From NCBI RefSeq assembly GCF_015708085.1, contig NZ_JADNYM010000015.1:1-64000 (forward strand): a stretch of 64,000 nucleotides of DNA, given 5' to 3'. Numbering within the stretch: the first letter of the stretch is position 1; each line of letters starts with the position of its first letter. This document shows, piece by piece, positions 1-64,000 of this stretch. This stretch comes from Arthrobacter terrae. GTDB lineage: Bacteria; Actinomycetota; Actinomycetes; Actinomycetales; Micrococcaceae. Under the pieces are notes generated by a model. That model worked only from the letters and a program-made list of their open reading frames with translations, was not told the origin of the DNA and made no database searches. A program made the position numbers and the translations under genes.

Positions 1-94
1 CATCCTCCAGCAGCGACGCCGCCGCACCAACCGGCACGGCACCGGCCTCAACAGTTACCGGAAGGGGTGCCTGGGCAGTCATCACACCCATCAT
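1..94 (-). CDS. 5' end of an unidentified protein, running off the left edge
   Basis: Only about 30 codons are present. Read on the minus strand they give Met-Thr-Ala-Gln-Ala-Pro-Leu-Pro and an alanine/valine-rich continuation. Three in-frame ATG codons (first bases at 94, 91 and 82) could start it. The AAGGGG stretch just upstream favours 94 or 91. There is not enough sequence to assign a family. It is divergent from the redox operon that begins at 258, and the AT-rich stretch at about 110-160 between them (containing TATATA near 133) probably holds promoters for both. Confidence 0.4.
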   Translation of the reverse strand, partial: MMGVMTAQAPLPVTVEAGAVPVGAAASLLED

Positions 95-257
95 CCCACC
101 CCTTCAACAACCGATTATTTCCTCTACTCAATTATATAACAAAAAGGGCAAAATTAACACTCGCCCAGGCAACGAAACCCCGAGAACGCAGGGCATAGCC
201 ACACAGCCGACCATCTCATGTCAGGAGTCCTGGGCACTAGCCAGACCGGAGAATCAC

Positions 258-425
258 ATGCGTGGCTTGCTCAGCGCTGCTTCACCTGCGATCAGTCAAG
301 GAATTTACCTTAGCTGGGGCGCCGTATCCATCCAGTTGGGTAACTTGATCGTCATCGTCGTGATGCTCGTCCTTTTCATCTTGGCTTTAGTACTGCCGTT
401 TCCCGGTGGAAAGAGCCGAAAATGA
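258..425 (+). CDS. 55-residue single-span membrane protein, first gene of the cytochrome b operon
   Basis: This is a short gene. It starts at an ATG preceded by GGAG at 248-251 and ends in an ATGA overlap with the cytochrome b gene at 422, so the two are probably translationally coupled. The protein has a polar N-terminus of about 25 residues and then one strong hydrophobic segment (about residues 26-48, rich in Ile, Val and Leu), ending Gly-Gly-Lys-Ser-Arg-Lys. That pattern suits an N-out/C-in helix with a positively charged cytosolic tail. I do not recognise a named family. Its position suggests a small accessory subunit of the neighbouring b-type cytochrome, as seen in many respiratory complexes; that role is inferred. 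Confidence 0.7.
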   Translation: MRGLLSAASPAISQGIYLSWGAVSIQLGNLIVIVVMLVLFILALVLPFPGGKSRK

Positions 426-1138
426 GCACAGTCAAAGAGCCGACCCCAGCCACGGACCCAGACGTAGCCGGGACAAGCGCTCACACTTGGACGGGAAAAT
501 CGCGCGGCTGGTTCCTCAACCACCTCCCGCCGGACAAATTGCTGCCGGAGGACCAGCCAAGCTACGTCGCATCCTGGGCGTACGTGTTAGGGATGGGCGC
601 CGTTGCCGGGCTCGTCTTCGTGATCGCCTCAGGTTTCGTGCTCGCCCTCAACGGACCCCAGTGGTATCACGTGTCCTCTTTTGGCCACTTCGTCAACAGC
701 ATGCACCTGTGGAGCGTTGAACTGTTCTTCATGTTCCTCGTCGTCCACCTCTGGATCAAATTCTGGATGGCCGCATGGCGTGGCGGCCGGATTCTCACCT
801 GGATCACCGGCATGGTGTCATTTCTCGTCTCCGTTGTCACGGCGTTCACCGGCTATCTTTTGCAGACGAATTTTGATTCCCAATGGATTGCCTTCCAGGC
901 CAAGGACGCCTTGAACGCCGTCGGGGTCGGGGCGTGGTTCAACGTCGCCAACGTGGGGCAAATCTTCATGTGGCACATCGCCTTACTCCCGCTGGCCGTT
1001 GGCGCTGTCGTCGCGTTGCGTGTGCTGCTCGTCCGCGCGCACGGGGTGGTCCCGCCGCTGGACGCAGCCGAGACCGACACACAGCTCCGCGAGACCACCC
1101 CGCCGAAACTAGCCCGGGGGCGAATCAACCATGAGTAA
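422..1138 (+). CDS. b6-like cytochrome b (N-terminal domain only) lacking one heme-ligand histidine
   Basis: A 238-residue, four-helix protein related to the N-terminal half of cytochrome b/b6. Helix B carries the two histidines 14 residues apart (Met-His-Leu-Trp ... Val-Val-His-Leu-Trp) and helix D begins Trp-His-Ile-Ala-Leu-Leu-Pro. Aligned to b6 on the Leu-Pro and Arg-x-x-Gly anchors, the position of the second helix D histidine is arginine, so the high-potential (bH-type) heme would lack one axial ligand. A histidine seven residues later is the only nearby substitute. There is no C-terminal quinol-site half (no PEWY segment) in the window. It overlaps the next gene by 8 bases. It is probably a heme-binding quinone or electron-transfer subunit; the partners and substrate are inferred. 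Confidence 0.8.
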   Translation: MSTVKEPTPATDPDVAGTSAHTWTGKSRGWFLNHLPPDKLLPEDQPSYVASWAYVLGMGAVAGLVFVIASGFVLALNGPQWYHVSSFGHFVNSMHLWSVELFFMFLVVHLWIKFWMAAWRGGRILTWITGMVSFLVSVVTAFTGYLLQTNFDSQWIAFQAKDALNAVGVGAWFNVANVGQIFMWHIALLPLAVGAVVALRVLLVRAHGVVPPLDAAETDTQLRETTPPKLARGRINHE

Positions 1139-2084
1139 GGCCCCGTCGCCGATGTCGTGGCGCAGAGGCGACAATATCGCCGGCAGGCCCTGGCGCGGAC
1201 GTGTGAGGGACTACGACCTGTTCAAGGAGCTCGTCATTGGTGTGGTCGTCGTCGGTCTGCTCGTGGTGGGACTTTCGGCCGTCTTCAGTTCGCCTGACGA
1301 TCCGGGGGTGACGCTGAAATCATGGGCGACCGTGGCGCCGTCGGACTTTATCGCGACGGCAACAGCAGAACTCGGCGGAACCAGCGACACGGCCGCCTAT
1401 GGCCAGCCCTACAGCGCGACGCCCGATGCCACCCAGAAACTCGGGTTCATCGACCTGCAGGCCCTATCCGGAGTGCGCATCCCCATTGACACCGCCAACG
1501 ACTTCGTTCTCACTCCGCTTAAAACGCTGCCCACCCCACCACCGGCACTGGCCATCTGGAGCGCCGCCACCGCCCAAGAGCAGACAAAATGGACTACCGA
1601 CTACGCGACCGCCCTGGCGGCCGTCACCAATGGCGACCCGGCCCAAGTGGCGCCCGGCGACTACGGGCCTGTCCCGGCCCTGACTGGCGCGTTGCTGACC
1701 ATGGCTGGAAGCGGAAACCTCGACGGCGTCCTGCAGAGCGGCGGCCAGCCCTACAACCTGAACTACACGCCCACGATCCTGTTCCTGGGCGACGGCACTT
1801 ACTTTGCCGGCCTGGCCGACGCGGCGCACCTGACCGGCGATCAATGGGGCGTGATGAACGAAACAGGCAACACCCCGGGCCAATCCTGGCTGTGGCTCTT
1901 CTCGTTGTCCTACCAGATCCCGCCGTTCAACTCCTCCCCCAACGCGGACATCCTTGTCGTCGCCGTCATGGTGGGACTCTCCCTGTTGCTGACCCTGCTC
2001 CCGTTCATCCCCGGCTTGCGATCGGTGCCACGGAAAATACCCGTTTACCGATTGATCTGGAAGGACTACTACCGGAACCGGTGA
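1131..2084 (+). CDS. Two-helix membrane protein with a large exported domain, partner of the b-type cytochrome
   Basis: A 317-residue protein with a charged N-terminus, a transmembrane helix at about 31-52, an exported domain of roughly 215 residues and a second helix at about 272-296. A basic tail (Arg-Ser-Val-Pro-Arg-Lys ... Lys-Asp-Tyr-Tyr-Arg) follows and looks like the cytosolic end of a cytochrome b/c-type subunit. There is no CxxCH heme c motif, no cysteine cluster and no recognisable cofactor site in the exported part. The start overlaps the end of the cytochrome b gene by 8 bases, which implies coupled synthesis and a shared complex. I do not recognise the family; topologically it could take the place of the large exported subunit of a quinol oxidoreductase. 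Confidence 0.75.
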   Translation: MSKAPSPMSWRRGDNIAGRPWRGRVRDYDLFKELVIGVVVVGLLVVGLSAVFSSPDDPGVTLKSWATVAPSDFIATATAELGGTSDTAAYGQPYSATPDATQKLGFIDLQALSGVRIPIDTANDFVLTPLKTLPTPPPALAIWSAATAQEQTKWTTDYATALAAVTNGDPAQVAPGDYGPVPALTGALLTMAGSGNLDGVLQSGGQPYNLNYTPTILFLGDGTYFAGLADAAHLTGDQWGVMNETGNTPGQSWLWLFSLSYQIPPFNSSPNADILVVAVMVGLSLLLTLLPFIPGLRSVPRKIPVYRLIWKDYYRNR

Positions 2085-2136
2085 CCAGCGGGAGTGCCAG
2101 GAAGCAGCCGCGATGTTTCGGCCGTCCAGTACACGC

Positions 2137-2379
2137 CTACTGCCCGAAGCCAGCGACTTGATTGGCGAGGCTGAGAGCCATCTTTGGGCACAGATAAACG
2201 GCCTCCCGTGCCGCTTCGGAGTGGGCGGGACGGACGGCCACGTTGCTGCGGTCGCCGTTGGTTGCCCGTTTCGCGAGCGGGTATCCCCAGTCGTCGCGGT
2301 CCAACAAAGTGGGCAGGAGCTCGGTGCACAGCCCGCGCCCATCGCATCTGGTCCAGTCAATGTGCAGTGTCTCGCTCAT
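2137..2379 (-). CDS. 3Fe-4S-type ferredoxin
   Basis: An 80-residue ferredoxin with only three cluster cysteines: Cys12 and Cys18 in a Cys-Asp-Gly-Arg-Gly-Leu-Cys motif and Cys64 in Cys-Pro. This is the pattern of single 3Fe-4S ferredoxins of the kind that serve actinobacterial P450s. The ATG at 2379 is chosen because it forms an ATGA overlap with the stop of the NuoF-like gene; an upstream ATG at 2406 would overlap that gene more. It is the last gene of the minus-strand redox operon and converges on the cytochrome b operon 52 bases away. It probably shuttles electrons between the NuoF-like flavoprotein and a membrane partner. Confidence 0.85.
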   Translation of the reverse strand: MSETLHIDWTRCDGRGLCTELLPTLLDRDDWGYPLAKRATNGDRSNVAVRPAHSEAAREAVYLCPKMALSLANQVAGFGQ

Positions 2380-3629
2380 GACCGTCGGCCCATTCTCTTC
2401 GTACACGTCCCGGCCAGGTGCGCAGCTACCTCCGCGGAAAACGCCTCAAGAGCGCTGCCCACCAGTTGTGCTGCGCCATCCGGATGGTGGCACGCACCGC
2501 GGCCCGTGACCATTCGGCTGAGCCTTCCCAATTCGCGAACCAGCTGCGGATCGCGGCCGCCGTAGGCAAGCGAGTTCAAGACGCGCGCCATGGCGGGAAG
2601 GCCATACATACATGGGCCACACTGCTTGGCCGACTCGTTGGCCAGATACCCGACAATCTGTGCCGTGGTCTCTAAACCGCACACTGAGTCCGGGAGTGCA
2701 TGGACCACGCCGGCACCTGGCCTGACCGTATGGCTAGCCGGCCCCGTGGGGGACAACCGGTAGCCCATCGGCCGGACCCAGCGCCCGTGATACCCGCCGA
2801 CCAAAACGGCCTGGATGCTCGAAGTATCAATATCGGCGCTGGAGAGCACATCGCCCAGGCCCGCATCACCGGCCACTTCAAGAAGACGATCGCCGGCCGG
2901 CCCCGAGACGGAAACCAGCCTGGTGCCGGGATCCCTGTCCGACCCCTCAGTGCGGAACCAAGCGGAGCCGTAGCGGGCGATCAGTGCCATGTGGGCGAGC
3001 GTTTCCACGTTCAACACCAACGTGGGACGGCCCTTAAACCCCGATTCGCTGAGCCGTCTCCGGTGGTCCGTCGGCAGCGCGGGGCCGTTGGCAATGCCGT
3101 TCACAACGGCACTGGCCTCGCCGGAGATGAACGTTTCGGGAGCTGCCACCAGGCGGATACTGCGGGAGTCATGGCGTTGCGCCAAGGCCCGCTCCACGGC
3201 GGGAAGGCCGGCGTCTGTCGCGTAGATGAACAATTGGCCGCCGGAGACTGCCCGCGCTGCCGTGAGCAATCCGTCGATCACCAGGTGGGGGGCGTGGGCC
3301 AGCAGCGCCTTGTCTTTGAAACTCAGCGGCTCACCCTCGGCACCATTGGCGATCACCACCGGCTTGCGTTCAAGGGGCGCTCCGGAACGGGCATCCACCG
3401 TGGCGGCGATCTTTCGCCATGAGGCGAAAGCCGCCCCTCCGCGTCCGGTCAACCCGGAGGCTTCCACAACGTCGATGAGGCGCGCGTCGACGCCGTGCAA
3501 GGGCAACGCGCCAAAAGTTTGGACATGCTCGGCAAGCCCGGCATCGTTTCCGGCGGCAAACAGGCGGTGCGTCCCGGAGGGGCCCTGGCGATCCACGACC
3601 TTGGGCATTTCGGCGGTCACGGGTGTCAT
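2376..3629 (-). CDS. NuoF-like NADH-binding flavoprotein with SLBB domain
   Basis: A 417-residue protein of the NuoF/SLBB superfamily, normally the FMN- and NADH-binding subunit of respiratory complex I. Visible motifs are Gly-Leu-Thr-Gly-Arg-Gly-Gly-Ala-Ala-Phe (about 59-68) and Asn-Gly-Ala-Glu-Gly-Glu-Pro (about 95-101), which match the FMN and NADH loops. A central SLBB-like segment follows, then a C-terminal Fe-S region. There Cys337, Cys340 and Cys380 are present, but the first cysteine of the usual four is Ala334. The ATG at 3629 has a GGAGG ribosome site and an ATGA overlap with the upstream gene. No other complex I gene is nearby, so it works outside complex I, probably feeding NADH electrons to the ferredoxin or to the diheme protein. 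Confidence 0.85.
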   Translation of the reverse strand: MTPVTAEMPKVVDRQGPSGTHRLFAAGNDAGLAEHVQTFGALPLHGVDARLIDVVEASGLTGRGGAAFASWRKIAATVDARSGAPLERKPVVIANGAEGEPLSFKDKALLAHAPHLVIDGLLTAARAVSGGQLFIYATDAGLPAVERALAQRHDSRSIRLVAAPETFISGEASAVVNGIANGPALPTDHRRRLSESGFKGRPTLVLNVETLAHMALIARYGSAWFRTEGSDRDPGTRLVSVSGPAGDRLLEVAGDAGLGDVLSSADIDTSSIQAVLVGGYHGRWVRPMGYRLSPTGPASHTVRPGAGVVHALPDSVCGLETTAQIVGYLANESAKQCGPCMYGLPAMARVLNSLAYGGRDPQLVRELGRLSRMVTGRGACHHPDGAAQLVGSALEAFSAEVAAHLAGTCTKRMGRRS

Positions 3630-4183
3630 AGCAGGCCTCCTTGGCGGGTTTTGGCGGTTTCCAAAAAGTTGGCCGAGACACGCCACGCGAGCGCACCAAC
3701 GACGACTGCCGCGGAACCGGCGGCCAGCAGAAGGAACCACCTGCTGGTTCCGTTCGTACCGTTGCCGATCGCATGGGCCAGTGCGATCGGCCACATCGCG
3801 TAGGTGAACCAGTGCACCGCTCGAAAGGTCCGCGGTCCGATGCGGTGCCGAAGGAGACTAGTGACAACGACAGCCAGCACCAGGTCAAAAGCCACGGTGC
3901 CTAGTCCCTGCCAGAACGGCCTGAACGGTCCCAAGAACGGCACGACGACGTCGGTCACGTTCAGTTTCGCGTAGGAGTCCAGCATCAGGGAGCCGACGTG
4001 GAGGACAAGAAACGCCGTGGCCAGCAAGGCAATATTGCGATGGATCAGGGTGACCGAGAACCGGGGAACGACCAGCAGCGGCCTGCCGGAACGGGCCAAG
4101 ACCCCCACGAGGACGGTACCCGTGAACAAAACGAGGGAAATGATGCCACTCACCCGGCCAAAGGCCCATAGCGCATTATCCAA
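3626..4183 (-). CDS. Ferric-reductase-like diheme membrane protein (FRD/YedZ fold)
   Basis: A 185-residue membrane protein with about six helices. Two helices each carry a histidine pair: Leu-Ile-His-Arg-Asn ... Val-Leu-His-Val-Gly, and Ala-Val-His-Trp-Phe ... Leu-Ala-His-Ala-Ile. This is the bis-His arrangement that carries two b hemes in ferric-reductase-like and MsrQ/YedZ proteins. No FAD or NAD domain is attached, so it needs a separate reductant. The start is taken as TTG at 4183, which overlaps the apbE stop by 8 bases, because no ATG or GTG lies in the right frame nearby. It probably passes electrons across the membrane from the NuoF-like/ferredoxin pair. Confidence 0.83.
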   Translation of the reverse strand: MDNALWAFGRVSGIISLVLFTGTVLVGVLARSGRPLLVVPRFSVTLIHRNIALLATAFLVLHVGSLMLDSYAKLNVTDVVVPFLGPFRPFWQGLGTVAFDLVLAVVVTSLLRHRIGPRTFRAVHWFTYAMWPIALAHAIGNGTNGTSRWFLLLAAGSAAVVVGALAWRVSANFLETAKTRQGGLL

Positions 4184-5129
4184 GGAATTGCGCTCCCGCC
4201 TGGGCCATGGTCCCCCGGAATTCTTCCCTGGGCCAGCCGCCGGTGGTGACAACCCTTCCCTGCTGGTCGACAAGGCGTGCCGCAACGCCGCTGCGCTGGA
4301 ACCAGTCCACGGCAGCGAAGCCACGGACCACGCCGGCGGTGCTGGACGCATTGGCCCGCAGACAGGAGGCCTCCGCCACCGTGACGGACCGCCAGACGGG
4401 TTCGGCAGGGAGCCCGAAGCGGGGGTCAAGAATATGGTGGACGGATCGGCCCGCGTGCTGCCAACGGCGTTTTTGGGTACTCGAGGTGGCCATGGCATAA
4501 CCAGCAGCCACGGTGACCTGCTGCGCGGGGTCATCGGGGAGGTCCTGGACGAGGACCTGCCAGCCGCCCTCCGGTGCCGGGCCCGCCGTGGCAATGTCGC
4601 CGCCCAGGCAGACCAACACCCCACATCCCAGTTCGGCAGATACGAGGGCCGCGGCATGGTCGGCCGCGACAGCCTTGGCGCTTGCCCCCAGATCCAGTCG
4701 AAGGCCGTCAGGCACCGTCAGGACGTCGTCTTCGAGGTGCACCCGGGACCATCCGGTCCCGCGGGGCGCCGGCTGAGCACCCGGCGTGTCTGGGCCGGAT
4801 GGCCGGAGCCGCACCACGGCGATGTCGCGATCGTAGCCGAGGGCGTCGAGCTCATTGCCGAGAGTCGGGTCCACGTCACCGCCGCTCCAACGTGCCGCGT
4901 CAAGTGCGCCCGCGACCAGCACTGCCAACCAGGGGCTGATTTGGGCCCCGGCAGAGAGATCCGGCTGGATCCGGGCCAATTCGGAATCCGCGCGGAACCG
5001 GCTGCAAGCGGCATCGACGTCAGCAAGCACGGCACGGACCAGGCTGCTTGCCTTGCCGGTGAGGGAGGAATCGGTGACGGCGATGGATGCGTCTAACCCC
5101 CATACCGTCCACGCAGCGCCCCCTGTCAT
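4176..5129 (-). CDS. apbE: ApbE-type FAD:protein FMN transferase
   Basis: A protein of about 317 residues matching ApbE, which covalently attaches FMN to Ser/Thr of exported redox proteins. Matching segments are Phe-Arg-Ala-Asp-Ser-Glu-Leu-Ala-Arg-Ile near the N-terminus, Asp-Leu-Gly-Ala-Ser-Ala-Lys-Ala-Val-Ala (the family's DLGxxAKG-like motif), Cys-Leu-Gly-Gly-Asp-Ile, and His-His-Ile-Leu-Asp-Pro-Arg. The ATG at 5129 lies one base after the stop of the small exported protein; an alternative in-frame ATG at 5153 has no better ribosome site. No signal peptide is evident at either start. No clear FMN-accepting motif was found in neighbouring proteins, so its target is not visible here. Confidence 0.87.
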   Translation of the reverse strand: MTGGAAWTVWGLDASIAVTDSSLTGKASSLVRAVLADVDAACSRFRADSELARIQPDLSAGAQISPWLAVLVAGALDAARWSGGDVDPTLGNELDALGYDRDIAVVRLRPSGPDTPGAQPAPRGTGWSRVHLEDDVLTVPDGLRLDLGASAKAVAADHAAALVSAELGCGVLVCLGGDIATAGPAPEGGWQVLVQDLPDDPAQQVTVAAGYAMATSSTQKRRWQHAGRSVHHILDPRFGLPAEPVWRSVTVAEASCLRANASSTAGVVRGFAAVDWFQRSGVAARLVDQQGRVVTTGGWPREEFRGTMAQAGAQFLG

Positions 5130-5130
5130 C

Positions 5131-5394
5131 TCAGGACCCCGAGGAGCGGCCATGGACGGTCCGGCCTGTGCCGGGCTCAACCGCGCTGCCGACGGAATCG
5201 CCGGCGCCCTGGCCCCCGGACGGATTCTGCGACGACCCGCCGTCCTGGCTGGTGACGGAGGTCGTCGCGGCCGCGTGGCTCGGTGTGGCCATATCAACCG
5301 CCACCGCGGCGATGCCGGCTGTGGCCAAGCTTCCGGCCGTGACTGCCGTGGTGATGCGAGCGGCCCACTGCCTGCCGCTGATTTGTGTGTCCAT
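5131..5394 (-). CDS. Small exported protein with a low-complexity tail
   Basis: An 87-residue protein. It starts at an ATG with a good ribosome site (AGGAGAGGAC immediately upstream). The N-terminus has Arg residues and then a hydrophobic stretch ending Ser-His-Ala-Ala-Ala, which looks like a signal peptide or membrane anchor. The rest is a Gly/Ser/Gln-rich linker with no domain. Flavinylated FMN-bind proteins often have exactly this start (signal plus Ser/Gly linker) followed by a domain of about 90 residues, which is absent here. It may therefore be a truncated FMN-bind protein or an unrelated lipoprotein-like peptide. It sits directly upstream of apbE, probably in the same transcript. Confidence 0.6.
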   Translation of the reverse strand: MDTQISGRQWAARITTAVTAGSLATAGIAAVAVDMATPSHAAATTSVTSQDGGSSQNPSGGQGAGDSVGSAVEPGTGRTVHGRSSGS

Positions 5395-5485
5395 GGTCCT
5401 CTCCTGTCCTCGAAACGACGAACTGTCTACATTCATCATGCGCGCAGTTTCTTTGCGCTTTCTTAGACGGCGCTGGGCGCTGGCT

Positions 5486-6709
5486 TCATTGTTCGGCCAG
5501 CGGCAACGTCACGTTGACGCTGGCGCCCCCTCCCCCCGCAGCGCGTTCCACCGCGATCGTGCCGTTGTGCCGTGCAACAATCTCCGCGACCAGGGCCAGT
5601 CCGAGTCCGTAGTGGCGCGCCATGCCTGGGTCACTCGCGACGGGCCTGGCCGATGCAAAACGCTCGAACAGCCGTGCGGAGGTTTCGGAGTCAAAGCCGG
5701 GCCCGTCGTCGATGACACGGATGACGGCATCGCCCCCCTGCCGGGCCACCGCAACCTCAACGCTGGTTTCGGCGTGGTCAAGGGCGTTGGCGAGCAACGC
5801 GGTGAAGACGCGCTGCAATGCCACATCCGAGCCGCGGACACTGACCGTTTCGGCGGAACCGGAACGCGTGAGCCGGATGGTTCGTTGTTGGGCTTCCGGC
5901 CCGGCCTGGGACACTGCCTGCCGGGCCAGGCTGACAAGGTTCACCACGGTGTAGGTCACCGTCTCGCGTGGATCCGCCGAAAGGAGCAGGTCATCCAGGA
6001 TCCCGGTGAGCCTCCTTGAGTCCTCGACCAGCTTGGCCACCGCGGCCGTCACGTCATTCTGGCACGGCTTGGTCTCGTCCCCGTTCAACTTTCGGTGCAA
6101 AAGCTGGGCGCGGGTGCTGATCAGCGTCAGCGGGGTCCGTAATTCATGGCTGGCGTCCGCGACGAACCGGCGCTGCAATGCCAGGCTCTCAGCCATAGGC
6201 CGCATCGCCCGACGGGCCATCAGGACGGAGAGGCCCGCAGCCAGCACAGCCGAGACGACAGCGGCGATAGTCATGGCCAGCAGCAACCGGGTGAGCTCTT
6301 CCTGGCCTTCATGACGGTCAACGGCTGCCTGGATGACCCTGCCGTCCCGGTAGGTGGTCAAAATCGTGTAAGACCTGCCACCGTTCGTGACGTTTTCCTG
6401 CTCCTCCTGCTGCGTCTGGGCCACCCGCTGGATCGCCGCGATGTCGGGCAACCCAGCCGGCTCCTCCCGCGAGCGCAGCACGTTCCCTCCCGTGCTGATT
6501 GCTACGAAGACCCCCAATGGCGCATCGGAGGGTGAGTCGATATGCATTGCATCTGCCAACGACCTGGTGGCTGACTCCTGAACACCGGCCGCCACAATTG
6601 AGTAGACGAGAGTGCCGACCAGGACGAAAAGAACGACGATCATGGTCGTGAGTTGCACGGCGAGCCGACGCACGGCGCGCCGAAGCTCAGAGGCGTCCCG
6701 GGGGGTCAA
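5486..6709 (-). CDS. Sensor histidine kinase of the redox locus
   Basis: A 407-residue membrane sensor kinase: helix at about 21-43, an exported sensor loop of about 100 residues, a second helix at about 143-163, a HisKA box with phosphoacceptor His188 (Ala-Ser-His-Glu-Leu-Arg-Thr-Pro-Leu), and a HATPase_c domain with N box (Ala-Asn-Ala-Leu-Asp-His), G1 (Asp-Asp-Gly-Pro-Gly-Phe) and G2 (Gly-Leu-Gly-Leu). The start codon is TTG at 6709, overlapping the response regulator stop by 4 bases. It probably senses an envelope signal and controls the redox operon directly downstream; the signal is unknown. Confidence 0.88.
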   Translation of the reverse strand: MTPRDASELRRAVRRLAVQLTTMIVVLFVLVGTLVYSIVAAGVQESATRSLADAMHIDSPSDAPLGVFVAISTGGNVLRSREEPAGLPDIAAIQRVAQTQQEEQENVTNGGRSYTILTTYRDGRVIQAAVDRHEGQEELTRLLLAMTIAAVVSAVLAAGLSVLMARRAMRPMAESLALQRRFVADASHELRTPLTLISTRAQLLHRKLNGDETKPCQNDVTAAVAKLVEDSRRLTGILDDLLLSADPRETVTYTVVNLVSLARQAVSQAGPEAQQRTIRLTRSGSAETVSVRGSDVALQRVFTALLANALDHAETSVEVAVARQGGDAVIRVIDDGPGFDSETSARLFERFASARPVASDPGMARHYGLGLALVAEIVARHNGTIAVERAAGGGGASVNVTLPLAEQ

Positions 6710-7374
6710 GCTATGGGCCCCAGACGGTAACCCACGCCCCGCACCGTCATAACAACGGGTCTGCCCAACTTTTTACGCAGGTAGTGCACATAGGTATCAA
6801 CAACGCCTTCGTCGTCGGCCTCGGTAAAGACACTGCCAATGAGGGCATCGCGGGTGAAAATCTGCCGCGGCCGGCGCGCCAGATGCAGCAGTAATTCGTT
6901 TTCCCGTTCGGAAAGCACAACGACGCCACCACCGTCCAGGGTGACGGTGCGGCTCGTGCCCTCCAGCAGTCCACCGGGCACTCGCACCGCGTCCGAGACT
7001 GCAGCATGCCGGCGCAGCAGGGACCTCAGCCGGGCCAGCAGCTCGTCGATGTCAAACGGTTTGCCCAGATAATCCTCGGCACCCCGGTCCAGTCCCTCGA
7101 CCCGGTCCGAAGGGTTGCTCAGTGCCGACAGGATCAGCGCCGGCGTGGTGACACCCTTGGCACGCAGCCGGCCTAGAACATCCAGTCCATCGAGCCCCGG
7201 CAGCCCACGGTCCAGCAGCAGAACGTCGAAACGCCGGCTCAACCCCGCATGCAGGGCACGCTGGCCATCGTGCACCACTGTCACGAAATACCTCTCGCTT
7301 TCAAGAAGTTCCTGCAGCATGGAAGCAAGCCCGGCGTCATCCTCGACCACCAGCACACTACGTTCGTCCGCCAT
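6706..7374 (-). CDS. OmpR-family response regulator
   Basis: A 222-residue regulator with an N-terminal receiver domain (acid pocket Asp12-Asp13, phosphoacceptor Asp55 in Leu-Leu-Leu-Asp-Arg-Gly-Leu-Pro-Gly, Lys in Gly-Lys-Pro-Phe near 105) and a C-terminal winged-helix DNA-binding domain ending Val-Arg-Gly-Val-Gly-Tyr-Arg-Leu. The ATG at 7374 is preferred to an in-frame codon at 7407 because the receiver fold begins right after it. It is the first gene of the minus-strand run, transcribed with its kinase, and is the likely regulator of the apbE/FRD/NuoF-like genes. Confidence 0.9.
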   Translation of the reverse strand: MADERSVLVVEDDAGLASMLQELLESERYFVTVVHDGQRALHAGLSRRFDVLLLDRGLPGLDGLDVLGRLRAKGVTTPALILSALSNPSDRVEGLDRGAEDYLGKPFDIDELLARLRSLLRRHAAVSDAVRVPGGLLEGTSRTVTLDGGGVVVLSERENELLLHLARRPRQIFTRDALIGSVFTEADDEGVVDTYVHYLRKKLGRPVVMTVRGVGYRLGPIA

Positions 7375-8164
7375 GAACTGAAGTATAGGCGTCACTGGCC
7401 ACCGCACGGTTTGTCCGATGCGGCAAGGAATCCTCTAAAAATAGCCGCCTAGCCTAGGGGGTAGGTCCCGTTCCAGATGCGCCAAGGAAAATCCTCTGCA
7501 CCGTCACTGTCCATAGGGCAGGGAGCCCGCGGCATGCCAGATCGGCCAAGCCGGCGAAGTAGCGGAGTATGAGCCCTTCGCCGGCTGCCCGCGCCGGTAT
7601 CGTGACCATTAGCACGACTGTCATCCCGACCACCGGCCGGTGACGGCCATTTCCACTGCTGTCTATCGCTCCGCAACGGGCGGCCACTGTGCGGCCGGCG
7701 TCGTAATGCGCGGGCGTCCCGCTCCTTCGGCGGCCATCGCAGGTATCCGAATCCTGCACCCACATGAGGGACACTTAAAGTTCTCCATGAAAAGGCGGCA
7801 ACCGCGTGCTCCACCTCCTGCAGGACTCGGACGGCTTCATCCATATGAGCCGGCACTTCCCCAATAAAATGTCCATTGCCGTCACCTTCATCGACGGCAC
7901 CCAGCGCCAATTCTCCGGAGCCAGGATCAATGAACTTTACGACCAGGCTCTGGCGGCCTACCGACGTGGGAACAACCTCGATGCCAAGGGTTTTGATCGG
8001 AGGGCCCGGAATATCCATCGACGAAATGACATTGGACTCGTGCCCGTCAGCCCCGACATGGCCACGTAACCAGGGCGCTGCCTGCCTGCGGCCAGGCGAC
8101 CGGGCCTGATTCTCGCCGGTGGCGAATCGGGTTCTCCCCAAGGTCACTGAATCGATCCCGCGCC
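7375..8164. other. Gene-poor stretch with no supported gene
   Basis: About 790 bases between the response regulator and the TetR remnant. Open frames exist on both strands. One plus-strand frame at about 7839-8069 has moderately coding-like third-position GC, and a minus-strand frame runs across 7449-8168. Neither shows a recognisable domain, a convincing ribosome site or a conserved neighbour. A 41-codon minus-strand frame near 7660-7790 begins Met-Glu-Asn-Phe-Lys-Cys-Pro-Ser-Cys-Gly, resembling half of a zinc ribbon, but it has no ribosome site. The region directly upstream of 7374 should contain the promoter of the two-component operon. Confidence 0.4.
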
Positions 8165-8467
8165 TCACGCGCTGACCGCTCCCCGGATCAGGCTAAGGAG
8201 AGCGCTGATCAATTCCGGCAGTGTGCCGTCGTTGGGTGGCTGTGACATGAGCCAGAGATCCATCGCCTCGCCCATTCCCAGCAAGACGGCGATCAGCAGG
8301 GTGGTTGGCAGATCCTCGCGCACTGCGCCCACGCGTTTGCTGGCGGCGAGGGTCTGTTCGATCCATGGCAGTGATGCGTGCTCAAGGTCGCCTTGTGCGG
8401 TCTGGAATGCCGCCCGCTTCGGCGAAGCACCGAGGGTCCGCACCAGCTGCAGGTAGTAGTGCTACAG
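8165..8467 (-). pseudogene. C-terminal remnant of a TetR-family regulator
   Basis: About 95 codons remain, reading Leu-Gln-Leu-Val-Arg-Thr-Leu-Gly-Ala-Ser-Pro-Lys-Arg-Ala and then a helical segment ending Ser-Leu-Ile-Arg-Gly-Ala-Val-Ser-Ala. This resembles the ligand-binding C-terminal domain of TetR regulators. A stop codon lies just upstream in frame (near 8460) and no helix-turn-helix domain can be found before it, so the gene is decayed. It lies directly downstream, on the same strand, of the monooxygenase remnant that such a regulator would be expected to control. Confidence 0.6.
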
Positions 8468-8535
8468 CGCGGCCCGGCAGAATCGATGGCTGCTGCTGAG
8501 GCGGTAGTTTCGCGGATCGTGGCCTTACCATTCGT

Positions 8536-9301
8536 TCAGCTGACCGAGTCCGTTGTGGGAAACGGCGGGAGCTCACCGGCCTCGTGAAAGTTTTTTTCCA
8601 CCACGATGTCGGCTACCTTGGGAAGTCCCATTAAGCGCATCTCTGTATTTTGTGCAATAAGTTCAAGTCTGTTCTTCGGCTCGAATGCCAGACCCAAACC
8701 GACTGCCGCGTCCTGTTTGGAGTGCAGCAACCGGGCCAGCCCGTCCTGGTAGCGGACGAAGGCCGTGCGGTGGTCACCGATTGTCGTCAGCTCCGTTGTG
8801 CGGTGTAGGCCTCCACCATTGGCATCGGCCACCAACGCAACCCGCCCCTTCGTCCACGAAGGCATACGAATCTGGCTCACTGCGTCGAAATAGAAGTTTC
8901 TGGCCGGAGCCATCAGATCCAGCATGTCGGGCACTTCCCGCCCTTTGTCGCTGAGCTTCGCCCGCAGCAGGCTCTCCTGTCCTTTGCGGTCTGCCGGTAC
9001 CTCACCGTCATGTCGAAGGGTGAAAAGGAAAAGTGTGGCGTTGTCACGAGAGGCAAGTCTGATCGCTTAGAAGCCTACGCCGGCGTACATGAACGCCACG
9101 AGCTCGTCGGGCCGGGGATATTGGTCCACTTCGAACGCGGCCACGACCATGGCGAGGAATCTCTCGAAAGACTGATCCGCTCCGAATGCGAGCTTCCTCA
9201 CCCTGGCGTGCAGGCCGTCGGCACCAATGACAAAATCGAAGTCCCGCGTGCTCCCGCTCTGGAAATATGAGCCGGACAAGGCGGCCGTCATCCGCGCTCA
9301 C
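8536..9301 (-). pseudogene. Decayed FAD-dependent aromatic-type monooxygenase
   Basis: Two same-frame pieces of a PHBH-fold FAD monooxygenase are recognisable. The upstream one has Val-Ile-Gly-Ala-Asp-Gly-Leu-His-Ala-Arg-Val-Arg. The downstream one has Arg-Met-Pro-Ser-Trp-Thr-Lys-Gly-Arg-Val-Ala-Leu-Val-Ala-Asp-Ala, the family's second FAD motif. Lesions: a TAA at 9067-9069 interrupts the frame where glutamine is likely, a frame change near 9263 separates the preceding strand, sequence after the second FAD motif is scrambled (a probable deletion plus frameshift), and the N-terminal GxGxxG domain is missing. With the TetR remnant it forms a dead regulator-enzyme pair. Confidence 0.75.
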
Positions 9302-9600
9302 CCTCGACGCGCGGCGTGCTCCCGATTACTCCGGTGCGTGAGCCCCCTACGGTCAGCGTCCCTCAATACGTCAGGCAACGTCAGGATCTTCTGCCCCTGA
9401 GGACCGGTACAGCTGCAGCTTGGAGCGCGAAGGCCTGGTTCAGAAGCCAGGGAGCGGGACGTTGCCCCGGCCGCAGCGCACGCCACGGTCCTGGTCTTTG
9501 GCGCCGTCACGGTCCGTTGCCAGTTGCACGGCGCCTGCGTACCACTGACGACGGCGTCAGGATGTACGTTCGCTGGGCCTGGGAAAGGTAGTCTGAACTG
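9302..9600. other. Spacer upstream of the glycosyltransferase, nothing recognised
   Basis: About 300 bases with open frames on both strands but no domain, ribosome site or repeat that I can support. It may contain further unrecognisable remains of the monooxygenase N-terminus on the minus strand and the promoter of the glycosyltransferase on the plus strand. Confidence 0.35.
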
Positions 9601-10380
9601 ATGACGGCACGAGAGGATATATTGCCTGGTCACCCGTCCATCTCAGTGGTCATTCCGTGCCGGAACGACGCTGAATTGCTGGAAAAGTGCCTGGCGTCCC
9701 TTGGCAGGCAGACGCATCTGCCGCTGGAGATCATTGTGGTGGACAATAACAGCGACGACGAAAGCGCGGACGTGGCTCGTCGGCACGGTGTACGGCTGAT
9801 TACTGAAATGATGCCCGGAATACCAGCAGCAGCAGCGGCCGGCTACGACGCAGCCGTCGGAGAAATCATTGCCCGCTGTGATGCCGATTGCCTGCTGCCG
9901 GCGGATTGGCTTCAACGGATTGGTACGGAGTTTCTTCAGAATCCCGGCCTTGGTGCCCTTACCGGCCCCGGTTCCTTTTACGGTCTGCCCCGCCTGCAGG
10001 GATTTCTTTTATCCCGCCTCTACATGAGCTCCTACTTTCTGGCTGTGGGTGCTGCGATGGCGCACTTTCCGCTGTTTGGCTCAAACCTGGCCATCCGGCG
10101 CTCCTGCTGGACGGCGGGCGCCTCGGTGGTTCACCGGAGCGACCCGGAAATGCACGATGACATCTGCCTGAGCCTGCACTTGGGCCTGGACTACCGCATC
10201 CGCTACATCCGCGGACTAAGAGTCGGTATGTCGGCCCGCGCGCTGTCCGGCCGGTCCCAGATCCGCAGGCGTTTTCGGCGCGCCTTCCACACCCTGCAAA
10301 CTCACTGGACGGCAGAACCTCCTTGGCAGCGCTGGAAGCGCCGGGTCACACCAACGAGTACCAAATCAGCAGCAATGTGA
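9601..10380 (+). CDS. Family 2 glycosyltransferase, candidate carotenoid glycosyltransferase
   Basis: A 259-residue GT-A fold enzyme: Ser-Val-Val-Ile-Pro-Cys-Arg-Asn-Asp (about 15-23), Val-Val-Asp-Asn-Asn-Ser-Asp-Asp, and a metal-binding Asp-Ala-Asp at about 94-96, with an acceptor-side Glu/Asp pair (Glu-Met-His-Asp-Asp) later on. Hydrophobic stretches around 120-165 suggest membrane association. Its 3' end overlaps the 3' end of the convergent crtEb by 35 bases. Because it abuts the C50 carotenoid operon it is a reasonable candidate for glycosylating the hydroxylated end groups of decaprenoxanthin-type pigments. The substrate is inferred from position only; other lipid or cell-wall acceptors are possible. 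Confidence 0.75.
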   Translation: MTAREDILPGHPSISVVIPCRNDAELLEKCLASLGRQTHLPLEIIVVDNNSDDESADVARRHGVRLITEMMPGIPAAAAAGYDAAVGEIIARCDADCLLPADWLQRIGTEFLQNPGLGALTGPGSFYGLPRLQGFLLSRLYMSSYFLAVGAAMAHFPLFGSNLAIRRSCWTAGASVVHRSDPEMHDDICLSLHLGLDYRIRYIRGLRVGMSARALSGRSQIRRRFRRAFHTLQTHWTAEPPWQRWKRRVTPTSTKSAAM

Positions 10381-11227
10381 CGAGAAATCCAGTGCCGAAG
10401 TTGATCCATAAGAAGCTCTTCCAGCCACCGTTCGCGGACTCGGCGGTTGCTTCGCTGATGAACCAGTATCGTGCGGCATTGGCTGCGTAAGGAAGGGCCA
10501 GGATGCCGGCAAGCGGACCAGGCCATGTGGTGCCAAGCATCAGCAGACCAGCAAGGATATAGGTGGACGCCGCGAGCCGCACCGTTGCCTTGCCGCCCAG
10601 CACCGTTGCGATGGAGCTGATGAACGCTTCTTTGTCCGCGCTGATGTCCTGGACGGCGCCAAAGGCGTGGCTGGCTACGCCCCAGAGAAAGAAAGCACCG
10701 AGCAGGCACCACAGTTGCGGGGTCCAGTTGGCATCTGCGAGGGTCAGTCCAAACACGGCCGGACTGACAAAGTGGGTGCTGGAAGTGACTGAGTCCAGGA
10801 AGGGGCGCTCTTTGAAACGCAGCCGTGGCGCGCTGTAGGCCAGGACGGCAAAGACGCTGATGACGAGGACCACCGCGGAGAGCGGATTGCCGACTGCAAA
10901 AAGGTAGATCAGGAAGGGCACATTGGTGATGGCCGCTGCCGCCAAGGTGGTGCGGTGCATGCCGCGTCCCAGTACGGCGCCTTCGATACCGCCCTTGCGT
11001 GGATTACGCAGATCGGACTCATAATCAAAGACGTCGTTGATGCCGTACATGGCCAGGTTATAGGGAATCAGGAAGTACACAATGCCGACGACGGCGGTCA
11101 GGTCCAGCCTGCCCGTGGCCAGCAGGTAGGCGGCGCCGAAAGGATAGGCCGTATTGACCCAGGAAACCGGCCGGGAGGAAACAACCAGCGTCCGGAACCG
11201 ATCAGGGGCAGTCCGCTGCTCAGTCAT
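10346..11227 (-). CDS. crtEb: Lycopene elongase, UbiA-type prenyltransferase
   Basis: A 293-residue integral membrane prenyltransferase with about eight helices and the two Asp-rich motifs of the UbiA family: Asn-Asp-Val-Phe-Asp-Tyr-Glu-Ser-Asp (64-72) and Asp-Ile-Ser-Ala-Asp (194-198). In C50 carotenoid clusters this enzyme adds two C5 units (from DMAPP) to lycopene, giving flavuxanthin-type products. The ATG overlaps the crtYf stop by 8 bases. It is the last gene of the crt operon, and its end overlaps the convergent glycosyltransferase. Confidence 0.88.
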   Translation of the reverse strand: MTEQRTAPDRFRTLVVSSRPVSWVNTAYPFGAAYLLATGRLDLTAVVGIVYFLIPYNLAMYGINDVFDYESDLRNPRKGGIEGAVLGRGMHRTTLAAAAITNVPFLIYLFAVGNPLSAVVLVISVFAVLAYSAPRLRFKERPFLDSVTSSTHFVSPAVFGLTLADANWTPQLWCLLGAFFLWGVASHAFGAVQDISADKEAFISSIATVLGGKATVRLAASTYILAGLLMLGTTWPGPLAGILALPYAANAARYWFISEATAESANGGWKSFLWINFGTGFLVTLLLIWYSLV

Positions 11228-11633
11228 GTGCTTCCTCTCGGTCAGCAGCTGTGCTGCTCCCTCGGTTGAACAACAGCCACAGAGCCGGCAGCAACAGCAC
11301 CGCCCCCAACGGGTAAGCGAAATCTTCCAGCGGCATCCGCCCGATCATGGGCCCGGAAATCTTATCGGCGCCGTAGCCAAAGAGGCCGGCGGAAATCATG
11401 ACGTTGTCAAAAACCGCTGTGAGAAGCAGCAGCACCGCGGCGGACACTGCCGCCGCGGCCATGCACATTTTCCCTGTTCTGCGCCGCGGTTCACTGTCCT
11501 GCAGCGCGCTGTCCCGCGGCCCGGTATGCTGCACACCGCTGCGCGGCCGCAAGTTCCGCAGAAACAGACCGATACCCAGTGCCACGGCACCGGCGGCCAG
11601 CAGAAATATAACATTCAGGGCCCAGTACGTCAT
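11220..11633 (-). CDS. crtYf: C50 carotenoid cyclase subunit CrtYf-like
   Basis: A 137-residue membrane protein of the lycopene-cyclase-domain family with about three helices. It includes Asp-Asn-Val-Met-Ile-Ser-Ala-Gly-Leu-Phe-Gly-Tyr and Met-Pro-Leu-Glu-Asp-Phe-Ala-Tyr-Pro, the conserved PxE(D/E)-type motif. Heterodimeric cyclases of this family work with a second small subunit. The ATG at 11633 makes an ATGA overlap with the preceding gene. The exact e/f assignment is taken from gene order (crtI-crtYe-crtYf-crtEb) and could be swapped. Confidence 0.82.
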   Translation of the reverse strand: MTYWALNVIFLLAAGAVALGIGLFLRNLRPRSGVQHTGPRDSALQDSEPRRRTGKMCMAAAAVSAAVLLLLTAVFDNVMISAGLFGYGADKISGPMIGRMPLEDFAYPLGAVLLLPALWLLFNRGSSTAADREEAHD

Positions 11634-12007
11634 GAGAGGTCCTCCTTCGGTCTGTTCCCGGTACCGGCCGAGGACCGCGCCGGTGGCCAAAAGGTTCCCG
11701 ATTCTGCCCATCGAAGCGAAGTTGTAAACAGCACCATGGTCAGATAGCACAGAAATGTCAGGAAGAACGCTTCCTCCAAGGGAAGGTCCGGTGCCAACAG
11801 GATACCCGTCATGATGGCGGTCTCGGCGCGGTAGAAGATACCCAGCCGTATTCCTGCAACATCCCATATCAGGAAGAATAGGAGACCGCAGGCCAGCACC
11901 AGCGCGGCGCGGCACGGGCTGCGGAACAGGAAAAGCCGCAGGCGCCAATCCAGTGCCAGCATTGCCGCAAGCGAGAGCAATAGACCGCCCAGGTAGACCA
12001 GGCCCAT
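11630..12007 (-). CDS. crtYe: C50 carotenoid cyclase subunit CrtYe-like
   Basis: A 125-residue, three-helix protein of the lycopene-cyclase-domain family, with Trp-Asp-Val-Ala-Gly-Ile-Arg-Leu-Gly-Ile-Phe and Leu-Pro-Leu-Glu-Glu-Ala-Phe-Phe, the motifs shared by CarR/CrtYc-type cyclases. It pairs with the next gene to form the heterodimer that closes the rings of the C50 chain. The ATG at 12007 gives an ATGA overlap with the crtI stop; ATGA or 8-base overlaps join crtI, crtYe, crtYf and crtEb, indicating one tightly coupled operon. Confidence 0.83.
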   Translation of the reverse strand: MGLVYLGGLLLSLAAMLALDWRLRLFLFRSPCRAALVLACGLLFFLIWDVAGIRLGIFYRAETAIMTGILLAPDLPLEEAFFLTFLCYLTMVLFTTSLRWAESGTFWPPARSSAGTGNRPKEDLS

Positions 12008-13662
12008 CAATGGGTTCCGATACTGCCGCGCCGGCGGGCATCCGGCGCCAGCGGCTCCGGCAGCGGTCCACTGGACATGTCGCCATTGAGCCGCTTCAGT
12101 GCGATTTCTGCACTGATTAGACACATCGGCAGGCCAATCCCCGGAATGGTGGAACTGCCGGCGTAAATCAGTCCGTCAATTTTTTTGCTGACGTTTCCGG
12201 AGCGGAAGAATGCGCTTTGCCGCAGCACGTGTGCGGGTCCGAGCGCACCTCCCCGCCAGGAATTCAGGTCAGCAGCAAAATCTCCGGGCCCGAAGGTCCG
12301 CCGGACACGGATGCGGGCTGCGAGGTCCTCGATGCCGGCCCACGCCGAAATCTGTGCAATGACTGCGTCCGCAAGCTCTTCAACACGGTTGTCCCCTCCC
12401 CCGGCTAAACCACCGTGGCCAAATGAAATGTCGGCCGGGATCGGAACCAGAACGAAGAGGTTTTCACTGCCGGCCGGACTCACGGAGGCATCCGTTGCGC
12501 TGGGTTTGCAGATATACAGTGAAGGCGGATCCGGGATTGAGGGAGCAGGACCGAAAATGCGGTTAAAATTCTCATCCCAATCGTTGCTGAACAGCAGGGT
12601 GTGGTGCTGCAGCTGCGGGAGCTGGCCCTCCACGCCCAGGCAGATCAGGAGGGCTCCGGGGCCGGAGGTCCGGCGGTCCCAATACCGCTGGGGAAAGGTC
12701 TGCAGATGCTCGGGCAGCAGCTGCGTTTCCACATGATGCAGATCCGCGGCGCCCACCACAATGTCCGCCGGCAGATCATGGCTCTGCCCGTCGGCTGCGG
12801 TGTAACGGACCCCGCTGACGCGCGCTGGGCGTCGGGTGCGGGCCGAAGCGGAAGTCAGTATCCGCGTGGCCTTGGCAGCGGTGTGTAGGCGCACTCCCTC
12901 GGTGTATGCCAGCCGCTCAATGGAACTGATCACCTCATACAGCCCGCCCATCGGATAGAGAACGCCGTCGGTGATGTCCAAGTGACTCATCAGGTGGAAC
13001 ATGCTCGGGGCAGTGGAGGGCGACGCCCCCAAGAAGACAGCGGGGTAGCCAAGAATCTGCCGCAGCCGCGGGTCCCGGACGTAACGCGCCGCGAAACTGT
13101 CCAAAGGCTGGAGCAGCAATCTAACAAGCTTGGGCAATCGAAGCAGTACCTCTGGACGAAAAAAGGTCCGGAACGACTGAAACGATGTGTAGAGAAAATG
13201 CCGCAGCGCCAGCGTGTAGGTTTGCTGTGCCGACCTGAGGTACTTGTCCAGCTTTTGGCCGGCGCCCTGCTCCAGGCTCTCAAAAAGGTCGACGACGTTC
13301 CCGCGTCCCGCGGGCAGGTCCACAGGAATGGGGTTGCCTTCAAAAATAACCCGATAGGCCGGGTCCAGCTTGACGAGCCGAAGCTGCTCGCCGGCCGTTG
13401 TGCCGAGCAGCGAAAAAAAGTGTTCGAAGACCTCCGGCATGAGGTACCACGAGGGACCAGTATCGAAGACGAAGCCCTGTTCTTCCCAACGGCCAGCGCG
13501 TCCGCCGACCGCGTCCTGCTGTTCAAGCAGCGTAACGTCATGACCGCTTCGGGCCAGGAGCGCCGCCGTCGCCAGTCCGGAAATCCCGCCGCCGATCACG
13601 ACAACGCGGCCGGGTGCGCCAGGCTCCTTCTTTTTGTTCTGCTTTGCCGCTGAGCGCTTCAT
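12007..13662 (-). CDS. crtI: Phytoene desaturase
   Basis: A 551-residue flavoenzyme that converts phytoene to lycopene. The N-terminal dinucleotide motif (Val-Val-Val-Ile-Gly-Gly-Gly-Ile-Ser-Gly-Leu, about 20-30) is followed by Gly-Gly-Arg-Ala-Gly and the phytoene desaturase signature Asp-Thr-Gly-Pro-Ser-Trp-Tyr. The C-terminal second FAD motif Tyr-Ala-Gly-Ser-Ser-Thr-Ile-Pro-Gly-Ile-Gly-Leu-Pro-Met is complete. The length is typical of bacterial CrtI. It overlaps crtB by 4 bases. Confidence 0.94.
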   Translation of the reverse strand: MKRSAAKQNKKKEPGAPGRVVVIGGGISGLATAALLARSGHDVTLLEQQDAVGGRAGRWEEQGFVFDTGPSWYLMPEVFEHFFSLLGTTAGEQLRLVKLDPAYRVIFEGNPIPVDLPAGRGNVVDLFESLEQGAGQKLDKYLRSAQQTYTLALRHFLYTSFQSFRTFFRPEVLLRLPKLVRLLLQPLDSFAARYVRDPRLRQILGYPAVFLGASPSTAPSMFHLMSHLDITDGVLYPMGGLYEVISSIERLAYTEGVRLHTAAKATRILTSASARTRRPARVSGVRYTAADGQSHDLPADIVVGAADLHHVETQLLPEHLQTFPQRYWDRRTSGPGALLICLGVEGQLPQLQHHTLLFSNDWDENFNRIFGPAPSIPDPPSLYICKPSATDASVSPAGSENLFVLVPIPADISFGHGGLAGGGDNRVEELADAVIAQISAWAGIEDLAARIRVRRTFGPGDFAADLNSWRGGALGPAHVLRQSAFFRSGNVSKKIDGLIYAGSSTIPGIGLPMCLISAEIALKRLNGDMSSGPLPEPLAPDARRRGSIGTH

Positions 13663-14552
13663 GCGCTGACCTTGACGGGCGGTCGTCCGAACGGTGCACC
13701 AAGGACAACGGACGCTGCAATACGCAGTTTCACCCGATCCGGAACACGCAGCCTGTTGCGCAGTAACATCTGGGCAGGAGTGCGGCGGGAGCGCACGGAC
13801 AACTCGGTGAACAGTGCATGAGCCAGCCTGACCGCACGGATGCTGTTGGCGGGCAGAGCGGATATTGCTGCTGCGCTGGCGGCCAGATCGGCGTCGATGT
13901 TGTCCAGAAGTGTGTCCTTTTCGCTGTCAGTGAGCCGTGTCGGATCGATTCCGGGAAAATAGCTGCGTTTAAGTTCGTGGAAGTCGGCCGTGAGGTCGCG
14001 CAGGAAGTTGATCTTTTGAAAAGCCGCGCCAAGCCGGCGCGCGCCGTCGGCCAAGGCAGCATATTGCTGTTCCGCAGCGGGTTGTCCGATTAAAAAGACC
14101 CGCAGGCACATCAGACCGACTACCTCAGCCGAGCCGTATACATAGTCCTTGAACGTCTCCTCAGTAAGCGGGACGGGGGCCAGGTCTGCCCGCATCGAGC
14201 GAAAAAACGGACTCGTCAGCTCCGCGCCGAAGCCTGCCGCTCTTGCCGTTGATGCAAAGGCATGCACCACCAGGTTGGTACTGTAGCCGCAGGCCATGGC
14301 CTGCATACACTCGGCTTCAAGGACATCCAGTTGCCGCCCAATTGCAGCCACGCCTCCTTCGGTTGACGCGGCCGCACCGTCTACCACTTCATCGGCAATG
14401 CGGACCAGGGCATAAACATTTTCCACGTGCTGACGAATGGGTTTCCCCAGCAGCCGCGACGCGAATCCGAATGACGTCGAATACCGCTTAATAACGACGC
14501 TTGCGGCGGCGGCGGCGACCTGGTCATAAAATTCAGAGCTGGCGGTGACCAT
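13659..14552 (-). CDS. crtB: Phytoene synthase
   Basis: A 297-residue squalene/phytoene synthase that condenses two geranylgeranyl diphosphates. Both Asp-rich motifs are visible: Ile-Ala-Asp-Glu-Val-Val-Asp near residue 52 and Asn-Phe-Leu-Arg-Asp-Leu-Thr-Ala-Asp near 182-190, followed by Arg-Ser-Tyr-Phe-Pro. It sits between crtE and crtI in the operon, with a gap of 6 bases to crtE and an overlap with crtI. Confidence 0.93.
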   Translation of the reverse strand: MVTASSEFYDQVAAAAASVVIKRYSTSFGFASRLLGKPIRQHVENVYALVRIADEVVDGAAASTEGGVAAIGRQLDVLEAECMQAMACGYSTNLVVHAFASTARAAGFGAELTSPFFRSMRADLAPVPLTEETFKDYVYGSAEVVGLMCLRVFLIGQPAAEQQYAALADGARRLGAAFQKINFLRDLTADFHELKRSYFPGIDPTRLTDSEKDTLLDNIDADLAASAAAISALPANSIRAVRLAHALFTELSVRSRRTPAQMLLRNRLRVPDRVKLRIAASVVLGAPFGRPPVKVSA

Positions 14553-14558
14553 CCTGCG

Positions 14559-15695
14559 CTACCTCGATCTGGTGAGAACGGAAGATACGATCTGTTCAAG
14601 TTCGCGGCGCAGCGGCTCCGGGATGTCCGCACGCGCAAGCCTGGAAAGCGCCTGGTCGCCGAAGCTCCCGGCCAGCCGTTGTGCGTAGTCACGGGAGCCG
14701 GAGAGAATCAGCAGGGAACGGACTTCCTGCGCATCTTCCCGGGTTAGGTCCGGATTGCCAAGGTGGGCCGCTATGGCGGACCACTGCGGCGCCCTGCTGG
14801 CATGATTAGTCAGCACGGTTCTTTTCCCCTCCCGGACGTCTCCGAGCGTGCTCTTGCCTGTTCCGGCCTCATCGCCGAAGACACCCAGCAGGTCATCGAT
14901 AATCTGATACGCGATCCCCATGCTTCGTCCTGCCTGCCCGATGGCGGCAATCGTCTGCTCGCTGGCACCGGCCAGGACCGCACCGGCCTTCAATGGGGCC
15001 TCAAAGGAATAGACGGCCGTCTTCAGCCTGTCCATCTCTACGATGTCCTCGACCATGAGTGCTGCAGAGCATACCGAGAATTCAATGTCCAGCAACTCGC
15101 CGGCAGCAGAGGCGAGGACCGCTTCGTCCATGATTTCCAGCAGACGGTCCCGGACTGGCCCGGAAACGGCATGGTCGATCAGACGATACGCATTGACCAG
15201 AGCGACATCTCCGGCAACAATGCCGATCGACATGGCCCGATGCTCCGCCTCGGTCACTGGCAGTCCGGCATCCAGGGCCTGCGCCAGGTATTGCCCAGCC
15301 AAGTTGGGCCGGCCACGACGGACAAAATCCCTGTCGATGACGTCGTCGTGCACAATCAGGGCTGTATGCAGGAGTTCGAATGCGGCTCCGACCGCTGCGG
15401 CCGTTGGCAGGTCTACACCGCCCAGGCCCTGGCCGGCGGTGAAGACCAGCCGCGGGCGGAACCTCTTTCCACCGTCCGTTGTAGCCTCAAGCGATTCCCA
15501 GAGCCGTGCAAAGCGGGGAGTCAACGCCTGCCCGCGCAGCTTGGACGAAGCAAAGAAATCACGCAGAGCCACTTCAACGTGCTGCAGATAATTTTCCAAC
15601 TGCCGGGTGCTCTGGGCGGCTGCGGCATTCGGGTGCTCAGATGTGCGTGGGGTAACAACGCCGGGATCGTGGAGCTTCACATCGGGGATGAGCAT
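14559..15695 (-). CDS. crtE: Geranylgeranyl diphosphate synthase
   Basis: A 378-residue trans-prenyltransferase. The first Asp-rich motif is Asp117-Asp118-Val-Ile-Asp121 followed by Arg-Arg-Gly, and the second is Asp-Asp-Leu-Leu-Gly-Val-Phe-Gly-Asp. Gly-Lys-Arg-Phe-Arg-Pro upstream is the usual isopentenyl-diphosphate-binding segment. It makes the C20 precursor for the phytoene synthase downstream. It starts 6 bases after the crtR stop, so it should be co-transcribed with that regulator. Confidence 0.92.
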   Translation of the reverse strand: MLIPDVKLHDPGVVTPRTSEHPNAAAAQSTRQLENYLQHVEVALRDFFASSKLRGQALTPRFARLWESLEATTDGGKRFRPRLVFTAGQGLGGVDLPTAAAVGAAFELLHTALIVHDDVIDRDFVRRGRPNLAGQYLAQALDAGLPVTEAEHRAMSIGIVAGDVALVNAYRLIDHAVSGPVRDRLLEIMDEAVLASAAGELLDIEFSVCSAALMVEDIVEMDRLKTAVYSFEAPLKAGAVLAGASEQTIAAIGQAGRSMGIAYQIIDDLLGVFGDEAGTGKSTLGDVREGKRTVLTNHASRAPQWSAIAAHLGNPDLTREDAQEVRSLLILSGSRDYAQRLAGSFGDQALSRLARADIPEPLRRELEQIVSSVLTRSR

Positions 15696-15701
15696 GGGAC
15701 A

Positions 15702-16190
15702 TCACCTGTTTTCTGCTGTCGAGGCGGAAGGGGCAACCTTGCGTTCCAATATGTCAACTGTTTTAGCGAGGTAGTCAGTGATAGCGCTCTGCTCATCCTG
15801 CGTATATGCGGTTATCAGGGCATCAACCTCTCTGATCATGGGCAACAAGTTAGCCATTGCCCGTCGGGTCGAATCCGGAGCCGGCACCACCAGCAGGCGC
15901 CGCCTGTCTGTTGGATGCGGCTGCCGGGACACATGTCCGCGCTTGACCAGCCGGTCAATTGCGACAGTGACTGCCGCCGTGCTGATTCCCAAAAGCTGCG
16001 CCAGAGTGCTCGGGCTTAGGGGTCCGCTCTGCATTAAGTGCTGCATTACGTCCAGGTCTGTGGAATTGACAGTCAGTTCGCGGCCGAGCTGCTTCTCGAC
16101 CTCGTGGTTGAGAACAAGAATCCTGCGCATCAGCCGCGACGCTTCCGGCCCGCGCGTCCGGGCTTGTGCGCCTTGCCCAGTATCAGTCAT
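15702..16190 (-). CDS. crtR: MarR-family regulator of the carotenoid operon
   Basis: A 162-residue winged-helix regulator with the MarR recognition region (Leu-Ala-Gln-Leu-Leu-Gly-Ile-Ser-Thr-Ala-Ala-Val-Thr-Val-Ala-Ile-Asp-Arg-Leu) and wing (Pro-Thr-Asp-Arg-Arg-Arg-Leu-Leu-Val-Val). It is the first gene of the crt operon and is divergent from tspO. In Corynebacterium glutamicum the equivalently placed CrtR represses crt genes and is released by geranylgeranyl diphosphate; the same role here is inferred from family and position. No strong ribosome site precedes the ATG. A paralogue with a very similar domain layout lies at 19673-20263. Confidence 0.85.
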   Translation of the reverse strand: MTDTGQGAQARTRGPEASRLMRRILVLNHEVEKQLGRELTVNSTDLDVMQHLMQSGPLSPSTLAQLLGISTAAVTVAIDRLVKRGHVSRQPHPTDRRRLLVVPAPDSTRRAMANLLPMIREVDALITAYTQDEQSAITDYLAKTVDILERKVAPSASTAENR

Positions 16191-16221
16191 AGAGCAAATC
16201 TAACATAAAATCCTACAACTC

Positions 16222-16250
16222 TTGATAGTACATAATTCTAGTAATATTGT
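16222..16250 (+). promoter_or_regulatory. Candidate promoter for tspO-MFS-idi in the crt divergent region
   Basis: TTGATA at 16222-16227 and TATTGT at 16245-16250, 17 bases apart, lie upstream of the tspO ATG at 16276. The whole 85-base gap is very AT-rich compared with its surroundings and must also drive crtR-crtE. The short CAA-CTC-TTG palindrome at 16216-16224 overlaps the -35 element and could be part of a MarR operator. TAGTAATA-like direct repeats sit at about 16240-16262. Confidence 0.35.
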
Positions 16251-16275
16251 TGCTTAGTAATAGGAGGTTGACCCG

Positions 16276-17130
16276 ATGGCATCCACTACAACAACCACAG
16301 TCAAGGGCGGCAGAACAGCGGACCAGATAAGGAAAGCCGTGGTCATGTTCAGTACCGTACTCGCCATTGTGGGGTCCTTCGTCGGCTCCGGCGCGCTCGG
16401 CGGAACTCCAATAGCACAAGCCGCCGGCGGAGCATTAGGTGCCGATGCCACTCTGATCGCCCCGGCCGTTCCGGCTTTCGGAGTTTGGAGCATTATCTAC
16501 GCCGGTTTGTTTGCCTATGCCTGCTGGCAGATCCTGCCTGGACGCGCGCTCGGGGACCGGCAAAAACGACTTGGCTATCCCATTGCTGCATCTACGCTGC
16601 TGAACGCGGCATGGATCTTTTCCATCCAGGCGGGCCAGCTCGCCCTGAGCGTGGCTGTGATCTTCCTGCTGGTCGCCGTACTGGCCTGGATTTTTGCCGT
16701 ATGTGTGCAAACTCGACCCCAATCATGGCTTGAGGCCGCAGTCTGTGACGGCACACTGGGGCTGTACTTAGGTTGGGTTTGTATAGCTGCAGCAGCCAAT
16801 GTCAGTGCTCTCCTGGTCAGCTCCGGTTTTTCCGGGGCAGGCATAGACCCAAGATGGTGGGCAGTGTTCGTGCTGGCCGTTGCCGCGCTCATTGGGGTTG
16901 GGCTGGCGGTGGGAGGTAAGGGCCGGTTGGCCCCCGCAGCGACGCTGATCTGGGGGTTTGCCTGGGTTGCAGTGTCCAGGCTCACCGGTGAGCTCCCCTC
17001 GGCCACAGCAGCAGGTGCGGCGATAATTGCCGGTATCTGCGTAGCCGTCGTAACGGTTGTCCTGCGGATACGAGGCAGTAAGCGAACGCAGGTCCGGAGC
17101 CTTGCAGCTGACAGCAGTCCGGCGTCATGA
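16276..17130 (+). CDS. TspO/MBR-related tryptophan-rich membrane protein
   Basis: A 284-residue membrane protein with about eight hydrophobic segments and many tryptophans. Segments Val-Pro-Ala-Phe-Gly-Val-Trp-Ser-Ile-Ile-Tyr, Leu-Asn-Ala-Ala-Trp-Ile-Phe and Tyr-Leu-Gly-Trp-Val resemble the TspO signature positions. It is longer than the typical five-helix TspO of about 160 residues. The ATG has an excellent AGGAGG site. It is the first gene of an operon with an MFS transporter and idi, divergent from the crt operon. TspO proteins bind tetrapyrroles or sterols and affect pigment genes in some bacteria; here a role in carotenoid handling or sensing is inference. Confidence 0.72.
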   Translation: MASTTTTTVKGGRTADQIRKAVVMFSTVLAIVGSFVGSGALGGTPIAQAAGGALGADATLIAPAVPAFGVWSIIYAGLFAYACWQILPGRALGDRQKRLGYPIAASTLLNAAWIFSIQAGQLALSVAVIFLLVAVLAWIFAVCVQTRPQSWLEAAVCDGTLGLYLGWVCIAAAANVSALLVSSGFSGAGIDPRWWAVFVLAVAALIGVGLAVGGKGRLAPAATLIWGFAWVAVSRLTGELPSATAAGAAIIAGICVAVVTVVLRIRGSKRTQVRSLAADSSPAS

Positions 17131-17149
17131 GCACATCATCGCGCACACG

Positions 17150-18763
17150 ATGGTTTGCCCTGGTTTTGTCAGCCTTGCGGTAGCGCTGATAATCGTCGAT
17201 TCCACTATCGTCAATGTAGCGATTCCCTCGATAGTGAAGGATCTATCCGTCACATCGACCCAAGTCCAGTGGGTGCAGGAGTCCTACACTTTGGTCTTTG
17301 CGGCCCTGCTGCTGGTCTTTGGAAACCTGGCCGATCGATTTGGCAGGCGTCGCTTACTGGTATTAGGCGTTGCCGTCTTTGCGCTGTCTTCGCTGCTCGC
17401 TGCGTTCAGCCCCAGCGGTGACCTGCTGATCGGCTCCCGCGTCATTCAGGGGATCGGCGGAGCCATGGTGCTCCCCACTACCTTGTCGATCATCAATGCA
17501 ACATTTCAAGGAAAAGAACGCGCCATGGCATTTGCCGTGTGGGGCTCAACCATCGGTGGTATGACCGCCGTGGGCCCCCTGTTGGGCGGCTGGCTGACCA
17601 CTGCATATTCCTGGCGCTGGGCCTTTGGTATCAATATCCCGCTGGGAATCCTGATCACAGTCGGGGCGCTTTTCACCGTCACCGAATCCAAGGATCCTGG
17701 TGCCAGCCGGGTTGACTGGGTGGGTGCTGCCTTATCGGTGGTGGTCAGTGCCACGCTGGTCTTCGGGTTAATTGAGGGCCGTAATTACGGCTGGTGGACG
17801 GTACAGAAGCCGATGGAGATCGGCCGCTGGACATGGTCGATCGACCTCTCCCCCGTTCCTTTTGCGTTCGCCCTGATGCTGGTTGCCGGGATTGGTTTCA
17901 TTTTCTGGGGCCGGGCAAGGAGCCGGCGCGGCGCGGGCAGCATGCTCGATTTCAGCCTGTTCAGTATCCGATCCTTCCGCAACGGCAATATTGCGGCGAT
18001 GATTGTCAGCCTTGGCGAGTTCGGCATCGTTTTATCCCTCCCCATCTGGCTGCAGAATGTCCTGGGCTACTCGGCACTGCAGACCGGCCTGATTTTGGTG
18101 GCGCTCGCAGCAGGATCGTTTCTGGCCAGCGGTTTTGCCGGCGCCTTCGGAAACAAGGTCGAACCCGTAGTCATTGTCCGGGTCGGAATCGTCGCGGAAA
18201 TCGCAGGAATATTTGGCTTGGGAGTGGTGATAGGTACCAGTACGGGCTGGGGCATCCTCATTCCCTTTCTCTTCGTTTACGGTTTCGGAGTAGGTCTGGC
18301 CACAGCGCAACTTACGGGTGTGGTGCTCAAGGACGTCCCACCGGCCAAGAGCGGGCAAGCGTCGGGGACGCAAAGCACGGCGCGGCAGATCGGCTCCGCG
18401 TTGGGGATCGCGGTTCTGGGCACCATCTTATTCACGACGGCATCAGTACAGCTGGATAATTCACTGCGGGACACACAGATGACCGACGCAGGTCGTGGAC
18501 AGCTTGTCACCGCAGTAGTGGAATCTTCCGGGGCCGCCATCGCCGGCCTCCAGGCCCAACCGGGTACCGGCGCCGCGGCGGCGGCAGCAAAGGAAGCCTT
18601 TTCCAATGGAACAAAATATTCGGCCTTTGCCGCCGCTGGGTTCTTGATTGCAGGCCTGGCGGCGACCCTGTCGCTCGGAGGCCCGCGCCGGCTGCCCGCC
18701 GCGGGAGCCGACAGTGTTCCGGCTATGGTGGGAAGCGAAGCAGAAGGGCAGGACAAGGCATGA
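17150..18763 (+). CDS. MFS drug:H+ antiporter-2-type transporter with an apparent N-terminal frameshift
   Basis: A 14-helix-class MFS transporter (DHA2 family). Motifs present are Asp-Ser-Thr-Ile-Val-Asn-Val-Ala-Ile-Pro (helix 1), Gly-Asn-Leu-Ala-Asp-Arg-Phe-Gly-Arg-Arg (motif A) and Gly-Ala-Met-Val-Leu-Pro. The expected start is the ATG at 17127 in an ATGA overlap with tspO. It reads Met-Ser-Thr-Ser-Ser-Arg-Thr-Arg-Trp-Phe-Ala-Leu-Val and then hits TAG at about 17181. One missing G near 17176 would join it to the main frame. As given, translation could start only at the in-frame ATG at 17150, with an altered first helix. It lies between tspO and idi, so a link to pigment or isoprenoid export is possible. 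Confidence 0.75.
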   Translation: MVCPGFVSLAVALIIVDSTIVNVAIPSIVKDLSVTSTQVQWVQESYTLVFAALLLVFGNLADRFGRRRLLVLGVAVFALSSLLAAFSPSGDLLIGSRVIQGIGGAMVLPTTLSIINATFQGKERAMAFAVWGSTIGGMTAVGPLLGGWLTTAYSWRWAFGINIPLGILITVGALFTVTESKDPGASRVDWVGAALSVVVSATLVFGLIEGRNYGWWTVQKPMEIGRWTWSIDLSPVPFAFALMLVAGIGFIFWGRARSRRGAGSMLDFSLFSIRSFRNGNIAAMIVSLGEFGIVLSLPIWLQNVLGYSALQTGLILVALAAGSFLASGFAGAFGNKVEPVVIVRVGIVAEIAGIFGLGVVIGTSTGWGILIPFLFVYGFGVGLATAQLTGVVLKDVPPAKSGQASGTQSTARQIGSALGIAVLGTILFTTASVQLDNSLRDTQMTDAGRGQLVTAVVESSGAAIAGLQAQPGTGAAAAAAKEAFSNGTKYSAFAAAGFLIAGLAATLSLGGPRRLPAAGADSVPAMVGSEAEGQDKA

Positions 18764-19308
18764 ATCAAAGTATCGAACTGGTCCGGCTGATGGATGACCA
18801 GGGCAATGACATCGGCGTGGCGGACAAGCGGACCGTCCATACCAGCACGACACCACTCCACCTGGCGTTTTCCTGCCATGTTTTCGACAAATATGGACGA
18901 ACCTTGGTCACCCGCAGGGCGCTGACCAAAGCAACGTGGCCCGGAGTGTGGACAAACTCCTTCTGCGGGCACCCCGCTCCCGGGGAATCCATGGAAGATG
19001 CCATCCGTCGCCGGGCCCGCGAGGAACTTCGAATGACAATATCCACGCCCGCCGTCGTACTGCCGGATTTCCGGTACCGGGCCGTTGACGCTTCCGGCAT
19101 CGTCGAAAACGAGATCTGTCCGGTTTATCGGGCCGATTATCCGGGGGATCCGCAGGAAGAGCTCAATCCCCACCCCGGCGAAGTCAGCGAATGGGCATGG
19201 CTGGAGCCTGCGAAGTTATCGCAAAGCGTGGCCGGGGCGCCTTTCGCCTTCAGCCCGTGGCTCGTTTGCCAGCTTGAACAAGGACTATATTTTCCCGCCG
19301 GTGCGTAG
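18760..19308 (+). CDS. idi: Isopentenyl-diphosphate delta-isomerase, type I
   Basis: A 182-residue Nudix-fold isomerase that interconverts IPP and DMAPP, supplying both chain-elongation and CrtEb substrates. The catalytic Cys69 lies in Asn-Ser-Phe-Cys-Gly-His-Pro, the acidic residues in Val-Glu-Asn-Glu-Ile-Cys-Pro (118-120), and the Nudix-like helix in Arg-Arg-Ala-Arg-Glu-Glu-Leu. The ATG overlaps the transporter stop by 4 bases. Its place in the divergent operon ties precursor supply to pigment synthesis. Confidence 0.93.
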   Translation: MNQSIELVRLMDDQGNDIGVADKRTVHTSTTPLHLAFSCHVFDKYGRTLVTRRALTKATWPGVWTNSFCGHPAPGESMEDAIRRRAREELRMTISTPAVVLPDFRYRAVDASGIVENEICPVYRADYPGDPQEELNPHPGEVSEWAWLEPAKLSQSVAGAPFAFSPWLVCQLEQGLYFPAGA

Positions 19309-19367
19309 ATTCGCGGCTGCATAGGCTGGTCCGCAAACAACCATCCCGTCCGGCTTCCGCGGGGAGC

Positions 19368-19676
19368 CTACTTGGGGTTTTCTTCCACATACCTTTCGCC
19401 CTCGTGTTCATAGACGGTGAAATTTTCATTCATCTCTTTGATGGCCTGCGCATCCGCGCCCCCCGGGGTTTTGACCGGGTCATCCGTATTCGTCCGGTCT
19501 GCGTCCCCGAAGACGGCGCCAAGCCCCTTCGCGTCCTTCGTCACTTCCCCCGGTGCCAGAACCTCATCGCCGCCGCGGGAACCTCGTGCCTGCTTGTCTT
19601 CCCCGTTGCGGTCGTCCCGATCCCGCTCTTGATGGCCGTTGTTCATGGCGCCGTCGTTCGTATTTTTGTCCGTCAC
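19368..19676 (-). CDS. Small, highly charged hypothetical protein
   Basis: A 102-residue, hydrophilic protein rich in Asp, Glu, Arg, Asn and Gly, with no hydrophobic segment and a probably disordered N-terminal half. The C-terminal part (Asn-Phe-Thr-Val-Tyr-Glu-His-Glu-Gly-Glu-Arg-Tyr) looks more ordered. The ATG forms a 4-base overlap with the upstream MarR gene, so the two are co-translated. I do not recognise a family; the composition suggests a stress-related soluble protein, which is speculative. Confidence 0.6.
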   Translation of the reverse strand: MTDKNTNDGAMNNGHQERDRDDRNGEDKQARGSRGGDEVLAPGEVTKDAKGLGAVFGDADRTNTDDPVKTPGGADAQAIKEMNENFTVYEHEGERYVEENPK

Positions 19677-20263
19677 AATAACCGCTCCCTTATCCCAGCC
19701 GGGTTAGTCCCGTGCTGTACCGACAAACTTACTATTTCGCTACGGTCGTGCGCAGTGTCGTCGCCTTCTGAGCCCGTGGCGCCACCGTCCCGTTCGACGG
19801 CAAGCCACGTGGTCAGGATGACCGTCGTTCTCGACAGGAAATCAAGGATGGCGCTCTGCTGCTGCGGACTGTAACTCTCCAGCAGCGCGTCGGTGCCAGT
19901 CATGATAGGCCTGAGCCGGCTCCGTGCCCGGTCCACCGATTCTTTGGTGGGGACGACGAGCAGACGGCGTCTGTCATGGGGATGCTGACGGCGTGCCACA
20001 TGACCCATATTCACTAACCGGTCCACTACTGCCGTGGCTGCCGCCGTGCTGATCATCAACAGACGGGCCAGCTCGGTGGGGCTCAATGGCCCCTGCTGCA
20101 TCAGATGCTGCAGGGCTTCCAAATCGGTGTTGTTCACCTCTAGGTGGCGGCCGAGATGCTTCTCCACTTCGTGGTTGACGGTGAGGATTCTGCGCAGAAG
20201 AATCGATGCGGAGGTTTCTGCATCTGGCTCCTCATGCGTTTCCGCCACATCCAAGTCCGCCAT
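19673..20263 (-). CDS. Second MarR-family regulator
   Basis: A 196-residue winged-helix regulator closely resembling the crtR product in the DNA-binding region (Leu-Ala-Arg-Leu-Leu-Met-Ile-Ser-Thr-Ala-Ala-Ala-Thr-Ala-Val-Val-Asp-Arg-Leu, wing with His-Asp-Arg-Arg-Arg-Leu-Leu-Val-Val). It has extra acidic residues at the N-terminus and a polar C-terminal tail. It is divergent from a PNPOx-like gene across a 100-base gap containing a good palindrome. It may be a duplicated CrtR relative acting on its own neighbours. Confidence 0.83.
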   Translation of the reverse strand: MADLDVAETHEEPDAETSASILLRRILTVNHEVEKHLGRHLEVNNTDLEALQHLMQQGPLSPTELARLLMISTAAATAVVDRLVNMGHVARRQHPHDRRRLLVVPTKESVDRARSRLRPIMTGTDALLESYSPQQQSAILDFLSRTTVILTTWLAVERDGGATGSEGDDTAHDRSEIVSLSVQHGTNPAGIRERLL

Positions 20264-20292
20264 CTAAAGAGTGTACCGATCAGAAGCTTGAA

Positions 20293-20317
20293 AAGTAAGT
20301 AGTTTGAGTATTTACTT
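20293..20317. promoter_or_regulatory. Candidate MarR operator between the divergent genes
   Basis: AAGTAAGTA, seven bases, then TATTTACTT: an inverted repeat matching in eight of nine positions, in an AT-rich gap between the MarR start (20263) and the PNPOx-like start (20364). Size and symmetry suit a MarR dimer. It is a sequence observation only; binding is inferred. Confidence 0.5.
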
Positions 20318-20363
20318 ATCAGCAGGCTTGCTACCTGCAGGCATCACTATCGAGAAGGCAGTC

Positions 20364-20900
20364 ATGACAGAGACGAACGAAAAGGCCGGCGGCCACGGGA
20401 ACAACGAGCAGAAAAACGGTCAGCAGAAGGAGGACGTGCAAAAAGTTGTTGACATCATCAATGACACCAAAATAGGCATGTTCACCACGACGAACGAAAA
20501 CGGCGGCCTCGTCAGCCGTCCACTGGTTGCTCAGGAAGTGCGCGACGACGGTGACCTGTGGTTTTTCACCGACAAAGACACCTCGCAGGTAACCCACGTG
20601 CGTGCCCGGAAGGAGGTAAATGTCAGCTTTGGTAATCGAAGCGAATGGGTATCCGTTGCCGGACGGGCCGAGGTGATCGAAGACCGGGCTAAAGCAGAGC
20701 AGTTGTGGAACCCCATAGTTGAGGCCTGGTTCCCCCAAGGACCCGGCACACCCGGATTAGTCCTCATCCGCGTGGAGTCCGAGTCCGCCCAATACTGGGA
20801 CACTCCCGGCGGTCCGGTCGCAGCCGTTCTCAGCTGGGTGAAATCGCGCCTCACCGGCCAGCGCATTGATGCCGGCGAAAGTCACACGACCGAGCTCTAA
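20364..20900 (+). CDS. Pyridoxamine 5'-phosphate oxidase-like, general stress protein 26 type
   Basis: A 178-residue protein with a hydrophilic N-terminal extension of about 25 residues (Asn-Glu-Gln-Lys-Asn-Gly-Gln-Gln) and then a split-barrel flavin-binding fold: Ile-Gly-Met-Phe-Thr-Thr-Thr, Ser-Arg-Pro-Leu, Leu-Trp-Phe-Phe-Thr-Asp, and Ala-Gln-Tyr-Trp-Asp-Thr-Pro-Gly-Gly near the C-terminus. The ATG has GAGAAGG upstream. Proteins of this group bind FMN, FAD or F420 and are often stress-induced. Regulation by the divergent MarR is likely from position. Confidence 0.82.
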   Translation: MTETNEKAGGHGNNEQKNGQQKEDVQKVVDIINDTKIGMFTTTNENGGLVSRPLVAQEVRDDGDLWFFTDKDTSQVTHVRARKEVNVSFGNRSEWVSVAGRAEVIEDRAKAEQLWNPIVEAWFPQGPGTPGLVLIRVESESAQYWDTPGGPVAAVLSWVKSRLTGQRIDAGESHTTEL

Positions 20901-20967
20901 AGTGGCTGCTCCCTGCACGGTCGATGCCGCTTCCCTGGAAGTTGGCACCGGCCACCGGCAGCGGGGT

Positions 20968-21735
20968 TCATACCGTTGGCGCCGAATGAGGTACCGGGTT
21001 GAGGGCTTGGACGCCCCGTAGCCGTGGCTCGATCAGATTGCTCCACAGCGCGAGCCAGATAAAAATTCCGGCGGAACTGATCAGCACCCCGCCAAGGACG
21101 TCCGTCGGGTAGTGCACGCCAAGATAAATTCGGGAGAAAGCCACCACGGCCGTGAACAGTGCGCCTACGACGACGGCCAGCCTGCGCTGGACGCCCGGCC
21201 GGGCAAGAACAAGGATTACCGCCCATGCCAGGGATGCCGCGAAGGCTGTGTGACCGCTGGGGAAGCTGTTATGACCGGTTTCGATGATGAGCGCGTGCGT
21301 GGCGGATGAGGGTGGCCGTAGCCGGGCGACGGTGTATTTGCCGATCTCCGCGCTCAGCCACCCCACGGCGGTGATCGATCCGAAGGCCAGCGCCCGCAAC
21401 GGCGCACGGAGCCGCCACCACACCCAGAAACAGATCAGGAAAAAAATGACAGCGGCGCCAATTGGGCCGATACCGTAATTGATGCCCAGTCCAATGGCAT
21501 TCAGGAATGGGTCGCGCCCTTCGCTCAGCTCGACATCCAGCGCCAGGTCCGGGCTGAAGGGGCCATAGGATTTCGCTATCAGCCCGATGGTCAGCGTCAG
21601 GGCAAAGAGCACTACGCCAATCGGAGCCAAGAACCAGGAACCCAGCGGCAGCAGCGGCGCCGGCCTGCTCGCTGGCGTTGTGCCAGGTTGCCCGGGCGTC
21701 CGTGCGGCACGGCCTTGCTCCAAGGGTTCGTTCAT
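20968..21735 (-). CDS. PAP2-superfamily membrane phosphatase
   Basis: A 255-residue protein with about six helices and the three phosphatase motifs: Lys-Tyr-Thr-Val-Ala-Arg-Leu-Arg-Pro-Pro, Phe-Pro-Ser-Gly-His-Thr-Ala, and Ser-Arg-Ile-Tyr-Leu-Gly-Val-His-Tyr-Pro-Thr-Asp. Such enzymes dephosphorylate lipid phosphates such as undecaprenyl diphosphate or phosphatidic acid at the outer face of the membrane. It lies downstream of the frameshifted histidine kinase on the same strand with an 81-base gap, so co-transcription is possible. Confidence 0.88.
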   Translation of the reverse strand: MNEPLEQGRAARTPGQPGTTPASRPAPLLPLGSWFLAPIGVVLFALTLTIGLIAKSYGPFSPDLALDVELSEGRDPFLNAIGLGINYGIGPIGAAVIFFLICFWVWWRLRAPLRALAFGSITAVGWLSAEIGKYTVARLRPPSSATHALIIETGHNSFPSGHTAFAASLAWAVILVLARPGVQRRLAVVVGALFTAVVAFSRIYLGVHYPTDVLGGVLISSAGIFIWLALWSNLIEPRLRGVQALNPVPHSAPTV

Positions 21736-21816
21736 TGGTGTCCTCCGGCGCTCAATCCATCAATGTTCATCTGGACAGTCTGCCAGCTCAGCGTTGAGAG
21801 GATGCTGAGAAGGACA

Positions 21817-23215
21817 TCAGCGGGATCCGAGCAGCGGCAGCCTGATCTCGAATCGGCAAAACCCGTCGGATGCCTCTCCCGCGATGATGGCTCCGTCGTG
21901 GGCGGCCAACAGCGACCGCGCGATGACCAACCCCAAGCCGCTGCCGCCGGTGTCCCGGGAACGGCTTTCGTCCAGACGGACGAAGCGCTCAAAGATGCGT
22001 TCGCGTTCGGCCTCCGGAACCGGCGGACCGTCGTTGTCAATCCACAGCCTCGCGGTGCCGTCGTCGGCCGTCAAAGTCACCCGGACCGTATGTTCTGCGT
22101 GCCGGCCTGCGTTGTCGAGGACGTTACGCAGCACCTGGGAAAGCCGTCGTGCATCCCCGCTCACGCGGACGGGCTCGAGGCGGGAGCGCACCTCGTGGCC
22201 CGTGGTGGACCGGAGCCGCCGCAGCTCATCCGCCAGGACGTCATCGAGATCAACGTCTGCACGCAGGATTTGCAGCCCGTTGTCTTCTGCTTTGGAAAGC
22301 GTGAGCAAATCCTCCACCAGATACCCCATCCGCCGTGTCTCCGCCACCAGCAAAGGCGCCATGTCCAGCCAAGTACGATGCGTAGGATCCTGGGCGGACA
22401 CTTCCAGGCCCGTACGCAACGTGGTCAGCGGGCTGCGAAGCTCGTGACTGGCGTGGCTGACAAACTGGCGTTGATGAGTGTCGGCGGTTTCAATGCGGCC
22501 CAGCATCGCGTTCATAGTCACGGCCAGGGCGGCCAGCTCATCATTGGTAGGCGGCACGTCCACCCTGTCCGCCAGATGTCCGGCATCGATGTCAGCGACC
22601 TGGGCGCGGGTGATCTCTACCTGCCGCAAGGACCGACCGACCAGAAACCGCACCGCCATTCCAACGATCAGCAGCAACGCAGGGGTGGCCAGCAGCAGGA
22701 ACAATGCCACGGTCCGCACCGTATCGGCCTGGACTTGGATACTCCGCGCCGCCAGTACAACGTACGTGTCGGTTCCGGACGTTGCACCGGTGGCCACAAG
22801 GTAAAACTCCCCGTCCGAATCCCCGGTCACCCCTACGAGGAATGAGACCTCCTTTGCCATACTCTCGCCGGGGTTGGGCCGTAGCGATCCCATTGGAGTT
22901 TTCAGCAGTTCCGGATCCGAGGCTTGCACAACACGTCCCGATCCGTCCAGGATCTGGATCAACAGTCCCTGTCCCTCGGCAGAGGAGATGTTCTGCCCGG
23001 CCTCCGCCATCTCCCCGCTGCTGAGCACCTCCGCGACATCGGTGGTCTTGCTTCGCAGCATGTCGTCCGTTGCGACTGTCAAAGCATTCTGCAGCAGCAC
23101 GAGCAGGAGCACCCCCCCCAGCCAGCAGCGCGCACGCCACCACCACAACGGCAGAGGCCGTGGATTGGTTTCGGATCCCCCAGCGCACGGCGGTCGGCCG
23201 GAATAAAGTATGCAC
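21817..23215 (-). pseudogene. Sensor histidine kinase interrupted by a frameshift in a G8 tract
   Basis: The kinase has a second transmembrane helix at mid-length, a HAMP segment, HisKA (Val-Ser-His-Ala-Ser-His-Glu-Leu-Arg-Ser-Pro-Leu) and HATPase_c (Asn-Val-Leu-Asp-Asn-Ala-Gly-Arg-His, Asp-Asn-Asp-Gly-Pro-Pro-Val, Gly-Ser-Gly-Leu-Gly-Leu). The first transmembrane segment is split between two frames. From a GTG at 23215 the frame reads Val-Val-Val-Val-Ala-Cys-Ala-Leu-Leu-Ala-Gly up to the run of eight G (plus-strand C8, 23112-23119), and the rest continues one frame away as Gly-Val-Leu-Leu-Leu-Val-Leu-Leu. Seven G would restore one protein of about 466 residues. An internal ATG at 23148 would give a soluble-start variant. 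There is no response regulator beside it. Confidence 0.75.
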
Positions 23216-23217
23216 TG

Positions 23218-24507
23218 TCAGCGCACTTTGAGTCGCCACAGCGAGGTAATTTCCGCTGACCGTGCTGCGTGCAGGAGGTCGCCGGTGTCACCGGCCCGGC
23301 GGTGCGTGGGCGCAGTGCCGGAACGGTCGACGACGACGAGTCCGGACTCGTCGATCATGGCCAGCAGCTCCCCGCGTGAACGCAATTCCAGATGCTCTGC
23401 CAGGTCCGAGAGCACCAGCCAGCCTTCCCCCTCCGGTTCCAGATGGTCCTTCAGACCGGCCAGGAAGCGGCGCAGCATGTTGCTCTCCGGGTCATAGACC
23501 GCATGGTCAAGGGTGGACGCCGGCATCGCGGGGATCCACGGCGGATTACAGACCACCAGCGCGGCCCGGCCGGCGGGAAAGAGGTCTGTTTCCACGACTT
23601 CCACCCGACCGGCCAGGTTGAGGTTGCTGAGATTTTCCCGGGCGCAGTCCACCGCGCGCCGGTCCTGATCGGTCGCGATGACGCGCTGCACTCCGCGGTG
23701 GCCGAGAATCGCGGCCAGCACTCCTGTGCCGGTACCGACGTCGAACGCCACAGCGCCGGAGGCACAAACGGCCTGGGGAAGCGGAGCTTCGGACACCAAG
23801 GCCAAATACTCGCCTCGAATGGGGGAAAAAACGCCATAATGCGGATAGATGCGGGCTCCGAGCGCTGGAATCTGTACGCCCTTGTGGCGCCATTCGTGGG
23901 CGCCAATGACACCGGTCAACTCACGCAGCGCAATGACGCTGGGCCCTGCGGCAACACCATAAGCTTCGGTGCAGGCCACCGCGACGTCCGGGGCCCGGCG
24001 CAGCGGAACGCTGTAATCAGATGCCAACGGAACAAGGAGCAAACCCAGCAATTGTGCCTGCCGTGTTCTGCTCTCCCGGTGCTGGCGGAAGGTTGCTGCG
24101 GCGGAGCTCCTCGGCGGTTGCCGTTGCCTGCCGACGCGGCGGGCCAGAGCGCTGAGCAGCTGGCGTGCGTTCTGGAAGTCTCCACGCCACAGGATTCCGG
24201 TCCCCTGTTGCACCAGCCGGTACGCCCGGTCTGCGCTCAGCCGGTCGTCGCCAACCACGATTCGGACCGGGGCAGCCTGCCGGCTCTGGGAATGCCAGCG
24301 GGCCTGCTGCTCTATCCCCGCTTCGGTCCAGTGGATGGTTGCGGATTCAGCGGCAGGGACGGCAGGTTCGACAGGTTCAGTGCAACCACCCGGGAGGCTC
24401 ACGGGCGATTCGTGGCTTTTGGACGTTACGATGACAGCTCCTGGCTTAGGTATGGCCCACCGTGGCAGTCCCTGAAAATGATGCGGCTCCCATGGTATCC
24501 ACTGCAT
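23218..24507 (-). CDS. Class I SAM-dependent methyltransferase of unknown target
   Basis: The C-terminal half is a methyltransferase fold: Phe-Asp-Val-Gly-Thr-Gly-Thr-Gly-Val-Leu-Ala (SAM-binding), Ala-Thr-Asp-Gln-Asp and Cys-Asn-Pro-Pro-Trp-Ile, the NPP(Y/F/W) motif of N-methyltransferases such as PrmC and RsmC relatives. The N-terminal half contains Leu-Trp-Arg-Gly-Asp-Phe-Gln-Asn-Ala-Arg-Gln-Leu-Leu, a conserved segment in this bacterial family. The start is uncertain: the ATG at 24507 is used, while a TTG at 24588 stays in frame. It ends three bases before the likely GTG of the kinase, occupying the place where a response regulator would usually be. Confidence 0.75.
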   Translation of the reverse strand: MQWIPWEPHHFQGLPRWAIPKPGAVIVTSKSHESPVSLPGGCTEPVEPAVPAAESATIHWTEAGIEQQARWHSQSRQAAPVRIVVGDDRLSADRAYRLVQQGTGILWRGDFQNARQLLSALARRVGRQRQPPRSSAAATFRQHRESRTRQAQLLGLLLVPLASDYSVPLRRAPDVAVACTEAYGVAAGPSVIALRELTGVIGAHEWRHKGVQIPALGARIYPHYGVFSPIRGEYLALVSEAPLPQAVCASGAVAFDVGTGTGVLAAILGHRGVQRVIATDQDRRAVDCARENLSNLNLAGRVEVVETDLFPAGRAALVVCNPPWIPAMPASTLDHAVYDPESNMLRRFLAGLKDHLEPEGEGWLVLSDLAEHLELRSRGELLAMIDESGLVVVDRSGTAPTHRRAGDTGDLLHAARSAEITSLWRLKVR

Positions 24508-24614
24508 CCGTCCGTTCGCGAAGACACCTTCCCTGGAACTGCCGGTCCGTGCACGAAGAGTCCTTCCACGTGCTGGGGAAGGAATCAAATCCGCAGGGCC
24601 GGTAGGCTGGGCTG

Positions 24615-25034
24615 GTGATCAAACGGCTCAAAAGAAATGATTCCCTCCCCCGTCCGGGCACAGTAATTTATGCCGGAATAGCGGACCTTGTCTTGGTACT
24701 GGTCTTTGCTGCCGTGGGCCGGGCCAGCCATGCAGAACAAAACCCGGTGCTGGGTGCAGCGGCCACCGCGTGGCCCTTTGTTGCCGGCCTGGCGCTGGGC
24801 TGGCTTGCGAGTCGGGCGTGGCGGGCACCCTTGCGCTTGTGGCCGCACGGCGTCGCAGTTTGGGCCATTACAATTGCGGCAGGAATGGTCTTTCGCCTGC
24901 TGTCCGGCCAGAGCGCCCAGCTGCCCTTCGTCGTCGTCGCCCTCATAGTGCTGGCGGTTTTCCTGCTTGGCCACCGTGCCGTTGCCGGCCGGCTCAGCCG
25001 CCGGACAAAACACGCCCCGGCCGAGGGCTTTTAG
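24615..25034 (+). CDS. DUF3054 membrane protein
   Basis: A 139-residue, four-helix membrane protein that starts at a GTG. Features are Ala-Asp-Leu-Val-Leu-Val-Leu-Val-Phe-Ala-Ala-Val-Gly-Arg near the N-terminus, Trp-Pro-Phe-Val-Ala-Gly-Leu-Ala-Leu-Gly-Trp, and Gly-Met-Val-Phe-Arg, typical of DUF3054. Function is unknown. It lies next to a RAM-domain protein and trpD. Confidence 0.83.
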   Translation: MIKRLKRNDSLPRPGTVIYAGIADLVLVLVFAAVGRASHAEQNPVLGAAATAWPFVAGLALGWLASRAWRAPLRLWPHGVAVWAITIAAGMVFRLLSGQSAQLPFVVVALIVLAVFLLGHRAVAGRLSRRTKHAPAEGF

Positions 25035-25120
25035 ACTGACTGGAAGTTTTTTGAACTAGCCTCGTACAACCGCTACGGCGCTCACGTCCCGGCCCGCCGC
25101 TCCAACGATTGGATTTTTCC

Positions 25121-25402
25121 ATGATTACTGCTTTTGTGCTCATCAAGACCGATGCGTCGCGTATTCCGGAGGCCGCACAGGAGATTTCCGAGCTTGCCGG
25201 CATCAGTGAGGTCTATTCGGTAACCGGGGAATGGGACCTAATCGCGATTGCGCGGGTAACCCGGCATGAAGATTTGGCCGACGCAATTGCGGACAGGTTG
25301 TCCAAGGTAAAGGGAGTCGTCTCGACTACCACGCAAATATCTTTCCGGGCATATTCCCAACATGACCTTGACGCCGCGTTTTCCCTCGGCTTCGATGACT
25401 AG
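25121..25402 (+). CDS. Stand-alone Lrp/AsnC ligand-binding (RAM) domain protein
   Basis: A 93-residue protein consisting only of the RAM alpha/beta sandwich of Lrp/AsnC regulators, without a helix-turn-helix. It begins Met-Ile-Thr-Ala-Phe-Val-Leu-Ile-Lys-Thr and contains Val-Tyr-Ser-Val-Thr-Gly-Glu-Trp-Asp-Leu-Ile-Ala. Single RAM proteins bind small molecules, often amino acids, and can oligomerise with full-length Lrp proteins. It converges on trpD, which begins across a short gap, so a link with amino-acid sensing is possible but inferred. Confidence 0.88.
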   Translation: MITAFVLIKTDASRIPEAAQEISELAGISEVYSVTGEWDLIAIARVTRHEDLADAIADRLSKVKGVVSTTTQISFRAYSQHDLDAAFSLGFDD

Positions 25403-25465
25403 CTCCCCGATACGCAGCTGTAGATCGCTGTCCCGGATGCCCCGCAGGCGGCCGTGAGCAGCCGC

Positions 25466-26539
25466 TTAGCCCCAGCCCGGATCCGCCACCGAGTGCTGGA
25501 TCCACCGGGCCAGCACCTGTGCAGCTGCGCCCGAATCAAGTGACCTTTGCGCCGCGGCAACACCGGCGGCCATCCGCTCCGGCAGCGGGCCCTCGGCGCT
25601 GCCGCTCACAGCAACCAGGCCCGCAGCAGCGTTGAGGACGACGGCGTCACGCACCGGACCTTGTTCGCCGGCCAGCACACGGTGGACTACTTGCGCGTTG
25701 TACTGCGCGTTCATACCGCGCAGATCCTCGATCGTGGCGCGCGCGATGCCGAGATTGAGTGGATCGAGGTCGGATACGGTGATGCCACCGTTCCGGACCT
25801 CCCAGATGGTGGAGGGCCCCGTGGTGGTGAGCTCGTCAAGACCGTCACTGCCGCGGAAAACCAAAGCCCTGGTACCGCGCGCGGCGAAAACTCCCGCAAT
25901 CAAGGGAGCCATGGTGGCGTCGGCGACGCCGACCGCCGAGGCGCTCACCCGTGCGGGGTTGATCAATGGGCCCAGCAGGTTGAACACCGTGGGGATGCCC
26001 ATCTCACGCCGTGGCACCGCCACATGGCGCATAGACGGATGAAATAATTGAGCAAAGCAAAACGTGATGCCGACGCTTTCCGCCGCCTCACTGACCCGGG
26101 CAACGGACATATCCAGCCGAACGCCCAAAGCCTCCAGGACATCAGCGGAGCCGGCGGCGGACGAGGCCGCCCGATTGCCGTGCTTGACGACTTTGGCCCC
26201 TGCTCCTGCGCAGACCAGGGCCGCCATGGTGGAAATATTGACGGTATTAAGTCTGTCCCCGCCGGTGCCGACGATGTCGAGCGTATCCCCCGTCACGGTC
26301 AGCGGGCGGGCGTTGTCCATCATTGCATCGACGAACCCGGCAACTTCGGCAACGGTCTCCCCCTTGGCCCGCAGAGCCACCAGGAATCCCGCTATCTGGG
26401 CTTGTGTCGCCACACCTTCCATAATCCTGTTCGTGGCCCAGCGCGTTTGAGCGGCCGAAAGATCGGTGCCGGCGATGAGGGCAGAAAGCAGGACGGGCCA
26501 GGTGGGCTCTTCCACGGTGGCCGAAGCTGATGAAGTCAC
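25466..26539 (-). CDS. trpD: Anthranilate phosphoribosyltransferase
   Basis: A 357-residue enzyme of tryptophan biosynthesis that joins anthranilate and PRPP. The PRPP-binding loop Val-Gly-Thr-Gly-Gly-Asp is followed by Asn-Thr-Val-Asn-Ile-Ser-Thr, Val-Lys-His-Gly-Asn-Arg-Ala, and Asn-Leu-Leu-Gly-Pro-Leu-Ile-Asn-Pro. The length is typical. It is separated from the other trp genes, as is common in this group, and is divergent from ctaE across a 216-base gap with a long inverted repeat. Confidence 0.95.
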
Positions 26540-26585
26540 CTCTTGATGCTAGCGATCAATGCCGGTCCGCAACGAATATGTAACA

Positions 26586-26633
26586 CCGCTGGGCCTAAAC
26601 GGCACCGAACCCGCTGCCGTTTAGGCCCAGCGG
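26586..26633. repeat. Perfect 19-bp inverted repeat between trpD and ctaE
   Basis: CCGCTGGGCCTAAACGGCA at 26586-26604 is followed by a 10-base loop and its exact reverse complement at 26615-26633. It lies between two divergent gene starts (trpD 26539, ctaE 26756) and has no T-run on either side. It is therefore not an ordinary terminator for either flanking gene. It could insulate the two promoters or act as an operator or RNA hairpin in a long trpD leader. Confidence 0.8.
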
Positions 26634-26720
26634 ACAGTCCCGGCCGGTGGTGAGCCGCTGCTCCTGCCCGCAGGATTTCGCGGCTTTGTAGAAAAAGATT
26701 CGAAGAAACGCATTTTGCAT

Positions 26721-26749
26721 TGGGCAGGACCGGTTTTTATGGACATAAT
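26721..26749 (+). promoter_or_regulatory. ctaE: Candidate promoter giving a leaderless ctaE transcript
   Basis: TGGGCA at 26721-26726 and CATAAT at 26744-26749, spaced 17 bases, are a fair sigma-70-type match. The GTG start of ctaE (26756) lies seven bases after the -10, where transcription would begin. No ribosome site precedes that GTG, which fits leaderless translation, common in actinobacteria. Confidence 0.4.
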
Positions 26750-26755
26750 GTCTAT

Positions 26756-27394
26756 GTGACAACTGCGACTCATTCCCCCAGCATCCCCGCGCACCCCACG
26801 CTCAACCGCCCCAATATGGTTTCGGTTGGCACGGTGGTGTGGCTCTCCAGCGAACTGATGTTCTTCGCCGGGCTCTTCGCCATGTACTTCACTCTCCGGT
26901 CAACCTCGGCCGGATTGTGGGCTGAAGAGGCAGCCAAGCACAACGTTCCTTACGCCCTGGTGAACACCCTCGTCCTGGTCTCCAGCTCCTTCACCTGCCA
27001 GATGGGTGTGTTCGCTGCTGAAAGACTGCAGCCGCGCCGTACCGGCGGGCTGTTCGGGTTCGCACGCTGGGGCATGACGGAGTGGTTCATGGGGACATTC
27101 GTCCTCGGCGCCATCTTCGTCGCAGGCCAGGCTGCTGAGTACGCCACCCTGGTTTCCGAACATGTCTCCTTGTCCTCGAATGCCTATGGTTCGGCCTTCT
27201 ACATCACCACCGGATTCCACGGACTCCACGTGATCGGTGGCCTGATCGCATTTCTTCTGATAATCGGACGTGCCTATGCCGCTAAGAAGTTCGGTCACTT
27301 TGAAGCCACCTCGGCCATTGTCGTTTCGTACTACTGGCACTTCGTCGACGTTGTCTGGATCGGCCTCTTCCTGGTGATTTACATCCTGAAGTAG
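26756..27394 (+). CDS. ctaE: Cytochrome c oxidase subunit III (aa3 type)
   Basis: A 212-residue, five-helix subunit of the aa3 oxidase. Recognised by [18 protein letters not shown] near the N-terminus, the Thr-Gly-Phe-His-Gly-Leu-His-Val segment and the C-terminal [10 protein letters not shown]. The GTG at 26756 (Val-Thr-Thr-Ala-Thr-His) fits family starts better than upstream ATGs. It heads the ctaE-qcrC-qcrA-qcrB operon characteristic of the actinobacterial bcc-aa3 supercomplex. Confidence 0.94.
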
Positions 27395-27477
27395 GCTGCT
27401 CTCTACCCTCTCCACGCAATAGCAATTGAATTAGCGGCTGACCCGCCGCCGCAGGATCGACACAAAGGAACCACCAC

Positions 27478-28263
27478 GTGAAGGCACTTTCGCAGAAGCG
27501 ACGTCATCCGCTAGCCGCCGTCGCATTGCTGCTGCTGGGACTTATGCTCACCGGTGGTCTCTACGCCGTCGCCACCACCGCCAATCAGGCCAAGGCAGCC
27601 ACCACCTACTCCGCAAACGACGTGCAGGAAGGTGGCAAGCTCTTCATTGCCAACTGCGCCACCTGCCATGGCATGGGTGCCAGCGGCTCCCCCGACGGCC
27701 CTTCGCTGGTCGGCGTAGGTGCTGCCGCCGTCGACTTTCAAGTTGCTACCGGACGCATGCCGATGCAGGCGCAGGGACCGCAGGCACTGCAAAAGCCCAG
27801 ACAGTTCAATGACGAGCAGACGCACGAGCTGGCTGCGTACGTAGCCTCCCTGGGTGCCGGACCGGCCATTCCCGAAGCAAAGTACACCGACGGCGGCGGA
27901 GATGCGGCCAACGGCGGAGTTCTGTTCCGGGTCAACTGCGCCATGTGCCACAACGCCGCTGCTGCCGGCGGAGCACTGACGCGCGGTAAATTCGCTCCTG
28001 CGCTGGCGGGTGTGTCGAACCAGCACATTTATGAGGCGATGGTCACCGGGCCGCAGAACATGCCGGTCTTCAACGATGCAAATATCACCCCGAGTGACAA
28101 GCGCGACATCATTACGTTCCTGGACACCATTGAAGCCACAGGGTCCCCGGGCGGCGCCGCTCTGGGTTCGCTTGGTCCCGTATCTGAGGGTCTATTCATC
28201 TGGATCGCAGGCCTTGGTGTTGTCATTGCCTTCACGGTGTGGCTGACTTCGAGGACATCCTAG
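27478..28263 (+). CDS. qcrC: Menaquinol-cytochrome c reductase diheme cytochrome c subunit
   Basis: A 261-residue membrane-anchored protein with an N-terminal signal/anchor helix, two c-type heme sites (Cys-Ala-Thr-Cys-His and Cys-Ala-Met-Cys-His) and a C-terminal helix ending Trp-Leu-Thr-Ser-Arg-Thr-Ser. In actinobacteria this fused diheme cytochrome c takes the place of a soluble cytochrome c and passes electrons directly to the oxidase CuA centre. It has a GTG start with AAAGGA upstream. It is the second gene of the operon. Confidence 0.95.
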   Translation: MKALSQKRRHPLAAVALLLLGLMLTGGLYAVATTANQAKAATTYSANDVQEGGKLFIANCATCHGMGASGSPDGPSLVGVGAAAVDFQVATGRMPMQAQGPQALQKPRQFNDEQTHELAAYVASLGAGPAIPEAKYTDGGGDAANGGVLFRVNCAMCHNAAAAGGALTRGKFAPALAGVSNQHIYEAMVTGPQNMPVFNDANITPSDKRDIITFLDTIEATGSPGGAALGSLGPVSEGLFIWIAGLGVVIAFTVWLTSRTS

Positions 28264-28358
28264 GCCCAACCGGCCCGACATTCTGCGGCCGCCCAGCGGC
28301 CGGACGCGATATTAATTACGACCCCGGGAAACCGGGAAAAAAGAAGGATGAGGGGATT

Positions 28359-29387
28359 ATGGGCGACCATAGTGACGGCATTCCGGCAGGCTCGGACGCC
28401 GTAGCTAGGGCTGGTCTTAACGAGGTGGAGAAGTTCCAGGATCCTGGGCTTCCTCCGCACCGTAAGAGGCTAGCTGACACGGATCCAAGGGCAGCCCAAC
28501 GGGCAGAGCGCCAGGTGGCTTTTCTCTTTGGAATCTCGGTCGTGGGAACGCTGCTGTTCTTTTTCGGCTACTTCTTCATTCGGCTTGATGACACCATCGC
28601 CACCCTTCGTCTGCAGAACATTCTGCTGGGACTCGGTACGGCGTTTGCGATGCTGGGTATTGGGACCGGTATTGTGCACTGGGCCCGGGCCCTGATGCCT
28701 GATCATGAAGTCTCCGAAGAGCGACACGAGCTGCGCAGCGAAGCAGACCGTGAAGCAGCAGTTAAGATTGTTGACGACATCGTCGAGGAAACCGGTATCA
28801 AGCGCCGTCCGCTGATCCGCAACACACTCCTCGGAGCCGTGGCACTGGCGCCGTTCCCTGCCATCGTGATGTTCCGCGATCTGGGGCCGCTGCCGGGTAA
28901 CGCTCTGCGCCACACCATGTGGGACAAGGGCACACGTTTGGTTCGGGATCCTACAGGCACCCCGATTATGGCCTCCGATGTGACCTTGGGGTCGGTTTTC
29001 CACGTCATTCCGGACGGTCTGAATGATCTGAAGGAAGGCAAGCTGGAGGAAAAGGCCAAAGCAGTAGTGCTGCTGATGCGCCTGGAACCTTCCCTGCTGC
29101 ATCCTTCCAAGGGCCGCGAGGACTGGGGCTACGAGGGCATTGTTGCGTACTCCAAAATCTGCACCCACGTCGGCTGCCCCGTGGCTCTCTACGAGCAGCA
29201 GACGCACCACCTGCTCTGCCCCTGCCACCAGTCGACGTTCGACCTGACGCAGGAGTGCAAGGTTATCTTCGGTCCGGCCAACCGGCCGCTGCCGCAGCTG
29301 CCGATCTCCATTGACTCTGAGGGATACCTGGTGGCGCAGAGCGATTTCCATGAACCCGTCGGACCTAGCTTCTGGGAGCGTGGCTAA
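28359..29387 (+). CDS. qcrA: Menaquinol-cytochrome c reductase Rieske iron-sulfur subunit
   Basis: A 342-residue Rieske protein with the actinobacterial extension: a charged N-terminus, three transmembrane helices, and a C-terminal Rieske fold with Cys-Thr-His-Val-Gly-Cys and Cys-Pro-Cys-His-Gln-Ser supplying two Cys and two His to the 2Fe-2S cluster. The ATG at 28359 is preceded by a purine-rich GGATGAGGGG site and fits the family length. The next gene begins two bases after its stop. Confidence 0.94.
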   Translation: MGDHSDGIPAGSDAVARAGLNEVEKFQDPGLPPHRKRLADTDPRAAQRAERQVAFLFGISVVGTLLFFFGYFFIRLDDTIATLRLQNILLGLGTAFAMLGIGTGIVHWARALMPDHEVSEERHELRSEADREAAVKIVDDIVEETGIKRRPLIRNTLLGAVALAPFPAIVMFRDLGPLPGNALRHTMWDKGTRLVRDPTGTPIMASDVTLGSVFHVIPDGLNDLKEGKLEEKAKAVVLLMRLEPSLLHPSKGREDWGYEGIVAYSKICTHVGCPVALYEQQTHHLLCPCHQSTFDLTQECKVIFGPANRPLPQLPISIDSEGYLVAQSDFHEPVGPSFWERG

Positions 29388-29388
29388 C

Positions 29389-31065
29389 ATGAGCACCGCA
29401 GCCGAAACACCCTACAAACCGGCCACAGCGACCGGCCGTATCACCGACTTCGTTGATCAGCGCGTCGGTGGCTCCGGACTTCTTCGTGAATTCGGACGCA
29501 AAGTCTTCCCCGACCACTGGTCCTTCATGTTCGGCGAGGTGGCGCTGTACAGTTTCGTCATCCTGCTGCTTTCCGGCACATTCCTGACGTTCTTCTTCGA
29601 CCCGTCCATGGCGGAGTCGGTTTACAACGGCAGTTATGTCCCGCTCAAGGGCGTCGACATGTCGGTGGCGATGAATTCCACCCTGAACATTTCCTTTGAT
29701 ATCCGCGGCGGCCTGTTTATGCGTCAGGTGCATCACTGGTCCGCACTGTTGTTCACGGCTTCGATCGCCGTGCATATGCTGCGGGTTTTCTTCACGGGTG
29801 CTTTCCGCAAGCCGCGCGAGCTCAACTGGGTAGTGGGCGGTGTACTGCTGATCCTGTCCCTGGCCGACGGCTTCACCGGGTACTCGCTCCCTGACGACCT
29901 GCTGTCCGGCAACGGGCTGCGCATTATCCAGGGTGTCATCAGCTCCATTCCGGTAATCGGCACATACATTTCCTTCTTCCTCTTCGGCGGCGAGTTCCCG
30001 GGAACCGCCATCATCGGGCGGCTGTATGTCCTGCACATCCTGCTGGTGCCGGCCATGATTCTGCTCATGATCGCCATTCACCTCTTCATGGTCGTAGTGC
30101 ATAAGCACACCCAGTACCCCGGTCCGGGCCGTAACGACCGGAACGTGGTCGGTTACCCGCTGGGGCCGGTTTACGCGGCAAAGGCGGGTGGCTTCTTCTT
30201 CATCATCTTCGGCGTGATCGCAGCCATAGCTGCGCTGTTCACCATTAACCCGATCTGGAATTACGGTCCATACGATCCCTCGCCCATATCGGCCGGTACG
30301 CAGCCTGACTGGTACATCGGCTGGGTGGACGGTGCCCTTCGGCTGATGCCCGGTTGGCTCTTGGGCATCCCGTTGGAATGGAACATTCCCTTCCCCTGGG
30401 GCGTCAACACGCTATCGCTCAATGTACTCATTCCGGCACTGGTTCCGGCCGGGATTGTTTTCACAGTGCTGTTTATCTACCCCTGGATCGAACGCTGGGT
30501 CACCAAGGACGATCGTGAGCACCACGTCCTGGACCGGCCGCGCAATGCGCCGACCCGGACTGCAATCGGAATGGCCGGATTCACGTTCTACTGCGTACTG
30601 TGGGCCGCGGCCTCCTCTGACCTGATCGCGACGCACTTCAACGTTTCCCTCAATGACGTGATCTACTGGCTCCGCGCGCTGTTGTTCCTGGGCCCGATCG
30701 TGGCCTTTACGGTTACAAAGCGGATCGCACTAGCCTTGCAGCGCAAAGACCGCGAAATTGCCTTGCATGGCCGTGAAACCGGCAGGATTGTACGCCTGCC
30801 GCACGGCGAATACCAGGAAGTCCACGCCCAGGTTGACGACTACAAGCGCTTCAAACTGGTGGGCTACGAATCCCCGGAGCCCAGCGCAGGGGTACCGAAC
30901 CGCAATGGCATTGTCACCAAGCAGGAAAAGCGGCGTGCATTGCTCAGCCGGTTCTTCTTCGAGGACCGCGTTGCTCCCGCCACACCGGCAGAACTGCATG
31001 CGGCCCACGGTCATGGTCACGAAGAGATTGAAGCGTCCGACAAGACCAAAGAGGTAGCACGCTAG
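29389..31065 (+). CDS. qcrB: Menaquinol-cytochrome c reductase cytochrome b subunit
   Basis: A 558-residue cytochrome b. Helix B holds His-His-Trp-Ser-Ala-Leu ... Ala-Val-His-Met-Leu-Arg and helix D Leu-His-Ile-Leu-Leu-Val-Pro ... Ile-His-Leu-Phe-Met, so all four heme ligands are present, unlike the b6-like protein at 422-1138. A C-terminal cytosolic domain of about 120 residues, typical of actinobacterial QcrB, follows the last helix. The ATG at 29389 follows the qcrA stop directly. It forms the quinol-oxidising core of the supercomplex. Confidence 0.95.
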   Translation: MSTAAETPYKPATATGRITDFVDQRVGGSGLLREFGRKVFPDHWSFMFGEVALYSFVILLLSGTFLTFFFDPSMAESVYNGSYVPLKGVDMSVAMNSTLNISFDIRGGLFMRQVHHWSALLFTASIAVHMLRVFFTGAFRKPRELNWVVGGVLLILSLADGFTGYSLPDDLLSGNGLRIIQGVISSIPVIGTYISFFLFGGEFPGTAIIGRLYVLHILLVPAMILLMIAIHLFMVVVHKHTQYPGPGRNDRNVVGYPLGPVYAAKAGGFFFIIFGVIAAIAALFTINPIWNYGPYDPSPISAGTQPDWYIGWVDGALRLMPGWLLGIPLEWNIPFPWGVNTLSLNVLIPALVPAGIVFTVLFIYPWIERWVTKDDREHHVLDRPRNAPTRTAIGMAGFTFYCVLWAAASSDLIATHFNVSLNDVIYWLRALLFLGPIVAFTVTKRIALALQRKDREIALHGRETGRIVRLPHGEYQEVHAQVDDYKRFKLVGYESPEPSAGVPNRNGIVTKQEKRRALLSRFFFEDRVAPATPAELHAAHGHGHEEIEASDKTKEVAR

Positions 31066-31092
31066 CCTCCTCATGATCACGGAAACCCAAAA

Positions 31093-31132
31093 GGGAGCGA
31101 TACCGGTTATCACCGGGACCGCTCCCTTTTTT
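31093..31132 (+). terminator. Rho-independent terminator after qcrB
   Basis: GGGAGCG...GGT pairs with ACC...CGCTCCC (13 of 15 positions) around a TATC loop and is followed by six T. It lies 28 bases after the qcrB stop and should end the ctaE-qcrCAB transcript. Confidence 0.88.
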
Positions 31133-31255
31133 CGTTCCCCCTATTCTTAAGAATTCCGGTGGCCCAAGCGGTTGGTGATACTGTCGCGGGCACGAGCTTC
31201 GGCAACGCCATCCTGATGTCCTGCATACCGTTCGGGTATCTGTAATACTGGCAAA

Positions 31256-32551
31256 GTGCTATCAGCTCCCCCGCCCGCAGGGCCGAGACCTCTCGCGCCA
31301 GTGTCCGGATACGCCGCCGGCGTCCCTCGGCAACGCAAGGTAGTCTCCGTCCTGGTAGCCGGGCAGATCTTCGGCGGCGTCGGCATGGGTGCCACGCTGT
31401 CTCTGGGATCACTGCTTGCGGCAGAGCTTTCCGGGTCGCCGGCTTGGTCGGGCATGGCTGCCACCATGAGTACCCTCGGTGCCGCTATCGCTGCCGTACC
31501 CCTCGCCCGTCTCGCTGCGGCCCGGGGGCGGCGGCTATCGCTGTCTACCGGGGCGTTCATCGCCGGAACCGGTGCTGTGCTTGCCATTACGTCGGCGTTG
31601 GTGTCTATTTTTCCCCTGCTCCTGGTGGGTCTGATGCTGCTCGGGGCGGGATCCGCCGTCAATCTTCAGGCGCGGTTCGCGGCTACTGACCTTGCCCAAC
31701 AGGGCACCAGAGCGCGGGACCTCTCCATCGTTATCTGGTCCACGACCATCGGGGCCGTGCTAGGGCCAAACCTCTTCGGCCCAGGCGAAACCGTAGGTGC
31801 TTTCCTCGGCCTACCACCGCTGACGGGCGCCTTTGCGTTCTCCGTGGCTGCGCAGCTTGCCGCGGCGTTCGTATACCTGACCGGGCTGAGACCGGACCCG
31901 CTGCTGGCGGCCATGTCTATCCGGGACACAAGCGTTCAGTTGCCTCGTGCGCGCAGCGGCACGCTGATACTGCGCCAGAACCCGAGGGCCCGCTATGCGG
32001 TAGCCGCTGTAGCGCTCAGCCACGCCACCATGGTGGCGCTAATGTCCATGACGCCTATTCATCTGCGCGAACACGGGGCGTCCTTAGTAATAGTGGGATT
32101 CACCATCAGTTTACATATTGCAGGAATGTACGCCCTCTCCCCCGTTTTCGGTTGGTTGGCGGATAAAGCGGGGCGGCTTCGCGTCGTACTGCTGGGGCAG
32201 GCCATGCTGTTGGCTTCCCTGCTAACCGCCGGTGTCGCGGCGGACTCCCGCGCCGCCGTCGCCGTCAGCCTCATCCTGCTCGGACTTGGATGGTCGGCTT
32301 CGGTGGTGGCAGGGTCGGCAATGGTGGCAGAATCCGTTCAGATCCAGGACCGGCCCGCACTCCAGGGCATCTCGGACTTGACCATGAATGCCGCCGGTGC
32401 CGTCGGCGGCGCGTTGGCCGGCCCGGTTCTCGCCTGGGTCGGTTACTCCGGACTCGGTTTCCTCGCCATTGCTCTAGTTGCCGTCGTCGTAATCTGGACT
32501 GCACTACAGACCAGCGCACTGCCACCGTCCCGAAAACCGGCAGAGACCTAG
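31256..32551 (+). CDS. Major facilitator superfamily transporter
   Basis: A 431-residue protein with about 12 helices, starting at a GTG. It carries Arg-Leu-Ala-Ala-Ala-Arg-Gly-Arg-Arg between helices 2 and 3 and Trp-Leu-Ala-Asp-Lys-Ala-Gly-Arg-Leu-Arg between helices 8 and 9, the two MFS motif A-like loops. There are no features that give the substrate. It stands alone between the qcrB terminator and the convergent GntR gene. Confidence 0.85.
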   Translation: MLSAPPPAGPRPLAPVSGYAAGVPRQRKVVSVLVAGQIFGGVGMGATLSLGSLLAAELSGSPAWSGMAATMSTLGAAIAAVPLARLAAARGRRLSLSTGAFIAGTGAVLAITSALVSIFPLLLVGLMLLGAGSAVNLQARFAATDLAQQGTRARDLSIVIWSTTIGAVLGPNLFGPGETVGAFLGLPPLTGAFAFSVAAQLAAAFVYLTGLRPDPLLAAMSIRDTSVQLPRARSGTLILRQNPRARYAVAAVALSHATMVALMSMTPIHLREHGASLVIVGFTISLHIAGMYALSPVFGWLADKAGRLRVVLLGQAMLLASLLTAGVAADSRAAVAVSLILLGLGWSASVVAGSAMVAESVQIQDRPALQGISDLTMNAAGAVGGALAGPVLAWVGYSGLGFLAIALVAVVVIWTALQTSALPPSRKPAET

Positions 32552-32754
32552 GAGCGGTCTCGGGGGCAGACAGCTAAATCTCAGAAATGAAGCAGCACGA
32601 CGTCAACTCGGAAGTGTTTAGGTGCAGCGTAGGTCTTGGGAGAGCCAGTGAACGTGCCAGCACCCCCTCGTCGAGCAAGCGTCGTTGGCCTTGGCTAGAG
32701 TCGGCAGGTAGCAGGCGTGCACAAATCGCGTGCGCAGCAGGCAGAACCGCCCTC

Positions 32755-33537
32755 CTACCGCCGGGCTGAATATGCCCGACGGCTCCGTCCACCAGGCCGC
32801 TGCAGGGGAACCCAAAGCTTGTACCGGTCCGCTCGGTAAAACGACACCGAGAAATCCACCATAGCCCGGGAAACAAAGGCGTGCCGCTGAAGCTTCAGCA
32901 GCGGATCCCCAACATCCACGTTGAGCAGCCGGGCGATGGACGCAGAGGCGGCGGTAGCTTCGATGGTATCTTCCCCCCACTCCATCACCAGACCGTAGCG
33001 TTCGCTGAGAACGTTGTACAGGGACGACGGCGGCGGCTCGTCGAGAATTCCCGGTACCCGGTGCGCAGGGATGAAGTTTTCATCTACACTCATGGGTTCA
33101 CCGTCGGCCAGCAGGAGCCGGCGAAAGCGGATCACCGGCTGGCCCTCGTCAAGCTGAAGTTCACGGGCCAGCAAAGCAGTGGCTGCCACCTGTTCGAAGC
33201 TCAATACCTGGGCCGCCGGTACCATGCCGCGACGCTCCATTTCCTCACTGTAGGACGTCAATTTCACCTGCAGATCGAACTTGGGTCGAGTGACAAACGT
33301 CCCGAGCCCAACGATGCGATCGAGTACTTCCTCATCCACCAGCGAATCAATTGCCTGACGAACGGTCATCCTGGCCAGCGAAAAGCGCGCTGCCAAATCT
33401 CGTTCTGATGGGAACGCCGCGCCGGGGGCCAGTGAGGTGCTGACAAACTTCCGAAGGATTTCCCGCAGCTGGACGTGAATAGCTGTCCCGGAACCCCGCA
33501 CAATTTCACCGGGAATCTCCGCCGCAGAGCACGCCAC
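32755..33537 (-). CDS. GntR/HutC-family regulator with UTRA domain
   Basis: A 260-residue regulator. The winged helix-turn-helix is at about 15-80 (Phe-Pro-Ser-Glu-Arg-Asp-Leu-Ala-Ala-Arg-Phe, Met-Thr-Val-Arg-Gln-Ala-Ile) and a UTRA effector domain follows (Val-Ile-Arg-Phe-Arg-Arg-Leu-Leu-Leu-Ala-Asp-Gly-Glu-Pro, C-terminal Tyr-Arg-Ala-Asp-Arg-Tyr). The GTG at 33537 with AAAGGAC six bases upstream is chosen over more distant in-frame starts. Regulators of the DasR/NagR type in this family respond to phosphosugars and often control pts genes. Here it is divergent from an HPr gene, so a role in sugar-PTS control is likely. Confidence 0.87.
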   Translation of the reverse strand: MACSAAEIPGEIVRGSGTAIHVQLREILRKFVSTSLAPGAAFPSERDLAARFSLARMTVRQAIDSLVDEEVLDRIVGLGTFVTRPKFDLQVKLTSYSEEMERRGMVPAAQVLSFEQVAATALLARELQLDEGQPVIRFRRLLLADGEPMSVDENFIPAHRVPGILDEPPPSSLYNVLSERYGLVMEWGEDTIEATAASASIARLLNVDVGDPLLKLQRHAFVSRAMVDFSVSFYRADRYKLWVPLQRPGGRSRRAYSARR

Positions 33538-33550
33538 GAAAATGTCCTTT

Positions 33551-33629
33551 CTGTCGACAGTGTTGTCCCAGCTTAGGATGCCGCTAGGGTCTTTTATAGG
33601 ACCCATCTTCCCGTGTCTCTGGTTAACCA
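33551..33629. promoter_or_regulatory. Candidate operators in the GntR-HPr intergenic region
   Basis: Two perfect 10-bp palindromes lie here: CTGTCGACAG at 33551-33560, just upstream of the GntR GTG, and TGGTTAACCA at 33620-33629. The second shares its TGGT...ACCA arms with the known DasR-type site but has a spacer two bases shorter. Either could be bound by the GntR product. Confidence 0.3.
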
Positions 33630-33742
33630 CGCACAAGTCTTATCGGGTAGGTGGTTCAGCCGCACACTTATCAGCAGATCCCCTTGAGAGCAGCTCCGGA
33701 TGCATTCCTGAATGGTCGGCTGCCCTATGTCGAGGAGCACCA

Positions 33743-34033
33743 ATGTATAACCGCCTAGCAACAGTTGCAGCCGTCGTCGGCCTGCATGCCCGCCCGGCGG
33801 CGCAATTTGTCGGCGCAGTCAACCGGACCGGGCTCCCGGTGACCATTGCCAGGCCGGGGCACAGCGCTGTGGACGCCAGATCGTTACTGGCGGTAATGAC
33901 CGCCGATTTCGGTCATGGGTGCCAGGTGGTCCTCAGCGTAACTGCTCCGGACGTGGATCCTATGGTCATCCAGCAGGAGCTGGAGAATCTCGCGGGACTG
34001 CTGGCCACTGACCTCTCGAACGACGCTGAATAA
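33743..34033 (+). CDS. ptsH: PTS phosphocarrier protein HPr
   Basis: A 96-residue HPr-family protein with the phosphorylated-His motif Gly-Leu-His-Ala-Arg-Pro-Ala (His near residue 15) and a conserved Ser-Leu region (Asp-Ala-Arg-Ser-Leu-Leu-Ala-Val-Met). It passes phosphate from enzyme I to sugar-specific EIIA components. The ATG has GAGGAG nine bases upstream. It has no PTS neighbours but is divergent from the GntR regulator. Confidence 0.9.
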   Translation: MYNRLATVAAVVGLHARPAAQFVGAVNRTGLPVTIARPGHSAVDARSLLAVMTADFGHGCQVVLSVTAPDVDPMVIQQELENLAGLLATDLSNDAE

Positions 34034-34081
34034 ACTACTAAAACGGGCCTCACCCGAAGGCGAGACCCGCTTTAGTAGTTT
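34032..34081. terminator. Bidirectional terminator between ptsH and ctaF
   Basis: AAACTACTAAA...CGGG pairs with CCCG...TTTAGTAGTTT around a short CGAAG loop in the gap between two convergent genes, with A-rich and T-rich ends. Either strand gives a GC core plus a U-tract, so it can serve both ptsH (+) and ctaCDF (-). Confidence 0.8.
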
Positions 34082-34099
34082 GCGAACGACCCGAGCTGA

Positions 34100-34501
34100 C
34101 TAGTGCGCGTGGTCTCCACGGCTATATTCATAGACCCAGCCCACGAGCCCAATAACCGCTAGGCCAGCGCCGATATAAAGGATCCAGAAGCCGACGGCCA
34201 GTCCAAGGAACCCGGCCGCACAGGCCAGAGCCAGAACGAGAGGCCACCAGCTCCAGGGGCTGAAGTGTCCCTGCTCGCCTGATCCTTCATGAATCTCGGC
34301 ATCGGTGCGGTCCTCGGGTCGCATTCCGACGCGCTTGGCGGTAAACCTCAGGTACGAACCGATCATGAAGGCCAGTCCCCCGACCAGGATCAGGGCCAGA
34401 AAGCCGACGGGCTCCTCCCACTTCACCAGGAACCCGTAGACGACCCCGACGACCGCGAAGAAGTAACCTATTCCGCCGAACAGCCACGCTTCGATTTTCA
34501 C
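34100..34501 (-). CDS. ctaF: Cytochrome c oxidase subunit 4 (actinobacterial CtaF)
   Basis: A 133-residue, four-helix protein starting Met-Lys-Ile-Glu-Ala-Trp-Leu-Phe with Leu-Val-Lys-Trp-Glu-Glu-Pro-Val-Gly and Phe-Ser-Pro-Trp-Ser-Trp-Trp-Pro, the CtaF signature. It is a small structural subunit of the aa3 oxidase found only in actinobacteria. It overlaps the end of ctaD by 4 bases and ends next to the bidirectional terminator. Confidence 0.93.
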
Positions 34502-36228
34502 TGGTTCGAATCCTTCTGATCGGCTGACCCCAGCGCTGCTGCCACGGGCGCGGGGTAGGAGGACGTGTGCTGCTGGGCCAGTTCAGGGTGATGCAGGTCC
34601 AGAGCCGGACGCTCGGAACGGATCCTCGGCAGCGATGTGAAGTTGTGCCGCGGCGGCGGGCAAGACGTTGCCCACTCCAGCGATGCACCGAAGCCCCAGG
34701 GGTCATCCACCTCGACGCGCTTGCTGCTGCGCCAAGTGATGTATACGTTCCAGAAGAACGGGATCATCGAGGCACCCAGAACGAAGGAGGCGATAGTTGA
34801 GAACTGGTTCATCCAGGTGAAGTTATCCTCCGGCATGTAGTCCGCGTAACGCCGGGGCATACCGATGACGCCGAGCCAGTGCTGGATCAGGAACGTACCG
34901 TGGAAGCCAAGGAAAAGCATCCAGAAGTGGATTTTACCCAAACGCTCATTGAGCATTTTTCCGGTCCACTTGGGCCACCAGAAATAGAATCCGGCAAACA
35001 TCGCGAATACCACAGTGCCGAAAACAACATAGTGGAAATGCGCCACTACGAAATATGTGTCAGAGACGTGGAAGTCAAGCGGCGGAGAAGCCAGGATGAT
35101 GCCGGTGAGACCGCCGAAAAGGAACGTTACCAGGAATCCGAGGCTCCAAAGCATCGGCGTCTCAAACGTCAGGGACCCCCGCCAGAGTGTACCGATCCAG
35201 TTGAAGAACTTCACACCGGTTGGTATGGCAATCAGCATTGTCATGAACGAGAAGAACGGCAGCAAGACCGAACCGGTCACGTACATATGGTGGGCCCACA
35301 CCGTCACGGACAGGGCCGCAATGGCTATGGTAGCGAATACGATCCCCTTGTAGCCGAAGATCGGCTTTCGGCTAAAGACCGGGAAAATTTCCGTGACAAT
35401 GCCGAAGAACGGCAGGGCGATGATGTAGACCTCGGGATGCCCGAAGAACCAGAACAAGTGCTGCCAGAGCACCGCTCCGCCGTTTTCCGGATCAAAGATA
35501 TGGGCGCCAAACCGTCGGTCCGCGCCGAGCGCGAACAAAGCGGCCGCCAAGGGTGGGAACGCCATCAGGACGAGGATGGAGGTAATCAGCGCATTCCAGG
35601 TGAATATCGGCATCCGCCACATCGTCATTCCCGGTGCACGCATGCAAATGATGGTGGTGATGAAGTTGACCGCGCCCAGAATGGTTCCGAATCCGGCCAG
35701 AGCCAGGCCGAAGACCCAAAGATCCCCACCAACTCCAGGACTAAAGGTGGTGTTTGATAACGGCGCGTAGGCGAACCAGCCAAAGGAAGCCGCACCCTGG
35801 GGGGTAATGAAGCCCGACAAGGTGATGATTCCGCCGAAAAGGAAGAACCAGAAGGCCAGTGCGTTCAGACGGGGAAACGCGACGTCCGGTGCACCAATCT
35901 GCAGCGGCATCATCACGTTCGTAAAGCCGGCAAACAGCGGTGTCGCGAACAGCAGGAGCATCACCGTACCATGCATGGTGAACAGCTGGTTGTATTGCTC
36001 CTTTGTCTGCAGAATCTGCATCCCGGGCTCAAACAACTCGGAACGGATCAGCAGAGCCATGACGCCGCCGAGGCAGAAGAAGATGAACGAGGCGATCAGG
36101 TACATGTACCCGATGGTCTTGTGATCGGTGGTAGTAATCCAGTTGACGACGATTCGTCCTTTGGACACGGGAACTACTCGCGGCGCCAATGTAGCGGCCT
36201 CGGTCGCGGAATACTCGTAGGTCGACAC
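34498..36228 (-). CDS. ctaD: Cytochrome c oxidase subunit I
   Basis: A 576-residue catalytic subunit of the aa3 oxidase with 12 helices. The CuB/tyrosine site Phe-Gly-His-Pro-Glu-Val-Tyr, the following His-His pair (Trp-Ala-His-His-Met-Tyr), and the heme a/a3 ligands in Ala-His-Phe-His-Tyr are all present. Ser-Trp-type K-channel residues appear normal. The C-terminal tail after the last helix is long, Pro-rich and probably cytosolic. It lies 11 bases after ctaC. Confidence 0.95.
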
Positions 36229-36239
36229 TTTCCGCCCCC

Positions 36240-37124
36240 TTACTTTGCGTTCAGATTCGGATTGCGGTCGTACTTACTTTCCAGTGTGCCCGTGTAGCCG
36301 GCAGCCTTCAAGGAAGCCAGATGCTGCTGGAAGTCCTGCTCGGACACGACCTTCACGCGGAAGAGCATTTCTGAGTGGTACTCCCCACAGAGTTCGGCAC
36401 ATTTGCCGTCGTAGGTGCCAATCGCCGTCGGCGTCAATGTCAGGTAGTTCGTCTTTCCCGGAATGACGTCGAGCTTACGCAAGAATGCCGGCACCCAGAA
36501 GGAATGGATGACGTCCCTGGAGTTCAATTGCAGTTCCACGGATTTGTTCACCGGAAGATAGAGCGTAGGCAGCGTGTCCTGATCGACGGGAGTACCGTCC
36601 AGGTGGATTTGCGTGCCGCCCTCGTAGACACTTTCGGCAATGACGTTGTCATTAATGTCGGGCTTGGCTACGTAGTTGAAGTCCCAGGACCACTGCTTGG
36701 CGCGGACATCAATAGTGACGGCGGGTGCAGGATCACGGGCGTCCAAGGACTGCGTGGTCGCATCGGTGAAGTAGAAGAACACAATCACCATGAATAGCGG
36801 AATGACAACGTAGAAGATTTCCAACGGCAGGTTATAACTGATCTGCCGAGGGAAACCCACCGTGTTTTTCCGGCGGCGGTAGGCAATAATGCACCAGATC
36901 ATCAGGCCCCAGGTAATGAGACCGACTATCATGACTGTGATCCACGAATTCACCCACAGGTCTATAACCTGCCCGGTATGGTTCGTGACATTACGCTCGG
37001 ACGGCAACCAGCCGTTTTTTGACTCCGGGGTACATCCAGACAAAGCCAACGCGCCAACAATGAGCAATCCCGATATCGGAATGAACTTTGCACGTCGGCT
37101 GCCGGTACGGTCCTGCGAACTCAC
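36240..37124 (-). CDS. ctaC: Cytochrome c oxidase subunit II
   Basis: A 294-residue lipoprotein-type subunit II: lipobox Leu-Ser-Gly-Cys, two helices and a CuA cupredoxin domain with [12 protein letters not shown] plus the upstream His of Val-Ile-His-Ser-Phe-Trp. It accepts electrons from the second heme of QcrC. The GTG start has a strong GAGGAAGGG ribosome site. It is the first gene of ctaC-ctaD-ctaF. Confidence 0.95.
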
Positions 37125-37345
37125 AGACGGCCCTTCCTCTTCTTGCTGTTGCTCCAGCCGGCTTCCGGCGGGAGCAAATCTTAGTTTTACTACTCGGTGT
37201 AGAGCTTACCGCCCGCACTCAGGAAAATGTGCATATCGGCCGGTTTACGTGGCGTGGTTTCGTCAACCCTACCGAGTGCCGCTCTTTAGCCTAGTAGTTT
37301 TCGCCGCCGGTGTCCGTCTGCCGGCAGTTGTTGGGCCGGAGATCG

Positions 37346-37738
37346 TTAGTGGAAGGAATCTCCACAGGCGCACGAACCCCCTGCGTTGGGATTATCGATC
37401 GTAAAGCCCTGCTTCGAGATGGTGTCTTCGAAATCAATGCCAGCGCCGTCCAGATACGGCACACTCATTTTGTCGATCACCACTTCTACGCCGTCAAAGT
37501 CGCGTACGGCGTCGCCGTCGAGCAGCCTTTCGTCGAAGTAGAGCTGGTAAATCAGTCCGGAGCAGCCGCCGGGCTGAACGGCGACACGCAGTCGCAGGTC
37601 CGTCCGGCCTTCTTGTTCCAGCAGGCTGCGGACTTTTCCGGCGGCGACATCGGTGAGATTGACACCGTGGCTCGTTGTATCCTGTGCAATGCCTGAGACC
37701 TCGGTAGTCGTGGTCCCTTCAGGGCTGATAGTGCTCAT
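37346..37738 (-). CDS. erpA: A-type iron-sulfur carrier (ErpA/HesB family)
   Basis: A 130-residue A-type carrier with the three conserved cysteines, Gly-Gly-Cys-Ser-Gly and Cys-Ala-Cys-Gly-Asp-Ser-Phe. It delivers Fe-S clusters to apo-proteins. In this group the gene is regularly found just upstream of ctaC, which fits a need to mature the respiratory Fe-S proteins; a 221-base gap separates it from ctaC, so they may have separate promoters. Confidence 0.93.
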   Translation of the reverse strand: MSTISPEGTTTTEVSGIAQDTTSHGVNLTDVAAGKVRSLLEQEGRTDLRLRVAVQPGGCSGLIYQLYFDERLLDGDAVRDFDGVEVVIDKMSVPYLDGAGIDFEDTISKQGFTIDNPNAGGSCACGDSFH

Positions 37739-37858
37739 GGCAATTCCTAACGTGGGTGACTATTACATGCTACGGCCGGCACCACACCGACCGTAACTGT
37801 TAGAACCTAATTCTTGCCCCGTCTGTTCCCTCTATTGGTGCTGGGCCGGGGTGCCTGT

Positions 37859-39334
37859 TCAGGCTCCTTCAGAGTTCAGGGTAGCGAGCAGCAAAGCCTC
37901 AGCCAGGATTCCATGCTCAAAGTCACCCAAATGCAGCGACTCGTTGGCACTGTGCGCCCTGGAGTCCGGGTCCTCCACGCCGGTAATCAGAATCTGAGCA
38001 TCCGGAAACAACTCCTGCAGGTCCGGAATGAACGGTATAGAGCCACCCATGCCGGCCTGCACCGGTTGCACGCCCCACGACGTACCCATGGCCCATAGAG
38101 CTGACTTCGCGGCCGAACCACGGGTGTCAGCCGCAAAGGCTTGTCCCTGTTCCCCTGGAGTGAAAGTCACGGCTGCCCCGAACGGGGCATTCAGCGCCAG
38201 GTGCTCGCGCACAGCCTGCATGGCGGCTTCCGTATCCTGCCCGGGCGCCAGTCTGAGGCTGAACTTAGCCCGTGCCGACGGCAACAGCGTGTTGGAACTC
38301 ATCGCAACGGAGGGAACATCCATGCCAATAATCGACAATGCAGGCTTCGTCCACAGCCTCGACGCGAGCGACCCCGTCCCGGCCAGACGCACGCCGTCGA
38401 GCACAGAAGCATCAGCCCGGAAGGTGTCCTCAGGGTAGTCAACGTCCGTTTCGTCGACGGCGACGAGCCCCTTGATAGCGACGGAGCCGTCGTCATCGTG
38501 CAGGGTAGCAATCAGTCGTGCCAACAGCGTTGGCGCGTCCAGAACGGGGCCCCCGAACATGCCGGAGTGGACAGCATGGTCCAGCACCCGCACCTCAATC
38601 GTCCCGTCGACAAGGCCGCGCAAGCTCGTGGTGAGCGATGGCGTGCCGACGGCCCAGTTACCGGAATCCGCCACGACGATCACATCGGCGGCCAGCTGAT
38701 CCTGATAGGTCTGCAGGAAGGTCCGGAACGTAGGAGAGCCGGCTTCCTCCTCGCCTTCGATAAAGAGAGTCACGCCAAGGCCGAAGTCGGTACCCAGTAC
38801 GTCTGTGACCGCCTGCAGAGCACCAAGGTGAGTCAAAATTCCCGCTTTGTCATCGGCGCTGCCGCGACCGAAGAGCCGCCCGTCACGCTCGACGGCCGTA
38901 AATGGCTCCGTTTCCCAGAGACTTGCATCCCCCGGCGGCTGCACATCGTGATGGGCGTATAGCAGGATGGTCGGCTTACCGGGGTGTGCAGGTTTCCGGG
39001 CAACGACGGCCGGACCTCCCGGCGTTCCGTCCGCCTTGTCGACGCGCAATATCCTTACGTCCTCTAGGCCCGAGGAACGGATCAGCTCTGCCACTGCCTC
39101 AGCGCTGCGTTCCAGCTCTGCCGGATCAAAGGCGTCCCAGGCAATGCCCGGAATAGCGACCAAATCGATCAGTTTACCTATTGTGTCGCGGAAGCTGCGT
39201 CCCACACTGTCACGGAGGGCCGACACATCCACACCAGATCGTTCTTGCCCAAAAGTGACTTGTTTCGATCCGGAGGCAGCGACCGCCGCCTCATTGTCCG
39301 GGAATTGACGGGTGCCGTTGGAGTCTTCATTCAT
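37859..39334 (-). CDS. M20-family dipeptidase
   Basis: A 491-residue zinc peptidase of the carnosinase/PepV-like branch. Metal ligands appear in Tyr-Ala-His-His-Asp-Val-Gln-Pro, Gly-Arg-Gly-Ser-Ala-Asp-Asp-Lys-Ala-Gly (catalytic Asp), Glu-Gly-Glu-Glu-Glu-Ala-Gly-Ser (catalytic base) and a late His in Ala-His-Ser-Ala-Asn-Glu. The dimerisation lid domain is complete. The ATG at 39334 with GGGTGG upstream is preferred to a start at 39370. Confidence 0.9.
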   Translation of the reverse strand: MNEDSNGTRQFPDNEAAVAASGSKQVTFGQERSGVDVSALRDSVGRSFRDTIGKLIDLVAIPGIAWDAFDPAELERSAEAVAELIRSSGLEDVRILRVDKADGTPGGPAVVARKPAHPGKPTILLYAHHDVQPPGDASLWETEPFTAVERDGRLFGRGSADDKAGILTHLGALQAVTDVLGTDFGLGVTLFIEGEEEAGSPTFRTFLQTYQDQLAADVIVVADSGNWAVGTPSLTTSLRGLVDGTIEVRVLDHAVHSGMFGGPVLDAPTLLARLIATLHDDDGSVAIKGLVAVDETDVDYPEDTFRADASVLDGVRLAGTGSLASRLWTKPALSIIGMDVPSVAMSSNTLLPSARAKFSLRLAPGQDTEAAMQAVREHLALNAPFGAAVTFTPGEQGQAFAADTRGSAAKSALWAMGTSWGVQPVQAGMGGSIPFIPDLQELFPDAQILITGVEDPDSRAHSANESLHLGDFEHGILAEALLLATLNSEGA

Positions 39335-39439
39335 GAGCGCCACCCTACCCGGGCGGGGCAGGACGACCAACTGGCGCGATCTCGAACAGACAACTACCGG
39401 CGCCTGATCGACATTATCCTAAGGCTTGTGGTGTGGGAC

Positions 39440-40140
39440 CTGCTGGTTTAGGGGCCGGTGATGATGGTGCGGGCGAAGTTTTGGGCGTCTTTGAGGTTGT
39501 CGTGGTGGGTGTTGCGGATCCATACTCACGCCCTATTCTTCGTCCCGATCCCGGACAACCCCGCAACCCCGCACTGATCCGCTGCCGCGACGCTGTGCAG
39601 ATACACCGCATCCAACCGACGCCACGTACCTTCAACTGCACCAATAATCGACAGTCACGCCTCCTGCGACACAGCCCGCGGATCCGTAACCAAAACTTCC
39701 GCCAACAACACGTTCACCTGCTCCAACCGCGCCACCATCCCCGTCGACGGCCCCGCCACAAAACCCTCCCCAACAACCGTCTCCCCAGGAACCGCCACCA
39801 GCGGGAGCAGCTGAGCCACCAACAAAACCGCCACCAGCGGGAGCAGCTGAAACGGTAGCGGGAACTGCGGTGTCGGCCGGAGCCGCCGAGCTGGCGGCTC
39901 CGCTGACGTCTGACCCGCTGGTATTGGACCCTCCGTCGTCGGGTTGGCCGGTCCCGGGAACAGGGACGGGGCCGGAGCTTAGGCCCGCGCGCTCGAGCCG
40001 ATGCGGATACTTCGCCGTGACCGCAGCCAGCACCCGGGCCAGATTCTCCCGATCAATCTCCACACCACCCACCACCCGAACCCGGCAACCCTCACCGGCC
40101 ACCTGCACCGGAAAGAAAACCGGAAAGAAAACCGGAAATC
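39440..40140 (-). pseudogene. Remnants of a DUF222/HNH-endonuclease-type gene
   Basis: Fragments in different minus-strand frames resemble DUF222 (13E12-like) proteins. One reads Gly-Gly-Val-Glu-Ile-Asp-Arg-Glu-Asn-Leu-Ala-Arg-Val-Leu-Ala followed by Gly/Ala-rich low complexity. Another reads Val-Asn-Val-Leu-Leu-Ala-Glu-Val-Leu-Val-Thr-Asp-Pro, then a stop, then Thr-Trp-Arg-Arg-Leu-Asp-Ala-Val-Tyr-Leu. A last piece ends Asp-Asn-Leu-Lys-Asp-Ala-Gln-Asn-Phe-Ala-Arg near 39452. The stops and frame changes show the gene is dead. The stretch is strongly G/T-biased on the minus strand. The rest of the gap up to the DUF3043 gene at 40446 shows no gene. Confidence 0.5.
39791..39850. repeat. Short direct repeat in the DUF222 remnant
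   Basis: Two identical 24-base copies starting ACCGCCACCAGCGGGAGCAG at 39791-39814 and 39827-39850 (36-base period). They encode the Gly/Ala-rich linker of the remnant. Nearby, CCGGAAAGAAAA is repeated at 40108-40131 with a partial third copy. Confidence 0.8.
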
Positions 40141-40445
40141 CTCCCGATCTCCAACTACTCCAAGGCTACGAAAAGACACTGACGTCAACAGGACAATAAA
40201 CCCCAAAGCAGGCACCTGTGGAAAAGTAGTTTGAAAAGCTTTCCGCGCCATGATGCGACCGTGCGTGGTGCCACGGTTTCCCTGTCCGTGTCTGACGGAA
40301 GGAGGCCGCGCAAACGAAGACCAGTATTCCGTTGCCCCGACGAACCCCGACGAGCCCCGGCCACCCCGGCCAACCCCGGCGAACCCCCGCGGGCGCTGAA
40401 ACGGCTCGGTCGCAGCTCTGTCCCGAAACAGAGTATCCTAGGGTG

Positions 40446-41051
40446 GTGTTTGGACGTAAGAATGATGCCCCCTCCGCCCAGTCTGTCGCCGATGATTTAG
40501 CTGCCCAGGCGGCGGCACGTCAGGTTGGCCCGAGGGCAGCAAAGGGAGTTCCCACCCCGACCCGCAGGGAGCAGGAGGCAGCGCGCCAGCGCCCGCTCGT
40601 TCCGAACGACCGTGGAGCAGCAAAAGTGGCGCAGCGGGACGCGCGCCGTGAAGAGCAGGCACGGATGCGCCGTGCTATGGATACCGGGGAGGAGCGCTTC
40701 CTCCCGGTTCGGGACAAGGGTCCACAGAAGCGCTTTGCCCGTGACTTCGTGGATTCGCGGTTCAGCTTGGGCGAGTACGTAATGTTCGCCGCGCTCGCGA
40801 TTGTGATTCTGTCGCTCGTAGTTCCGGTAACCGCTAACACCCAGATCATTGTCTTCGGTGTCTTCTGGCTGATGGTAGTGGCAGTCGCCATTGACTGTGT
40901 GATTCTGTCCCGTAAGCTCAAGCGCCGGGTACGGGAAAAGTTCGGCTCCATTAATTCGGGCGTGGCCTGGTACGGCACCATGCGTTCCCTCCAGTTCCGC
41001 AGGCTGCGGTTGCCCAAGCCCATGATCAAGCGCGGGGCAGCGGTAAAGTAG
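40446..41051 (+). CDS. DUF3043 membrane protein
   Basis: A 201-residue protein with a basic, disordered N-terminal half of about 120 residues rich in Arg, Gln and Ala, two adjacent helices at about 112-155, and a basic C-terminal tail ending Met-Ile-Lys-Arg-Gly. This matches DUF3043, a conserved actinobacterial family of unknown function. The GTG at 40446 (Val-Phe-Gly-Arg-Lys) is the family-like start; GTG at 40443 is an adjacent alternative. Confidence 0.85.
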   Translation: MFGRKNDAPSAQSVADDLAAQAAARQVGPRAAKGVPTPTRREQEAARQRPLVPNDRGAAKVAQRDARREEQARMRRAMDTGEERFLPVRDKGPQKRFARDFVDSRFSLGEYVMFAALAIVILSLVVPVTANTQIIVFGVFWLMVVAVAIDCVILSRKLKRRVREKFGSINSGVAWYGTMRSLQFRRLRLPKPMIKRGAAVK

Positions 41052-41150
41052 CCGGCTCCAGCTCTGCCGCCGTGCCACGGGATCTGCGGCGGAGTTCGCT
41101 GGGACGGTAGCGCACCCGTAACTCCCGATAAAGGGGGCTAGGCTGGCTGG

Positions 41151-42155
41151 ATGGAATACCGATACCTTGGCCAATCAGGCCTGAAAATCACTGAAATTAC
41201 CTACGGCAACTGGCTCACGCACGGCTCCCAAGTCGAAAATGACGTCGCTGCTTCCTGTGTCCGGGCGGCGCTGGACGCTGGCATCACCACCTTTGACACC
41301 GCCGATGCCTACGCTAACGGCGCTGCGGAGGAAGTCCTCGGCGCAGCCCTGGCGGACCAGCGGCGGGAGTCCTTGGAAATCTTCACCAAGGTTTATTGGC
41401 CGGTGGGGCCGAAGGGGCCCAATGATACCGGGCTTTCCCGCAAGCACATCATGGAGGGAATCAACGGCTCCCTGCGCAGGCTCGGGATGGACTACGTCGA
41501 TTTGTACCAGGCTCACCGCTATGACCATGAGACGCCCCTGGAAGAAACTATCCAAGCCTTCGCCGACGTCGTCCGCCAAGGCAAGGCACTGTATATCGGG
41601 GTGTCCGAATGGTCGGCCCAGCAGTTGCGCGACGGCCAGGCGCTGGCGAAGGATGCGGGTTTTTCCCTTGTTTCCAACCAACCGCAGTACTCCGCTTTGT
41701 GGCGGGTCATTGAGGCAGAGGTAATTCCGGCATCCAAGGAATTGGGCATGTCCCAGGTTGTTTGGTCTCCCATGGCGCAGGGGGTCTTGTCCGGGAAGTA
41801 TCTGCCCGGTAAACCTGCCCCGGAAGGTTCCCGTGCGACTGATGAAAAAGGTGGTAAGGACACGATCAGCCGCTTCATGGACGACGACGTCCTGACGGGT
41901 GTGCAGAAGCTGCGGCCGATTGCCGAACAGCTGGGCCTAAAGATGTCCCAGCTCGCTATTGCCTGGGTGCTGCAGAACCCGAACGTTGCCACTGCGTTGG
42001 TAGGAGCGTCCCGGCCGGAGCAGGTGGCCGAAAACGTCAAGGCCTCCGGGGTGAAAATCCCGGCGGAACTCATGGCGGATATCGATTCGGCCCTTGGCGG
42101 CAGCGTTGAGCGGGACCCTGCTAAGACGCAAAGCCCCGAAACCCGCGTGGCCTAG
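41151..42155 (+). CDS. Aldo/keto reductase (voltage-gated K+ channel beta-subunit type)
   Basis: A 334-residue TIM-barrel NADPH oxidoreductase. The catalytic tetrad is visible as Phe-Asp-Thr-Ala-Asp-Ala-Tyr, Thr-Lys-Val-Tyr and Gln-Ala-His-Arg. The C-terminal cofactor segment Ala-Leu-Val-Gly-Ala-Ser-Arg-Pro-Glu-Gln is intact. It belongs to the Kv-beta-like branch (Trp-Ser-Pro-Met-Ala-Gln-Gly-Val-Leu-Ser-Gly-Lys-Tyr). Its end is three bases from the end of the convergent pyrD. Confidence 0.92.
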   Translation: MEYRYLGQSGLKITEITYGNWLTHGSQVENDVAASCVRAALDAGITTFDTADAYANGAAEEVLGAALADQRRESLEIFTKVYWPVGPKGPNDTGLSRKHIMEGINGSLRRLGMDYVDLYQAHRYDHETPLEETIQAFADVVRQGKALYIGVSEWSAQQLRDGQALAKDAGFSLVSNQPQYSALWRVIEAEVIPASKELGMSQVVWSPMAQGVLSGKYLPGKPAPEGSRATDEKGGKDTISRFMDDDVLTGVQKLRPIAEQLGLKMSQLAIAWVLQNPNVATALVGASRPEQVAENVKASGVKIPAELMADIDSALGGSVERDPAKTQSPETRVA

Positions 42156-42158
42156 ACG

Positions 42159-43226
42159 CTACCTTTTCCGGGCGGCCAGTTCTCGGTTGATTCTGGCCGC
42201 CCAGAATGGGCCTTCGTAGAGAAACGCCGTATAACCCTGCACTAGAGCGGCGCCGGCAGCCAACCGCTCCTGAACGTCGTCGCCGTTTTCCACCCCACCG
42301 ACGGAAATCAAAGCCAACCGCTCCCCCACGGTGGATTTCAGTCGCGTGAGCACCTCCAAGGAACGCTCCTTCAGCGGAGCCCCGGAAAGACCTCCGGCGC
42401 CGCAGGCGGCAACCTTCTGCGCTGCTGCCTTGAGGTCGGAACGCCCAATCGTTGTATTGGTGCAGATTATGCCGTCCAGCGCCAGATCCAGTGCCAGTTG
42501 GGCCACGTCGTCGACGTCCTCGTCTGAGAGGTCCGGGGCGATCTTGACCAGCAGCGGCACGTAGCGACCGGCGGATTCATCAGCGGCCGCGCGGACACCT
42601 GCCAGCAGCGGGCGCAGCGAGTCAACGTTTTGCAGCAGGCGTAGACCGGGGGTGTTTGGCGAGCTGACATTGACCACAAGATAGTCGGCCGACGGCGCCA
42701 ACGCGCGTGCGCTGATTAGGTAGTCGGCCAGCGCGTCGGGAAGTTCGACGTTCTTCGTCTTGCCGATATTGACGCCGATCAGCGGCCGGGGAGCGCCGTA
42801 CCGCCGGACCAGCCGGACTCTGGCGGCGGCCAGCCGGGGGGCGACTGCGGCGGCACCGGCATTATTGAAGCCCATCCTGTTGATCACGGCGCGGTCCTCG
42901 ACCAAGCGGAACAGCCGGGGCTGCGGGTTCCCAGGCTGCGCAGCCCCGGTAATTGTACCGATTTCGATGTGGCCAAAGCCGAGGTCCGCCAGTGCGTCAA
43001 TGCCGAGCCCCTCTTTGTCGAATCCGGCCGCCAAGCCAAAGGGTGAGGGAAAAGTCAGGCCCATGACCGTTGTCCGTAGTGACGCAGGCGGCCCGGTCAG
43101 CCGGCGCAGCAACGTCCCTGCTCCGGCGGAATGTGCGGCTTTGATGAGGGTAAATCCGATTCGGTGGGCGCGCTCGGCGTCCATCCAGGCAAAGCAGACA
43201 CGGAAGAAGGTCGGATAGAGGCGCAT
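42159..43226 (-). CDS. pyrD: Dihydroorotate dehydrogenase (quinone), class 2
   Basis: A 355-residue class 2 enzyme that oxidises dihydroorotate with quinone in pyrimidine synthesis. The N-terminal membrane-associating helix (Met-Arg-Leu-Tyr-Pro-Thr-Phe-Phe) is followed by Gly-Leu-Ala-Ala-Gly-Phe-Asp-Lys, Asn-Arg-Met-Gly-Phe-Asn-Asn, Val-Asn-Val-Ser-Ser-Pro-Asn-Thr (catalytic Ser) and Ile-Ser-Val-Gly-Gly-Val. The frame stays open far upstream and contains a Cys-x-x-Cys pair, but nothing there looks like a start with a ribosome site, so the ATG at 43226 is used. Confidence 0.94.
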
Positions 43227-43357
43227 GGTTACCAGTTTTCCGTCTTCGGGCGCCAGCACCAAACCGGTGCCGCACGTTCTGCAGATTCCTTGTGCCACGT
43301 CCCCGTTCGCAGGGCTGATACCAGCAGCGAAGCGACGGCGGACGCTAGCATGGCCAG

Positions 43358-45109
43358 ATGAGCAGCAGCGAAAATACGGACAGTTTCGAAGCAGAGGTGG
43401 TGGTGGTCGGTGCCGGGCTTTCCGGACTCGTCGCCGCGGCGGAAGCGTATAACGCGGGCCGGTCGGTCCTGATTCTGGACCAGGAACCGGAGGCTTCCTT
43501 GGGCGGTCAGGCACATTGGTCTTTCGGGGGTATCTTTCTGGTGGACTCTCCGGAGCAACGGCACCTTGGCGTGAAGGACAGTGCCGAGCTGGCGTTGAGT
43601 GACTGGCTGGGCTCGGCGGCCTTCGACCGGGTCGAAGACCATTGGCCGCGGGAATGGGCCAGAGCGTACGTTGCGTTCGCCGCCGGGGAAAAACGCGCTT
43701 GGTTGCATTCGCTTGGCGTGCGTTTCTTCCCGCTGGTGCAATGGGCCGAACGCGGCGGCTACGACGCCCAAGGGCACTGTAATTCCGTCCCGAGGTTCCA
43801 TGTTGTCTGGGGAACGGGGCCCGGAATCCTGCAGCCATTTCTCGCCAAACTTGCGGAGGGAGTCGACGCGGGCATGGTTCGGTACGCCTTCAGGCATCGG
43901 GCGACGGCGCTGTTGACTGCGGGCCCCGGGACGGATGCAGCCGGGACGGGCGCGGCGGGGGCGGCCGGGCCGCACGCGTTGCCTCAGTCGGTGGAAGGCA
44001 CAACAGATAGCGTGATTGGCCTCAGCGGTGATGTGTTGGAGCCCTCGGACGCCGTGCGCGGCGCACCGAGCTCCCGCACCGTCGTCGGCACCTTTACCGT
44101 CCGGGCCCGTGCCGTGATCGTGACCACCGGCGGAATCGGCGGCAATCACGAACTCGTCCGCCGGCAATGGCCCGGCGGCAAGGCACCGGGCTATCTGCTC
44201 ACGGGTGTGCCGGCCTCGGTGGATGGAGAGTTTCAATTTGTGGTCGCGAAGGCGGGCGGATCGCTGATCAACACGGACCGGATGTGGCATTACCCGGAGG
44301 GCATCCACAACTTTGAACCGGTGTGGCCTAACCATGGCATCCGTATTTTGTCCGGCCCGTCTCCACTGTGGCTTGATGCCACGGGCAAGCGCTTGCCCGT
44401 TCCGCTGTTCCCGGGCTTCGATTCGCAAGGGGCGTTGCGTCACATCGTGGCCACGGGATACACACACTCGTGGTTTATTCTCAACCGGACGATCATCAAC
44501 AAGGAATTTGCGCTCTCGGGCTCGGAACAGAACCCTGATCTCACCGGTAAGGACCTGAAATTGCTCGCCAAAAGGGTGCTACCGGGCTCCATCGGGCCGG
44601 TGCAAGGTTTCCTGGACCGCGGGATCGACTTCCTCCAAGCCGGAACTGCTGCGCAATTGGCTGCGAAAATGAATGCGCTGACGGGTGCAGACTTGATCGA
44701 TGGTGAAGCCCTGCATGATCTGATCGCCGCCCGGGACCTGCAGGTCCGCTGCGGGCTCGGCAAGGATACGCAGCTTAACGCCATTCGCTCCGCCCGCCGG
44801 TTCGCGACGGACAAACTCATGCGTGTTGTCCCGCCGCACGAAATGCTGGCCCCCGAACACGGTCCGCTGATTGCCGTCCGACTCTCCGTCCTGACGCGCA
44901 AGAGCCTCGGCGGTATCCAGACAGATCTGCGGTCCCGGGTCCTCGCTGCCGACGGGGCCCCCATTGCCGGTCTCTTTGCCGCGGGTGAGGCCGCCGGTTT
45001 CGGGGGCGGCGGGGTGCACGGTTCCCGTGCGCTGGAAGGAACCTTTTTGGGCGGCTGCCTCTTTTCCGGACGGAGCGCCGGGCGGGCCGCGGCGGCTGAA
45101 GTGGGCTGA
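43358..45109 (+). CDS. FAD-binding dehydrogenase (fumarate reductase/ketosteroid dehydrogenase-like)
   Basis: A 583-residue flavoprotein. The N-terminal dinucleotide motif is Val-Val-Val-Val-Gly-Ala-Gly-Leu-Ser-Gly-Leu and the C-terminal FAD segment is Gly-Leu-Phe-Ala-Ala-Gly-Glu-Ala-Ala-Gly-Phe-Gly-Gly-Gly-Gly. It belongs to the FAD_binding_2 superfamily, related to 3-ketosteroid 1-dehydrogenases and flavocytochrome c-like enzymes. An Ala/Gly-rich insertion near residue 190-210 breaks the fold. The substrate is not predictable from sequence. It is divergent from pyrD. Confidence 0.87.
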   Translation: MSSSENTDSFEAEVVVVGAGLSGLVAAAEAYNAGRSVLILDQEPEASLGGQAHWSFGGIFLVDSPEQRHLGVKDSAELALSDWLGSAAFDRVEDHWPREWARAYVAFAAGEKRAWLHSLGVRFFPLVQWAERGGYDAQGHCNSVPRFHVVWGTGPGILQPFLAKLAEGVDAGMVRYAFRHRATALLTAGPGTDAAGTGAAGAAGPHALPQSVEGTTDSVIGLSGDVLEPSDAVRGAPSSRTVVGTFTVRARAVIVTTGGIGGNHELVRRQWPGGKAPGYLLTGVPASVDGEFQFVVAKAGGSLINTDRMWHYPEGIHNFEPVWPNHGIRILSGPSPLWLDATGKRLPVPLFPGFDSQGALRHIVATGYTHSWFILNRTIINKEFALSGSEQNPDLTGKDLKLLAKRVLPGSIGPVQGFLDRGIDFLQAGTAAQLAAKMNALTGADLIDGEALHDLIAARDLQVRCGLGKDTQLNAIRSARRFATDKLMRVVPPHEMLAPEHGPLIAVRLSVLTRKSLGGIQTDLRSRVLAADGAPIAGLFAAGEAAGFGGGGVHGSRALEGTFLGGCLFSGRSAGRAAAAEVG

Positions 45110-45217
45110 GCGACGGTTCAGACGCGCAAGGAGACCTACGCCCGGCTCCGGCGCCGGGGTGCACGGCTATCTGCTTGCCCCCGACGACGCGGCCGGCCGG
45201 ACCCGGCTCCGCCTGCG

Positions 45218-46063
45218 CTATCCCCGGGCCGCGTCCACCGCCGCACCATAACGGCGGTCCCGGCGGGCATACTCATCAACGGCTTCCCAGAGGGTACGCC
45301 TGTCCACATCCGGCCAGAGCTTATCCATGAAGACGAACTCGGCATAGGCGGACTGCCACAGCAGGAAGTTAGAGAGCCGCTGCTCGCCGCTGGAACGCAA
45401 AAACAGGTCAACGTCGGGAACGTCGGGGGTGTACATGAATCGCTGAATCGTCTTTTCGCTGACGGAGCGCGGGCTGATCTTCCCGGCTGCGACCTGTTCG
45501 GCGATGGCGCTCACGGCATCGACGATCTCCGCGCGTCCACCGTAGTTAACGCACATTGTCAACGTCACCGTATCGTTGTCGCGTGTCTGTTCCTCGGCGA
45601 GTTCGAGTTCGCGGATGACCGAACCCCACAATCTCGGTTTCCGGCCGGCCCAGCGGACCCGGACGCCCCACGCATCCAACTGGTCCCGCTGGCGGCGGAG
45701 TACATCCTTATTGAAGCCCATCAGGAATCGGACTTCCTCCGGTGACCGTTTCCAGTTTTCCGTGGAGAACGCATAGACGCTGACGTATTTTATGCCCATC
45801 TCGATCGCTCCGGCCATGACATCGAGCAGGGCAGGCTCCCCTGCCTTGTGCCCTTCGATGCGCGGCAGGCCCCGCTGGTTGGCCCAGCGTCCGTTGCCGT
45901 CCATGACGATTGCGACGTGCGCCGGGACCAGGTCGGCGGGCACCTCCGGCATCCGGACACCGGCGGGATGCGGCCAAGGCGCGGTCACCGCGGGCTTGTC
46001 CGCGTTGCGCGTAGTCGAGGTGGTTCGCCGGCCGGGCAGGCCGCGGGGGAAAGGCTGGGCCAA
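45218..46063 (-). CDS. uppS: Isoprenyl transferase (undecaprenyl diphosphate synthase type)
   Basis: A cis-prenyltransferase of about 281 residues making the C50-C55 polyprenyl carrier of cell-wall synthesis. The catalytic motif is Val-Met-Asp-Gly-Asn-Gly-Arg-Trp-Ala, followed by Gly-His-Lys-Ala-Gly and [10 protein letters not shown], and near the C-terminus [11 protein letters not shown]. The TTG at 46063, two bases after the recO stop, is chosen because family members begin about 55 residues before the motif; the open frame continues into recO without a better start. Confidence 0.9.
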
Positions 46064-46065
46064 GG

Positions 46066-46818
46066 CTAAGCACGCTCCAGATGTTTCAGGGAGCGTACCG
46101 TCCGCTCCAGATGCCATTGCAAATACACAGCCACGAGTCCGGCAGCTTCCCGGCGGTGCTGCGGCGCGGAGACATCCGCCGCAGCCCATTGACCGGACAG
46201 CAAGGCGGCTAACAACTCCATAGTCTCCGCCGCGGGCGACGGTGAGCCTGGCGGCCGGCACGCATGACAGACAGCACCGCCCAGGGCTGCGGAAAAGGCG
46301 CTATGCGGGCCGGTGGCACCGCAGCGGGCGCAATCGGTGAAGCTCGGGGCCCAGCCGCCGGTTGCCAGCGCACGCAAAAGATAGGAATCCAGAATCAGCC
46401 CGGGGGCGTGATCGCCGCGGCTCAGCGACGCCAGCGCGCCGACCAGCAGCAGGTACTGTGCCGTCGCGGCCTCGCCGTCCACATCCGTGAGGCGCTCCGC
46501 GGTCTCCGTCATCACCGCTGCCACCGTGTAGCGGTCATAATCGGCGGCGATTTTTCCGCCATAGGAGCCCTTGGAAACGGCCTGGGTCACAATGTCCAGA
46601 CTTCGGCCAGAAACCAGCTGCAAATCGGCAACCATGAATGGCTCCAGCCGGGCGCCGAATTTGCTGCTCGTCCGCCGGACGCCCTTGGCGACTGCCCGAA
46701 TCTGCCCGTGGTTGCGGGTGAGCAGCGTGATGATGCGGTCCGCTTCACCGAGTTTGTGCGTCCGGAGCACGACGGCGTCGTCGCGGTAAGTACGCACGGC
46801 GAAAGAGTTTCTGGACAC
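46066..46818 (-). CDS. recO: DNA repair protein RecO
   Basis: A 250-residue protein with an N-terminal OB fold ([14 protein letters not shown]), a helical core and a zinc site Cys-Ala-Arg-Cys ... Cys-His-Ala-Cys. It loads RecA with RecR in recombinational repair. It has a GTG start. The pair recO-uppS is a common actinobacterial arrangement. Confidence 0.93.
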
Positions 46819-47015
46819 CCGTCCATTGTCGCACCCGAGCAGGGACAGACGGTTCAGGCGGGGCGGTTCGGGTTTCGCGGAGATCTACATGCTGCCCGGC
46901 CTTGGCCGGCTGCCGCAGACGATCACCGGCGTTTCGTGCCGCGTTTTCGAACAGACTGGTGTCTGGTTCGAAATGTGGTTGCATTCCCGGGTGCAGCCAA
47001 GCGACACTGGCTCCC

Positions 47016-47648
47016 ATGCCCATACCTTCTTTGTTGCAGCTTGTGCTCGATCTGACCGGCACGTTCGCCTTCGCGCTCAATGGCGGGCTGACGGCGGTCC
47101 GCGCCGCTCGGCTGGACATCGTCGGCGTGCTCACCACGGGAATGGTGACAGCGCTGGGCGGTGGAATATTGCGGGACATCATGATCGACTCACTTCCGCC
47201 GGCAACGTTTAGCGACTGGCGTTACCTGGCGGTCGCGGCTGGCGGCGCGCTGGTCGCTTTCTTCCTCGCAAGGCCGCTGCAACGGTTCACCATGACGATC
47301 GATGTGGTCGACGCGTTCGGGCTCAGTTTCTTTTGCGTTGCCGGCGCCAGCAAGGCCTTGGAGTTCGGTCTGGGCGCCGGACAAGCCGTCATTCTCGGAG
47401 CCCTCACGGCCGTCGGTGGCGGCACGCTGCGGGATGTTCTGCTCCGCCGGGTCCCGACGGTATTGACGAGCGGTCTTTACGCCGTGCCGGCGCTGATCGG
47501 TGCCGCGATCACCGTGACGGCCACCCTTCTTGGGATCTACGGCATTCCGGCCGCGATCACAGCGGCGGCGGTGTGCTTCCTCATCCGTCTGATAGGAATC
47601 CGCTACAGCCTTAACGCACCGCAAGCGCCAGTGATCGACCACGAGTGA
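47016..47648 (+). CDS. TRIC-type cation channel family membrane protein (UPF0126)
   Basis: A 210-residue, seven-helix protein made of two similar halves. Each half carries a Gly-Gly-Gly motif followed by Leu-Arg-Asp (Leu-Gly-Gly-Gly-Ile-Leu-Arg-Asp and Val-Gly-Gly-Gly-Thr-Leu-Arg-Asp), the hallmark of TRIC-like channels. The ATG at 47016 is used; upstream in-frame codons encode no hydrophobic start. Ion selectivity is not predictable. Confidence 0.9.
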   Translation: MPIPSLLQLVLDLTGTFAFALNGGLTAVRAARLDIVGVLTTGMVTALGGGILRDIMIDSLPPATFSDWRYLAVAAGGALVAFFLARPLQRFTMTIDVVDAFGLSFFCVAGASKALEFGLGAGQAVILGALTAVGGGTLRDVLLRRVPTVLTSGLYAVPALIGAAITVTATLLGIYGIPAAITAAAVCFLIRLIGIRYSLNAPQAPVIDHE

Positions 47649-47714
47649 GCACGAACCGCTGTCCGCAGTGCCGGCGTATTAGGCGCCCCTTTGCCACACC
47701 ATGCGGCTGTTCCG

Positions 47715-48670
47715 TCAGTTCGATGTCTTCAGCCAGGCCAGCGAGGCAACGACCAGCGCTGCCGTGCCGGTGCGCAGGGTGGGCTGCATGACGGGCAGGA
47801 ACAGCGGGGAGTGATCTGCGGGGACGTCATTCTGGAAGGCGGCCGCACCTTGTCGGCCGTTGCTTTACCGTTGTCGGTGACCGGAAAGCTGTCGAAGACC
47901 TCGAAATCCGGGTCGCGGGGTCAACCGCTGGCTAGGCACTCCGCGCGCACAATCCTTCGGATCGCTTCCTGCATCCGCTGACGGGTCTGCGGGGAATAAG
48001 TGCGCACATTCAGTGCGATGACGGCGCGATGCGGGATGATGTTGCTCTTGCTGCCGGCTTGGATGCTCCCAATGGTCAGCACCGCCGTCTCCGCCGGCGG
48101 CGTCTCGCGCGAGACCACCGTCTGCAGCCTGACCACTACCATCGCCACGAGAACGACCGGGTCAACGGTGTTTTGCGGCATGGCACCATGTCCGGCACGT
48201 CCGTACACGGTGACCTTCATGCTGTCTGCGCTGGTCAGGAACGGACCGGCGTGGGTGCCGACAGTGCCGGCACCGCCGGGAAGCACGTGCTGGCCCAATG
48301 CGACATCCGGCGCGGGCATGCGCTGCGGGATGCCGTCGTCAACCATGCCTTGGTCGGATCGGTCGGCCGTCAGCTTGGCTGCACCGAGCAGGCAGGAGAC
48401 TTGGATATCATGGCCGCATGCGTGCATGACCGGCACCTCATAGCCCTCGGCATCTTTCGCGGTCACGGTGCCCGAGTATGCGGCACCGGTGTCCTCCTTC
48501 ACTGGTAAGGCGTCCATGTCCGCGCGCAGCAGGACCGTGGATCCGGTGCCGTTCTTGAGCACGCCGGTGACGCCCGTGCCACCGATGCCGGTATCAACCT
48601 GATAGCCATAATCCCGCAGTTGTGCCCGAAGCAATACGGCAACCGTATTTCCGCCAGGGCGCTGCACAAC
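47715..48670 (-). pseudogene. Decayed M20 amidohydrolase (hippurate hydrolase type)
   Basis: The remaining sequence reads Val-Leu-Leu-Arg-Ala-Asp-Met-Asp-Ala-Leu-Pro-Val, Met-His-Ala-Cys-Gly-His-Asp, Leu-Gly-Gln-His-Val and Gly-Arg-Ala-Gly-His-Gly-Ala-Met-Pro, all amidohydrolase motifs. Lesions: the first 40 or so residues are missing, about 30 residues are lost between Leu-Thr-Ala-Asp and Met-Val-Asp-Asp-Gly, a TGA follows Leu-Ala-Ser-Gly at 47921, and a large in-domain deletion plus frame change joins Lys-Val-Arg-Pro to the family's C-terminal Asn/Asp-His-Ser-Pro-Leu-Phe-Leu-Pro in a different frame, ending at 47715. Confidence 0.85.
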
Positions 48671-48728
48671 GGGCTAAGCCATAACTAGCCGGTTTTCCAG
48701 GGATGTTACGAGCTCATAAAGTCCGGGC

Positions 48729-50664
<1,936 letters not shown>

Positions 50665-50781
50665 ATTTTCACCATAACACGGGGCGTGGGATGATGGTGA
50701 ACCAGCGCTTCCGCCTTTGTGAGGACAATATTTGTTGCCACGAATCGGTGCGGACAATCCATTACGGAAGGCAGACAGCGG

Positions 50782-52905
50782 ATGACAACTCCCTTTCAGC
50801 AGCACGCCGAGACCAGAGCCGTCGGCACACAACAGGGCTCACCCACCGTGGCGCAAGCCGCAGCACGGCCCGGAGCGCGGGCTGCGGCGCAAGCCTCAGG
50901 CAGCCGTGCCAGCAGCAGCGGGATCAGCTCCGTCAACGGTGATCCGTCGGTCCGTCCGCAGGATGACCTCTACCGACGGGTCAACGGTCATTGGCTTGAC
51001 CATGAAACCATCCCCGCGGACCGGGCCCTGACCGGTTCTTTCGTAACGCTCCGGGACGAGGCGGAATCGGCCGTCCGGTCCATTATTGAACAAGCGGCAG
51101 GGCGCGCAGAGGGTGGCGACGGCGCCTCCCCGGCACGTACGGGATCGCCCGTGACAACGGGATCGCCCGTGGAGGCCAAGTTCGGCGATCTTTACACCAG
51201 CTTCATGGACGAGGCCGGCATTGAGGCCGCCCGAGCCACTCCGCTGCGGGAACGGCTGGCCACAATTTCCGCCAGCGAAGACATCGAATCCTTCGTTCGT
51301 ACAATGGGCCGGCTGGACCGCACCGGTAACGACGGACTGTTCGGCGGCTACGTGAATAATGATGCCGGCGACCCGCAGCGGTGCCTGCTGCATCTGTACC
51401 AGGGTGGCCTGGGCCTGCCGGATGAGTCGTATTACCGCCAGGATCAATTCGCACCGATCCGCGCCGCATACCTCGCCTACGTCTCGACCATGTTCACGCT
51501 GGCTGGTGTCCCGGACCCGGATGCCGCTGCCGTAAGAGTCGTAGCGCTGGAGACGGATATTGCCGCCGTGCATTGGGACACCGTGACCATGCGGGACCCG
51601 CAAAAGACGTACAACCTGAAAACCCGCGAAGACGCGCTCGCCTTATTTCCGCTGCTGGCCCAATGGTTCGAGGGCATGGCGCTAGCTGAAGCCAAGACCG
51701 TCGAGCTGGTAGTGGCTACGCCCGAATTTTTCATCGGGGCTGCGCAGCTGCTGCTGCAAAAGCCGTTGCGTGACTGGCAGGAATGGCTGTCCCTGCGGAT
51801 AATTTCCGGCGCTGCGTCTTACCTTTCCAACGACTTTGTCGAGGCAGACTTCGCGTTTTACGGCACCACGCTCAGCGGGACGGAAGAGATCAAGGAGCGC
51901 TGGAAGCGCGGTGTCGCGCTGGTGCAAGGATCCCTCGGCGAGGCGGTCGGGCAAATCTATGTGGGACTGCACTTTCCCCAAAGCCACAAGGTCCGGATGG
52001 AGCTTCTGGTCGCTAACCTGATCGAGGCCTACCGGCAAAGCATCTCGGCGCTGACCTGGATGAGCGCCGAAACCATCGCGCGGGCCCTGCAGAAACTGGA
52101 CGCTTTCACCCCCAAGATCGGCTACCCGGACAAATGGCGGGACTTTTCTTCCCTTGTCATTGACGCCGGGGATCTGATCGGCAATCTTGAGCGCAGCCAC
52201 GAATTTGAGCTCGAACGCCAACTGGCGAAAATCGGCGCTCCGATCGACCGCGGCGAATGGCTGATGACCCCGCAGACGGTCAATGCCTACTACAACCCGA
52301 CGATGAACGAGGTTGTTTTTCCAGCGGCTATTCTGCAGCCGCCGTTCTTCGACGCCAACGCCGACGACGCCGCTAACTACGGCGGGATCGGCGCCGTAAT
52401 CGGCCATGAGATTGGTCACGGTTTCGATGACAAGGGCTCTCAATTCGACGGCACGGGTGCGTTGCGCAACTGGTGGACCGAGGCCGACCGAGCGGCCTTT
52501 GACCAGCTCACTGCCAAGTTGGTGGAACAGTACAGCGTCCTGAGTCCGGAAGCTGCACCGGGGCACTTCGTCAATGGTGAGTTGACCTTGGGCGAGAACA
52601 TCGGTGATCTGGGCGGTCTGACCATCGGTTATCAGGCGTATTTGCTCAGCCTCAATGGCCAGGAGCCACCGGTCATCGACGGTATGACGGGGGCGCAGCG
52701 GTTCTTCTTCTCGTGGGCCGAATGCTGGCGCAGCAAAATCCGCCCCGAAGAGGCTTTGCGCAGGCTGACCGTGGATCCGCACTCGCCCGCGGAGCTGCGC
52801 TGCAACGCCGTCGTGCGTAATCTCAATGCTTTCCACGACGCGTTCGGTGTCACTACTTCGGACGGACTCTGGCTGGACCCCGCGGATCGGGTGCGTATCT
52901 GGTAA
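50782..52905 (+). CDS. M13-family (neprilysin-like) zinc endopeptidase
   Basis: A 707-residue peptidase with an Ala/Gln-rich N-terminal tail of about 60 residues and no signal peptide, so it is probably cytosolic, as other actinobacterial PepO-like enzymes are. The zinc site is His542-Glu-Ile-Gly-His546 with Glu605 in Gly-Glu-Asn-Ile-Gly-Asp. The substrate-binding Asn-Ala-Tyr-Tyr-Asn-Pro lies about 35 residues before the zinc motif. The ATG at 50782 has GGAAGG 11 bases upstream. It is divergent from leuA. Confidence 0.92.
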   Translation: MTTPFQQHAETRAVGTQQGSPTVAQAAARPGARAAAQASGSRASSSGISSVNGDPSVRPQDDLYRRVNGHWLDHETIPADRALTGSFVTLRDEAESAVRSIIEQAAGRAEGGDGASPARTGSPVTTGSPVEAKFGDLYTSFMDEAGIEAARATPLRERLATISASEDIESFVRTMGRLDRTGNDGLFGGYVNNDAGDPQRCLLHLYQGGLGLPDESYYRQDQFAPIRAAYLAYVSTMFTLAGVPDPDAAAVRVVALETDIAAVHWDTVTMRDPQKTYNLKTREDALALFPLLAQWFEGMALAEAKTVELVVATPEFFIGAAQLLLQKPLRDWQEWLSLRIISGAASYLSNDFVEADFAFYGTTLSGTEEIKERWKRGVALVQGSLGEAVGQIYVGLHFPQSHKVRMELLVANLIEAYRQSISALTWMSAETIARALQKLDAFTPKIGYPDKWRDFSSLVIDAGDLIGNLERSHEFELERQLAKIGAPIDRGEWLMTPQTVNAYYNPTMNEVVFPAAILQPPFFDANADDAANYGGIGAVIGHEIGHGFDDKGSQFDGTGALRNWWTEADRAAFDQLTAKLVEQYSVLSPEAAPGHFVNGELTLGENIGDLGGLTIGYQAYLLSLNGQEPPVIDGMTGAQRFFFSWAECWRSKIRPEEALRRLTVDPHSPAELRCNAVVRNLNAFHDAFGVTTSDGLWLDPADRVRIW

Positions 52906-52934
52906 TCCTGCCGACCCGGCGGCCACGCCGGTAG

Positions 52935-52990
52935 CACCCTTTGCAGACAGGGACGCCGGCTTCAGCGGGGGTCCCTGTCTGCAAAGGGTG
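52935..52990 (+). terminator. Strong hairpin after the M13 peptidase
   Basis: CACCCTTTGCAGACAGGGAC and its exact reverse complement form a perfect 20-bp stem with a 16-base loop, 30 bases after the peptidase stop, followed by a short weak T-stretch. It is probably the transcription terminator of the peptidase gene, although a longer T-run would be expected. Confidence 0.7.
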
Positions 52991-53055
52991 TTCTAACTCA
53001 GCCACCTGTGACGGTTAGAGTCACTCATCACATCGGAAGATGGCAGGATGGGGAC

Positions 53056-53583
53056 ATGACTCCTGCCCACGGTTTTTCCGGCTTCCTCCGGCGGCCCCAG
53101 CCCATTAGGCCCAAGGCGGGCCAGGAATCGGTGTGGGACTACCCGCGGCCACCAAGGGTCGAGTTGCGATCGGAACGGGTCATCGTGCGCCTTGGCGGGC
53201 AGCTAATTGCGGACACCACCGATGCAGTGCGCGTCCTGGAAACGAGTCATCCGCCCGTCTACTACCTGCCCTTGGACTCCTTCCCGGCCGGTGTCCTCCT
53301 CCCGGTTAACGGCACCAGCTTCTGCGAGTTCAAAGGAGAAGCGCACTACTTTGACTTAGTTGGCGGCGGAGCCGTCGTTCCCCGCGCCGGATGGACCTAC
53401 CCGGAACCAACCAGGGGTTTCGACGCGCTCAGTACCCGGGTGGCCCTCTACCCCGGCCAGATGGACTCCTGCGAGATCAACGGCGAGCAGGTCACCTTCC
53501 AGGCTGGCGACTTCTACGGCGGTTGGATCACCAAAGAGATAGTTGGCCCGTTCAAGGGCGGCCCTGGTACGGCAAGGTGGTGA
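53056..53583 (+). CDS. DUF427 domain protein
   Basis: A 175-residue protein with the DUF427 pattern: Val-Trp-Asp-Tyr-Pro-Arg-Pro-Pro, Val-Leu-Glu-Thr-Ser-His-Pro-Pro-Val-Tyr-Tyr-Leu-Pro, Cys-Glu-Phe-Lys-Gly-Glu-Ala-His-Tyr-Phe-Asp and, near the C-terminus, Phe-Tyr-Gly-Gly-Trp-Ile. The fold is a small beta-tent; biochemical function is not established. The ATG at 53056 follows AGGATGGGGAC. It stands alone between the hairpin and the convergent LCP gene. Confidence 0.87.
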   Translation: MTPAHGFSGFLRRPQPIRPKAGQESVWDYPRPPRVELRSERVIVRLGGQLIADTTDAVRVLETSHPPVYYLPLDSFPAGVLLPVNGTSFCEFKGEAHYFDLVGGGAVVPRAGWTYPEPTRGFDALSTRVALYPGQMDSCEINGEQVTFQAGDFYGGWITKEIVGPFKGGPGTARW

Positions 53584-53762
53584 GCACGTCGCTCCTGCGC
53601 GCCGGTAAAACGTACCCCTGACATGGCGTCTGGCTGCAAGTGTTCCACAAGCGGACAGACTTTGCACACACTTTGGATAGTCTCCATCCACCGGCGGCGG
53701 ATCAGTGGTGGGCTGCCTCCAAGCGTCCTTGCCGTACGGTTTTTTGTTGTCTGAAACGACCC

Positions 53763-55361
53763 CTAGTTCGGTGGGTACATCTCCGGATTGACCGTCAGGC
53801 ACTTTCCGGACTGATCCGCCGTGCTGGCTACGATATCCGGCGGCAGCGCGGTTTTGCCGAAGGTGGTTCCGGAGGCGAAGTCCGTGCCGATGTTCAGCCG
53901 GACGCCGTTGACTCCCGTTGAAGCCACCAGCGCGCTGGCGGGTATTCCGAAGAGGGCCGCAACGTCAGTAGCGACGTCCTTGAATCCCTCACCGTAACCG
54001 ATGGTCGTTGTGGCGGCGGTGTTTTCCGGGATCTGCGAAAGATCGGTGTATCCGGCTCCCTGCAGCGTGGCAGTCAGCTCCGTGGTGCGGTCCGGAATTC
54101 CGGTGGCGTTGACGACATTGATCGGCTGGATGCTCTTGTCATACGCAGCGGCGGACGGCGCAGGTACAGCTGGTGCCTGGCTTGCCGGGGACGACGGACT
54201 CGTCGAGGCGCCGGCGGCTGAACCGCCGGTCAGATCCGTTCCATTATGCAGCGCGGTGAATAGCTCATTGGCCGCAGGCTGGGAGAGGATATTCCGATTC
54301 GGGTCCGCAGGGAAAGGCACCCAGGGTGCGGTAATGAAGGCGACCTTGGCCAGGTCGACGTTTTTGAGCCGATTGGCAATTGCCACCATTGCGGGGATAT
54401 TGGCCAAGCCACTGTCAATCGTCAGGTTCTTGGTGATCGCGTCGGCGATGTTGTAGACCTTGGGCAGATCGGAGAGGGTTCCATCGCTTTTGATCTTGCG
54501 GACCATCGAGCCGAGAAAATACTGCTGCGCCTGAATCCGTGCAATATCACTGGCATCCCCGAAGGAATGCCGGGTCCGCAGGAAGGCAAGTGCTTGTTCG
54601 CCCTGCACCAGGCTGTTCCCCGCCGGGAGAACCAGCCCGGAGCCGTTCACATCGTCCACTGAGTGGTCGACGCAGACTTCGACGCCGCCGATCACATTGG
54701 ACAAGTCCTTGACTGCGGTGAAATCGGCCAGCATAAAGTGGTCAATATGCAGACCGGTGAGCTGATTGATCGCCGCTACCGTACATCCCGGGCCACCATT
54801 GTTGAGCGCGGTATTGAGTTGTCCCAGCGCCTGCGCCGGAAACGTCTGCCCGCTCTTGGGGTCCTTGCACGCCGGCAGGGGCACCATCAAGTCGCGGGGA
54901 AAACTGACCACACTGACTTGTTTATTGCCCTTGGAGATGTTCATCAACATCATCACATCCGAGTGGCCCTCACCCGTGGCATCCGCCGAGGATCCGTAGG
55001 CGCCATTGGTGCCATCACGTGTGTCGGTGCCCAGGATGAGGATCTGCAGGGCGTCCTTGCTGTTATTTACGGGAACAACTTTGCCGCTGGCACCGTCAGC
55101 CAGGTTCAGTTCGCCCACCTGTACATTGTTCTGCAGCCGCATCACCATGAAACCGGCAACGGCGACGGCCCCGACTACAACAAGGGCAACCGCTGCTGCG
55201 ATAATTTTCAGCCGCAGCGCTTTCCGTCCGGCCGCACGGAAGTGCCGCCCGCTGCTGCCATGCGCCGCGCTGTTTTCGTGCGTTCGGACGGGCGCTGCAC
55301 CGGCGCGGGCCCCACCCTGGTGCCCGGCATCAGCACCCTGCTGGGCACGACGTCGCGCCAT
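53763..55361 (-). CDS. LytR-CpsA-Psr family cell-wall ligase with LytR_C domain
   Basis: A 532-residue membrane protein: a basic cytosolic tail of about 50 residues, one helix at about 52-74, an exported LCP domain (Leu-Ile-Leu-Gly-Thr-Asp-Thr-Arg, Arg-Asp-Leu-Met-Val, and Phe-Leu-Arg-Thr-Arg-His with the catalytic Arg/Asp pair) and a C-terminal LytR_C domain (Ile-Asn-Val-Val-Asn-Ala-Thr-Gly) after a Ser/Pro/Ala-rich linker. LCP proteins attach glycopolymers such as teichoic acids or arabinogalactan to peptidoglycan. The ATG at 55361 is used. Confidence 0.92.
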   Translation of the reverse strand: MARRRAQQGADAGHQGGARAGAAPVRTHENSAAHGSSGRHFRAAGRKALRLKIIAAAVALVVVGAVAVAGFMVMRLQNNVQVGELNLADGASGKVVPVNNSKDALQILILGTDTRDGTNGAYGSSADATGEGHSDVMMLMNISKGNKQVSVVSFPRDLMVPLPACKDPKSGQTFPAQALGQLNTALNNGGPGCTVAAINQLTGLHIDHFMLADFTAVKDLSNVIGGVEVCVDHSVDDVNGSGLVLPAGNSLVQGEQALAFLRTRHSFGDASDIARIQAQQYFLGSMVRKIKSDGTLSDLPKVYNIADAITKNLTIDSGLANIPAMVAIANRLKNVDLAKVAFITAPWVPFPADPNRNILSQPAANELFTALHNGTDLTGGSAAGASTSPSSPASQAPAVPAPSAAAYDKSIQPINVVNATGIPDRTTELTATLQGAGYTDLSQIPENTAATTTIGYGEGFKDVATDVAALFGIPASALVASTGVNGVRLNIGTDFASGTTFGKTALPPDIVASTADQSGKCLTVNPEMYPPN

Positions 55362-55456
55362 TGAGAAACCTTCCGTAGACAATAAATACCTCAGATAAGT
55401 GTAGGGGCACTTAGCTGGACGCAACCTTTACCCGGCCGGTGCCCCACCCGTTGGCC

Positions 55457-56425
55457 TTAGAAGCCGAGTTTGACCAGCTGTTTTGGATCGCGCTGCCAGT
55501 CCTTGGCCACCTTGACGTGCAGGTCCAAATAGATCCGCGTTCCCAGCAGCGCTTCGATGCCCTTGCGCGCCGCGCTGCCCACCTCCTGGAGCCGCGAGCC
55601 CGCCCGGCCGATGATGATGGCTTTCTGCGAGGGACGCTCAACGTAGAGGTTCACCCGGACATCCAGGAACTGGTTGTCCTCCGCCCTGCCTTCGCGCGGA
55701 ATAATTTCCTCCACGACGACGGCCAGGGAGTGCGGAAGTTCGTCGCGGACGCCTTCCAGCGCGGCCTCGCGGACCAGCTCCGCCACCATAACGGCCACCG
55801 GTTCGTCGGTGAGCTCACCATCGGGGTACAGCGGAGGGGAAGGCGGCATGAAGCCGGCCAGCACGGTGGAGACAGTCTCCACCTGGAACCCGTCCGCGGC
55901 GGATACGGGAACGATGTCCGCCCACCCTTGCGCGCCGAGCACCTCCCGGCCCAACTGAGCCACGGCCAGTAACTGTTCGGTCAGCGCCTGCCGGTCCACC
56001 AGATCCGTTTTAGTAACCAGGGCGACTATGGGCTTATTGCCGACATTGGCCAGCTGCTTGGCAATGAACCGGTCCCCGGGACCGATCTTTTCGTTGGCCG
56101 GCAGGCAGAAACCAATTGCGTCCACCTCGGACAAGGTGGCTGCGACGAGGTCATTGAGCCGCTGTCCCAGCAGGGTCCGCGGACGGTGCAGCCCAGGGGT
56201 GTCCACCAGGATCAGCTGGAAATTTTCCCGGTGCACGATGCCACGAATGGTGTGCCGGGTGGTCTGCGGCTTGGCCGAGGTGATAGCCACCTTCTGCCCC
56301 ACCAGGGCGTTGGTCAGGGTGGATTTTCCCGCGTTCGGGCGCCCTGCCAGGACGGCGAAGCCGGCATGGAAACCCCCGTACTGGTCATCGGTACCCTGCT
56401 GGTCCTTATTCCTGGACTTTGTCAT
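55457..56425 (-). CDS. era: GTPase Era
   Basis: A 322-residue ribosome-assembly GTPase. G1 is Gly-Arg-Pro-Asn-Ala-Gly-Lys-Ser-Thr, G3 Asp-Thr-Pro-Gly, and G4 Thr-Lys-Thr-Asp, where Asn-Lys-x-Asp is more usual. The C-terminal KH domain has Ile-Ile-Gly-Arg-Ala-Gly-Ser-Arg-Leu. It binds the 3' end of 16S rRNA. It overlaps the CNNM/CBS gene stop by 4 bases and ends the hrcA-to-era run. Confidence 0.94.
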   Translation of the reverse strand: MTKSRNKDQQGTDDQYGGFHAGFAVLAGRPNAGKSTLTNALVGQKVAITSAKPQTTRHTIRGIVHRENFQLILVDTPGLHRPRTLLGQRLNDLVAATLSEVDAIGFCLPANEKIGPGDRFIAKQLANVGNKPIVALVTKTDLVDRQALTEQLLAVAQLGREVLGAQGWADIVPVSAADGFQVETVSTVLAGFMPPSPPLYPDGELTDEPVAVMVAELVREAALEGVRDELPHSLAVVVEEIIPREGRAEDNQFLDVRVNLYVERPSQKAIIIGRAGSRLQEVGSAARKGIEALLGTRIYLDLHVKVAKDWQRDPKQLVKLGF

Positions 56426-57801
56426 GCTTTGCTCCCTGTCGCGCTGTTACCGGCGCTGTTGTCGGCCCTGTTACCGGCGCTGTTGCTGTCGTCGTCGTGC
56501 AAGATGGTGGCGTTGAAGGCGTTGTCGGTCGTAGATTCAGTGTCCGCCGGTAGCGGGGCGGTGGCAATAATATGGCTGACGCGGTTACGCCGGCCTTCCA
56601 GCCGCTGCGCGTGCAGCCGGATTCCGGCCACCTGCGCTTCACTGCCAACGATGGGTACACGGCCCAAATGTTTGGCAAGGAGTCCGCCCACGGTGTCCAC
56701 TTCGTCGTCGTCCAGATCCAGCCCGAAAAGCTCGCCCAGATCATCGACACCCAGCCGCGCACTGACCAGATAACGGCCGTGGCCCAGGTCCTGGACCTCC
56801 GGGGCCTCGGAATCGTACTCATCCACGATCTCCCCGACGATCTCCTCGATCAGATCCTCGAGCGTCACCAGCCCCGCAGTGCCGCCATATTCGTCGATGA
56901 CGATAGCGACGTGGGTCGATTCGACCTGCAGTTCCTTGAGAAGGTCCGTCACTAACTTGGAATCGGGCACGTAGCGCACGGCGCGGGCAATTATTTCCAC
57001 AGCCGGAGCGGTTCCGTCTGCGGCCAGCCGGTGTTCAGTGGCCACGACGTCCTTCAGGTACAGGATGCCGAGGATCTGATCGGTATTGTCACCAATGACC
57101 GGTATCCTGGAGTAGCCCGAGTCCAGGAACAGCGTCATGGCCTCCGCCAGCGTGGAACCCTTGTCGATGCCGACCATGTCCGTTCGCGGCACCATGACCG
57201 AGCGCACCACGGTGTCGCCAAGATCAAAGACGCTCTGAATCAATTCCGCCTCGTTGTCCTCGATCATCTCCGAATCGCTCGCCCGGTCAACGAACTCGCG
57301 GAACTCCTCTTCGCTGACAAAGGCATCGTCGCCGATCGGAGCCCCCGGAGCCACAATGTTTCCGAGCCGAACCAGCCAGCCGGGTACCGGGCCCAACAGC
57401 CAGCACAGAAAACGCACCAGTGCAGCAGTCCTTCCAACGACCGCGGCGGAGTGCAACCGGCCCAGCTGGCGCGGAGATACACCGACCAAAACGAACGCGA
57501 TGACGGTGATAACGGCGGTGGCCACCAGCCCGGCCAGCCAGATATTGTCCATCAAGTTCAGAAAAAGGACCGCACCGGAGACAGCGACGGCCATTTCGAA
57601 AAAGACCCGCCAGAACCGCAGCGCGTTCATGTGCGTGACGGGAGCGGCCATGATTTTCGCCAGCGAAACCCCCCGGCTGTGCGCCGCCACAATTTCGGCA
57701 TCATGCCGAGGGAAGAAATTGAAGGCCGCGTCCGCCGCGGTCAGCACGGCCGCAAAGGCAAGGAAGACAAGTCCCATAGCGGTCAACGCCAGGGTGATCA
57801 C
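56422..57801 (-). CDS. CNNM/CBS-domain membrane protein (CorC/hemolysin C type)
   Basis: A 459-residue protein with an N-terminal CNNM (DUF21) membrane domain of four helices, two CBS domains (about 200-320, with Asp-Ser-Gly-Tyr-Ser-Arg-Ile-Pro-Val) and a C-terminal transporter-associated CorC_HlyC domain. Related proteins take part in Mg2+/Co2+ transport. The C-terminal 25 residues are Asn/Ser/Ala repeats. It has a GTG start with a 4-base overlap with ybeY. Confidence 0.92.
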
Positions 57802-58271
57802 TGCATGGTCTCCCGGGGTGCGTCCTTACCCAGGAAGCCGGAAAGCAGTTCCCGCTGCAGGGTGAACATCTCTTCCTTCTCCTCCGGCTCGCCGTGGTCG
57901 TAGCCCAGCAGATGCAAGAGACCATGCGTGGTGAGCAGCAGCAGCTCCTCATCCATCGGATGCCCGGCCGCCTCTGCCTGCTCGGTGGCAACCTGCGGGC
58001 AGAGCACGATGTCCCCGAGCAGGCCGGCCGGTGCGGGCCGATCCGGCGTACCCGGGCGCAGCTCGTCCATCGGGAAGGACAGCACATCGGTTGGCCCCGG
58101 CTCATCCATCCACTCGATGTGCAGCTTCTCCATCGCCGCCGCATCGGCCAGAATGATCGACAGCTCGGCCTGCGGATGGACATAGAGCCGTTCGAGAATG
58201 AACCGTGCCAGCCGGATTAGTTCCGTCTCCGCCACGGAGATTCCCGATTCATTGTTGACTTCGATGCTCAT
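57798..58271 (-). CDS. ybeY: rRNA maturation endoribonuclease YbeY
   Basis: A 157-residue metallo-RNase with the signature [11 protein letters not shown] (zinc H3xH5xH). It processes 16S rRNA 3' ends and takes part in ribosome quality control. It overlaps phoH and the CNNM/CBS gene by 4 bases each, the usual neighbours. Confidence 0.94.
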
Positions 58272-59341
58272 GATCGTCCGTTCACGGAGTGGCCGCTGTA
58301 TCCGCTAAGGATCTGCTCTTCGTCCCAGCGGCCGTAGGCCCTGACAATGTCACCGACAAGCTTGTGCCGCACCACATCGGCGGCCTCCAGAAAGGAAAAA
58401 TGGATATCGTCGATGCCGGTGAGTATTTTCTCCACTATCCGCAGCCCGGAACGGGCCCCGGCCGGCAGGTCAACCTGGGTCACATCACCGGTCACCACCA
58501 TCTTCGAACCGAACCCGAGCCGGGTCAGGAACATTTTCATCTGTTCCGGCGTGGTGTTCTGAGCCTCGTCGAGAATAATGAAGGCGTCATTGAGCGTTCT
58601 GCCGCGCATATAGGCCAGCGGCGCCACTTCGATCGTACCGGCGGCCATCAGCCGCGGAATGGATTCCGGATCCATCATCTCGTGCAGGGCGTCATATAAG
58701 GGACGTAGATACGGATCGATCTTCTCGCTCAGCGTACCCGGCAGAAAGCCCAGCCGTTCGCCGGCCTCGACTGCCGGTCGGGTGAGGATAATCCGCGTGA
58801 CTTCCTTTTGCTGCAGGGCCTGGACAGCCTTGGCCATCGCCAGATAGGTCTTTCCCGTTCCCGCCGGGCCGATCCCAAAGACAACGGTGTTGGCGTCAAT
58901 AGCATCCACGTAATTTTTCTGATTCAGCGTCTTGGGCCGGATGGTGCGGCCCCTGCTGGAGAGGATGTTGTGGGTGAGTACGTCAACGGGTGATGCCGCT
59001 TGGGAGTGCAGCATGGAAACGAGCTGTTCAAGCACGGCGGGGGTTACGGTCGTCCGACGTTCCACCAGCCCCCTGACCTCTTCAAAGAGCCGCATGATCC
59101 GGGGTACGTCGGCCGCCGGGCCGGAGATGGCGAGTTCGTTGCCGCGGACGTGAAAGTCCAGCGTAGGGTAAGCGGCTTCAACGAAACGCAACGCCTCGTC
59201 CTGCGCACCCAAGGACTGCACCATTTGCTCCGGAGAATCGAAGGAAACTACTTCGGTCCGGGTGCCGGGCTGCGCAGCCTCCACGAAGGAGGTGTCTGCG
59301 GGGTGCCGCAAAGGGTGATTGCTTGCTGTTGAATCTGTCAT
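58268..59341 (-). CDS. phoH: PhoH-family ATPase
   Basis: A 357-residue ATPase. The Walker A is Gly-Pro-Ala-Gly-Thr-Gly-Lys-Thr-Tyr and the Walker B Phe-Ile-Ile-Leu-Asp-Glu-Ala-Gln-Asn. The N-terminal part contains a KH-like segment. PhoH-like proteins are linked to RNA metabolism and, with YbeY, rRNA processing. The ATG is at 59341. A strong hairpin lies 77 bases upstream. Confidence 0.93.
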
Positions 59342-59698
59342 ATCGGCAGGCCGCTTCCGGCCCTGAATCTCTCCCTGGCGTAGTTGACGTGTTTTCCCAC
59401 CACGTCCTTCCCTCTTATCCTACGGCACTGGTTTCGGCCCCTGCGGGGCGTGCGCCGTAGGAACCCGCACCGGGAGCGCCAAGCGAAGACGCTGAGCGAA
59501 GCCGGCAGGCAGCGGGGCTCACAGCTCGGACACAAATAATATCGGCGCGATCTCAAAAGGGTTTCGATACGGTTTCAGTTCCGCCGGAAAGCGCCCTGAG
59601 GTCAGTCCGGCGCCGGACGTTGTGCAAGGGTGGTTAGGACCCCGGCGTCGGCGGGGTGCTCTTGGGGGTTTTCGCGGAAAGGATGCGTCATCAGGTCT
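59342..59698. other. Divergent gap between phoH and the GerMN lipoprotein
   Basis: About 357 bases with no supported gene. It holds the nested hairpin at 59418-59462 in the phoH leader, an AT-rich patch near 59533-59575 that could carry promoters in both directions, and the N-terminal start ambiguity of the lipoprotein gene (GTG at 59630 or 59699). Confidence 0.5.
59418..59462. repeat. Nested hairpin in the phoH upstream region
   Basis: TCCTACGGC at 59418-59426 pairs with GCCGTAGGA at 59454-59462, and inside it GCCCC-TGC-GGGGC forms a second short stem. It has no T-run and lies within the probable phoH 5' leader, so it may be an RNA element rather than a terminator. Confidence 0.6.
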
Positions 59699-60661
59699 GT
59701 GCCTCTTTCTGCGTCTCTACCTCTTTCTGCGTCTCTACCCCGGCAGCGAACCTCCCGGCGCTGCGCTGTGGCCTCAGTCGTTGTTCTTTGCACCGCGCTG
59801 TTTCTCACCGGCTGCACCCCTGACAGTCTGCCGCCGCCGGCAGACACGACCATGCCCGCTTCGGCCGGCAGCTCGGCGACCTCCGCCGTCACGGCGGCTC
59901 CCTTAGAATCCGCTCAATCCTCGGCCAAGCTCCCGGTTTACTGGCTCGGACACAGCGGCAACGGCGTCTTTCTGTACCGTGAGTTCCTTGCCGTTGAGGG
60001 TAACGGTGATCCAATCCAGGCGGCACTGCTGGCCATGACGACGGATAAGCCACTGGACAGCGACTATTTCACGCCGTGGAAGAAACCCAGCAAACTCGGT
60101 GTGTCCATCTCCGCTAAGAATGTCATCACAGTGGATATTTCCGCCGACGCTTTCAGCACCAACGTCGATGAAGGCATCGCCCAGCGTGCCTTGGCCCAAC
60201 TCGTCTACACGGCCACCGCGGCCGCGGCCAACGCAGGGCTCATCGTCGCCAACCAGCCTGTCCAGGTCTCGCTGCTGGTTGACGGCCACACCGATTATTT
60301 GGCGTTCGACAAGGTTAAATTGGATAAACCGCTGGTGCGGGACAGCGGATTTGTCGCCCCGGTATGGATCATTGATCCGCAGGAGGGCAGCACGGTCAAA
60401 TCCCCGGTACTGGTCACCGGCCAGGGAATCTCCGGCACGGGAGAACTTGCCTGGCAGCTGATCAAACGCGGATCGGACGGCCGCGAGAGCCCCTACCAAA
60501 GCGGGACGGTAGCAGTCAGCACCGGTCCCGCCCAGCTGGGCGACTTCAGCTTCAGCCTGCAGCCGCCGGCGGGCTCCTATGAATTACGGGTCTTCCGCGC
60601 TGTTCCGACCGACCCTGCCGCGCAGGACGGCATTGACTCAAAAACTATTACAGTCAGTTGA
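59699..60661 (+). CDS. GerMN/Gmad2-domain lipoprotein
   Basis: A lipoprotein of about 320 residues: signal peptide with lipobox Leu-Thr-Gly-Cys, a Ser/Ala-rich linker, a GerMN domain (Val-Tyr-Trp-Leu-Gly ... Ile-Ala-Gln-Arg-Ala-Leu-Ala-Gln-Leu-Val) and a C-terminal Ig-like Gmad2 domain (Val-Trp-Ile-Ile-Asp-Pro-Gln-Glu-Gly). Family members are exported cell-envelope proteins of uncertain role. The start is uncertain: GTG at 59699 gives a signal of about 39 residues, while GTG at 59630 adds 23 residues. The signal begins with two copies of an 18-base repeat. It interrupts the otherwise minus-strand hrcA-to-era run. Confidence 0.83.
   Translation: MPLSASLPLSASLPRQRTSRRCAVASVVVLCTALFLTGCTPDSLPPPADTTMPASAGSSATSAVTAAPLESAQSSAKLPVYWLGHSGNGVFLYREFLAVEGNGDPIQAALLAMTTDKPLDSDYFTPWKKPSKLGVSISAKNVITVDISADAFSTNVDEGIAQRALAQLVYTATAAAANAGLIVANQPVQVSLLVDGHTDYLAFDKVKLDKPLVRDSGFVAPVWIIDPQEGSTVKSPVLVTGQGISGTGELAWQLIKRGSDGRESPYQSGTVAVSTGPAQLGDFSFSLQPPAGSYELRVFRAVPTDPAAQDGIDSKTITVS
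59702..59737 (+). repeat. Two tandem copies of an 18-base unit in the lipoprotein signal peptide
   Basis: The unit CCTCTTTCTGCGTCTCTA occurs at 59702-59719 and 59720-59737 and encodes Pro-Leu-Ser-Ala-Ser-Leu twice in frame. Copy-number changes would lengthen or shorten the signal by six residues without shifting the frame. Confidence 0.85.
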
Positions 60662-60663
60662 CT

Positions 60664-61527
60664 TCACCAGCGGTGCAGATCAACGCTGAGCAGGGCGACG
60701 GCGGCAGGGCCGGCAGTGGACGAGCGCAGCACATGCGGGCCAAGGCGTACCGGAACCGCACCTGCTCCCGTGAGCAGATCAAGCTCCCGAGGGCTAATAC
60801 CGCCCTCCGGTCCGACCAGAATGAGGATCTCCCGGATTTGCCGCGGACTACCGGGTTCCAGCGCAGCCAACTGGTGACCAGCCGTTTCCCGTCGGCTTAA
60901 GTCCTCAGCAGCCAGGTCCTGCGCAGCCAAGTCCTCAGCAGCCAGGTCCTGCGCACACCACTGCGCCAGGGCGTCGGTGAGCGGCTGCCGTGCATCTTCA
61001 TGAAGGACCAGGGCAAGTGCCGCTGCCTGGATGCGTGGCAATAGGGCGGTGGTTTCCACAGCCTCCGTGACGTCAGGGATCCAGGCGCGCCGGGCCTGTT
61101 TTGCCGCGGCCGCGACAATAGCGCGCCACTTCGCCAGAGACTTTGCGGCCCGTTCCCCTTTCCACCTGACAATCGAACGCTCGGCCTGCCAGGGGACGAA
61201 ACCGTCGGCACCGAGTTCAGTGGCCGCCTCGATGGCCAGTTCGTCGCGATCACCCTTCGCGAGGGCCTGGACCAAGACCAGTCGAAGAAGTGGACCCGGT
61301 TCGACGCTCACGCCGTCCACGAGCACAGTCAGTTCGCCGGCACCTGCCGAGCGCACCACAGCGGTGACCCGTCGCCCGGCGCCGTCCACCAGATGGATCC
61401 GTTCGCCGGCAGCAAGACGTTTGACAGTGCTCGCGTGCCGGCCCTCCGCCCCGCCAAGGACAAAAACCGAACCAACATCCAGCGCAGCGAGTTCACCGGC
61501 ACCGGCAAAGAATATGGGGCTGGTCAT
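60664..61527 (-). CDS. rsmE: 16S rRNA (uracil-1498-N3)-methyltransferase
   Basis: A 287-residue SPOUT methyltransferase. The knot region has Ile-Leu-Val-Gly-Pro-Glu-Gly-Gly and Leu-Gly-Pro-His-Val-Leu-Arg, with an N-terminal PUA-like domain. An insertion of about 20 residues (Leu-Ala-Ala-Glu-Asp / Leu-Ala-Ala-Gln-Asp repeats) sits before the knot, encoded by a minisatellite. The stop is two bases from the end of the convergent lipoprotein gene. Confidence 0.93.
   Translation of the reverse strand: MTSPIFFAGAGELAALDVGSVFVLGGAEGRHASTVKRLAAGERIHLVDGAGRRVTAVVRSAGAGELTVLVDGVSVEPGPLLRLVLVQALAKGDRDELAIEAATELGADGFVPWQAERSIVRWKGERAAKSLAKWRAIVAAAAKQARRAWIPDVTEAVETTALLPRIQAAALALVLHEDARQPLTDALAQWCAQDLAAEDLAAQDLAAEDLSRRETAGHQLAALEPGSPRQIREILILVGPEGGISPRELDLLTGAGAVPVRLGPHVLRSSTAGPAAVALLSVDLHRW
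60901..60960 (-). repeat. Four-unit, 15-base minisatellite inside rsmE
   Basis: Four 15-base units beginning GTCCT (alternating GTCCTCAGCAGCCAG and GTCCTGCGCAGCCAA types) occur at 60901-60960, making a 30-base repeat present twice. Read on the minus strand they encode five-residue blocks Leu-Ala-Ala-Glu/Gln-Asp in frame. Confidence 0.88.
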
Positions 61528-61532
61528 TCGCC

Positions 61533-62657
61533 CTAGAGGCTCCCGAACTTGTCCCGCAGTTTGGAGAACATTCCACCGCTGGTCACCAACTTACCTTCGC
61601 TGACCTGTTCACCGCGCAGCGCTGCCAGCTGCTTGAGCAGATCCTGTTGGGCAGCGTCAATCCGCACGGGCGTTTCGACATTGATATGGACCTTAAGGTC
61701 CCCGCGGCCGTAGCCGCGCAGATGCGTCACACCCAGGCCGCGCAACAGGATGACCTCACCGGACTGCAGACCGGACTTGACGCTGATCGGCTGCTCGCCG
61801 TCGAACGTTTCCAACGTTAATTCGGTGCCCAGCGCGGCCGCTGTCATCGGCACGCTCAAGGTGGCGTGCAGATCGTCGCCGTCGCGCAGGAACGAAGGAT
61901 CGTTGTTGACCTTTATTTCTACATACAGATCGCCGGCTGGACCACCGGCAGGACCGGCCTCACCCTGGCCGCCGAGCTGGATGCGCGTACCGGTTCCCAC
62001 CCCCGCGGGAACCTTGATGGTCAGTGTGCGGCGGCTGCGTACGCGACCCTCGCCGTTGCATTCATTGCAGGGATCCAGAATCATGGTCCCAATTCCCTGG
62101 CAGGATCCGCACGGCGCCACCGTCATCACCTGGCCGAGGATGGAACGCACCGGACGCTGCACCTGGCCGCTGCCATGGCAGATGTCGCAGGTGGTCGGAT
62201 GCGTGCCGGGCTGACAGCAGCCACCGTCGCAGGTGGGGCAGACCACGGCGGTCTCCACCTCAATCTTTTTATTGACTCCGAAAACAGCGTCGCGCAGGTC
62301 AATGCGGATATTGATCAGCGCATCCTGGCCCCGACGGGTCCGCGAGGCCGGCCCGGATTGTCCGGAACCGCCGAAGAAGGTCTCGAAGATGTCCTGAAAG
62401 GCAAAACCCTGGCCGCCGAAGCCGGAACCCGAGCCGTTGTCCGTTCCGTTTTCGTTTCCGGTCGTGTCGTAGATACGTCGTTTGGCGGGGTCGGAGAGCA
62501 CCTCGTATGCGTGGCTGACATTTTTGAAACGATCCTGGGCGTCCTCCCCCTCGGCTACGTCGGGGTGGTACTTGCGCGCCAGTTTGCGGTAGGCCTTCTT
62601 GATTTCCTCGCCGGTGGCATCCCGGGATACACCCAATGCGTCGTAATGGTTACTCAA
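61533..62657 (-). CDS. dnaJ: Chaperone protein DnaJ (DnaJ2 type)
   Basis: A 374-residue co-chaperone: J domain with His-Pro-Asp, a short Gly/Phe region, a zinc-binding domain with four Cys-x-x-Cys pairs (the first is Cys-Pro-Thr-Cys-Asp-Gly-Gly-Cys-Cys, with an extra cysteine pair), and two C-terminal substrate domains. It stimulates DnaK. The start is TTG at 62657. It follows hrcA, as usual for the second DnaJ of actinobacteria, and its expression probably depends on the CIRCE element upstream of hrcA. Confidence 0.95.
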
Positions 62658-62734
62658 GTTCTCATACTTTCTCTGTTGTCCTCTGCCCGGCCGGCTGCGG
62701 GCACCTCACGGCGCCGCACTCAGGCCAGACCTTA

Positions 62735-62776
62735 TCTGTCTGTATGTCTGTATGGCTGTATGTATGTATGTCTGTG
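62735..62776. repeat. Tetranucleotide tract between hrcA and dnaJ
   Basis: About ten imperfect copies of TCTG/TATG-type four-base units occupy the short gap between the hrcA stop (62796) and the dnaJ start (62657). Low complexity and T/G composition differ clearly from the surrounding coding sequence. Confidence 0.85.
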
Positions 62777-62795
62777 ATTCTGGCCGGTGCGCGCC

Positions 62796-63812
62796 CTAGC
62801 CGGCCAAGATCCGGGACAGATAGCGGGCCACCGCCCGCACCGCCGCCATCGTGTTGGGGTAGTCCATCCGGGTAGGGCCCAGCACGCCGATCTTCGCCAG
62901 CGCATCCGGCCCGTAACCGGTCGCGACCACCGACGCCTCCACCAAGGCATCGTGCGGGTTTTCCCGCCCAATACTCACCGACACTCCCCTGGCATCCTGT
63001 GCCATGTCGGTGAGCAGTCTCAACATGACGACTTGTTCCTCAAGCGCGTCCAGCACCGGGCCGATGCTCAGCGGGAAGTCGACATTTGACCGTGCCAGGT
63101 TCGCGGTTCCCGCCATGACAATGCGGTCTTCGCGGGCGGCAACTGCCAGCTGCGCGAGTGCGGCAGCCAATCGGAGACCGGCCTGTCTCGTTTCCCGCGA
63201 CAGGCCCCCCGGGACCGCCGCCAGTGCTGCCGGCAGCGCAGCCAATTCGGCCCCCAGCACGGCGGCCAGAAAGCTGCCGCGCAGCTGGGCCAACGTTGCC
63301 TCATCCAGCTGCTGGCCGACGTCGATCACGCGCTGATCAACCTTGCCGGTGCCCAGGATCAGCACAATCAGCACCTGGTGCGGGGCGAGCAGGACAAATT
63401 CAATATGCCGCACCGTGGCGGACGTGGTCCGTGGGTACTGCACGACGGCGACCTGATTAGTCAGTTGCGCGAGGGTGCGGACGGTGCGGTCCAGGATTTC
63501 ATCTAAATCATCGGAGCCGTCCAGCAGCGCCTGGATGGCGCGCCGTTCCGCGGCCGACAGTGGTTGAACGGCGGAGATCCGGTCGACGAAGAGCCGGTAG
63601 CCCTTATCCGTCGGGATCCGGCCCGAGCTGGTGTGCGGAGCAGTGATCAGGCCATCTTCCTCCAGCGCCGCCATATCGTTGCGGATGGTCGCGCTGGACA
63701 CACCGAGATGATGGCGTTCGACCAAGGCCTTGGACCCGACGGGCTCGCGCGAATGGACGTAGTCCTCGACAATCGCCCGCAAAACCTCAAGTTTGCGCCG
63801 CTCACTCATCAA
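62796..63812 (-). CDS. hrcA: Heat-inducible transcription repressor HrcA
   Basis: A 338-residue repressor with an N-terminal winged helix (Gly-Val-Ser-Ser-Ala-Thr-Ile-Arg-Asn-Asp-Met-Ala-Ala-Leu-Glu) and a C-terminal GAF-like dimerisation domain. It binds CIRCE operators and represses class I heat-shock genes until GroEL becomes limiting. A CIRCE-like element lies 58 bases upstream, so autoregulation of hrcA-dnaJ is expected. Confidence 0.95.
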   Translation of the reverse strand: MMSERRKLEVLRAIVEDYVHSREPVGSKALVERHHLGVSSATIRNDMAALEEDGLITAPHTSSGRIPTDKGYRLFVDRISAVQPLSAAERRAIQALLDGSDDLDEILDRTVRTLAQLTNQVAVVQYPRTTSATVRHIEFVLLAPHQVLIVLILGTGKVDQRVIDVGQQLDEATLAQLRGSFLAAVLGAELAALPAALAAVPGGLSRETRQAGLRLAAALAQLAVAAREDRIVMAGTANLARSNVDFPLSIGPVLDALEEQVVMLRLLTDMAQDARGVSVSIGRENPHDALVEASVVATGYGPDALAKIGVLGPTRMDYPNTMAAVRAVARYLSRILAG

Positions 63813-63869
63813 CCCACCTCCACCCGGTTTGGTTCGTTAAAGCCGCGCGTTCACCCATCGCGGCCGACA

Positions 63870-63896
63870 TTAGCACTCTACGTGTCCAACTGCTAA
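63870..63896 (-). promoter_or_regulatory. CIRCE operator upstream of hrcA
   Basis: On the minus strand the sequence is TTAGCAGTT, nine bases, GAGTGCTAA. The consensus is TTAGCACTC-N9-GAGTGCTAA, so the right half is perfect and the left half differs at two positions. The spacing is exact. It lies 58 bases before the hrcA ATG. Confidence 0.9.
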
Positions 63897-64000
63897 GTCT
63901 AATACTTTCGCCGCCGGGCCTGCGCAGGGGCCGTCAGTACACCGGTCAGTATTTGCTGTGCGCATGGGGTTGTTAGCATGGGAGCTCCGCGATGAGAGGT
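63897..64000. other. Right-edge spacer, nothing assigned
   Basis: No gene can be supported. TTGCTG at 63953 and TAGCAT at 63974 on the plus strand resemble a weak promoter, and an ATG at 63992 could begin a gene that continues beyond the window. Confidence 0.25.

Follow-up and report, generated by a model that had tools for sequence, protein, structure and literature searches.

Listeria offers a familiar case of a Gram-positive cell with flavin on the outer side of its membrane: the PplA/FmnB extracellular electron transfer system, in which PplA uses FMN_bind domains. Among flavinylation gene clusters, the MsrQ-like clusters surveyed by Méheust et al. 2021 (PMC8238504) typically, but not universally, contain a gene for an FMN-binding domain, and some contain VIT transporters; in the same survey, 4% (670) of genomes have an ApbE without a known substrate. 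For the enzymes themselves, PMC8906456 and PMC12052999 describe the Asp at the Vc Asp285 / FmnB Asp301 site as catalytic and Mg-binding. PMC12052999 counts it among three catalytic-centre residues called conserved, places FMN on the final residue of a 7-residue motif, and states that flavin tags perform best at a terminus; PMC8906456 states that Ala at such catalytic residues weakens or abolishes FmnB.

The locus described here occupies positions 258..7374 of the window, a 64-kb stretch of Arthrobacter terrae DNA (Table 1). All ten genes predicted in an initial annotation are present as ORFs, and the minus-strand overlaps that it listed were confirmed (8 bases between ApbE and FRD, and a 4-base ATGA at both FRD/NuoF-like and NuoF-like/ferredoxin). 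Gene starts were picked by overlap and homology, and those of FRD and HK are TTG. Pfam supports the b6, Fer4_15, Complex1_51K plus NADH_4Fe-4S, Ferric_reduct, ApbE, HisKA/HATPase and RR assignments; for P1, P3 and the small exported protein, nothing in Pfam exceeds the cut-off. Because the contig begins at the plus operon, the upstream side of that operon is unseen.

Table 1. Features of the locus, in window coordinates
Feature	Position	Strand	Basis
P1, 55 aa, one TM segment, opens the trio	258..425	+	ORF; no Pfam match above cut-off
P2, cytochrome b6-like, N-terminal half of cytochrome b	422..1138	+	PF13631, 54 bits
Arg codon of P2 (residue 200)	1019..1021	+	fourth heme-ligand His in 12/12 aligned relatives
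P3, 317 aa, helices ~30-51 and 272-292, helical middle, no known family	1131..2084	+	sequence searches, AlphaFold
Ferredoxin with three Cys, whose pattern is of 3Fe-4S type	2137..2379	-	PF13459
NuoF-like NADH/FMN protein with Fe-S region	2376..3629	-	PF01512, PF10589
FRD, MsrQ-like membrane diheme protein	3626..4183	-	PF01794, 34.5 bits
ApbE paralogue, Asn-type	4176..5129	-	PF02424, 153 bits
Asn codon replacing the catalytic Mg-binding Asp	4350..4352	-	aligns with Vc Asp285 / FmnB Asp301
Small exported protein, Ser/Gly-rich, 87 aa	5131..5394	-	ORF, ribosome-binding-like site
SSGS C-terminal tail, candidate flavinylation site	5134..5145	-	[ST]xGS conservation
Sensor histidine kinase (HK)	5486..6709	-	PF00512, PF02518
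OmpR-type response regulator (RR)	6706..7374	-	PF00072, PF00486

In the minus operon, a conserved cassette encodes the small exported protein, ApbE, the diheme FRD protein, the NuoF-like protein and the 3-Cys ferredoxin. This cassette is kept in 20/20 family neighbourhoods, in agreement with the original proposal of a single unit of NADH-side, heme and flavinylation genes, and is accompanied by the RR and HK genes in 19/79 loci. Cys 12, 18 and 64 of the ferredoxin are invariant in 76/76 aligned sequences, Cys337, 340 and 380 of the NuoF-like protein are kept in 21/21 sequences, and FRD has four His that are invariant in 78/78 aligned sequences. The cassette probably conveys electrons from the inside of the cell to its surface. 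It has in common with the MsrQ-like clusters (PMC8238504) a PF01794 diheme membrane protein, an adjoining ApbE, a NuoF-like PF10589 donor and occurrence in Actinobacteria. With 31 MsrQ-like clusters that include a NuoF-like protein in the survey by Méheust et al. 2021, the composition of the minus operon was already known, and the earlier statement that no complex of this composition had been described may hold for the ten-gene whole only. Unlike those clusters, the window cassette has no FMN_bind gene and has a small tailed protein instead; it also differs by its Asn-type ApbE and the adjoining b6-like trio. A VIT-family neighbour is present in 11/79 loci (a raw count, with no background rate), and the VIT matches of the window's own genome lie off its contig. 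Family counts refer to 23 cassette genomes, that is, the 24 NuoF genomes minus G135 (31% identity, without an ApbE match); L097, without an ApbE or FRD match, was left out of the tail tests, and for the phylum count NuoF-like matches below 170 bits were dropped, a limit set after the list had been seen (G238, at 141 bits, is among those dropped).

Homologues of the small protein are also encoded upstream of apbE, and a protein with the tail precedes the cassette ApbE in most loci. Among proteins picked blind to the tail from 79 loci plus the window (one was without an anchor gene and 12 were without an ORF under the C-terminus-blind rule), [ST]xGS forms the C-terminus in 67/67, the window's included. 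The same pattern ends 9/5229 other ORFs of these loci, a background that is not composition-matched, and occurs in 82/3551 internal 4-mers of the same arms; shuffled arms are expected to end in it in 1.6/67 cases, which rules out a mere Ser/Gly-rich composition. Identity is 0.83 in the last 4 residues versus 0.21 in the preceding 40, in a set picked by the tail pattern. Nor is the tail a by-product of overlap with the apbE start: its Gly and Ser codons vary synonymously, the tail stop and the beginning of the ApbE match are separated by -164 to +36 bases in the majority of loci (-663 in L118, where FRD lies between), and in five loci (L126, L129, L133, L142 and L145) the tail lies beside FRD with no adjacent same-strand ApbE. 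Of five plasmid regions fetched, four carry an annotated ApbE, and in all 4 an ORF terminates in [ST]x[GA]S. No tail was found beside the cassette in L146 and L102. In a deep lineage, the protein before the Asn-type ApbE ends in a Cys-flanked PSG loop (L246, L249 and L252) and no tail was seen at L244 or L259; these different endings count against a strict terminal-Ser rule. Cys beyond residue 40 occurs in 6/74 small proteins. The idea that the small protein is a hidden FMN_bind domain found no support in Pfam or NCBIfam. The tail differs from the canonical DxxSGA[S/T], and [S/T]GA[S/T] is absent from all ten window proteins; as the end of a small protein of this kind, [S/T]xGS seems new. Neither the tail nor the active-site change in ApbE was part of the initial annotation.

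The cassette ApbE shares PF02424 and the catalytic Ser and His with characterised ApbE/FmnB enzymes (PMC12052999, PMC8906456), but has Asn, rarely Glu, in place of the Mg-binding Asp; FMN transfer by it is predicted, onto a candidate substrate that, unlike those described there, lacks [S/T]GA[S/T]. Asn was found in 95 and Glu in 2 of the 97 cassette-type ApbEs with a readable residue, and Asp in 31/31 other readable ApbEs; the Asp-type enzymes form a separate clade (support 1.0) and accompany FMN_bind genes. Both catalytic residues, Ser and His, persist in 97/98 rows, duplicates included, the remaining row being a gap. Plasmid-region ApbEs have Asn in 4/4 cases, and where a cassette has no same-strand ApbE, a cassette-type ApbE is encoded elsewhere in 6/6 genomes searched. 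The sequences behind the tail and ApbE counts are related rather than independent. Replacement of the Mg-binding Asp by Asn in an ApbE that partners such a tail seems new, and the tail may be the site where this enzyme attaches flavin.

From the gene content, conservation, tail, Asn, partner pattern and linkage observed, we infer, with moderate confidence, an NADH-driven exporter whose FMN is fixed by ApbE on a tethered tail and from which the trio is separable. NADH would reduce the NuoF-like protein at its FMN and Fe-S centre; from there the FRD heme pair would receive electrons, either directly or by way of the three-Cys ferredoxin, and deliver them to the outer face of the membrane. The small tethered protein, with its membrane anchor, disordered Ser/Gly arm and C-terminal [S/T]xGS tail, would be the outside carrier, FMN having been moved onto a tail hydroxyl by the Asn-type ApbE; it counts against this scheme that the ApbE has no visible signal peptide although the tail is expected outside, so that the tail would have to be modified before it is exported. 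Fe(III) or some other metal is the likely acceptor, control may lie with the two-component pair, and the b6-like trio would be a membrane unit that is associated yet separable, perhaps the link to quinone. The proposed outside flavin carrier parallels that of Listeria, but has only a short terminal tail. If this is true, a folded FMN domain is dispensable for extracytosolic flavin electron transfer, the tail provides a short, naturally occurring C-terminal flavin tag, and tail and Asn are sequence marks for annotating such systems; tail and matching enzyme variant offer a concrete candidate substrate system for some of the 670 genomes. A broader proposal, which we regard as tentative and rather unlikely, is an Actinomycetota-wide separate flavinylation branch in which FMN would be placed on the C-terminus of a disordered tether and the terminal carboxylate would replace, or fit the place of, the missing Asp, making the reaction substrate-assisted. 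Under substrate-assisted flavinylation, the deep-lineage Cys-loop variants would need a second solution.

Because the Mg-binding Asp is lost and Ala replacements are harmful in FmnB, the Asn-type ApbE may be inactive. It could then be a pseudo-transferase subunit with retained FAD, serving in electron transfer or assembly, with the tail as a docking peptide for FRD or ApbE, and the non-canonical tail and its location beside FRD in the five loci without an adjacent same-strand ApbE fit such a role. Retention of the catalytic Ser and His in every readable row argues against it, however, as does the small protein, which has no other evident cofactor site yet is apparently the only exported protein of the cassette, and we consider the pseudo-transferase doubtful. 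Alternatively, the cassette could be an ordinary MsrQ-like FMN_bind system, with the FMN_bind protein encoded elsewhere and the tail unrelated to ApbE. FMN_bind is indeed found elsewhere in 12/23 family cassette genomes, and near the cassette in 3/79 loci. In 11/23, however, no ApbE besides that of the cassette and no PF04205 match was detected (PF04205 gives near-threshold matches in the family, and members may be missed); the same 11 genomes gave 0/11 for DUF2271 and 0/11 for NqrB/RnfD, the two other families covered. The 64-kb window contains no FMN_bind gene and its genome no PF04205 match. Moreover, 45/46 FMN_bind matches lie, by our reading, within ~1 kb of a non-cassette ApbE, and in most loci a tailed protein is encoded ahead of the cassette ApbE, so that we judge an FMN_bind partner encoded elsewhere to be highly improbable.

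The initial annotation had instead joined all ten genes in one physical complex linking NADH, ferredoxin, hemes and quinone. Homologues of the two operons do co-occur elsewhere, so the proposal does not fall on an absence of such co-occurrence: in the family sample the NuoF-like gene is present in 7/9 P3 genomes versus 17/140 others, the trio lies within the stretch around the cassette in 6/79 loci, and both operons fall within a single high-identity block that ends inside the RR gene and is common to another Arthrobacter. The co-occurrence is above chance, but marginal after correction for kinship (p ~0.05). P3 is missing from 16/23 family cassette genomes; of the nine P3 genomes, two have no NuoF-like gene and four have one that does not fall within ~10 kb of the trio. 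As cassette and trio are usually found separately, we lowered the single-complex reading to improbable and retain the exporter with a separable trio.

The trio consists of the 55-aa protein, the b6-like cytochrome and P3, and a P1 homologue precedes b6 in 8/8 other family loci. A profile of P2 hits cytochrome b/b6 chains of solved structure (best E 1.3e-10), and P2 aligns with both cytochrome b6 and ExtP but falls far under the NCBIfam cut-offs, and its partner P3 has no known family. Four heme His are kept in 12/12 b6-like relatives, and the window copy has Arg at the fourth, a site that we take to be the expected fourth heme ligand of cytochrome b6; as Arg occurs only in the window copy, a lost heme is ruled out as a family trait. 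Sequence searches with P3 gave no significant family match, its AlphaFold model is poor (mean pLDDT 54.6, with the middle, ~130-200, at 80-92) and Foldseek gave no match to this model below E 1. Its sequence gives no support for reading P3 as a Rieske subunit or a cytochrome b C-terminal subunit, and within the trio neither P1 nor P3 matches a Rieske or heme-binding family. P3 is rare (11/396 phylum genomes), and the plasmid collection has no P3 match, ruling out the trio as a plasmid feature there. Neighbouring genes differ between trio loci and so point to no single function: L013 and L016 have a phosphoketolase (Pfam) with a universal stress protein beside it (by Pfam in L013, by clustering in L016), L013 has a P-type ATPase too, and heme A synthase, UbiA-type and redoxin genes lie near the trio in L205 (by Pfam) and L207 (by clustering).

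All ten genes of the initial annotation were recovered at their positions, with slightly altered start codons; the window starts at contig base 1, which leaves the plus operon (P1, P2, a b6-like cytochrome, and P3) unseen on its left. The minus-strand cassette (small exported protein, ApbE, FRD protein, NuoF-like protein and ferredoxin, here with RR and HK) is conserved. Searching 149 genomes of the family with the NuoF-like protein gave 24 matches, one of which (31% identity, without an ApbE match; genome G135) was left out, giving 23 cassette genomes, and matches to ApbE, FRD, NuoF and ferredoxin were present in all 20 family neighbourhoods examined. A wider contig scan returned at least 589 stretches, at least 542 of them with a relative, and the best 80 of these yielded 79 loci. 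Among these 79, ferredoxin was matched at every locus, FRD at 78, a same-strand ApbE within the examined stretch at 72, and a same-strand RR and HK pair at 19. The four His of FRD (78/78 aligned sequences), the three Cys of the ferredoxin (76/76) and the three Cys of the NuoF-like Fe-S region (21/21) were intact. Among the matches listed in the named collection, the closest cassette belongs to Arthrobacter sp. H14-L1 (L076; NuoF-like protein 98%). Two records with Arthrobacter-like cassettes among these matches are titled Sporosarcina (L086) and Acidobacteria (L091), possibly reflecting mislabelled or contaminated assemblies.

The initial annotation knew of no described complex of this composition. 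For the cassette this does not hold, since the accessible part of Méheust et al. (PMC8238504) describes MsrQ-like clusters, mainly from Actinobacteria, of which 31 include a NuoF-like protein; what does stand apart here is the flavin-carrying partner, for which the cluster has no FMN_bind gene. Of the 149 family genomes, 38 had an FMN_bind match and 66 an ApbE match; 45 of 46 FMN_bind matches lay within ~1 kb of a non-cassette ApbE (two result tables compared by reading), none of the 46 was next to an ApbE of the cassette, and the genome of the remaining one (G033) has no ApbE match. Eleven of the 23 cassette genomes have a single ApbE match and no FMN_bind match, although PF04205 matches lie near threshold in this family and absence is thus not proof; none of these 11 had a DUF2271 or NqrB/RnfD match. 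A local FMN_bind profile, built from seven sequences and recovering 12 of its 14 source loci, matched near three of the 79 named cassettes (L117, L126 and L143; best 80 of at least 542 relatives), at none of 24 further loci and nowhere in the window.

The candidate partner is the small protein, which alone among the cassette products is exported and which has no other evident cofactor site. It combines a positively charged N-terminus with a single hydrophobic segment and an arm rich in Ser, Gly and Thr, an arrangement from which its C-terminal tail would be expected outside, on a protein either anchored or released. The tail pattern, [ST]xGS (SSGS in the window), was first spotted by eye and then tested with the upstream ORF chosen blind to its C-terminus, by position, hydrophobic segment, positive N-side and disorder-type composition, because circularity had to be avoided. 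Of the 79 loci (best 80 of at least 542 relatives) plus the window, one lacked an anchor gene and 12 yielded no ORF; all 67 blind-chosen ORFs, including that of the window, ended in [ST]xGS. By comparison, 9 of 5229 other ORFs of the same loci did so (composition not matched), 82 of 3551 4-mers taken from inside these arms match, and shuffling the last 60 residues gives 1.6 of 67 expected. Pattern-based choice found the tail at 73 of 78 loci with an anchor gene (same best 80); the misses are masked there (L069), begin at a contig edge (L091), have no tail in the stretch inspected (L102, L146) or look like a fusion of the small protein with apbE (L078; table). Across 74 unique pattern-picked tails, synonymous codons vary for Gly (GGG 32, GGA 22, GGC 13, GGT 7) and the last Ser (TCC 53, TCG 16, TCA 4, AGC 1), indicating selection at the protein level. 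Of 274 plasmid records with a NuoF-like match, five regions were examined: four, from Cnuibacter, Arthrobacter D5-1 and two Rhodococcus, carry an annotated ApbE, and each of them has an ORF that terminates in [ST]x[GA]S, whereas the fifth (Streptomyces) has neither in the stretch inspected.

The cassette ApbE is itself distinctive. In the available text of a review, Ser, His and Asp are the conserved residues of the ApbE catalytic centre (PMC12052999), and in that of PMC8906456 the Asp of FmnB binds both Mg ions. Asn replaces this Asp in 94 of 96 unique ApbEs above 150 bits, where the score reflects a profile built from cassette ApbEs rather than the Asp/Asn residue alone; the other two are a Glu (L245) and a gap. 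The remainder of the 131 unique sequences comprise 31 with Asp and two gaps, and the ApbEs of loci L260 and L152 have Asn and a second Glu, respectively. All 17 Asp-type sequences longer than 200 aa group in a single clade (support 1.0) in a tree rooted on a cassette ApbE. Seven loci (L097, L102, L126, L129, L133, L142 and L145) lack a same-strand ApbE in the examined stretch, L145 having a match on the opposite strand, and all six searched genomes with such a cassette encode a cassette-type ApbE elsewhere; in G151 the Glu-type L152 matches best and adjoins a second, Asn-type ApbE (L157).

In the canonical ApbE motif, DxxSGA[S/T], FMN is attached to the last residue, and artificial flavin tags perform best at a terminus (both from the accessible part of PMC12052999). 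Relative to this motif, [S/T]x[G/A]S still offers a hydroxyl at -3, a small side chain at -1 and, at position 0, the acceptor hydroxyl. The enzyme has lost a carboxylate while its putative substrate has gained a terminal one, a pairing that may point to substrate-assisted catalysis or relief of repulsion. Among 20 phylum-wide NuoF-like loci selected for tail inspection, 11 have an adjacent ApbE-like gene and six of these have a tail, one as TFAS. At three others (L246, L249 and L252) the small protein before an Asn-type ApbE ends in a Cys-flanked PSG loop, a variant that does not simply fit the substrate-assisted model; no tail was found beside the remaining two (L244, L259). At loci without ApbE, a tail precedes FRD at L242 and L243 (12 kb examined) and the NuoF-like gene at L247, which also lacks FRD; none was found on the gene strand at four loci with FRD and NuoF-like genes (L248, L250, L254, L258), one short opposite-strand ORF of L250 matching the pattern, or at two with NuoF-like and ferredoxin genes only (L256, L257). 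The literature searched, with subscription papers mostly outside its reach, yielded no description of the tail or the Asn-type ApbE, and the new ApbE substrates in the accessible part of PMC11334425 include none of this kind.

VIT-family genes lie in the examined stretch around 11 of the 79 cassettes (best 80 of at least 542; background rate not measured) and in two plasmid copies, and the accessible part of PMC8238504 links 153 MsrQ-like clusters to VIT; together these point to iron. In the window genome, VIT matches are on other contigs and none is on the window's own.

The order P1-P2-P3 is kept in all eight other family loci. P3 was matched in 9 of the 149 family genomes and, across the phylum, in 11 of 396; NuoF-like genes (at least 170 bits, a limit chosen after list inspection) are in 7 of these 11 versus 27 of 385 others (p 4.8e-6). 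Homologues of the two operons do co-occur elsewhere, contrary to the refuting condition set by the initial annotation, with a marginal kinship-adjusted p of ~0.05: when one deep family's eight NuoF-positive members are excluded the counts are 2/6 versus 24/382 (p 0.055), and counting by genus inside the family gives 4/5 versus 8/27 (p 0.053). The trio is in the examined stretch around six of the 79 cassettes (L076, L091, L098, L117, L126, L129; best 80 of at least 542), convergent and abutting in L076, L091, L126 and L129.

Coordinates of features in the window and in compared loci
Sequence	Position	Feature	Remark
Window	233-6800	Block near-identical to Arthrobacter sp. H14-L1	Alignable flanks 82-92% identical
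Window	1019-1021	Arg in place of the fourth His heme ligand expected in the b6-like cytochrome	This b6 copy only; may be real or an assembly error
L078	4753-5391	Small protein in frame into ApbE	Resembles a deletion fusion; counted as a tail miss
L117	10714-11352	FMN_bind gene adjoining P3	

Aligned with H14-L1 (L012), similarity begins on the left at base 233; 300-base bins are 96.7-99.7% identical over 301-6600, 94% at 6601-6900 and 82-87% to 8100, followed by sequence that is not alignable (50-57%) to 9600 and 82-92% identity to 11400. From this profile, both operons were probably exchanged recently as one block with a breakpoint within the RR gene. Joint movement is evidence for a common role but not for a common complex, and the idea that all ten gene products form one complex is not borne out. 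Elsewhere, the trio lies beside phosphoketolase and universal stress protein genes (L013 and L016, the former also with a P-type cation ATPase nearby) and, in a deep lineage (L205, L207), near heme A synthase, UbiA-type and redoxin genes.
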